Assembly: GCA_030065025.1 (NCBI GenBank)
Contig: JASJDY010000004.1
Coordinates: 1 to 39,188 of the forward strand
Direction: 5' to 3'
DNA length: 39,188 bases
From: Planctomycetota bacterium
GTDB lineage: Bacteria; Planctomycetota; PLA2; JAEUHO01
Shown here one piece after another: positions 1 through 39,188 of the stretch (its first letter is position 1; every line of letters begins with the position of its first letter). Made by a program: the position numbers and the translations under genes. Below the pieces are notes generated by a model that saw only the letters and a list, made by a program, of their open reading frames with translations, ran no database searches and was not told where the DNA came from.

Positions 1-2
1 GC

Positions 3-536
3 GCCCTCGCCTGGCCGTTCCTGATCGCGGCGCCGCCCTGCGCCTACGTCGGCGGACGCATCCAGCTGCCGATCGGACCTCTGGCCGCCGTACTGGGCGT
101 CGTTCTCCTGATGTCGGCCGTACGGCTCGTGCTCCCCGCGCCGTCAGGTGCGAAGTCACCCCGTCCTCCCGCGCTTCCGATCGCGCTTGTGGCCGGCGCG
201 GTGCTGGGGCTGCTTGCAGGGCTGACGGGAACGGGAGGAGGCATCTTCCTGACGCCACTCCTGCTGCTGGCCGGCTGGGCCACACCGAAGACGGCAGCTG
301 CGGCTTCGATCGTCTTCATTGCAGGGAACTCGATCAGTGGCCTCGCGGGCTTCATCCATGGCGGGGGCAGCGTGCCCTGGCACGCGGGCTCGCTCTTCGC
401 GGTGGCGCTCCTTGGCGGCTTCCTGGGCTCGAGACTCGGAAGCCTGCATCTGTCGCCCGCGACGATCCGCCGGCTGCTAGCGGCCGTCCTCTTCGTTGCC
501 TCGGGGAAGCTCCTGTCGGTTGCCTTCACAGCCTGA
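3..536 (+). CDS. TauE/SafE-family membrane permease, 5' truncated by window
   Basis: Frame is open from base 3 (ALAWPFLIAAPPCAYVGGRIQLPIG...); GLLAGLTGTGGGIFLTPLLLLAGWATPKTAAAASIVFIAGNS is a typical TauE/SafE repeat. Confidence 0.85.
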   Translation, partial: ALAWPFLIAAPPCAYVGGRIQLPIGPLAAVLGVVLLMSAVRLVLPAPSGAKSPRPPALPIALVAGAVLGLLAGLTGTGGGIFLTPLLLLAGWATPKTAAAASIVFIAGNSISGLAGFIHGGGSVPWHAGSLFAVALLGGFLGSRLGSLHLSPATIRRLLAAVLFVASGKLLSVAFTA

Positions 537-547
537 GCACGACGGCG

Positions 548-1630
548 TCAGTCTTCCTGGGTCATCGCCTCGCGGGCCAGGCGCTCGGCCTCGGCAACGC
601 GCTCGAACGGACTGAGTCCCTCGAGCCCCGCGGCATGCGCCTCGCGCAGGCGACGACGCCGGTGCAGCGCACGGAGTCGCGAAGCCAGGAACGACCCGGT
701 GCCGTGCGAGCGGAACGTGCCATCGCTCCACGTCAGGCACTCCCCCTCGCCAAGACCCTCCGGCACCGTCTCCGGCGGCATGCGGTAGCTGCGGAACGTC
801 AACCGACCGCGCTCGAAGCTCCTGCACACGGAGGTCAGCTTCACGTCCCCGTTCACATAGAAGCGGCTCACGAACACGGGCTCATCGGGCCGCAGAAACT
901 CAGGTCCGAGGATCTCCTGGTGCGACGCGTAGGACGACGCACTCGGCAGCTCGTCGCCGTCGTACTCGTCAGACACCTGCGGCTCGCTCGTGCCGGGTGT
1001 CAGGGTATAGGTCGCAACGACCAGGTCCCAGTCGTCCGTGCCCGCAGGCGCATCCTGGACGACCAGATCCTCGAATCCCTCCGCGACAACAGTGAGGAGG
1101 TGGGTGGCTCCGGCATCCAACCCCGTGACCACGAAGGTCCCCGCTGCATTGGTACTGGTCTCGACGCGGCCCAACACGACGGTGGCGTCGGCCACGCCGG
1201 CTCCGTCGGCGTCGACGACACGTCCCATGAGGCGGGCACCGCTGTGCACAAGCGCGGCCGACTTGATCATCTCGAACAGCTCGCTCGTGGAGGGGCTGCT
1301 CGGGATGCGCCCTGCGGCGACGGCCTCGTCGAACAGGGACGTCAGGTCGTCGAGACTCTGCTCGAGCAACTGGCCCAGCTCGATCACCCGCGCTTCGACG
1401 AGGGCCTCGGCCCACTGCGGGTCCATCGGCTCGCAGAGCAGCAGCTGGGCCATGGAACGCCACCCCTGGACCTGCTTGCTGCTCGCGACACCCGCGACCA
1501 CGCCGGAGACGTAGGACTCGGGTACGGCCAGCAGGTCGCAGACGTAGTCGATGTCGGCCGCACGCAGCAGCGTGCCGATGCCCTCGCCAATGCCCTCGAG
1601 GGCCTCGATCTCCAGCTTCGTGGTGTCCAT
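548..1630 (-). CDS. Hypothetical protein: N-terminal HhH/DUF4332-like region plus carboxypeptidase-regulatory-like (beta-sandwich) domain
   Basis: LEGIGEGIGTLLRAADIDYVCDLLAVP (HhH-like) and RLMGRVVDADGAGVADATVVLGRVETSTNAAGTFVVTGLDAG; SD AGGAGG overlaps the upstream stop. Confidence 0.65.
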   Translation of the reverse strand: MDTTKLEIEALEGIGEGIGTLLRAADIDYVCDLLAVPESYVSGVVAGVASSKQVQGWRSMAQLLLCEPMDPQWAEALVEARVIELGQLLEQSLDDLTSLFDEAVAAGRIPSSPSTSELFEMIKSAALVHSGARLMGRVVDADGAGVADATVVLGRVETSTNAAGTFVVTGLDAGATHLLTVVAEGFEDLVVQDAPAGTDDWDLVVATYTLTPGTSEPQVSDEYDGDELPSASSYASHQEILGPEFLRPDEPVFVSRFYVNGDVKLTSVCRSFERGRLTFRSYRMPPETVPEGLGEGECLTWSDGTFRSHGTGSFLASRLRALHRRRRLREAHAAGLEGLSPFERVAEAERLAREAMTQED

Positions 1631-1639
1631 CGGAACCTC

Positions 1640-2098
1640 CTAGACCATCCCGGCGTTGGACTCGTTGCAGGGCGGGCACTCGGAGTCGGCGTCCGACAGG
1701 GCCCGCGTCACTGCGTCGTTCTCGCAGGAGAGATCGGGATCCTCGGAGTCCCACAGGGACTGGAGAACCGCGCCGTCGTAGCTGATGGCGACCTCCAGGT
1801 TCAGCACCTGTCCGCCGCGACACAGCACCATCACGTCGTGCCTGACGGTCACACGACTCGGGTACTGGCCCTGCGGATACGGAGGATCGTGGGGCTCGTA
1901 GTCGACATCCATGGGACCGACGCCCAGCACGGTGTTCGTGTCGTGAATGCAGCGACCGGAGCCGTCCCCTTGGCCCAGGTGATCGACGATCGTGCACTCG
2001 CAGGCCTGATGCGGCCGCTGGGGTCGCTCGGGGTACGAGCCCTCCATCGTCTTGCACTGCTCACAGGTGCTGTGGCAGATCCACGAGTAGCGATCCAT
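1640..2098 (-). CDS. Small Cys-rich hypothetical protein with CxxC...PHxxCxC motif
   Basis: CEQCKTMEGSYPERPQRPHQACECTIVD; directly upstream of the 548-1630 gene on the same strand. Confidence 0.6.
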   Translation of the reverse strand: MDRYSWICHSTCEQCKTMEGSYPERPQRPHQACECTIVDHLGQGDGSGRCIHDTNTVLGVGPMDVDYEPHDPPYPQGQYPSRVTVRHDVMVLCRGGQVLNLEVAISYDGAVLQSLWDSEDPDLSCENDAVTRALSDADSECPPCNESNAGMV

Positions 2099-2258
2099 GG
2101 CACACCTCCCCAGTCGGGCCCCTTCCTAGCGGAGGCCGGCGCCCTAGGGCAACCCCCCAAAGGCAGCGAAGGTGACGAAGTAGGCAGCGCGTACTCGTGG
2201 TGGACCGCCTTGTGGATCGCGGCGAGACTCGGCCACTCCCCGGGAGGGAGCGCCCGCC

Positions 2259-3191
2259 GTGTTCAACGCATCTCGTATCTCCCGAGTCGCCCTGGTCGCG
2301 CTTGCCGCGTGTCTCGTGGTCGGCTGTGCGCGTGCCAGGTCGCGCCCCGAGCCTGGCAACGCCGGGTCCCTGGCGATCAGCGGCGTCGTGCGCGATCCGC
2401 AAGGCCGTCCCATCCCGGCTGTGTGGGTCGAGGTGGTGGGCCACCCCGATCCCACGTCCAGCCCGCCCGCATGGCGCACGGACGCGAACGGTCGCTTCGA
2501 GACCGACGTGCTTCCCCCGGGACCGAAAGAGCTGCTCCTCATGCCCGGCATCTACACGCCCGACCACCCGACGAAGGTGGTTGCGACGCGAGCGGGTGCA
2601 CGCGATCTCGACATCGTCTTGGACCCTGGCCCCCGGGTGTTCCTGCGCATCGTCGACTACGTACCCGGGGAACGGACGCGCTGGGCGCGCGCAACGTGGA
2701 ACGACGAGGGCCCCTACCGCGAGATTCGCTACGCCCCCATCGGCGACGATGGCCGGGTGTGCTTCGTCGCGATGCCCCTCGATCGCGAGATCGAGGTGTG
2801 GGCGGATGCCGAACCCGGCGTGCGTATCGTGCGGGCGCTGGGTCTCGTACCCGGCGAGTCCGAGCGGCGCATCGAGCATGAACCGACCTTGGAGATCGCC
2901 GGTCGGGTCCGCATCCCGAAAGCCCTGTTCGAGAGGCGCATCGGGGAGGCGAAAGGCGGGCCGCTTCGCGAGTACCTCCGGGTCAGCGTCTATGCGCACG
3001 CGTACGACCTCGAGATTGCCGAGACGCGCGTGGAGGACGACGGCACCTTCCGCGTGCCGGGCCTTCCGCCGGGTTCGTACCTCGTCCACGCACACGTCTA
3101 CGGAGGCCTCTTCGGCGAAGGCGAGAAGCAGGTCGAGGCGGGAACGACCGACATCGTCCTCGAGCTCGACCAACGCGCGCACAAGAAGTAG
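2259..3191 (+). CDS. Lipoprotein with carboxypeptidase-regulatory-like domains
   Basis: Lipobox-like LVVGC after hydrophobic stretch; ISGVVRDPQGRPIPAVWVEVVG repeat. Confidence 0.7.
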   Translation: MFNASRISRVALVALAACLVVGCARARSRPEPGNAGSLAISGVVRDPQGRPIPAVWVEVVGHPDPTSSPPAWRTDANGRFETDVLPPGPKELLLMPGIYTPDHPTKVVATRAGARDLDIVLDPGPRVFLRIVDYVPGERTRWARATWNDEGPYREIRYAPIGDDGRVCFVAMPLDREIEVWADAEPGVRIVRALGLVPGESERRIEHEPTLEIAGRVRIPKALFERRIGEAKGGPLREYLRVSVYAHAYDLEIAETRVEDDGTFRVPGLPPGSYLVHAHVYGGLFGEGEKQVEAGTTDIVLELDQRAHKK

Positions 3192-3235
3192 AAGTACGGA
3201 GCCGCTCTACGGCACGGGACCGCTAGAGTCTCCAC

Positions 3236-4213
3236 ATGGAGCCTGCCGTCCGCGCGCGCTACACGTCCGAGGTCCAGGCCAAGGTTGCCGCAGCCGTCGG
3301 CGCGACGCCTGAGGCGCTCGGCACGCCGGGCGGCTTCGAGAGCTTTGTCCACGAGGTGGGCGTGCCAGGCAGCCGGCGCATCGTGAAGGCCACGTGGCAC
3401 GAGCGCCGGACGCTCGAGCAGCTAGGCGCCGAGCACCACTTCCTCGGCGCCCTGGCCGACGCAGGAGCCCCGGTATGCCGACCGCTGCCGCTTGCGAGTG
3501 GCGAACTGGTGGCGTCGGTTCGAGCGGGCGACGGGCATTTCCACGTGATGTGCTACGAGCACGCCGAGGGGGAGTGCCTCACGCGGGACGCGTGGACCCC
3601 GGACCTGTTCAAGGCGTGGGGTGCGATGGTGGGCACGCTGCACCGGATCGCCGCGGCATACGTAGGGCCGCCCGCGCCCCTCTCCCGCCCGACGTGGCAA
3701 CAGGAGTACACGGAGGTCGTCGGCATGCTCGGCGACGCGCGTGCGCGAAGCGCCCTCGAAGCCGTGCTCGCCGACGTGCGAGCTTTGCCGAGGACGCCGG
3801 GCAGCTTCGGCTCCATGCACGGCGACCTCCACCGGCACAACGTGCACTGGGCGGGCGGCCAACCGCGCGTGTTCGACTTCGACGACATGCTCGACTTCTG
3901 GTTCGCCTCGGACGTTGCGATCGTCCTGTACTACGCGGTGCTGCGTCCCATCTGGCACGCGGATGACAAGCAGGCGGACTACGACGCGGTCAAGGCGGCC
4001 GTACTCGAGGGCTACCGCCGGGAGCACGATCTGCCGCAAGCGGCGTGGGACACGCTGCCGCTCTTCCTGAAGCTCCGCGAGATCACCCTCCTCGCGGTGT
4101 GCGAGCGCAGCATCCCCGCGTCCGAGCGCCCGCCGGAGCTCGTCGCCGACATGGCGGGCTGGCGGTCGCGCACCCTCGAGGGCCGTCCACCGCACGACCT
4201 CGCGCTTCCCTGA
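3236..4213 (+). CDS. Aminoglycoside phosphotransferase (APH)-family kinase
   Basis: SMHGDLHRHNVHWAGGQPRVFDFDDMLDFWFASDVAIVLY matches APH HGDLHxxN/DFDD motifs. Confidence 0.85.
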   Translation: MEPAVRARYTSEVQAKVAAAVGATPEALGTPGGFESFVHEVGVPGSRRIVKATWHERRTLEQLGAEHHFLGALADAGAPVCRPLPLASGELVASVRAGDGHFHVMCYEHAEGECLTRDAWTPDLFKAWGAMVGTLHRIAAAYVGPPAPLSRPTWQQEYTEVVGMLGDARARSALEAVLADVRALPRTPGSFGSMHGDLHRHNVHWAGGQPRVFDFDDMLDFWFASDVAIVLYYAVLRPIWHADDKQADYDAVKAAVLEGYRREHDLPQAAWDTLPLFLKLREITLLAVCERSIPASERPPELVADMAGWRSRTLEGRPPHDLALP

Positions 4214-4389
4214 TCCGTTCGGAGCGCGGAACCGGGCGCCGCGAGAGCCCGGCCGGCTGAGAGCGCATGGCGAGGCTGTCCGATCGGCATCCGGGATGGA
4301 GCCCGCCCGACAGATGCGTGCCGGACGTGCGGTCGATGTGACCTCTCACCCACTTGATGCGAGATGAAAGGGCAAGCCGCACGCCATAA

Positions 4390-4421
4390 GCCATTGACGC
4401 ACTAAGCCAATGGCGTACACT
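4390..4421 (+). promoter_or_regulatory. Predicted promoter plus operator for the TA operon
   Basis: TTGACG (4394-4399), 16-nt spacer, TACACT (4416-4421); perfect inverted repeat GCCATTG-N11-CAATGGC (4390-4396/4408-4414) overlaps it. Confidence 0.55.
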
Positions 4422-4440
4422 CCAACGACAGGACGCACCT

Positions 4441-4737
4441 CTGCAGATCGAGTGGGATCCAGCAAAGGACCTGGAGAACCAGCGCAAGCACGGCGTCTCG
4501 TTCCACGAGGCCGCCGCGCTGCTCCGCTCACAGCACGACGTCCTCGAGGTGTTCGACGCGGCCCACTCCGCACTCGAAGACCGGTTCATCGCCATTGGTC
4601 TGGCTGCGCGCGGGGTGCTCGTCGTCGTCTGGACCGAGCGCGATGATGACACGATCCGGATCGTCACTGCACGACGCGCCACGCAGCACGAGCAGTGGCT
4701 GTACCAGCGTTACCTGGAGCAAGGCCATGGCCGATGA
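4441..4737 (+). CDS. brnT: BrnT-family ribonuclease toxin, probably CTG start
   Basis: LQIEWDPAKDLENQRKHGVSFHEAAALL...DRFIAIGLAARGVLVVVWTERDDDTIRIVTARRAT; AGGA SD-like site 7 nt before CTG 4441. Confidence 0.8.
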   Translation: MQIEWDPAKDLENQRKHGVSFHEAAALLRSQHDVLEVFDAAHSALEDRFIAIGLAARGVLVVVWTERDDDTIRIVTARRATQHEQWLYQRYLEQGHGR

Positions 4738-5020
4738 TGCACGTGAGCTGACCGAGGAGGACTTCGCAAGCGCGATCCCGGCACGGTTGCGCCGCCGCCT
4801 CGCCAAGGGGCGCTTCGAAGGAGGCCGTGACGTGGCGGCGCTGCGTCACTTCGTCCGCCTTACCCAGGTCCAGTTCGCGCAGGCCATGGGCATCAGCGTC
4901 CACACGCTCCGCAACTGGGAGCAGGATCGGCGGCGCCCAGAAGGACCGGCACTGGCGCTGCTACGCATCGCGGCGCGACATCCCCGGATCTTGCGAGAGA
5001 ACCTCGAGCACGTCGCCTGA
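4727..5020 (+). CDS. XRE-family HTH antitoxin
   Basis: RLTQVQFAQAMGISVHTLRNWEQDRRRPEGPALALLRIAARHPRIL; overlaps the toxin stop by 11 nt. Confidence 0.8.
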   Translation: MADDARELTEEDFASAIPARLRRRLAKGRFEGGRDVAALRHFVRLTQVQFAQAMGISVHTLRNWEQDRRRPEGPALALLRIAARHPRILRENLEHVA

Positions 5021-5035
5021 GCACGCCAAGAGCAG

Positions 5036-5254
5036 GGGGTACGGAGCCGCGTACGAACTTCGCCACTTCGAAGATCGACTTGCTCTTATCTGCCATCCTC
5101 TCATGCAACTGTCAGAGAGTTCGCAGCGCGATGGCTACATACGCGTCCCGACAGACTCGATCGTCGATGCAGTCGCTGCAGCCTTTGGGGCGTGCCGGCG
5201 CGCACTCCGATACGCGCCGCGGACCGGCGAAGTTTTCACGCGGCTCCGTACCCC
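5036..5254. repeat. MITE-like element bounded by ~29-bp imperfect inverted repeats
   Basis: GGGTACGGAGCCGCGTACGAACTTCGCC (5037-5064) vs GGCGAAGTTTTCACGCGGCTCCGTACCC (5226-5253), 25/28 complementary, extendable by 1 bp. Confidence 0.6.
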
Positions 5255-5286
5255 AAGGAAGTGGCACGCTGCGAGGGAGTTAGGTG

Positions 5287-5379
5287 TGGGCCCGGCAGGA
5301 CTCGAACCTGCGCCGGAACTCGCCTGCGGCGAGTCCGCCGCTGCTGCGTCGCCGTTTCCCTGGGTCGCAGGTTCGAGTC
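5287..5379 (-). repeat. tRNA 3'-end remnant with inverted partial copy
   Basis: 5287-5312 is an exact 26-bp copy of the intact tRNA 3' end (5433-5458); 5363-5379 is an inverted 17-bp copy of its T arm. Confidence 0.7.
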
Positions 5380-5432
5380 GGCCCCCGATGCGCTGAGACA
5401 AAGGACATGGCACGCATCAAGGGAGAGATGTA

Positions 5433-5506
5433 TGGGCCCGGCAGGACTCGAACCTGCGACCAAAGGATTATGAGTCCCCTGCTCTAACCAACTGAGCTAC
5501 AGGCCC
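5433..5506 (-). tRNA. tRNA with CAT anticodon (Met, or Ile2 if lysidine-modified)
   Basis: Reverse complement GGGCCTGTAGCTCAGTTGGTTAGAGCAGGGGACTCATAATCCTTTGGTCGCAGGTTCGAGTCCTGCCGGGCCCA folds as a cloverleaf; CCA not encoded. Confidence 0.92.
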
Positions 5507-5520
5507 CCGCGGGGCTCAGC

Positions 5521-7122
5521 CTACCCCCGCGCGAAGAGCGTGGCGATGGCGTTCGTGCGGTGCTCCATCCGCGTGTCGCGGCCACCCCAGATCGGCAGAC
5601 GACGGCCCGTCGCCGAGAAGATGTCGTGCACCAGGAACGACGCGGCCTCCGCACCCCCACGCGCGGACGCGGCCAGGAGCTGGAGCGGGTAGGCCGCATT
5701 GCCGAACGTCGGCACGGCCCCCACCACGAGGGCGACCCACGGGGCGCGGCGGCCACGCACGAGCGAGCGGACGCAGCGCCACAGCGAGTAGAGCGTGCGA
5801 CAGACCGGCGTCATGAAGACGAACAGCCCCGCGGCCAGCCACCCACTCTCGATGACGCCCGTCGCATACAGCGCGGGGACTGCGACATACCGCAGCAGAT
5901 TCACCGGGAGCTTGAGCGCCAGGTGGATGCCGAAGTCGGCGACGTACTCCGCGGCGTCGCCTTCCCGCATCGACGCGCGGATCGCGCGCGCGTCGGCGCG
6001 TGTCAGGAAGCCGCGCTCGCGCCACACGACCGCGCGCCGGCGGACGTAGCGCGTCGCCCAGCGCTCCCGGACCTCCTGCGAGAAGAAGAAGCGCGCCCAG
6101 CGGGAGAGGGCCGCGGCCACCAGACGCGGCCGCAGGTGCATCAGCAGGTAGACGACCATTCGACCGGCGAAGCGCACACCGCGCACGATGCCACGGCGCG
6201 CCAGGCGGCCGATCCAACGAAGGGGGCGCTTGGTGTAGTAGGCCGCCTGCTCGTCCGTGATGCGTCCGGTCACGTGATGCGAGGCGACGCTGCGGCGATG
6301 GCGGCCGAGCGCCTTCCACGATCGCTGCGCGGCCTCGAGCGTGTCGACGTCGCGGCGCAGCTCACGGAGCGTGCCGGTTCCGGTTGCGGCCTCGATCGCG
6401 GTGGCGTGCTCGTCCAGGTACGCGCGCAGCCGCGGCACGTCGACGTCGTCGAAGAGCCAGCGGCCGTGCTTGATGCAGAGCGGCAGATATGTGCGTGCGA
6501 GGTGCCAAGGATTGAGCGGAAAGAGCGCGGGGACGCCGGACTCCGCGTCGATCCACGCCCAGCGCGCACGCGCGTCGTCCTTCGTCTCGCGCATGAAGTT
6601 CGCGGTGGCGACGGGATTGCCCTTGCCGGCCTGCCACAGCAGGCCGTCGAAGCCCGCCGCTTTGAGGTGCTTCTGCAGCGGGCGCAGCACCTCGCGCACG
6701 AGCTCGCGGTGCTCCTGGCGCGCTTCCCCACAGAGCGGGTGGCGCAACATGGCGTGGCGCCCCTCGATGAGCTCGGCCTTGAGCTCGAAGGCCTTCGCCT
6801 CCTCGACGAAGCGCACGCCACCTGTGTCGGGCAGGCGCACACGTCCGTCGAACCACCATGTGACCAGCGGCGTGAGGATCCGCCGGCGCAGCACGGCCAC
6901 CTCGACGGCGTCTTGGTTCCACCGATACGGATTCACCGCGCCTGTGAGCACGGTCATGACCAGGGAGCTGGCTTTGTCCGGCACGAGCTGCTTGCACGCC
7001 CAGCGCCGGCCGTCGGCCGATCGCTCTTCGTAGACGGTGCCCGAGCGTCCGCGCCCGAGGCGCCTACGGCTGGAGCTTCCACCCGGCACAGAAGCGGTGG
7101 TGGTGGCGGACGGTTGCGTCAC
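5521..7122 (-). CDS. Divergent kinase-fold protein with C-terminal membrane segments
   Basis: Gly-rich loop LGRGRSGTVYE and ACKQL; GKGNPVATANFM...WAWIDAESG in place of HRD/DFG; hydrophobic C-terminal segments. Confidence 0.6.
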   Translation of the reverse strand: MTQPSATTTASVPGGSSSRRRLGRGRSGTVYEERSADGRRWACKQLVPDKASSLVMTVLTGAVNPYRWNQDAVEVAVLRRRILTPLVTWWFDGRVRLPDTGGVRFVEEAKAFELKAELIEGRHAMLRHPLCGEARQEHRELVREVLRPLQKHLKAAGFDGLLWQAGKGNPVATANFMRETKDDARARWAWIDAESGVPALFPLNPWHLARTYLPLCIKHGRWLFDDVDVPRLRAYLDEHATAIEAATGTGTLRELRRDVDTLEAAQRSWKALGRHRRSVASHHVTGRITDEQAAYYTKRPLRWIGRLARRGIVRGVRFAGRMVVYLLMHLRPRLVAAALSRWARFFFSQEVRERWATRYVRRRAVVWRERGFLTRADARAIRASMREGDAAEYVADFGIHLALKLPVNLLRYVAVPALYATGVIESGWLAAGLFVFMTPVCRTLYSLWRCVRSLVRGRRAPWVALVVGAVPTFGNAAYPLQLLAASARGGAEAASFLVHDIFSATGRRLPIWGGRDTRMEHRTNAIATLFARG

Positions 7123-7233
7123 GAGTCCGTCCAGACTGCGTCAGGGACGGCTCGCGGACCAAACCGGAATCAGTGCGTGCGCTGCCGAGGCTAGGGAGGA
7201 TCGGGTTCCCAACGGGAACCGAGACTAGCTGCC

Positions 7234-7356
7234 TCAGCCGCCGCAGCCGGTGATGGCCGCGATCACGCGCCAGAGGATGAATCCGCCGGCGCCGAGGAGG
7301 ATCACGAAGCCGACGCCGGTCATGCCGCTCTTGGGGTTGGTGGGTTTGTCGCTCAC
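7234..7356 (-). CDS. 40-aa small single-pass membrane protein (not in ORF track)
   Basis: GTG start with AGGAG SD 4 nt upstream: MSDKPTNPKSGMTGVGFVILLGAGGFILWRVIAAITGCGG*. Confidence 0.6.
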   Translation of the reverse strand: MSDKPTNPKSGMTGVGFVILLGAGGFILWRVIAAITGCGG

Positions 7357-7824
7357 GGGACTCCTATCGTCCGTCAACACGACGCGCGCAGCGGGTCAGG
7401 CGTTGCGGCAGCCCGCCCGCATGAGTCGAAAGTCCCGCCGGGGTGGTCTGCGCGCGTGAGCGGCGAATCGTCCACGTAGGACGACACGGCCGCGCCGGCG
7501 CTTACGAATGTCTGGTATGCGGACACACGAGGGACCTACGATCCCGATAAGAGAACTGAGGGACGGGGCAATCGAGCGACGGCCCTCAGCGCCCGGCGTG
7601 GAACGTGGAACGGCCGCGACCCGTCGGAGCAGTCGAGCTTGGAGACCGGCGGTTGCTCGATAGCGTAAAACTTTCCTTCTCATTCCACACATTTCCCCTT
7701 TTCTCCAGAAAGTTGCCGCCGGCCTCCTCTTCGTGCGCGACGCCCTGACGCCCAGGGCTTCCCTCCCCCTTCCGGGCCGCCCCCTGTCCGTCTGAGACGT
7801 CAGGCGAGTACGCTGTGCGGACCC

Positions 7825-10581
7825 ATGCGCGCACGCCTCCTGCTCCTCTTCCCGGTCGTCGCTGCGGCCTTCGTGTTCCCCCTGCTGGCCGGCGACAACG
7901 CGGCGCGCGCCAAGGACGACGAGAGCCCGTACGTCCTGCGGCGCAAAGCCGGCAAGTGCTTGTGCCACACGGGCTTCGCCAGCTGGGAGTACCTGCGCTC
8001 CCCGCTGCGCAAGCCGAACGACCCGCCGGTCTGCGGCCTGATCAAGTCCGGCGGGAACTGCAGCAGCCGCGCACGTCCGCGAGGCACGAGTGGCACCTGC
8101 TGGGCCAGCCAGAAGAAGGAGTGCTTCTGGAAGCGCCACAGCTACTCGTACGGCATTCACTGCAGCGCCTGCTGGGCCGACGACGAGTGCTCGCCCTGCG
8201 ACAAGCTGATCGGCAAGCCGAGCGAGAAGATCCAGGCGCTGCTCGACAAACAGATGAAGGTGGAGGCCGGGCCGAAGGAACGGCACATGGTCATCGCCAT
8301 CAGCAAGCGCTTCTACGTGGTGACCGACATCCACCGGAAGCTGAAGGTCAAGACCGAGGGCGGCGCCCCGCGGCTCGCCACCTCGCACGAGGTCGCGCAC
8401 CTCTTCCTCGAGCGTTGCGAGCGCGCCTACGCGGACTTCGTGCACTGGTTCGGCGGCGACTCCAAGCAGACCGGGCCGATGGGCGTGTACCTGATGGCCA
8501 AGCACTCGCGCGCCGAGGCCTACGCCGAGAAGTACCTCGGCAACAAGTCGACCGACATGCTCTACGGCGGCGGCACCACGCGCATCGGCAACGGCTTCGC
8601 GTTCAACGGCTTCGTCGGCTCGCTGCAGGAGCAGCGCAACGACCAGGATCTGCACGCCTACTGCCGGCACATGATCGGGCACATCCTCTTCAGCACGTGG
8701 AAGAAGGTGAACGGCAAGGAGAAGTACTGCCCGAAGTGGGCGTTCATCGGCGCCGCGCACTTCATGGAAAAGCTGCTCGATCCGCACAAGGACTACGCCA
8801 CCTTCTGCAGCAACGAAACCACGGCGCCCTCGGGCTCCGGCAAGGACTGGCACAAGAAGGCGCGCTCGCTGGCCGGCCGCCGGATCGACCCGATCGAGAC
8901 GTTCTTCTCGCGTAACTCCCTCGGTGCGTTCAAGTACCGCGACCACATCCGGGCGTGGTCGCTGATGGACATCTGCCTGCGCGAGGACCGCGACCGCTGG
9001 CTCGAGGTCCTGGCCGGTCTGCGCTACGGCGACGACGAGGGCGCCGCGCTACAGACCGGCATGAAGCTCACGCCCGACCAGTTCAACACCCGCTGGATCG
9101 AGCGCATGCGCGGCAAGCGCCAGACGATGGGCGAGACGAAGCGCGACCTGCGCACGGATCCCGACGAGCCCGGGCGCAAGGAGCGGGAGCAGATCCGGAC
9201 CACCATGGAGCCGGAGATCCTCGCCGGTCGCATCCGCGGCGTGCACATCATCGACGACGTACGCCTCGCTAAGGCCGTCGTCGGCCGCCTGAACCACGAG
9301 TCCGACCTCGTCCGCGAGACGATCCAGCTCGTGCTCGCGCGCATCGAGAACGAGGAGGTGCTCGCGTATCTACGCGACGAAGCCCTCGTGGACTCCGACG
9401 CGATGGTGCGCGCGGGCGTCGCACGCGCGCTGGGCACGCTCAAGCACGCGCCGGCCCGCGAGGGCCTCGAGCGCCTGCTCAAGGACAAGTTCTGGCTCGC
9501 GCGCGCGAACGCCGCCTATGCGCTCCAGCAGATCGGCGACAAGGCCGCCCTGAAGGCGTTGATCCCCGCGCTCGTGGAGAAGCAGAACAAGTCGTGGATC
9601 GCCATCGCCGACGCCGTCGCCTCCTTCAAGACGAAGGACAAGGAAGCCACGCTGCTCACGGTGCCGCGGGTGGATCACCCCGCGTGGCAGATCCGTGTCA
9701 CGGCGGTGCGCGCCCTGGCCGCGTACGGCACGGCCGAGTGCATGGACAAGCTCATCGCGCGCTTCGCGAGAGAGCGCGGCCGGCTCGAGCGCGAGCTGCG
9801 CACGGCCTTGAAGGCGGTGTCGGGCGACGACCTCGGCCCGCGCGCCTCGACGTGGGCGAAGTGGTGGGAGCAGCAGAAGGAACGCTACGGCGGCTTCGAT
9901 CCCAACCCGCCGCCGAAGGCCAAGGACGCAGGTCGCTACGCGAAGCCGGAGAAGCGCCGACCGGACGACCCCCACTACTACGGCCGGCGCATCTGGTCGA
10001 AGAGCGTCGGCTTCGTGTTCGACACGAGCGGCTCGATGGAGAAGAACATCAAGATCTCCGCGGGCAACTCGACGAAGCTCGGCGACATCCCGACCTCGGG
10101 TACGCGCATGCAGGTCGCGAAGCAGGTGCTGGCCGACGCGATCCGGCGCCTCAAGTCGAAGACGCGCTTCAACCTCGTGTTCTTCTCGACCGAGGTGCGC
10201 CCGTGGAAGAACGCGTTGGTGCCTGCGAGCGAGGGCAACACGAACTCGGCCGCCGGCGCGATCATGGCGCAGCCCGCATCCGGTGAGACGAACATCCACG
10301 GCGCGCTGAAGGCGGCGCTGGGGCTGCACGAGAAGCCGACGCTGAGTGCGCGGCTGCAGAACATCCCGGACACGGTCTTCTTCCTGACGGACGGCTCGCC
10401 CACGCGTGGCGAGATCACGGCGGCGCCGGAGCTGCTGGGGTGGTTCGCGAACATCAACCGCTTCGCGAAGGTGCGGCTGCACGTGGTGGCCTTCGGCAAC
10501 CTGGGCGTGGACATCGAGTTCCTGCAGCGCCTGGCAGCGGCCGGGGATGGGGACTTCATTCACGTTCCTGAAGAACGCTGA
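7825..10581 (+). CDS. Secreted multidomain protein: Cys-rich N-terminus, peptidase-MA/DUF1570-like region, HEAT repeats, C-terminal vWA domain
   Basis: Signal peptide; ten Cys in the first ~100 residues; HEAT-type VRAGVARALGTLKHAPAREGLERLL; VGFVFDTSGSMEKN MIDAS. Confidence 0.8.
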   Translation: MRARLLLLFPVVAAAFVFPLLAGDNAARAKDDESPYVLRRKAGKCLCHTGFASWEYLRSPLRKPNDPPVCGLIKSGGNCSSRARPRGTSGTCWASQKKECFWKRHSYSYGIHCSACWADDECSPCDKLIGKPSEKIQALLDKQMKVEAGPKERHMVIAISKRFYVVTDIHRKLKVKTEGGAPRLATSHEVAHLFLERCERAYADFVHWFGGDSKQTGPMGVYLMAKHSRAEAYAEKYLGNKSTDMLYGGGTTRIGNGFAFNGFVGSLQEQRNDQDLHAYCRHMIGHILFSTWKKVNGKEKYCPKWAFIGAAHFMEKLLDPHKDYATFCSNETTAPSGSGKDWHKKARSLAGRRIDPIETFFSRNSLGAFKYRDHIRAWSLMDICLREDRDRWLEVLAGLRYGDDEGAALQTGMKLTPDQFNTRWIERMRGKRQTMGETKRDLRTDPDEPGRKEREQIRTTMEPEILAGRIRGVHIIDDVRLAKAVVGRLNHESDLVRETIQLVLARIENEEVLAYLRDEALVDSDAMVRAGVARALGTLKHAPAREGLERLLKDKFWLARANAAYALQQIGDKAALKALIPALVEKQNKSWIAIADAVASFKTKDKEATLLTVPRVDHPAWQIRVTAVRALAAYGTAECMDKLIARFARERGRLERELRTALKAVSGDDLGPRASTWAKWWEQQKERYGGFDPNPPPKAKDAGRYAKPEKRRPDDPHYYGRRIWSKSVGFVFDTSGSMEKNIKISAGNSTKLGDIPTSGTRMQVAKQVLADAIRRLKSKTRFNLVFFSTEVRPWKNALVPASEGNTNSAAGAIMAQPASGETNIHGALKAALGLHEKPTLSARLQNIPDTVFFLTDGSPTRGEITAAPELLGWFANINRFAKVRLHVVAFGNLGVDIEFLQRLAAAGDGDFIHVPEER

Positions 10582-10599
10582 TCGACCACCAGGGCACGC

Positions 10600-10677
10600 C
10601 GTGCCGGTGCCTCTGCCCGTGCCATTGCCCGATGACGGACACGGGCGGGCACCGGCAGAGGCAGAGGCACCGGCACG
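10600..10677. repeat. 18-bp perfect inverted repeat made of period-6 GTGCCx units
   Basis: CGTGCCGGTGCCTCTGCC (10600-10617) / GGCAGAGGCACCGGCACG (10660-10677). Confidence 0.85.
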
Positions 10678-10732
10678 TTGCAGCTTGAGACGGAGCAACC
10701 GTCTCGCCCTCCCCCGCCGTATCATCCGCCGG

Positions 10733-13320
<2,588 letters not shown>

Positions 13321-13324
<4 letters not shown>

Positions 13325-13620
13325 GGGCGGCCCAAGGACGCGCGCAGCGCGGACGCAGGCCCGCCAGCCGAGTCTCCGGCAACCCAACGCCGGGCGTCTC
13401 GCCCGTAGGGGCGGCCCAAGGACGCGCGCAGCGCGGACGCAGGCCCGCCCGCCGAGTCTCCGGCAACCCAACGCCGGGCGTCTCGCCCGTAGGGGCGGCC
13501 CAAGGACGCGCGTAGCGCGGACGCAGGCCCGCCCGCCGAGTCTCCGGCAACCCAACGCCGGGCGTCTCGCCCATAGGGCGGCCCAAGGACGCGCGCAGCG
13601 CGGACGCAGGCCCGCCCGTG
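13321..13620. repeat. 84-bp tandem repeat, 3 full units plus a partial fourth
   Basis: Units start at 13321, 13405, 13489, 13573: GTAGGGGCGGCCCAAGGACGCGCGCAGCGCGGACGCAGGCCCGCC... Confidence 0.95.
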
Positions 13621-13640
13621 ACGAGCGATATACGGCCCTC

Positions 13641-13697
13641 GACGGGCGGGCGTTCGCCGGCACCCCAAAGGGGTGCCGCCTCCGGCCGCCCCTACAG
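13641..13697 (-). repeat. Copy of TAGGGGCGG hairpin repeat (inverted relative to the tandem array)
   Basis: GACGGGCGGGCGTTCGCCGGCACCCCAAAGGGGTGCCGCCTCCGGCCGCCCCTACAG. Confidence 0.85.
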
Positions 13698-13721
13698 CCG
13701 CTTAGAAATGCCGCCCTCCCC

Positions 13722-13775
13722 TTGACGGACCCGCCAGCGTCTTCTACGAATGTAGTAGGACACCTGTCGTAGACC
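13722..13775 (+). promoter_or_regulatory. Promoter with BlaI-like operator
   Basis: TTGACG-N17-TACGAA; CTACGAATGTAG / TGTAGTA palindrome plus downstream TGTCGTAGA half-site. Confidence 0.55.
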
Positions 13776-13791
13776 GTTGGGAGGGACACCC

Positions 13792-14190
13792 ATGGCGCGA
13801 GCCCAGCCGCTCAGCGACCTGCAGATCGCCATCCTGCGCGTGCTCTGGGATCGCGGGGAAGCCACCGTCGCCCAGGTCCAGGCCGCCCTCCAAGCCGAGC
13901 GCGGCCTCGCCCACACGACCGTCGCCACCCTCCTCTCACGCCTCGCCGCACGCGGCGTCGTCGCTCGCCGCAGCGAAGGCCGCCAGCACGTCTACCGCGC
14001 GACCGTCGAGGAGCAGGACGTCAAACGCTCCATGGTCTCCGCGCTCACCGAACGCCTCTTCGCCGGCGATCCCTCCGCCCTCGTGCACCACCTGATCGAC
14101 GAAGGCGAGATCGACGCCGACGAGCTCACGCGCCTGCGCAAGCTGCTCGCCAAGAAGCGAGCGAAGAAGGGAGGACGCCGTGCCCGCTGA
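13792..14190 (+). CDS. BlaI/MecI/CopY-family transcriptional repressor
   Basis: LSDLQIAILRVLWDRGEATVAQVQAALQAERGLAHTTVATLLSRLAARGVVARR. Confidence 0.9.
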   Translation: MARAQPLSDLQIAILRVLWDRGEATVAQVQAALQAERGLAHTTVATLLSRLAARGVVARRSEGRQHVYRATVEEQDVKRSMVSALTERLFAGDPSALVHHLIDEGEIDADELTRLRKLLAKKRAKKGGRRAR

Positions 14191-15487
14191 CGTCCTCGGA
14201 CCGTGGCTGCTGACCTACCTGCTGCACAGCACGCTGCTGCTGGCGAGCACGTGGGCCGCCGTACGCCTGTGGCGCACCATGCCGGTAGCGCTTCAGGAGA
14301 CGCTCTGGCGCACGGCACTCTTCGGCGGCCTGCTCACCGCGAGCCTCCAGGTCGCCATCGGCTGGGAGCCGTGGAGCGGGCACCTCACCGTGCCGTCGCT
14401 GAGTGAAGCGGAGGCTTCGCTCGTGCCCGCCGTCGAGCCTGCCATCACTGCCGTGGAACCGATCGTCGAGCCGCTGCCGCACATTGACACGCCGCTGCTC
14501 GCGACGCCTCCGACGACGACGGTATCCGCCCCGACACGCGCGCTGGAAGCAGGCACGGTCCTGGCCCTCACCTGGCTCGCCGTGCTCGTGCTCTTTGCGC
14601 TACGCGCCGTTCGTGCACGCCGCACCCTGCGCCGGCGACTCGCATCGCGCGTGCCCGTGCAAGGCGCAGCCCTCCGGGACGCACTGAATGCCTTGCTCGC
14701 GCGGTCACGCTTCAGGCGCCGCGTGCGCCTGACCGAGTCCGCCGACCTCGGCAGCCCGGTCGCGTTCGGGGTCCTCCGGCCCGAGATCGTGGTGCCGACG
14801 CGCGCAGTCGGTGAGCTGAGCGCCGGACAGCTCGAGGCCATGCTCGCTCACGAGCTCGCCCACCACGTGCGCCGCGATCCGCTCTGGTTCGCCGTCACGC
14901 GCGCGGTCACGACGCTGCTCTTCTTCCAGCCGCTGCACCTCGTCGCGCAGCGCCGCCTCAGGGAGACCAGCGAGCTGCTGTGCGACGCCTGGGCCGCGGA
15001 CACGACCGGCCGCGGCGAGGCCCTGGCGGAGTGCCTGGCCGTCGTGGCTGGCTGGATGATCCGCCATGCCAAGCCGCTGGCCGTGCCCGCCATGGCGGCT
15101 CGCGGCCGCATGCTCGAGCGCCGCGTTGCTGTGCTGCTCGAAGGCACGGCCCCAAGCCGGCGCGCGCGGCTCCTCGCCGGCCTTGCCCTCGTGCCGCTCG
15201 CGCTGGTCATCCTGTTCGCGCCGGCCGTGGCAGCCCCCACAGCCGCCCTGCCCGAGCCCGACGCGGAGACGGCCCCCGCCCCGGACTCCGGCGACGAGCT
15301 GGCCGACCTCGACCGCGAACTGACTGCGCTGCGCGACGACCTCACGCGCCTCATGTCGCTCGTGCAGCAACTCCCCGATCCTCCCGACGCGCTACGCCAT
15401 GGCGTATCGCGTCTGGCAGCCCGCCTGAAGACCCTGGAAGTACGACGCGTCGCCCTGCTCCGCGACGCGCAGGAGATGAAGCGATGA
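14180..15487 (+). CDS. M56 (BlaR1-like) membrane metallopeptidase
   Basis: LEAMLAHELAHHVRRDPLW (HExxH), ETSELLCDAWAAD; overlaps the blaI-like gene. Confidence 0.88.
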   Translation: MPADVLGPWLLTYLLHSTLLLASTWAAVRLWRTMPVALQETLWRTALFGGLLTASLQVAIGWEPWSGHLTVPSLSEAEASLVPAVEPAITAVEPIVEPLPHIDTPLLATPPTTTVSAPTRALEAGTVLALTWLAVLVLFALRAVRARRTLRRRLASRVPVQGAALRDALNALLARSRFRRRVRLTESADLGSPVAFGVLRPEIVVPTRAVGELSAGQLEAMLAHELAHHVRRDPLWFAVTRAVTTLLFFQPLHLVAQRRLRETSELLCDAWAADTTGRGEALAECLAVVAGWMIRHAKPLAVPAMAARGRMLERRVAVLLEGTAPSRRARLLAGLALVPLALVILFAPAVAAPTAALPEPDAETAPAPDSGDELADLDRELTALRDDLTRLMSLVQQLPDPPDALRHGVSRLAARLKTLEVRRVALLRDAQEMKR

Positions 15488-16701
15488 AGACCCCTGCCCT
15501 GTGGACCGCACTCGCCCTCGCGCTGCTGCTCGCCCTGCCCGCGACCGGCTACGCCGACGACGAGAAGCACCTCGACCTGACGTACCACCAGACGCCCGTG
15601 CGCAAGGCGATCACGGACATCGCCAACAAAGCGAAGGCCAACGTGATCATGCATCCGGACGTGAAGGGCGAGGTCACGCTCATGCTGCGCGGCGTCCCGT
15701 GGCGCGATGCGCTCGACGCCGTGGCCAAGGCGACGGGCAACGTCGTCAAGGAGGAGGACTTCGGCATCCTGCGCGTCCTGCCCGGCAAGAAGCGCGCCGG
15801 CGATCCGTTGGCGAGCATGATGGCCGAGCGCAGCGTGAAGGAGCTCGCGGCGGCGCGACTGCGGATGGCCGAGCTCGAGGCCAAGCTCGCGCGTGCGCGC
15901 GCCGACGGCGACGCAGGCCGCGCGGACGTGCAGCGCATCGAGGACGAGCTGGCGCGCCTGCGCCCGGGTCTCGACCGGGCCCGGCGCGCGCTGGAAGAGG
16001 CTGCAGCGCTGCGTGCGCGCGTGGCGGAACGCAAGCTCGCGAAGCCTTCGAAGCAGACGGTGACGGTCTACGACGTGGCCGACCTCGGCAAGGGCCCCAA
16101 GGCGGTCGAGCGCATCGCTGGGGAGCTGAAGCGGCATGGCCTGAAGGTCGAGCGCAACGGCAACCAGCTGATCATCGTCACGACACCGGAGGGGCACAAG
16201 CGCGTCCAGGCTCTCCTCGAGAGCAAGCGCCGGGACCAGCCGTACAACGTCGGCAAGCCCTACGTCACCACGAAGAAGGAGTCCGTTCGCTACCGCGTGA
16301 AGCTCGGTCCCGACGGCAAGGTCCTGAAGCGCGAGAAGGTCTACGAGACGCCGATCGACAAGCTGCCCCTGCCCGGCAACATCGAGGGCATGAAGCAGCG
16401 CAAGCGCATCGCCGACCTGACGGCGGCGATGAAGCTGCTCGAGTCAGCCGGCGACATGGAGGGGGCCGCCCGCCTGAAGAAGCACATCGTCGAGGCCAAG
16501 GCCAAGTACGCCGAGCTGGCCCGCCGCAAGGCCGAAGCCGATCGCCTGCGGAGCGCCCGCACCTACCACGGGCCGTACCAGAAGGACGGTGACCTGCGCG
16601 GCGCGGTGAAGGCGCTGCATGCCGACGTGCGTGCCCTGCGCGGCGAGGTGCGTGAGCTGTCAAGCCTGGTGAAGCGGCTGCTCGAGCAGCGCCGCCGCTG
16701 A
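15484..16701 (+). CDS. Secreted STN (secretin/TonB short N-terminal)-like domain protein with coiled coil
   Basis: Signal peptide; LDLTYHQTPVRKAITDIANKAKANVIMHPDVKGEVTLMLRGVPWRDALDAVAKATG; ATGA overlap with M56 gene. Confidence 0.75.
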   Translation: MKTPALWTALALALLLALPATGYADDEKHLDLTYHQTPVRKAITDIANKAKANVIMHPDVKGEVTLMLRGVPWRDALDAVAKATGNVVKEEDFGILRVLPGKKRAGDPLASMMAERSVKELAAARLRMAELEAKLARARADGDAGRADVQRIEDELARLRPGLDRARRALEEAAALRARVAERKLAKPSKQTVTVYDVADLGKGPKAVERIAGELKRHGLKVERNGNQLIIVTTPEGHKRVQALLESKRRDQPYNVGKPYVTTKKESVRYRVKLGPDGKVLKREKVYETPIDKLPLPGNIEGMKQRKRIADLTAAMKLLESAGDMEGAARLKKHIVEAKAKYAELARRKAEADRLRSARTYHGPYQKDGDLRGAVKALHADVRALRGEVRELSSLVKRLLEQRRR

Positions 16702-18045
16702 TCAGCGGCCGGCTCGGGGCGTGCGCTCGTCGGGTGGCATGTCGTAGGTCACCCGCGTCTTCGTCAAGACGTCCGAGAGCGTGCGCCCACGCGCAACGTA
16801 GAAGCTGACCACGCCCGCGAGGATGGCGAGGATCGCCACGACGTGCATGATGTCGCCGAGGAGCGGCAGGAAGAACGGGATCGCCGTCGCCCAGGCGAAC
16901 ACGCCGGGGAATCGCACGAAGTTCCGTGCGATGAGCGCGCGCCGCGATGGCTCGGCGCCCTCCGCGGTTCTCACGCGTAAGTGCAGGAACCACTTGCCCA
17001 GCGTCAGTCCGTAGCGCAGCTCGGGCAACACGGCGCTGCCGAGGAAGAAGTACGCGAGGAAGAGGACCTCGAACTCCTCGCTGAGCGGATTCCCGTCCGC
17101 GAGCCGGATGGCGAAGGCGACCACGCTCAGGGCGACCGCGGCAGCGAACCAGTCGATGACCGTGGCGACCGCGCGCGCCATGATCGGCGCCGGGTGCACG
17201 GCGCGCGGCCGGCAGCCCTCGAGCATCCGCACGACCTCGTGCATCGACTCCGGGCGATCCTCGGGCCTCTTCGCGCACATCTTGCGCAGGATGCGATCGA
17301 GCGAGTCGGGCAGGTCCGGCCGCGCCGCGACGATCGACGGCAGCGGCGTGTTGATCTGGTCGTGCAGCACGTCGCCGAGGCTGGGGCCGGGATACGGCGG
17401 CTTCCCGACGAGAAGGGCCCATGCCGTGAGGCCGAGGCAGTAGATGTCGGTGCGGGCGTCGACGCGGCGGCTGCGGCACTGCTCGGGACTCATGTACGTC
17501 GGCGTGCCGATCATCCCGTGCTCGTGACTGATGCTCACCTCGGCATCGATGGACTTGGACAGTCCGAAGTCGGTGATCTTGATCGTGCCGTCCTCGCGTA
17601 CGAGGACGTTCGACGGCTTCACGTCGCGGTGAACGATGCCCGCCTCGTGCGCGGCCGCCAGTCCGGAGGCCGCTTGGACCAGCCAGTCGATCGCGTCGTG
17701 GAGATCCGGCGTGCCGTGCTCCTCGACGTACTCGTCGAGGCTCTGGCCGCGGACGAACTCCATCGCGAAGAAGCGGTAGCTGCCGTCGCCGCCGACGTAG
17801 TAGACGTGCGTCAGGTTGGGGTGGCTCACGCGCGCCGCCGCGCGGGCCTCCTGGAAAAAGCGGTCCACCCGCATGGTGGCCCCGGACACGGCGGGCCTGA
17901 GCACCTTGACGGCGACCTTGCGGTCGAGGCCCTCGTCGTGCGCGCGGTAGACGGTACCCATGGCGCCCTCCCCCACCGGCTCCTCGAGACGGTAGTGCGC
18001 GAGCATCGAGCCCGGCGGCAGGGTGGGTGTGGCGGTCTGGGGCAC
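16702..18045 (-). CDS. Ser/Thr protein kinase fused to C-terminal RDD membrane domain
   Basis: YRLEEPVGEGAMGTVYRAHDEG, GIVHRDVKPSNVLV, ITDFGLSK; AVATVIDWFAAAVAL...YGLTLGKWFLHLRVRT; GTG 18045 preferred over 18285, which reads through a repeat. Confidence 0.85.
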   Translation of the reverse strand: MPQTATPTLPPGSMLAHYRLEEPVGEGAMGTVYRAHDEGLDRKVAVKVLRPAVSGATMRVDRFFQEARAAARVSHPNLTHVYYVGGDGSYRFFAMEFVRGQSLDEYVEEHGTPDLHDAIDWLVQAASGLAAAHEAGIVHRDVKPSNVLVREDGTIKITDFGLSKSIDAEVSISHEHGMIGTPTYMSPEQCRSRRVDARTDIYCLGLTAWALLVGKPPYPGPSLGDVLHDQINTPLPSIVAARPDLPDSLDRILRKMCAKRPEDRPESMHEVVRMLEGCRPRAVHPAPIMARAVATVIDWFAAAVALSVVAFAIRLADGNPLSEEFEVLFLAYFFLGSAVLPELRYGLTLGKWFLHLRVRTAEGAEPSRRALIARNFVRFPGVFAWATAIPFFLPLLGDIMHVVAILAILAGVVSFYVARGRTLSDVLTKTRVTYDMPPDERTPRAGR

Positions 18046-18134
18046 GAGTCGGGAGCATACCGCCGATGGGCCTGCAGGCGTGGCGGTGGTCGTGACCGTG
18101 GGCGTGAGGTGCGATCGGGCGTCGCCAGAATCCA

Positions 18135-18257
18135 GTAGGGGCGGCCGGAGCCCGCCCGAAGGGCCGTCGAACGCCCGCCCGTCAAGTGCAAGTGCATGTG
18201 CAGGTGCAAGTGCAGGTGCGCGTGGCCGTGGGCGTGGGCGTGGGCGTGGGCGTGGTG
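18135..18257. repeat. TAGGGGCGG hairpin repeat plus 12-unit period-6 array
   Basis: 18135-18183 aligns to 13641-13697; hexamers (GTGCAA/GTGCAG/GTGGGC) 18186-18257. Confidence 0.85.
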
Positions 18258-18274
18258 GAGGTACCATCCCCCCC

Positions 18275-18931
18275 GTGGATCCCAAGCTCCTCTCCCGTTA
18301 CCAGAGCTCCTCCGGCGCCGCCGCCTACCGGCGGAAGTACGAGCGTTCCTGGATCCGCCGCCTCTCCAACCGGCGGGAGCTGTCCATCGTGGACAAGGCT
18401 CTCGAGCGCGCGGGCACCCACGGCCGGGTCCTCGACTGCCCCTGCGGCGCGGGGCGCCTCACGCCGACGATCCTCCGGCACGCCGAGAAGGTGGTCTGCG
18501 CCGACATCAGCGCACCCATGGTGGCCGAGGCGCGCGAGGCCCTCGCCCCCTTCGAGCAGGCCGGTGTGGTCTCGTTCGCCGTGGCGCCCGCCAGCGAGCT
18601 GCCCATGGAGGACGACACCTTCGACACCGCCGTCTGCCACCGGCTCATCCATCACATGGCCGAAGCCGAGGAGCGCGCGGGCGTGCTCGCCGAGATGGCC
18701 CGCGTCGCCTCGCGGCGAGTCGTCATCTCGTTCAGCGACGACAGTACGTGGAAGGGTCGCAGCCAACGCCGGCGCGGCGTCCACCGGCGCCGCTCGGCGC
18801 TCATGCCCGACGATCTGATGGCCGAGGCCGCGCCTCACGGGCTGAAGCCCTTGGGCAAGCCCCTGCGACTGAACGGCTTCCACTCCCTCGTTGCGATTGC
18901 CGTCTTCGAGGTTGGACAGAGCACCTCGTGA
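18275..18931 (+). CDS. Class I SAM-dependent methyltransferase
   Basis: VLDCPCGAGRLTPTILRHAEKVVCADISAPMVAEAREAL. Confidence 0.85.
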   Translation: MDPKLLSRYQSSSGAAAYRRKYERSWIRRLSNRRELSIVDKALERAGTHGRVLDCPCGAGRLTPTILRHAEKVVCADISAPMVAEAREALAPFEQAGVVSFAVAPASELPMEDDTFDTAVCHRLIHHMAEAEERAGVLAEMARVASRRVVISFSDDSTWKGRSQRRRGVHRRRSALMPDDLMAEAAPHGLKPLGKPLRLNGFHSLVAIAVFEVGQSTS

Positions 18932-19770
18932 GTGAGACCTGGTGGATCGCGCCCGACGCGCGGCAGCGCTTGGAGCGCCACGCTCCCCTCGACGTAGCCG
19001 CCTGGATGCAGCACGGGGACGATCGCGTCGTGCTCTCCACCGATCGGCAGTCGGCCGCCGTTCGCTGGCAGGGTGACGAGTCCCTGCTCGTGAAGTGGCG
19101 GGCGACGCTGCCCGGGCGCCGGCGCCGCACCTGGATGCGCGCCTCGCGCGAGCGCAAGGAAGCCCGCGCGCTACGCCGCGCGGCGACGCTCGGCATCGCC
19201 ACGCCGCAGGTGCTGGGCGTGGCCGAGCGCCGTGAGCGGGGCTTCCTGCTCGGATCCGTCGTCGTGCGCCCCTATGACGAACAGGCTGAGAGCGCGGCGG
19301 ACGCCGCGCGGCGGGATCCCAACCTCGTGCTCCTCCTGGCGGGCGCGTTGCGGGGGTGGCACGACGCGGGCTTCCGCCACGGTGACTGCTACCCCAAGAA
19401 CATGCTCGTGGGCGGCGCTGCCGGAGAGCCGCGACCCATCGGATGTCCGATGGCGACCTTCGTCCGAGCCGGACCGCAGCTCGATCGCGCGCGTCTCAAG
19501 GATCTGGGGCAGTTCACGGCCGGCTGCGCAGCGCTGGAGCCGTGGGGCGATCCGTTCACCTTCCTCATGGCCTACGGCGAGGAGCCGGGGCTGCCGCCGT
19601 ACGACGAGCTCATGGAGGCCGTCACGCCGTTCTACGAGCGGGTGATGGAGCGCAAGGCCGAGCGGGAGCGGACGCGACCCGAGCGCGAGCCGGATGGCCC
19701 GCCGCAGCCGAAGCCGTTGGGGGTTGGGGGCCCTCCGAAGGTGCGCGTTCGAGGTCTCGGAAGGCTGTAG
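18928..19770 (+). CDS. Lipopolysaccharide kinase (WaaP/Kdo kinase)-like protein
   Basis: FRHGDCYPKNMLVGG catalytic-type motif; GTGA overlap with methyltransferase. Confidence 0.65.
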   Translation: MSETWWIAPDARQRLERHAPLDVAAWMQHGDDRVVLSTDRQSAAVRWQGDESLLVKWRATLPGRRRRTWMRASRERKEARALRRAATLGIATPQVLGVAERRERGFLLGSVVVRPYDEQAESAADAARRDPNLVLLLAGALRGWHDAGFRHGDCYPKNMLVGGAAGEPRPIGCPMATFVRAGPQLDRARLKDLGQFTAGCAALEPWGDPFTFLMAYGEEPGLPPYDELMEAVTPFYERVMERKAERERTRPEREPDGPPQPKPLGVGGPPKVRVRGLGRL

Positions 19771-19954
19771 GGGCGGGGAGGATTGGAAGGAGGGGCGCGC
19801 AGCTCCTCCTTGCCGCGCCGAAGGCGCGTCCAGTCCGCGCGGGAGCGCGGAATCGACCTCGTGAGGTTGCCCGCCCGTTCGAGTGCACGTGCAAGTGCAA
19901 GTGGAAGTGGAAGTGGAAGTGGAAGTGGAAGTGGAAGTGGAAGTGGAGGTGTGC
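19765..19954. repeat. TAGGGGCGG repeat plus 12-unit period-6 array
   Basis: CTGTAGGGGCGG at 19765 ... TTGCCCGCCCGTTC to 19880; GTGCAx/GTGGAA hexamers 19883-19954 (GTGGAA x7). Confidence 0.85.
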
Positions 19955-19961
19955 AGGACGG

Positions 19962-21917
19962 TCAGTCGATCTGCACGATCCACCAGCGGCCGTCGATGGC
20001 CTGCATGCGGTACGTGTGCCCGCCATACGCCGGCAACGTCCTGAGCGACACCGAGCCGTCCGTGTTCGCCGTCTCCTCCGACGTCATGAACATCTGGAAC
20101 AACAGGTCGTCGCAGTCCGCCTCCGTGCGGTTCTTGCTCATCTTCACGAACACGTCGATCCAGTCCTCGCGGATCTTCGCTTCCGGCGTGCCCTGCGCGT
20201 AGCGGCCCTGCGCGATCGCCTGCTTGACCATCGACGGCCAGTGGAACGCGTCCGCCAGCAGATCCCTGCGCGGGAGGTGGTAGCCGCGGCCGAACTTCAC
20301 GAACGCCTGCCGCCAGCTCGTGGGGCTGCCGTCGACGGCGTCGTACCAGTCCGCGCGCCCAGTCGGACTACTCGCGGTCCTGGGTGCGAAGTCGACCTTG
20401 GGCATGAGGCCCCTGACCTCGAGCAGCCGGCGGTCGTCGGGCCGCAGCACGACCTCGAAGCTCCAGCCATCACGGCGCGCGCAACGCGCGACGAGGCCCT
20501 CCTTCACGCGCTCGACGTGCACATGCGTGTCCGAGCGACTCAACGTGAACGTACCGGTGCCAGCCTTGGGCTTCTGCGCGAAGCGCGGGTCCCAGCCGGG
20601 CAGCACGTAGTCGCTCAGGTGATCCGGCGCCTGACGCAGGAACAGCAGCACCGGCAGCACACCGGTGATCGCGCCTTCCGGGGCGCCGAGCAGCACGGGC
20701 TGCTGGGGGCCTTTCTTCGTGTGGGCGATCGTCTCGATGCCGCCGGGCTTGCGCCTGTATGTCACGTGGAACGTGCCCTCGGGGCGCTTGTCGATGCGTT
20801 CGCCCTTGAGCACGGTCAGGTCCTGCGCGAGGAAGCCCGAGACCTCGTGCTCGATGACCGCCTCCCCCACCTTGACCGTCTGGGACTCGAGCACACGCCA
20901 TGCAGGCGCGCCGCCGACGCTGGCAGGCTCCGCGACGAGCATCACGGTGCCCACGGAGATGCCGGCGTGCTTCACCTCGCCGAGGAAGCGGAAGGGTCGC
21001 CGGGGGAGCCCGAGCTTCTTGCGCAGGCTGCGTGTGCGGTGGATCGCCAGCTCGATGGGCGTCGCGAGGCCCTGCATCTTGGGTTGGGCCAGCCCGCCGG
21101 CGGCGTGTCCCTCTTGCACGATCTGGATGCCCAGCCCGACGTACACGACGCCGAGCAACGCCCGCGTCTTCGGGTGGAACGCGAGCCGCAAGGTCTGCTT
21201 GCCGCGCGTGACACTGGCGATCCACGCCTCGACGAGTTCGTCGCCGTCGTTCCAATTCGCCAGGCCGTGGACCTCGACGCGCGCGTCGAGCGCGTACGGA
21301 TCGCCGCCCGACGGGTCGGGGTCGAAGTCACGCAGCCGGTACACGGCCTTCGCGGCAGGGACGTGCCGGAGGAACGTGACGCTGCCGGCGAGCGTGGCGA
21401 TGCCCTTCCGCGTCTCCACGTCGAGGCGGTTCTCGTAGTAGTCCGCCTCGTGCTCCATGGCGTAGCCGTCCTCTGCCGCCGTGAAGCGCGCGCGGAGGAA
21501 GCCGCGCGTGTTGCGTCGGTGGAAGCTGCCGGAGACGGCGCCCAAACGCCGATCGAGGACGGCCGTCTGGAGGACGGTGAAGTCCTGGGGCTTCAGCGGC
21601 TTGATCTCGTCGCGGACCACCCAGTGGCCCTCGCGCTCACCGTGCGGCCGAGCGCTCAGCGAGACGGTTCCGTACGGCCGACCGCCCCGCAGGACGTGTC
21701 CCCGGAACTCCCACGCGTGCTCCGCCGACGGCGCGGGCATCGTTTCGAGAATGGATTGAGTGGACTCACCGGCCTGGGCCGGGGTCCCCAGAAGCAGCAC
21801 GACGAGGAGGAAGGCTGTAGGGGCGGCCGGAAGCGGCGCGCAGCGGCGCTGAACGCCCGCCCGTCCGAGTGCAGGTGCAAGTGCAGGTGCAGGTGTGTGC
21901 GCGCGCGACGCGCGCAC
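19962..21917 (-). CDS. Secreted hypothetical protein, two internal copies of a beta-rich domain; N-terminus runs through a repeat
   Basis: AFLLVVLLLGTPAQA-GES signal; MPAPSAEHAWEFRGHVLRGGRPYGTVSLSARP; paralogous to next gene. Confidence 0.7.
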   Translation of the reverse strand: MRASRAHTPAPALAPALGRAGVQRRCAPLPAAPTAFLLVVLLLGTPAQAGESTQSILETMPAPSAEHAWEFRGHVLRGGRPYGTVSLSARPHGEREGHWVVRDEIKPLKPQDFTVLQTAVLDRRLGAVSGSFHRRNTRGFLRARFTAAEDGYAMEHEADYYENRLDVETRKGIATLAGSVTFLRHVPAAKAVYRLRDFDPDPSGGDPYALDARVEVHGLANWNDGDELVEAWIASVTRGKQTLRLAFHPKTRALLGVVYVGLGIQIVQEGHAAGGLAQPKMQGLATPIELAIHRTRSLRKKLGLPRRPFRFLGEVKHAGISVGTVMLVAEPASVGGAPAWRVLESQTVKVGEAVIEHEVSGFLAQDLTVLKGERIDKRPEGTFHVTYRRKPGGIETIAHTKKGPQQPVLLGAPEGAITGVLPVLLFLRQAPDHLSDYVLPGWDPRFAQKPKAGTGTFTLSRSDTHVHVERVKEGLVARCARRDGWSFEVVLRPDDRRLLEVRGLMPKVDFAPRTASSPTGRADWYDAVDGSPTSWRQAFVKFGRGYHLPRRDLLADAFHWPSMVKQAIAQGRYAQGTPEAKIREDWIDVFVKMSKNRTEADCDDLLFQMFMTSEETANTDGSVSLRTLPAYGGHTYRMQAIDGRWWIVQID

Positions 21918-21922
21918 CCCTA
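21815..21922. repeat. TAGGGGCGG hairpin repeat plus period-6 array, closed by inverted CCCCTA terminus
   Basis: CTGTAGGGGCGGCCGG...ACGCCCGCCCGTCC-(GTGCAR)n-GTGCGCGCGCGACGCGCGCACCCCTA. Confidence 0.85.
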
Positions 21923-23140
21923 CCCGTCCTTCTTCGGCTCGGCGTCAGGCTTCGCCGGCACCGGCGCAGGCTGCTTGCCGACGCCGGGCAGCGCCACGAG
22001 ATGCCAGAAGCCGTAGGCCTGGCCCAGGCGCAGCTTCAGGCTGCGGAAGACCTCGGGGAAGAGCACCTCGACGTCGCCGCCTTCGAGCTTGCGCGTCTTG
22101 AGCTGCGGGCGGATCTGCGGCAGCACGGGCTTGATCATCTCCACCGGGTTCTTGGGCAGCGTCTTGCGCCACTGCGCGATGATGCTCTCCCGGAGGGAGT
22201 CCATCTTGGGGGGCTCCTGGCCCTCCGGCTGCTTGTGCGTCTCCATCACCGCCCTGTAGAAGCGCGGCCAGTAGATGAGGCTGTCGAGGAGGTCGACGTC
22301 GCCCGTGCCGAAGGCCAGTGCGGCGCGCAGCGCGGCCGTCACCGGATCGCGCGACGGCGCGGACCACATGTCGGCCTTCAGCACCTCGACGCGCTGCGGG
22401 CCTTCCTCGAAGCGCACGCCGACGATCTCCTTGCCCTCGGGCTTGAAGAGCAGCTCGAGCTTCTGTTCGCCCTTCTGGCCGGTGACGTAGAGCACCTTCT
22501 TGCCGTCCAGCTCACGCTCGCCGTGGACCTGGAGCGTCACCGGGTTCATCGCCGTCTCGCCCTTCATGCCGTTCTCGGCCTCGAAGATGAAGGTGGCGTA
22601 GGTGCCCGGCGCGTCGAGGGCGAAGCGCGCGAAGAGGATCGTGGCCGACAGCGTGGTGAGCGCCGTCTCCTTGTGCTCGAAGTTGCGGACCTTCTCCGTC
22701 GAGACCTCGCCCTGCTTCTCCACGGTCGTGCCGCGGTAGCCGGTGTCCGTCCGGGCCCAGCGAACCGCCGCATCGCCCGGCTTGTTCGAGCGGACGATCC
22801 CCTCGAGCGGCACGAGCGACTGGCTGAAGATCGCCTCGGCCAGCTCGATGCGCGGCTGGGCGGAGGCCTTGATCACGATCTGGTCGCCCACGCGCCAGCG
22901 GTCGCCCTTCTCGCCGGCGGGCGCGGCCATCAGCGTGGCATGGCCGAAGACCTTGCCGTTGACGCGCAGGATGCCGTCGAGGCGGAAGCCGTGCTCCGCG
23001 GAGGGCGCCGGCAGCGAGGCGACCTTGGCCTTGTAGGCGGCGGCGGGCGAGGCGGTGGCGGTCGGGTCCTCGGCCCACGCGGGGGTCAGCGGCAAGAGGC
23101 CGACGAGCACGAGCGGGAGAGCAGCAAGGCGCAGCGACAT
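21920..23140 (-). CDS. Secreted hypothetical protein, paralogue of 19962-21917
   Basis: MSLRLAALPLVLVGLLPLTPAWA signal; LPAPSAEHGFRLDGILRVNGKVFGHATLMAAP. Confidence 0.75.
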   Translation of the reverse strand: MSLRLAALPLVLVGLLPLTPAWAEDPTATASPAAAYKAKVASLPAPSAEHGFRLDGILRVNGKVFGHATLMAAPAGEKGDRWRVGDQIVIKASAQPRIELAEAIFSQSLVPLEGIVRSNKPGDAAVRWARTDTGYRGTTVEKQGEVSTEKVRNFEHKETALTTLSATILFARFALDAPGTYATFIFEAENGMKGETAMNPVTLQVHGERELDGKKVLYVTGQKGEQKLELLFKPEGKEIVGVRFEEGPQRVEVLKADMWSAPSRDPVTAALRAALAFGTGDVDLLDSLIYWPRFYRAVMETHKQPEGQEPPKMDSLRESIIAQWRKTLPKNPVEMIKPVLPQIRPQLKTRKLEGGDVEVLFPEVFRSLKLRLGQAYGFWHLVALPGVGKQPAPVPAKPDAEPKKDG

Positions 23141-23344
23141 GGGGGTCTCCGGGGGTGCGGGGGCGCAGAGCATACCCCTGCGTGCGCAGCGCCGTGGGAC
23201 TTTCGGCCACGCCTGTTGTGACCGCGCGCCGGCCCCGCCGAGAGAAGGGGCAAGGAAGAGAGTCCTTCCCTCCGGCGACGTTACCTGTAGGGTTCGCGCC
23301 GACCCCAGCCCCCCGACCTCGACCGGAGCAAGTCCTCAGGATCC

Positions 23345-26113
23345 ATGGCCGCTCGCAAGAAGACCTCCGCCCGCAAGGCCAAGAACGGCAAGCAGCTCGT
23401 GATCGTCGAGTCGCCCGCCAAGGCGAAGACGATCGGGAAGTTCCTGGGCTCCGACTACGAGGTGCAGGCCTCGATCGGCCACGTCCGCGACCTGCCCTCG
23501 ACGCGCAGCGAGCTCACGGACAAGCAGCGCGAGAACAAGTACAGCGCGCTGGGCGTGGACCTCGAGGACGACTTCCGGCCGATGTACGTCATCCCGCCGG
23601 GCAAGCGGGAGCAGATCCGCAACCTCAAGGCGGCCCTCAAGGACGCCCCGGCGCTGTGGCTGGCGACCGATGAGGACCGCGAGGGCGAGTCCATCTCGTG
23701 GCACCTGCTCGAGGTACTCAAGCCCAAGGTCCCCGTCCACCGGCTCGTCTTCCACGAGATCACGAACCGCGCCATCAAGCAGGCCCTGGATACCCCGCGC
23801 GAGATCGACGCCAACCTCGTACGGGCGCAGGAGAGCCGGCGCATCCTCGACCGCCTCTTCGGCTACGAGGTCTCGCCGGTCCTGTGGCGCAAGATCCGCC
23901 CCAAGCTCTCGGCCGGCCGCGTGCAGAGCGTCGCGCTGCGGCTGCTCGTCGAGCGCGAGATGGAGCGCATCGCGTTCGAGCCGAGCGAGTGGTGGGACAT
24001 CGATGCCCTGTTCGCGACGCGCGGTGACGAGGCCGCGCCCTTCGAGGCGCTGCTGCGCCGCCTGGGCGACCAGCCCGTGGCCGCGAGCGGCGACTTCGAC
24101 CGCACCACGGGCAAGCTCGCCAAAGACAACGTGCGCGTGCTCGGCGAGAAGGACGCCCACGCCCTGGCCGAGCGCCTCGCCGGCAAGACGGCCGTCGTCC
24201 AGGACGTCGAGGAGAAGGAGTTCAAGGAGCGCCCTGCGCCGCCCTTCACCACGAGCACGCTGCAGCAGGAGGCCGGCCGCAAGCTGCGCTACTCCTCGCG
24301 GCGCGCGATGAGCCTCGCCCAGCAGCTCTACGAGAACGGGCTCATCACCTACATGCGCACCGACTCCACCGCGCTGTCGACACAGGCGGTGGATGCGGCA
24401 CGGGGTCTGATCGGGGAGCGCTACGGCGCCGCCTACCTGCCCGAGTCGCCGCGGACCTACAAGACGAAGGTCAAGAACGCCCAGGAGGCCCACGAGGCGA
24501 TCCGCCCCGCCGGCTCGCGCTTCGCCTCGATCGACGAGGTGCGCGCCTCGCAAGGCGCCGATGCAGCCCGCCTCTACGAGCTCATCTGGAAGCGCACCGT
24601 CGCTTCGCAGATGACCGACGCCCGCGGCAAGCGCGTCGTGGTCCGCGTCGCCGTCGACGATGCCCTCTTCCGCGCGTCGGGCAAGACCATCGAGTTCCCC
24701 GGCTTCCGCCGCGCCTACGTCGAGGGCTCCGACGATCCCGCCGCCGAGCTGGCCGAGCAGGAGTCGCTGCTCCCGCCCCTGACGCCCGGCCAGGAGCTGG
24801 ACGTCCGCCAGCTCGAGCCGAAGGGCCACACGACGCAGCCGCCCGCGCGCTATACCGAGGCCAGCATCGTCAAGGCGCTGGACCAGCGCGGCATCGGCCG
24901 TCCGAGCACGTGGGCGAGCATCATCCAGGTACTGCTCGACCGCGAGTACGCCTTCCGCAAGGGCGGGCGCACGCTGGTACCCAGCTTCACGGCCTTCGCC
25001 GTGGTGCGCATGCTCAAGGAGAGCTTCGGTCGCCTGCTGTCCTACGACTTCACGGCCAGCATGGAAGACGACCTCGACGCGATCTCGCGCGGCGAGATGG
25101 ACCGCATCGAGTACCTCAAGCGCTTCTACAGCGGCAACGGCCACCCGGGCCTGCACCAGCTCGTGCAGAAGGGCCTCGACACGATCGACCCGCGCGAGGT
25201 CTGCAGCTTCCCGCTCGGCGAGGCGGGCGGCCGCACGATCGAGGTGCGCGTCGGCAAGTACGGCCTGTTTGTCTCCGACGGCGAGCAGAACGCGTCGCTG
25301 CGCGAGGACATCGTGCCCGACGAGCTCACCGCGGAAGCCGCGCTCGAGATGATCGAGGTGGCGGCGCGCGGTCCGCAAGCGCTCGGCAACTGTCCCGAAA
25401 CGGGCAAGCCGGTCTATGCGAAGTCCGGTCGCTTCGGTCCCTATGTGCAGCTCGGCGATCCGGTCGAGGGCAGCAAGGAGAAGCCGAAGATGGTCAGCCT
25501 GCTCGAGGGCATGAGCCTCGAGACGATGGACCTCGCGACGGCCTTGCGCCTCCTCGAGCTGCCGCGCGACCTCGGCGAGCATCCCGAGGACGAAGAGAAG
25601 AAGCACGTCTTCGCGCACCTCGGACGCTACGGCCCCTACGTGAAGTGGGGCACGGAGTCGCGCTCGATCCCCGCCGAGATCAACCTGCTCGACATCGAGC
25701 TCGCCGCGGCCGTCGCGCTGCTCAAGGCACCGCGCCGGCGTCGCGGTCAGCGGGCGCCCGCCGCCCCGCTCAAGGAGCTCGGCGAGCACCCCGTCTCCGG
25801 TGAGCCGCTCAAGATCCTCGACGGCCGCTGGGGTCCCTACGTCACCGACGGCACCGTCAACGCGAGCCTGCCCAAGTCCGTCCCGCCCGATGAGCTGACC
25901 ATCAACGAGGCGGTCGAGCTGCTCGCCCGCCGCGCCGAGCGGATGGCCGCCAAGAAGGGCGCACGGAGGAAGGGCGGCCGCAAGAAGGCCGCCAAGAAGA
26001 AGGCCGCGAAGAAGAAGACGGCTCGCAAGAAGGCGGCCAAGAAGAAGGCCGTCAAGAAGGCCGCCGCGAAGAAGAAGGCGGCCCCCAAGCCCTCCGACGA
26101 GGCCTCCAACTAG
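23345..26113 (+). CDS. topA: DNA topoisomerase I with C-terminal repeats and Lys/Ala-rich tail
   Basis: LVIVESPAKAKTIGKFLGSDYEVQASIGHVRDLP, RTDSTALS, GRFGPYVQLGD repeats, KKAAKKKAAKKKTARKK tail. Confidence 0.97.
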   Translation: MAARKKTSARKAKNGKQLVIVESPAKAKTIGKFLGSDYEVQASIGHVRDLPSTRSELTDKQRENKYSALGVDLEDDFRPMYVIPPGKREQIRNLKAALKDAPALWLATDEDREGESISWHLLEVLKPKVPVHRLVFHEITNRAIKQALDTPREIDANLVRAQESRRILDRLFGYEVSPVLWRKIRPKLSAGRVQSVALRLLVEREMERIAFEPSEWWDIDALFATRGDEAAPFEALLRRLGDQPVAASGDFDRTTGKLAKDNVRVLGEKDAHALAERLAGKTAVVQDVEEKEFKERPAPPFTTSTLQQEAGRKLRYSSRRAMSLAQQLYENGLITYMRTDSTALSTQAVDAARGLIGERYGAAYLPESPRTYKTKVKNAQEAHEAIRPAGSRFASIDEVRASQGADAARLYELIWKRTVASQMTDARGKRVVVRVAVDDALFRASGKTIEFPGFRRAYVEGSDDPAAELAEQESLLPPLTPGQELDVRQLEPKGHTTQPPARYTEASIVKALDQRGIGRPSTWASIIQVLLDREYAFRKGGRTLVPSFTAFAVVRMLKESFGRLLSYDFTASMEDDLDAISRGEMDRIEYLKRFYSGNGHPGLHQLVQKGLDTIDPREVCSFPLGEAGGRTIEVRVGKYGLFVSDGEQNASLREDIVPDELTAEAALEMIEVAARGPQALGNCPETGKPVYAKSGRFGPYVQLGDPVEGSKEKPKMVSLLEGMSLETMDLATALRLLELPRDLGEHPEDEEKKHVFAHLGRYGPYVKWGTESRSIPAEINLLDIELAAAVALLKAPRRRRGQRAPAAPLKELGEHPVSGEPLKILDGRWGPYVTDGTVNASLPKSVPPDELTINEAVELLARRAERMAAKKGARRKGGRKKAAKKKAAKKKTARKKAAKKKAVKKAAAKKKAAPKPSDEASN

Positions 26114-26130
26114 GCCTGTAGAGCGGGCCC

Positions 26131-26146
26131 GGCGGGGCACCCCGCC
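26131..26146 (+). terminator. Strong hairpin after topA (no clear U tract)
   Basis: GGCGGGG-CA-CCCCGCC. Confidence 0.4.
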
Positions 26147-26268
26147 AGAGGCCCCCAGGCCGCCCTCAGCCCGGGTAAGGGGGGCTCCCGAGGGCTCCTC
26201 CATTTCTCCGCCGGGAGGCCCGCCGGAGCTACATTTTCGATCCGTCGACAACCGTGGAGCTACGGCAG

Positions 26269-27327
26269 ATGAAGATCGAGACGATTGCTCAAGAGGGTTA
26301 CGAGCGGGTTGCGAAGTGTGAGGATCCCGAGAGCGGCCTGCGGGCCGTCATCGCGGTGCACGACACGACCCTGGGTCCGGCGCTCGGCGGGCTGCGCATG
26401 TGGCCGTACGCGTCCTGGGACGACGCGATCTTCGACGTGCTGCGTCTGTCGAAGGGCATGACGTACAAGTCGGCCGTTGCCGACACGGGGCTCGGTGGCG
26501 GCAAGAGCGTCATCATCGCCAACCCGAAGACGGACAAGAGCGAGGAGCTCTTCACCGCGATGGGTCGCTTCGTCGACTCGTTCGAGGGCAAGTACATCAC
26601 GGCCGAGGACGTCGGCACGAGCGTCGCGGACATGATCCACGTGCGCAAGGGCACGACGCGCGTCACGGGTCTTCCGCGCGACATGGGCTCGAGCGGTGAT
26701 CCCTCGCCGTGGACCGCGCTCGGCACGTTCCTCGGCATCAAGGCCTGCCTCGAGGAGGTCTACGGGGACGGGAGCGTCAAGGACCGCACCGTCGCGATCC
26801 AGGGCTGCGGCCACGTCGCCATGTTCCTCGCGCGCCAGCTCGCCGAGGAGGGCGCGAAGCTCTACCTGGCGGACATCGCCTCGGAGAAGGCCACGTCCCT
26901 CGCCGAGGAGACCGGCGGCACGGTCGTCGACCCGGCCAAGATCCTCTCGATGGAGTGCGACGTCCTCTCGCCGAACGCGCTGGGTGCGGTCGTCAACGAC
27001 GAGACGTTGCCTGACTTCCACACGAAGATCATCGCCGGCGCCGCCAACAACATCCTGCTGCGCGAGGAGCACGGCCAGCGCCTCAAGGAGGCCGGCATCC
27101 TCTACGCGCCGGACTACGTCATCAACGCGGGCGGCATCATCAACGTGTCGATCGAGGTCGAGGGCGAGTACGACGAGGATCGCGCGCGCGCCAAGGTGGA
27201 GAACATCTACACGGCGCTCAAGCGCGTCTTCGAGATCGCCAAGGAGCAGGACATCAGCACGAACGAGGCGTCGAACCACGTCGCCGAAGAGCGTCTGAAG
27301 GCTGGCCGGGAGAAGGCGGGGGTCTAG
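26269..27327 (+). CDS. Glu/Leu/Phe/Val dehydrogenase, probably leucine dehydrogenase
   Basis: GPALGGLRMWPYASWDDAIFDVLRLSKGMTYKSAVADTGLGGGKSVII; NAD-binding VAIQGCGHVAMFLA. Confidence 0.92.
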   Translation: MKIETIAQEGYERVAKCEDPESGLRAVIAVHDTTLGPALGGLRMWPYASWDDAIFDVLRLSKGMTYKSAVADTGLGGGKSVIIANPKTDKSEELFTAMGRFVDSFEGKYITAEDVGTSVADMIHVRKGTTRVTGLPRDMGSSGDPSPWTALGTFLGIKACLEEVYGDGSVKDRTVAIQGCGHVAMFLARQLAEEGAKLYLADIASEKATSLAEETGGTVVDPAKILSMECDVLSPNALGAVVNDETLPDFHTKIIAGAANNILLREEHGQRLKEAGILYAPDYVINAGGIINVSIEVEGEYDEDRARAKVENIYTALKRVFEIAKEQDISTNEASNHVAEERLKAGREKAGV

Positions 27328-27346
27328 AGCACCACCCGGCCCGCGG

Positions 27347-27385
27347 ACGGGAGGCGCCGAATGGGCGCCTCCCGTTCTTCGTTTT
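27347..27385 (+). terminator. Rho-independent terminator
   Basis: Perfect 12-bp stem ACGGGAGGCGCC-gaatg-GGCGCCTCCCGT followed by TCTTCGTTTT. Confidence 0.88.
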
Positions 27386-27396
27386 GGAGCACCGGT

Positions 27397-27606
27397 CCGT
27401 GACCGTGACCGTGCCCCTGACCGGGAACGACGGAACCGCGAACGCCTACCTCGCGCTCCCGCTCGCGTGCGCGCTCGCTCTTCGGGCGCAGAACGGGACT
27501 TCGACCGTGGGTCGAGCGCGAGCGAGATCGCGAGCGCGGGCCCGCCCCCTCTCCGGATCGGCCACGGTCACAGTCAAGGGCACGGTCACGGAGGGGCAGG
27601 CCCCTA
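27397..27606. repeat. Composite intergenic repeat: inverted period-6 arrays around dispersed repeat core
   Basis: CCGTGACCGTGCCCCTGAC (27403-27421) vs GTCAAGGGCACGGTCACGG (27573-27591), 18/19; core 27450-27524 shared with 30414-30487. Confidence 0.85.
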
Positions 27607-29598
27607 GATGAACTCGTCCGCCGGGATCCTCTCGATCGGACACTCCGGCAAGCTCTCCAGCAGATAGCGTCCGTAGCCCTTCGTTACGATCCGCTTGTCC
27701 AGGATCGTCACCAGCCCCCGGTCGCTCGTGTGCCGGATCAGCCGGCCGAAGCCCTGCTTCAAGCGCAGCGCCGCCGTCGGCAGCGACAGATCGCGGAACG
27801 AGTCGCCGCCCTTCTCCTCCAAGCGCCGGCTGCGCGCGACCTGCAGCGGATGCGTCGGCACCTCGAACGGCAGTCGCGTGATCACGACGTGGCGCAGCGC
27901 CTCGCCCGGCACGTCCACGCCTTGCCAGAAGGACGCGACGCCGAAGAGCACGCCGTCGCCCTCGCGGAACGCGTCGAGCAGCTGCGGTCGCTCGAGGCTC
28001 TCCCCCTGCACGAGCACGCGCAGGCCAAGCGCCTCGAGCTCATGCCGCAACGCGTCGGCGGTGCGCCGCATCGCCGTGTACGACGTGAACAACACGAACG
28101 CCCCGCCACGTGAGCGCCGCACGGCGTCGAGCACCGCCTCGGGCAGCTCCGCCTCGTACGAGCTGCTCTCACGCGAAGGGTCCGGCAGCTCGGTGTGTAC
28201 GACGAGCCGGGCCTGGCGCGGGTAGTCGAACGGGCTGCCGATCGCCGCCTCGTCGGCCTCGCCCAGGCCGAGCCGGCCACGGATGAAGTCGAAGGACGCC
28301 GGCCGCCCAGCCGCGAGCGTCGCGCTCGTGAGGATGACGGCGTGGTGCGCGTCGAACAGCACCTGATCGAGCAGCGGGCCCACCTCGATCGGTGCGCTGT
28401 AGAGCGCGAGCCCACCGCGCCCGGACACCTCGCCCCAGCGCACCTGGTCCTCGAGCTCGTCCCGGGCGAGTGCGGCGAGGGCGTCGGCGAGACCGCGGAT
28501 GCCGCGTGCCCGGGAGCCGATCTCCAGCGACGTCTCGGCATCGGCGCCGCGCGCGGCCTTGAGCAGGACCGAGGCCAGCTCGGCGAGCCGCGGCGAGAGC
28601 TCGTCGGGCAGGTGCGCGCCGTCCGGCAGGGCGACGGTCTGCCCGCGCTCCGAGCCGAGCAACGCGCGGGTCTCCTCGAAGAAGACGCGGGCGGCGCCGC
28701 GCGCGGCGTCGACGGCGAGCCGGAGACGCGAGTCGGGATGGCCGGCGAGCAGGCCCCGGCGTCGGCGGGGGCTCCACAGCCGTCCGAGCTGCACCTGCAC
28801 GCCGATGCCCGAGACGCGTAGGCCCAGGTGCTCGGCCGCGGTGTCCTCGAGGTCGTGCGCCTCGTCCACGACGATCGCGTCGAGCTCCGGCAGGAAGCCG
28901 CCGCCCGTGCGGCGCATGGCGAGGTCCGCCATGAGCACGTGGTGGTTCAGGACGAGCAGCTGCGCGCCCTGGGCACGCCGACGCGAGGCCTGGTAGTGGC
29001 ACGGCTCGTAGTAGCGACAGGCGCGGCCGAGGCAGTTGCCCTGTTCGGCCTGCACGCTCTCCCACACCGACGGCAGCGGCTGGAAGCCGAGGTCCTGCCG
29101 GCTCCCCTCCTCGGTGGTCACGGACCACGTCCGGATGGCCTCGAGCTGCTCCCGAGCCTCGTCGTCGAAGAGGGATCCGCCGCCCTCGAGCGCGCGGTAC
29201 ATGCGCCGGAAACAGAGGTAGTTGCCGCGCCCCTTGACGAGCGCATACGTGAACTCGAACGGCAGCGCCTCGGCGAGCAGCGGCAGGTCGCGCCGGACGA
29301 TCTGCTCCTGTAGCGCGATGGTGCTCGTCGCCACTGCGACGCAGGCGTCGTTCTCAACGGCCCAGCAGAGGGCGGGCACGAGGTAGGCGAACGACTTGCC
29401 CACGCCGGTGCCCGCCTCGAGCAAGGCATGACGCCCCGATGACAGGGCCTCACCGACGCGGCGCGCCATGTCCAGCTGCTGCGGGCGCGCCTCGAAGCCA
29501 CCCGGCGCGCGATCGCGCGTCGCGAACGCACGCGCCACGGGGCCGTCTTCGGCAAGCAGTCGCTCCGCGTCGTCGGCGGTGCTGGAGTTGGAGATCAA
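27604..29598 (-). CDS. dinG: DinG-family ATP-dependent DNA helicase
   Basis: LLEAGTGVGKSFAYLVPAL, VVDEAHDLEDTAAEH, Fe-S-type Cys GNYLCF...NCLGRACRYYEPCHY, GVASFWQGVDVPGEALRHVVITRLPF. Confidence 0.88.
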   Translation of the reverse strand: MISNSSTADDAERLLAEDGPVARAFATRDRAPGGFEARPQQLDMARRVGEALSSGRHALLEAGTGVGKSFAYLVPALCWAVENDACVAVATSTIALQEQIVRRDLPLLAEALPFEFTYALVKGRGNYLCFRRMYRALEGGGSLFDDEAREQLEAIRTWSVTTEEGSRQDLGFQPLPSVWESVQAEQGNCLGRACRYYEPCHYQASRRRAQGAQLLVLNHHVLMADLAMRRTGGGFLPELDAIVVDEAHDLEDTAAEHLGLRVSGIGVQVQLGRLWSPRRRRGLLAGHPDSRLRLAVDAARGAARVFFEETRALLGSERGQTVALPDGAHLPDELSPRLAELASVLLKAARGADAETSLEIGSRARGIRGLADALAALARDELEDQVRWGEVSGRGGLALYSAPIEVGPLLDQVLFDAHHAVILTSATLAAGRPASFDFIRGRLGLGEADEAAIGSPFDYPRQARLVVHTELPDPSRESSSYEAELPEAVLDAVRRSRGGAFVLFTSYTAMRRTADALRHELEALGLRVLVQGESLERPQLLDAFREGDGVLFGVASFWQGVDVPGEALRHVVITRLPFEVPTHPLQVARSRRLEEKGGDSFRDLSLPTAALRLKQGFGRLIRHTSDRGLVTILDKRIVTKGYGRYLLESLPECPIERIPADEFI

Positions 29599-29689
29599 CG
29601 CGGGGCTCCCTGTCGCGATGCTTGTCGGCCGGCGGGCGGGACCGCTATCCTACGCCGTGGTCCCCATATCGGGGTTACGGGAGGATTCC

Positions 29690-30298
29690 GTGTCCATGAC
29701 GCGAACGCTCTGGCTCTGTGCCCTCGTCCTCGTCGCCCTGCCGGCCTGCTCGCAGACCAGCTCCGAGGAGCGCGCCGACCTCCGCGCCGAAGAGTCCCTG
29801 GCCGTCCGCCTCGATCGCGGCGACTGGATGGTCAACAAGAGCACGCACATCTGGAAGGTCATGGCCCGTGGTGCGCCGAACCGCCCGCCGCAGCACATCG
29901 GCTACATCGAGAAGCGCCAGTACCGCCAGGCCCGCGGCGGCCCTGACTTCGAGATGTACAGCATCACGACGCGCAACCGCGACGAGCAGATCGGGCACAT
30001 CGACCAGCTCGGCCGCGCGTACCGCTACGAGCCGCAGCGCAACGGGACGTTCGCGAGGGTCCCGATCGGCACGAACACGCTGGAGCTCAACGTCCAGGCG
30101 ATCTTCGAGACGAGCGACAGCGTCGTGCTGCGCGAGACGAGCGAGCGCCGCATGGCCTTCGACGCACTCGACGCCAACGGTGACGGTCTTCTGCAGATGA
30201 GCGAGGCGAGCTCGTTCGGCGACCGGGTCACGGGCGCCGACACGAACGGCGACGGTGTCGTCGACTTCGAGGAGTTCGACGCGGTCGACGTTCTCTGA
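29690..30298 (+). CDS. EF-hand lipoprotein
   Basis: Lipobox LPAC; DANGDGLLQMSE and DTNGDGVVDFEEF. Confidence 0.8.
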   Translation: MSMTRTLWLCALVLVALPACSQTSSEERADLRAEESLAVRLDRGDWMVNKSTHIWKVMARGAPNRPPQHIGYIEKRQYRQARGGPDFEMYSITTRNRDEQIGHIDQLGRAYRYEPQRNGTFARVPIGTNTLELNVQAIFETSDSVVLRETSERRMAFDALDANGDGLLQMSEASSFGDRVTGADTNGDGVVDFEEFDAVDVL

Positions 30299-30319
30299 TC
30301 CGACTGCGCAGCAGTCGGA
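30299..30319. terminator. Hairpin after EF-hand gene
   Basis: TCCGACTGC-GCA-GCAGTCGGA, 9-bp stem; no U tract. Confidence 0.5.
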
Positions 30320-30321
30320 GC

Positions 30322-30490
30322 TCCGTTTCCGTCTCCGTAACCGTCTCCGTTTCCGACGTGACACGGGCCCTGGTACCGATCCCGCCCCGCCGCACCGTGT
30401 CCGGTCCGCCGTCCTCGCGCTCCCGCTCGCGTGCGCGCTCGCTCATCGGGCGCAACTCGGACCGCGGTCGTGGGTCGAGCGCGAGCGCGA
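30322..30490. repeat. Period-6 array plus second copy of dispersed repeat core
   Basis: CGTTTCCGTCTCCGTAACCGTCTCCGTTTCCG; 30414-30444 identical to 27450-27480. Confidence 0.85.
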
Positions 30491-30503
30491 CCTCGGAGCC
30501 TGC

Positions 30504-30917
30504 CTACGCCTCGTCGACGGGCGCCTCTTCTTCCACCGGCGCCGCGTGCTCGGTGCGGCCGGCGTCGGCCCACAGCAGCTCGAGGTCGTAGTGACCCCGA
30601 GCCTCGGGCTCGAAGACGTGCAGGACGACGTCCACGAAGTCGACGCAGATCCACGCGCCCGCGTCGTTCCCCGCCTTCGAGAGCGGCAGCACACGGTGCT
30701 CGCGCTTGAGCTGGGTCATCACGTGCTCGGCGATCGCCCGGTTCTGCCGCGGGCTGCGGCCGGTGCAGACCACCATCGAGTCCATGTACTCGACCAGCTC
30801 ACGCACATCGAGCACCACCACGTCCTCCGCCTTGCGCTCGTGGCACAGCTCGACCACGCGCTGGAGCAGCTCCGAGCTGGTGAGCTCACGGTCGTCGGGG
30901 ACGGTGCGGGAAGACAT
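30504..30917 (-). CDS. rsfS: Ribosome silencing factor RsfS
   Basis: KAEDVVVLDVRELVEYMDSMVVCTGRSPRQNRAIAEHV...WICVDFVDVVLHVFEPEARGHYDLELLWADA. Confidence 0.93.
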   Translation of the reverse strand: MSSRTVPDDRELTSSELLQRVVELCHERKAEDVVVLDVRELVEYMDSMVVCTGRSPRQNRAIAEHVMTQLKREHRVLPLSKAGNDAGAWICVDFVDVVLHVFEPEARGHYDLELLWADAGRTEHAAPVEEEAPVDEA

Positions 30918-31003
30918 GGGGACTCCGGACGGCGCACCGCGTTGGCGGGCGCGAACGACGGAGCGTACGGCCGGAGCAGGGCGCGGGTGAAGCTTTGCCC
31001 GTC

Positions 31004-31876
31004 TCAGCCGCCCCGGCGCTGGAGGACGGCCCGCAGCGTCTGGACGACGCGGGAGCGGGGCACCAGCTTGTCGTAGGCCCCCACGGCCCGCCCCGCAGCC
31101 GCCCGGGAGGCGGGATCCGGGCCGGCGGCGGCGACCGCCTCCACCGCGTCGAGGCCGGCTGTCAGTACCGCTGCCAGGTCCGTGCCGTCGTCCAACCGGA
31201 TCTCGCTCAGCAGCCCGCGGCGCAGCGTCAGGGCCTCCCGCCCGATGGCGACGGCCTCCGTGCGGGCCTCCTCGTCCTCGAGCAGGAGGCCGCGGGCCGC
31301 CACATCGGGAGCGAGGAGGGCTGCGCGCACGAGATGGTCGCGGCCGAGCCTGGGCAGCGTGCCGGCTCCCCGGAAGGCGGTCCGCAGGTGGCGCAGCGCG
31401 TGGCGACCGGGCTGCGGGATCTCTTCGCGCAGCAGCGCGGCGAAGCCGGGATCGGCAAGGGGCGCGTCGAGGACGAGGTTCGCCATGCGGGCGTGGAGCC
31501 CCGGCGCGTCGGGTCGCCGCTCGAGGGCCGCAGCGAGAAGCCCGCGGGCCTCCTGCCACCAGCCGAAGCGCTCGCGCAAGTCGGGGATCTGCGGCAGTAG
31601 CTCTTGCACGTAGGTCGCCGCGAGGAAGCCGGCGGCGGCCTCGTTGGCCGGATCGAGCTCGAGCACGGTGCGGTAGAGCCCGGCCGCCTCCTCGACGCGC
31701 CCGTCCCGCCGCCGCGACTCCGCGCGCAGGAAGAGCCCGTTGATCACCATGACGCGTAGGCCCCCCATTGAGCGACCGAGCGCCGCAGTCGCCGGCTCGG
31801 CCGGGGGCGGAACGCGCAGCAGCACGGCCACGGCCAGCAGCACGACGCCTCCGCCGAGGAAGAGCCCGCGCCTCAT
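31004..31876 (-). CDS. Membrane-anchored TPR-like protein
   Basis: N-terminal TM; EEAAGLYRTVLELDPANEAAAGFLA. Confidence 0.65.
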   Translation of the reverse strand: MRRGLFLGGGVVLLAVAVLLRVPPPAEPATAALGRSMGGLRVMVINGLFLRAESRRRDGRVEEAAGLYRTVLELDPANEAAAGFLAATYVQELLPQIPDLRERFGWWQEARGLLAAALERRPDAPGLHARMANLVLDAPLADPGFAALLREEIPQPGRHALRHLRTAFRGAGTLPRLGRDHLVRAALLAPDVAARGLLLEDEEARTEAVAIGREALTLRRGLLSEIRLDDGTDLAAVLTAGLDAVEAVAAAGPDPASRAAAGRAVGAYDKLVPRSRVVQTLRAVLQRRGG

Positions 31877-32982
31877 GCGTTCACCCCTCGCGAGAGTGCC
31901 GCGGGCGCCGGCACGCATGCGGGTACCGCCGTGATGGCCGTGTAGAGCAACGCGGGCAGCACGAGGCCCGCGGCGGCGACTCCGGGCGCCCGCAGGGCGC
32001 CGGCCTCGGCGACGAGGTGCAGCAACGGCGCCTCGGGCGCGATCCACGCCACCGTGCGTAACAGGTCGGGGGCGAAGGCGAGCCAGCCGCCGATGTGCAG
32101 GTCGGCCGCCATCCCGATCAGGCCGTGCTTCGTGGCGCCGAAGAGAAGGAGCAGGAACGCTGCAGCCGAGGCCGTCTGCCCGGTCGTCGCCCGCGAAACG
32201 AGCACGGCGATCGGCGCGACGGCGCCCGCGAGCAAGCCGAGCAGGAGGCCCGTCCAGACGATGGCGACCAGCGGCGAGCCGGCCGGCTCGAGGCGGCGTG
32301 CCTCGGCGAGCCTGAGCCGGATGCGTTGGGTCTCGAGCGCGAGCTCGATGGAGTTCGCACCCGCCGGCGGGACGAGCCGAAGCGGGCCGCGGGCCGAGGC
32401 CTCGAGCGTTCCGCGTTGGCCGGCCGCGCTCCAGGCGATGCGCACGCGATCCGGCGGCGCGCGCTGCAGGCGGTAGAGGGGCTTGACGTCGATCTCGAGC
32501 GTGCGACCCGCGCCGCCCGGCGGCAGCGCGACGGCTGTCGGCGCGGCGCCCGGCGCCAGCAGCGCCCGTTCGGGCAGCGCGATCGGCTCGTGCGTGTCGA
32601 GCGCGAGATCGCCGCGCGCGATGAGCGCGAGCCCGCCCACGGCGAGTCCGCCAAGCACCCCCATCACGACAGCGAGGGACCACGCGGCGAGCACGACGGC
32701 GAGCCGGCGTTTCCATCCGGGCGGCGCGAGCGAAGCGAGCCACGCCTCGCGTCCCGCGACGCGATCCTCCGGGAGCGCCGCGCCGGCGCCGACGGCGAAG
32801 CCGCTGACGAAGAAGGTGAGCACGAGCAGGCCGGCGAGCAGGAGCAGCCCGCCACCCGATGCATCGGGGAGGAGCAGCGTGGCCGCCAGCGCCAGCACGA
32901 ACAGCACGGCCCCCGCCCGCGTCGCGCGGCCTCGCAATGTGGCGCGCAGGTGGCGGGAGGTCAGCGCGACGAGCTCAGCCAT
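31873..32982 (-). CDS. ABC-2-type transporter permease-like membrane protein
   Basis: Multiple TM segments; ATGA overlap with downstream gene and overlap with ABC ATPase gene. Confidence 0.7.
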   Translation of the reverse strand: MAELVALTSRHLRATLRGRATRAGAVLFVLALAATLLLPDASGGGLLLLAGLLVLTFFVSGFAVGAGAALPEDRVAGREAWLASLAPPGWKRRLAVVLAAWSLAVVMGVLGGLAVGGLALIARGDLALDTHEPIALPERALLAPGAAPTAVALPPGGAGRTLEIDVKPLYRLQRAPPDRVRIAWSAAGQRGTLEASARGPLRLVPPAGANSIELALETQRIRLRLAEARRLEPAGSPLVAIVWTGLLLGLLAGAVAPIAVLVSRATTGQTASAAAFLLLLFGATKHGLIGMAADLHIGGWLAFAPDLLRTVAWIAPEAPLLHLVAEAGALRAPGVAAAGLVLPALLYTAITAVPACVPAPAALSRGVNA

Positions 32983-33727
32983 GGCTCGGCCTGCGCATCA
33001 GCCCGATCAGTGAGGGGGAGTCGTCGTCGGCGAGCAGGTCGTCGAGCGCACCCTCGAGCACCACCTCGCCCTCGGCGAGTACCAGCGCGCGGTCGCAGGC
33101 ACGGGTGGCGGTGACGCGGTCGTGCGTGCTCAGGAGGATCGCGCCGCCGCGCTTGCGGTGGCGGTCGAGCAGCGAGAGCAGCTCCTCGCTGCCCAGCGGG
33201 TCGAGGCCGCTCGTGGGCTCGTCCAGCACGAGGAGGTCCGGCTCGTGCACCCACGCGGCGGCCATCGCGAGGCGGCGCGCCATGCCGCGCGAGTAGCCCG
33301 CAAGCCGCTGGCGCCACGCCTCGCGCGCGAGGCCGACGGCCTCGAGTGCTTCCTGCACGCGTCGCGCGCGCTCCGCGCGCCCGCGCACGCCCTGGAGGCG
33401 CGCGAACAGGTCGACGGTCTCGCGGCCGGTGAGCGCGCCGAAGCGCCGCGCCTCCTCGGGCACGTAGCCCGTGCGTGCTCGCGCGGCCCGGCGGCCGGCC
33501 GGGCCGCCGAAGGTCACGACGCTGCCGCCCGTCGGCCGCAGGGTGCCGAGGACGAGCTTGATGGTCGTGCTCTTGCCGCTGCCGTTGGGGCCGAGCAGAC
33601 CGAGGCACTCTCCGCCACACAGCTCGAAGTCGATGCCTTTCAGCGCCTCGACGGCGCGCGGACCGCGACCGTAGGTCATGGCGAGACGGGTGGCCTGCAC
33701 CACGACGGGAGACGGGGACGCGCTCAC
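32975..33727 (-). CDS. ABC transporter ATP-binding protein
   Basis: LLGPNGSGKSTTIKLVLG, LAGYSRGMARRLAMAAAWVHEPDLLVLDEPTSGLDP. Confidence 0.93.
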   Translation of the reverse strand: MSASPSPVVVQATRLAMTYGRGPRAVEALKGIDFELCGGECLGLLGPNGSGKSTTIKLVLGTLRPTGGSVVTFGGPAGRRAARARTGYVPEEARRFGALTGRETVDLFARLQGVRGRAERARRVQEALEAVGLAREAWRQRLAGYSRGMARRLAMAAAWVHEPDLLVLDEPTSGLDPLGSEELLSLLDRHRKRGGAILLSTHDRVTATRACDRALVLAEGEVVLEGALDDLLADDDSPSLIGLMRRPSHG

Positions 33728-33782
33728 GCGCCTGATTCTACGGCCGGGCGTGACCACCCGTCGGCTCGCGCGAGGAGAGGGC

Positions 33783-34181
33783 ATGCTTCGCATGACCCGA
33801 CGAGAGAAGCGCGCCCGACGCGCCCTGGACGCCGGTCTCCTCGCTGCGCTCGCCATCGTGCTCGCCCTGCTGCTGATGGCCCGCTGTCACGGCAGGCCGC
33901 GCGGTCCGCCGGGCGCGCCGGACGGGCTGGCACGGCGCTACAGCGTGGACCTCGCGACCGCGCCCGCGTGGGAGCTCGAATTGGTGCCGGGCATCGGCCG
34001 GGCGCGGGCGCACGCGATTCTGTCGCTCCGCGAGCGCGACGACGGCCCCGGCCTCCGCACCCTCGACGACCTGACGGTCATCCGCGGCATCGGCTCCGCG
34101 CTCGTGCGCCGGCTGCGCTCGCCCGGACTGCCCGTGCGCTTGCTGCTGCATGGCCGTCCCGCCCCTAGTGTTGTGCACTAG
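33783..34181 (+). CDS. ComEA-like helix-hairpin-helix protein with N-terminal TM
   Basis: SVDLATAPAWELELVPGIGRARAHAILSLRERDDGPGLRTLDDLTVIRGIGSALVRRL. Confidence 0.8.
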   Translation: MLRMTRREKRARRALDAGLLAALAIVLALLLMARCHGRPRGPPGAPDGLARRYSVDLATAPAWELELVPGIGRARAHAILSLRERDDGPGLRTLDDLTVIRGIGSALVRRLRSPGLPVRLLLHGRPAPSVVH

Positions 34182-34472
34182 ACGTCCCTTTGCATGGGGA
34201 GGCGCTGCACCCTGGACTGGGGGCGATCAGGCCGCTTCGTCGTCCTCGAGTGGATAGACCACGGCCCGCCGCTCCGCGCTTGCGATGTCTCAGCGCTTCG
34301 CCCCGCGCTTTGGCGCGGGGGCCGGCGGCCATGGTCCTCCTCATCGGCCTTCCGCTCCCCAGCCAGGGCACCGACCGCGTGCGAGATGTGATTCGTCTCG
34401 GAACCGGCGACCCGCTGGATCGGCGCTGTTCCATGAACGCGAACTTGTGCGCCAAGACACTACGATGTCGCC

Positions 34473-35396
34473 GTGAGCGCCACCGACCTGCCCCCCACCG
34501 ACGATGACGCCGTCCTCCACGCGGAGGCGACTCTGGACCTGCTGCGCATGGCGCTGGCCGAGGACCACGCCGTGGACGACGTGACCACCGCGGCCCTCGT
34601 GGATCCCGAGCGCACGGCGCTGGCCGAGATGATCGTGAAGGCCACCGGTGTCGTCTGCGGCCTGCCGCTCATCGCGCGGCTCTTCACGCTGCTTGACGAG
34701 CGCATGGAGGTGGAGCTGCTAGCGGACGACGGCGACACGATCGGGGCAGGCACGATGGTCGCGCGCGTGCGCGGGCCGGCGGGCGCGCTGCTGCGCGGCG
34801 AGCGCACGATCCTGAACGTCGTGCAGCGACTGAGCGGCGTGGCGACGCAGACGGCCGCGTACGTCGAGGCGGCGCTGGGCGGCGCGGGTCTGTACGACAC
34901 CCGCAAGACGACGCCCGGCTGGCGCGACCTCGAGAAGTACGCCGTGCGCTGCGGGGGCGGACGCAACCATCGCCTGCACCTCGCCGACGCCGCGATGGTC
35001 AAGGAGAACCACCTCGTGGCGGCGTACGGCGAGCGCGGTCCGGAGGCGATCGCGCGTGCCGTGCGCACGCTGCTCGACGGCATCGATCCCGGCCTGGCGC
35101 TCTACGTCGAGGTCGAGGACGACGCGGAGCTCGAGGCAGCGCTGACCGCCGCTGGTCCTGACATCGGCCGGCTCGTGATCATGCTCGACGACTTCGAGAT
35201 CGAGGGCATCCGCGGCGCCGTGCGGCGCGTTCGCGAGCTCGAGGGCCCGCGCCCCCAGCTCGAGGTGACGGGCGGCGTCACCTTGGAGCGCCTCGAGGGC
35301 CTGGCCGGAACGGGCGTCGCCCGCCTGTCCTCCGGCGCGCTGACGCACAGCGCCCCGGCGCTCGACATCAGCCTGAAAATCCGAAGCGCTACGTAG
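34473..35396 (+). CDS. nadC: Nicotinate-nucleotide pyrophosphorylase (carboxylating)
   Basis: ALAEDHAVDDVTT, GERTILNVVQRLSGVATQTAAYV, LYDTRKTTPGWRDLEKYAVRCGGGRNHRLHLADAAMVKENH. Confidence 0.96.
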   Translation: MSATDLPPTDDDAVLHAEATLDLLRMALAEDHAVDDVTTAALVDPERTALAEMIVKATGVVCGLPLIARLFTLLDERMEVELLADDGDTIGAGTMVARVRGPAGALLRGERTILNVVQRLSGVATQTAAYVEAALGGAGLYDTRKTTPGWRDLEKYAVRCGGGRNHRLHLADAAMVKENHLVAAYGERGPEAIARAVRTLLDGIDPGLALYVEVEDDAELEAALTAAGPDIGRLVIMLDDFEIEGIRGAVRRVRELEGPRPQLEVTGGVTLERLEGLAGTGVARLSSGALTHSAPALDISLKIRSAT

Positions 35397-35453
35397 GGGC
35401 CACGGGAGGCCTGAGCTTGTCGAAGGCCGAGTCTTGGCCCGGCCCGTCCGCTG
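35394..35453. repeat. Candidate TAGGGG-type repeat containing CCTGAGCTTGTCGAAGG motif
   Basis: TAGGGGCCACGGGAGGCCTGAGCTTGTCGAAGGCC...GCCCGGCCCGTCCG; GGCCT...AGGCC ends at 35408-35428. Confidence 0.6.
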
Positions 35454-35462
35454 GTGGGACGC

Positions 35463-35967
35463 TCAACTCCGCCACCAACTCAGCTTCACGTCGCGGCTCA
35501 GGATGTCCGCCAGGATCTTGAAGTCGTACCGCGCCTCGCGGATGTCGTTGTTGTCGATCTCGAGGATGGGCTTCCAGAAGCGCGGGCGCAGGATGAACAG
35601 CAGCCCGCGCTGCAGCGTGCACTCGACGACCCAGCGGCGGCGCGTGCTCTGGTTGGCCATCTCGAGGCTCGTGAGCAGGCGCTCGACGTCGCGCAGGCCG
35701 TCCTGCGCGACGCGGAGGAAGACGAACGGGAACTCGTTCGTCTCGACACGCCCCGGCGAGGCTGCCGTCACGTGGAAGGTCGGCACCAGCTCCAGGGCCT
35801 TGACCAACGGATAGACGATCGGGCTGTACCCCAGCTCCTCCGCCTCGCGACGTTCATCGAGTCGCGCGATGGCCTGCGGGTTGCCCTGGAGGTGATCGCA
35901 CAGACCGCAGCGCTCGAGCTCGACGCCCTCCAGGACCGCGATCTCGAGCTGGTGGCTGCCGCACTCC

Positions 35968-35981
<14 letters not shown>
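35463..35981 (-). CDS. Hypothetical protein with N-terminal zinc-ribbon-like CxxC...CxxC
   Basis: MAVCEECGSHQLEIAVLEGVELERCGLCDHL; overlaps dapF by 14 nt. Confidence 0.65.
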
Positions 35982-36843
<862 letters not shown>

Positions 36844-37008
36844 ACAGGCTCCGGGTTCGGACGTCTCGGGATGAGACGCGGGCCCCGCCAATCTCAGGGC
36901 AGACTCAGCAAAGGCCAGAAACGCCCTGGCGGCTCGGCCCACGCGCGGTACTCCGGGGGGAGAGATCCGGGCGATCTGGAGCGCCCGGCAGGCGGGATCC
37001 AGGCCTCC

Positions 37009-37920
37009 ATGACTGTCCACGACGACCCCGACGAGCATCGCCAGGACGAGCGATCGGCTCCGGACGAGTCGCGCGGCGACGTCCTGCACGCCGGCCTCGA
37101 CCCCGAGGCCCTCTTCGGCGGGGTGTCCTTCCTCGACGAGCAGCAGACCGTGCAGTGGCTGGGGCACCTCCAGCGGCTCGCCTCCACGGGTCTGCTGGCC
37201 GGCGGCATGGCCCACGACCTCGCCGGGCTGATGACGCCGCTGCTGGGCGAGTGCGAGCGCGCACTGCTCGACGAGGATCCGCGTCATCACCGCGAGTCGC
37301 TGGTGCGCATGCGTGAGCTGGCGCGGCGCGGCACCTCCTATGTGCGCGCGCTGCTCAACCTCGTCCGCCGCGACGAGCAGCACCGTGCGGCCGTGCCCGT
37401 GGAGTCGGTCGTCGAAGACACGCTCAGCCTGCTCGGCTCCACGAAGCGGCTGGCCGGCGTCAGCGTGACGCGACACCTCGACAACCATCACGTCGCGCTC
37501 GTCGACCGGGCGCGGCTGATGCAGGCCGTGCTCAACATCACGACGAACGCCGTGCGCGCAGCCGCCGCGGGTGGACGCGAGATCACCGTCGCCGTGCGCG
37601 GCTGGCGCGGCTGGGTGCTCGTCGAGGTCGAAGACAACGGGCCCGGCGTGCCGCCCGAGATCGCGGAGCGCATCTACGAGCCGTTCGTGCACGCCCCGAC
37701 GGAGGGCGCGCGCGAGACGAGCGCGCCGCGCGGCCTGGGACGCAGGACCGGACTGGGCCTCTACATCACCAAGCGACTGGTCGAGGAGCAGGGCGGTCGC
37801 ATCGAGTACGAGACGGAGTCGGGGGTGGGAACCATTTTCCGTCTCATGCTAGAACCGGCACCCGTGGATGAGCGGTCCGAGGCCGACGCTGGCGGCACAC
37901 GGACACCGCAGGGGAAATGA
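37009..37920 (+). CDS. Sensor histidine kinase (orphan in window)
   Basis: GLLAGGMAHDLAGLMTPL, INTTNAV-type N box NITTNAVRAAAAGG, VEDNGPGVPPEIAERIYEPF, GLGLYITKRLVEEQGG. Confidence 0.9.
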   Translation: MTVHDDPDEHRQDERSAPDESRGDVLHAGLDPEALFGGVSFLDEQQTVQWLGHLQRLASTGLLAGGMAHDLAGLMTPLLGECERALLDEDPRHHRESLVRMRELARRGTSYVRALLNLVRRDEQHRAAVPVESVVEDTLSLLGSTKRLAGVSVTRHLDNHHVALVDRARLMQAVLNITTNAVRAAAAGGREITVAVRGWRGWVLVEVEDNGPGVPPEIAERIYEPFVHAPTEGARETSAPRGLGRRTGLGLYITKRLVEEQGGRIEYETESGVGTIFRLMLEPAPVDERSEADAGGTRTPQGK

Positions 37921-38330
37921 GGGACAGACCCGGCATGACAGAAGAGAAGAAGGACATCATCGACGCCGAGCTCGTCGCGGACACACGCACGAGCGAACAG
38001 CAGCTGGGCTTCCGCAACGTCGGCGCGCGCGAGCGCCGCATGCTCTACCAGGCCGAAGACACGTACGTCGAGCTGCTGGTGCCGCAGGAAGGCCACGACA
38101 CCTTGGAGGGCGGCTGGCTGTACGGCCAGTTCATCACCCCCACCGACGAGGCGGCCGCGCGCTTCGAGCCGCCCGTGTACGCCGTGCTCGTCGGCGAGCA
38201 CGGCATGACGGGCGCCGCCAAGATGACGCCGGTCGGCGACTTCGCCGTGCCCTACCGCGAGCCGGGCAGCTTCGAGTTATTGCTGGAGCCGAAGAAGGGC
38301 CCGACCGTCCGCGTGACGTTCACGCAGTGA
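37917..38330 (+). CDS. Hypothetical protein
   Basis: Open frame overlapping the histidine kinase stop by 4 nt; no recognised domain. Confidence 0.6.
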   Translation: MRDRPGMTEEKKDIIDAELVADTRTSEQQLGFRNVGARERRMLYQAEDTYVELLVPQEGHDTLEGGWLYGQFITPTDEAAARFEPPVYAVLVGEHGMTGAAKMTPVGDFAVPYREPGSFELLLEPKKGPTVRVTFTQ

Positions 38331-38349
38331 GGACCGAGGCCGGCGCTAC

Positions 38350-39188
38350 GTGAACCACGCCACGCAGACCCTGGCCGACGACCTCGCCCGCACCGGGGAG
38401 CCGCACCGCCGCCGCCACCTGCTGCGTGCCACGGATTTCGAGAGCGTCGACCTGATCGAGCTCGTGCGCGCAGCGGCACGCCTGCGCAAGCAGGATCCCG
38501 AGGGGGCGCGCCGCGTCGCCACCGGCGCGCTGCTCGCGGCGCGCCAAGCCGCCAACCAGCAGGCGGAGCGCTCGGCGCTCAAGTGCATCGCGGATGTGCA
38601 CCTCATCCTGGGCCAGCCGCGCATCGCCTCGCGCCGCTACGCCGCACTACGCGCGATGCTACCGCCGGCGCGGGCCGCGCGCGTGGGCCTCACCTACAGC
38701 CAGACGCTGTCGATGCTGGCGCGCTTCGACGAGGCGCTCGAGGTGATCCAGGAGAGCCGCCTGGGTGTGCCTCAGCGCGGCACGGCGAGCTTCCGCGCAC
38801 GCCTCGACATCGCCGAGGGCCTCGTGCACCAGGCCCAGGGACGCAGCGCGGAGGCCCTTGCGCGCTACGAGCGCGGCCGCCGCGTGCTGGCCCGCAAGGG
38901 GGCCACGGAGGCGCTCTCGACCGTCGACATGAACCGCGCGACGGCGCTCACGAACATCGAGGAGTACGACAAAGCAGAGCGGCTCTACCGCCGGGTGCGC
39001 CGCGCGTACGAGGAGCGCGGCGTGCGCCCGATGGCCCTGCGCACGGCCTACAACCACGCCTACTTGCGCTTCGTACGCGGCCAGTTCCACGACGCGCTGC
39101 AGCGCTTCCGAAGGCTGCGCGATGAGTTCCAGACGCTGCCCGATCGCCGCCACGTCGCGATGTGCGACCTCGACGAGGCCGAGATCAG
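38350..39188 (+). CDS. TPR-repeat protein, truncated by window end (not in ORF track)
   Basis: GTG 38350, frame open to the edge: VNHATQTLADDLARTGEPHRRRHLLRATDFESVDLIELVRAAARLRK...DKAERLYRRVRRAYEERGVRPMALRTAYNHAYLRFVRGQFHDALQRFRRLRDEFQ. Confidence 0.8.
   Translation, partial: MNHATQTLADDLARTGEPHRRRHLLRATDFESVDLIELVRAAARLRKQDPEGARRVATGALLAARQAANQQAERSALKCIADVHLILGQPRIASRRYAALRAMLPPARAARVGLTYSQTLSMLARFDEALEVIQESRLGVPQRGTASFRARLDIAEGLVHQAQGRSAEALARYERGRRVLARKGATEALSTVDMNRATALTNIEEYDKAERLYRRVRRAYEERGVRPMALRTAYNHAYLRFVRGQFHDALQRFRRLRDEFQTLPDRRHVAMCDLDEAEI

Follow-up and report, generated by a model that had tools for sequence, protein, structure and literature searches.

GTAG-tagged REPs form a superfamily linked to RAYTs, and it includes REPs whose loops have a self-complementary inner part, which reaches 27 bp in Bradyrhizobium GTAG-14 (Di Nocera 2013, PMC3733652). 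REPs of a hairpin-bulge-hairpin form are already known as well (PMC6006769). In vitro, E. coli TnpA-REP depends on three parts of the REP, namely GTAG, bulge and lower stem; complementing the upper stem or loop is tolerated, and this part plays a non-specific structural role, although binding is lost when it is removed (PMC8266576). In the group 3 REPs of S. maltophilia, the first base of the three-nucleotide loop is an essential G, and the other two bases are not selected (PMC8266576). Characterised TnpA-REPs have CT as their cleavage dinucleotide (PMC8266576). In the open-access literature, we found no description of REP tips that are hypervariable from copy to copy, or of GNA and tandem GA signatures; a search that combined GNA loops and REPs gave nothing relevant.

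The elements described here belong to the GTAG-type REPs and are built in an unusual way, in two tiers, with GTAG, a foot stem, a conserved internal loop and a hypervariable apical hairpin. The DNA hairpins number well over a hundred in the genome, and they have probably been spread by a single-strand transposase that is encoded between two of the copies.

Copies in the window and in the genome

The window, that is, the whole stretch of 39,188 nucleotides that was analysed, is contig C29 of a Planctomycetota genome (G000; 3.9 Mb in 285 contigs, 88.97% complete). Three frame-A elements lie at 13644..13695 (minus strand), 18135..18180 (plus strand) and 21817..21862 (plus strand). The first-pass annotation had described shared ends around different central hairpins, and in these three copies the claim is exact: GTAGGGGCGGCCGGA...GAACGCCCGCCC is identical in all of them while the interiors differ, with GTAGGGGCGGCCGGA...GAACGCCCGCCCG as the ends around differing apical hairpins. 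Read on the GTAG strand, these hairpins are GGCACCCC-TTT-GGGGTGCC, GCCCGCCC-GAA-GGGCCGTC and AGCGGCGC-GCA-GCGGCGCT, the last two with a GNA loop. The element at 18135..18180, which lies between divergently oriented kinase and methyltransferase genes, has an outer tip that pairs poorly.

Other assignments had to be revised. The tandem array of four 84-bp units at 13321..13619 (plus strand; unit starts at 13321, 13405, 13489 and 13573, the fourth unit carrying ATAGGGCGG), previously thought to have the same boundaries, carries in each unit, as read from the sequence, a two-tier GTAG element of a sibling frame, frame C (CCCAAG...GCAGGC). The stretch at 19765-19880, previously taken for a longer diverged copy, is a separate multi-hairpin GTAG element of the H type (19767..19878, plus strand), which shares the outer ends GTAGGGGCGG and GCCCGCCCGT and has a conserved interior of about 90 nt, with near relatives in its own genome and in the congeneric genomes G002 and G004. 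A further element, GTAGGGGCCACGGGA...GAGTCTTGGCCC at 35393..35440 (plus strand), had been missed; it belongs to frame K and has the foot GGGCCA/TGGCCC. The kinase gene upstream of the array stops at the TAG of the array's first GTAG (13322-13324), the Kdo-kinase-like gene at that of the H-type element (19768-19770), and the ORF upstream of the frame-K element at that of this element (35394-35396).

The 5' end GTAGGGGCGGC occurs exactly six times in the window, compared with 0.01 expected, whereas the 3' end GCCCGCCCGT alone, with 19 occurrences and 15 expected in this GC-rich window, is not above chance. The significance rests on the pairing of the two ends: the 3' frame is found within 110 nt of 49 of the 51 untruncated exact 5' frames, and the 5' frame upstream of 50 of the 54 exact 3' frames. 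Earlier, room had been left for the shared ends being random GC-rich background with no further copies in the genome. This does not hold, since the 12-mer GTAGGGGCGGCC occurs exactly 184 times in the 3.9 Mb (its reversed control 8 times), and 83 of 87 elements are intergenic in a sequence of which the simple, purpose-written codon-bias gene caller that we used assigns 90% to genes.

Statistics on the family come from 592 kb, namely 40 loci, the window and locus L032, all picked because they hold copies. This sample yielded 88 complete elements, which fall into 12 frame types, among them frame A (49 elements), C, I, K and others. All 88 have GTAG followed by GGGC and a matching 3' foot, so that GTAG stands directly 5' of the hairpin foot, as in GTAG-REPs. 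The foot covaries among frames (GGGCGG/CCGCCC, GGGCCA/TGGCCC, GGGCGACC/GGTCGCCC, GGGCAGCC/GGCTGCCC), and frame A is near-invariant, with 53 exact 15-mers and 9 with one mismatch. The long elements mostly measure 42-60 nt, and some reach 84 nt, which is above the usual 20-40 bp (PMC3733652) and mostly inside the range of 21-65 nt (PMC6006769). A check for REPIN or BIME arrangements gave 25 neighbour pairs at distances of at most 250 nt (10 with GTAG outside, 7 with GTAG inside, 8 in tandem); most elements have no such neighbour.

Fold and variability of the apical hairpin

Folded as DNA, the GTAG strand of frame A forms six foot pairs, a C.C mismatch, two further pairs, an asymmetric loop and the apical hairpin. 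The copy at 18135 folds otherwise. The standard DNA energy model does not make every copy more stable than shuffled sequences (z of 0.2 for the copy at 18135). Compensatory changes in the stems, which the first-pass annotation had proposed to test for, were found in a gap-free alignment of frames A, I and K, with 46 columns and 21 distinct elements. Standard pairs fill 89.3% of the pair cells, compared with 70.7% after shuffling and at most 44% with slid partners, a score that is somewhat favoured by the tested structure having been taken from family members. Double-sided changes number 57, as against 18 in shuffles. Shared ancestry among tips inflates the counts given here and below to some extent, even though exact duplicates were removed beforehand.

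The 88 elements carry 80 distinct tips, with modal lengths of 19, 21, 23, 30 and 36 nt. Tip energies in the DNA model are modest (median z of -1.6), probably as a result of its penalty on tandem GA, and we relied instead on counts of pairs with re-dealt halves. In the 49 tips of odd length, 344 of 416 symmetric positions are Watson-Crick, as compared with 201 (maximum 237) when right halves are re-dealt among tips of equal length, and at most tip positions three or four Watson-Crick types are used. Of the 49 symmetric tips, read on the GTAG strand, 37 have GNA at their centre (N being G in 15, C in 10, A in 8 and T in 4) and 2 have the complementary TNC, which assigns the feature to the GTAG strand. 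Tandem 5'-GA/3'-AG mismatches occur 19 times, with 1.3 in shuffles. In DNA, loops of the GNA type and tandem GA mismatches adopt compact, sheared pairing. GNA is also enriched in three congeneric genomes, with 10 of 16 tips in G004 (0.4 expected), 8 of 37 in G002 (0.8) and 3 of 13 in G001 (0.2).

The candidate transposase and the proposed mode of spread

The window holds no transposase, in agreement with the first-pass annotation, and the likely cognate enzyme of the elements lies on another contig. A 171-residue Y1_Tnp ORF (PF01797) on contig C102 (L032:1082-1597) is flanked by inverted frame-A copies at 1073 (minus) and 1594 (plus), the GTAG of the right-hand copy containing the stop codon of the ORF. 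The protein has the motifs NHVH (HuH), WQ and YIHRNP, with the C-terminal tyrosine in a YIxxNP context. It scores over the cut-off of PF01797, matches NCBIfam NF047646 (REP-associated tyrosine transposase) with E of 7.2e-17 and 61.6 bits, under the curated 80-bit cut-off, and weakly matches TnpA-REP (PDB 4er8). A second Y1-like ORF (contig C59, L265) has no flanking GTAG repeats and a long C-terminal extension, and probably belongs to another class. The congeneric genomes G001, G002 and G004 have RAYT matches with E below 1e-38, and all three have two-tier elements; in G003 and G005 the matches are all distant, and CTGTAGGGGC is nearly absent. Within the genus, a good RAYT match thus goes with two-tier elements, which is only suggestive with six genomes. 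In a scan of named genomes, RAYTs were found in many phyla, and the GTAG repeats recognised around the matches are mostly short single-tier REPs.

The earlier suggestion of a MITE/REP-like element stands in its REP-like part, given an imperfect hairpin with GTAG at its foot, the many extragenic copies, and copies on both sides of an intact RAYT gene. A MITE in the strict sense, with the terminal inverted repeats of an autonomous DDE transposon and a target-site duplication, seems a poor fit. The ends of the elements pair as a hairpin foot, with GTAG on one side only, and a conserved sequence common to both flanks was not found.

We consider it likely that the elements are single-stranded DNA substrates which are mobilised by the RAYT and read by their GTAG, foot and internal loop, with the tip contributing shape only. 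According to this model, the RAYT/TnpA-REP nuclease of the same genome would mobilise the REPs in trans as single-stranded DNA. The GTAG strand would adopt a two-tier hairpin, with GTAG, the foot stem GGGCNN/NNGCCC, a pyrimidine mismatch and two base pairs, above which an asymmetric internal loop (GA opposite GA or GAA) would lead into the apical hairpin. Recognition by the enzyme would rest on the GTAG, as a guide to the CT cleavage site, and on the foot and internal loop. Of the apical hairpin, the shape alone would be needed, a stable stem that in most cases ends in a compact GNA loop, so that its letters would be free to change, and tips would diversify by substitution with compensation and by exchange between copies. 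We infer this route of diversification, as well as the cleavage and movement of the elements by the RAYT and the non-canonical geometry of the G.A pairs. The excess of CT directly before GTAG is consistent with cleavage by the cognate RAYT. Against mobilisation by the RAYT speak the NCBIfam score below cut-off, the element length above the usual range, the copies that are no more stable than shuffles in the energy model, and the number of frames, at least 12, that would all fall to a single flanked RAYT.

The placement of the elements would also suit a function as RNA, in transcription termination or in the protection of mRNA 3' ends, with spread being incidental. Gene 3' ends are strongly preferred, elements occupying 25 of 80 convergent gaps and 3 of 85 divergent ones, and GTAG provides the stop codon for 11 called genes. 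However, the GTAG strand is sense in 56 cases and antisense in 58 relative to the gene that ends at the element, without orientation bias, and GNA and tandem GA are confined to this strand, which makes selection on RNA of one orientation unlikely. No T-run, as intrinsic terminators would have, was found downstream of the elements, and an Rfam scan of the window returned a tRNA alone, with no family matching the elements. In view of the balanced orientation, the lack of T-runs and the silence of Rfam, a strand-specific RNA role is the weaker reading, and we regard retention for an RNA function as improbable; the strand-specific GNA and tandem GA suggest that selection acts on single-stranded DNA and not on RNA. 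It is very improbable that the elements are immobile palindromes, fixed between genes and multiplied through segmental duplication or slippage. Local duplication is evident in the 84-bp array and in one duplicated pair (L063), but the elements occupy many loci with differing flanks, copies flank the RAYT, and CT-GTAG junctions recur: CT directly precedes GTAG in 40 of 84 cases (4.4 expected, a roughly nine-fold excess) and CC in 18 of 84 (10.3 expected). Moreover, four gaps of the window were compared in sister species, where the orthologous gaps contain either no GTAG element or other types, and G005 has none in any of the four. The kinase-BlaI gap, for example, is occupied by frames C and A in this genome; in the same gap, G004 has four short REPs, G002 has two elements of frame K plus a related one, and G005 has no element. 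Empty sites in relatives, which the first-pass annotation had proposed to look for, are present at the level of gaps that align only via their genes; they support a lineage-specific gain of elements, with junctions that are not readable to the base without close strains.

Rivals of another kind concern the tips. Apical hairpins could be exchangeable cassettes, swapped or newly acquired through RAYT mobilisation or recombination instead of drifting base by base, a refinement of the mobilisation model that we hold only tentatively and consider rather unlikely. Frames are near-invariant, while tips of equal length have a median identity of 0.47. The same 23-nt tip is found in frames A and B, the same 28-nt tip in B and J, and a 36-nt tip with two differences in A and D, which bears out the earlier notion of a modular element. 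One frame is chimeric (L078:4888, with the 5' side of A and the 3' side of B), and some tips are nested, hairpin in hairpin (L032:1073, L089:2191, L100:710). These long identical tips, the chimera and the nested tips suggest that tips and frames have recombined at least sometimes. On the other hand, most tips are unique, those of equal length differ chiefly by paired changes, as under compensated drift, and the identical tips could stem from a change of frame around a kept tip or from a common tip consensus. Tips of the type CTGAG...CGAAG were considered as an independent REP inserted into frames, a candidate that was rejected as its clear examples outside the extracted elements are mostly in degenerate or truncated frames. 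Going further, RAYT-driven mobilisation or the repair of extruded hairpins might actively diversify the REP apex, rewriting or swapping the terminal hairpin while the foot, the internal loop and a GNA loop are kept. We think this doubtful; if true, the REPs would be mobile single-strand elements whose ends stay constant and whose structured tips can be exchanged.

The mobilisation of these REPs by the RAYT, which we favour, bears on how RAYTs recognise REPs and on whether REPs still move. A single genome with dozens of natural copies that keep their base and differ in their tips amounts to a selection experiment in vivo, in which the variation separates the parts that are read as sequence (GTAG, foot, internal loop) from the part needed as shape only (the tip with its GNA loop).

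Comparison with known systems

Short GTAGGGGC palindromes that flank RAYTs in many phyla, and also in the same genus, share with the present elements the GTAGGGGC foot, compensatory foot changes and the position of the RAYT between copies, but they have a fixed loop of 3-8 nt and no second tier. Integron attC sites are recombination sites, too, that act as folded single strands and combine conserved ends with a terminal structure that varies, and the elements resemble them in each of these respects. They are not attC sites, as the frame ends have no R'/R'' boxes (GTTRRRY / RYYYAAC) and the linked enzyme is a Y1 HuH protein, not a tyrosine recombinase.

With GTAG-3 (the E. coli type) and GTAG-14, the elements have in common the GTAG at one end, the foot stem, the self-complementary inner part of the loop, the link of the superfamily to RAYTs and the extragenic location, and with GTAG-3 also the unpaired residues between stem and loop (PMC3733652). 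Unlike in either, the inner hairpin differs in nearly every copy, the GTAG strand shows a C-GNA-G triloop and tandem GA mismatches, at least 12 frames occur in one genome with one flanked RAYT, and the elements are longer. The three-nucleotide loop recalls the Stenotrophomonas group 3 REPs, and the Pseudomonas REPs at L220 and L236 have the same CCGNAGG tip, but both are single-tier palindromes with constant stems. As in the E. coli REP/TnpA-REP REPtron (PMC8266576; PDB 4er8), a long hairpin is broken by a bulge; in E. coli, REPs of one type have a fairly conserved upper part, whereas here it is hypervariable among copies. The natural variation in this genome follows the logic of the in vitro data from E. 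coli and S. maltophilia, and agrees with them.

Stop codons and hexanucleotide arrays at the elements

The TAG within GTAG serves as stop codon for the gene upstream at 13322-13324, 19768-19770 and 35394-35396 of the window and at L032:1595-1597, the locus of the candidate RAYT ORF. Among the 88 complete elements extracted from 592 kb of copy-bearing contigs, 11 called genes end in this way. This overlap may reflect target choice, or the replacement of an old stop codon on insertion.

Hexanucleotide arrays (CAAGTG/CAGGTG, GTGGAA) lie near the GTAG elements, mostly on their 3' side. In the same 592 kb, 9 of 11 arrays lie no more than 200 nt from an extracted element, and one further array follows the long multi-hairpin element at 19767. 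Arrays are found at 18183-18255, 19884-19951 and 21866-21895 of the window, and outside it at loci L065, L068, L069, L098 and L100.

Separately, the long ORF at 23345-26113 of the window carries lysine-rich tandem repeats of GGCCGCAAGAAGGC-type at its C-terminal end (25945-26083).

Other GTAG repeats and a second Y1-like ORF

The multi-hairpin GTAG repeat at 19767-19878 of the window is a separate type with a conserved core, GGATTGGAAGGAGGGGC, which has 7 matches in G000 (this genome), 12 in G002 and 10 in G004, and none in G001, G003 and G005. Further loci are L271, L274, L266, L275, L273, L279 and L282.

Gaps that hold two-tier elements in G000 hold clusters of short single-tier GTAG REPs in sister species (L258:1278-1456 and L258:7645-7823 in G004; L035:2041-2482 in G002). 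The G002 RAYT has the same gene neighbourhood, adjoining an nth-like gene, and is flanked by such short REPs.

G000 also encodes a second TnpA-Y1-like ORF of 333 aa with a C-terminal extension (L265, G000:C59:5851-6258), around which no GTAG repeats were found.

Tips of Pseudomonas REPs

The CCGNAGG tips of Pseudomonas REPs (L220, L231, L236) carry GAA, GCA and GGA, and obey the same GNA rule for the central trinucleotide as the G000 elements. This rule may hold more generally in certain RAYT groups.
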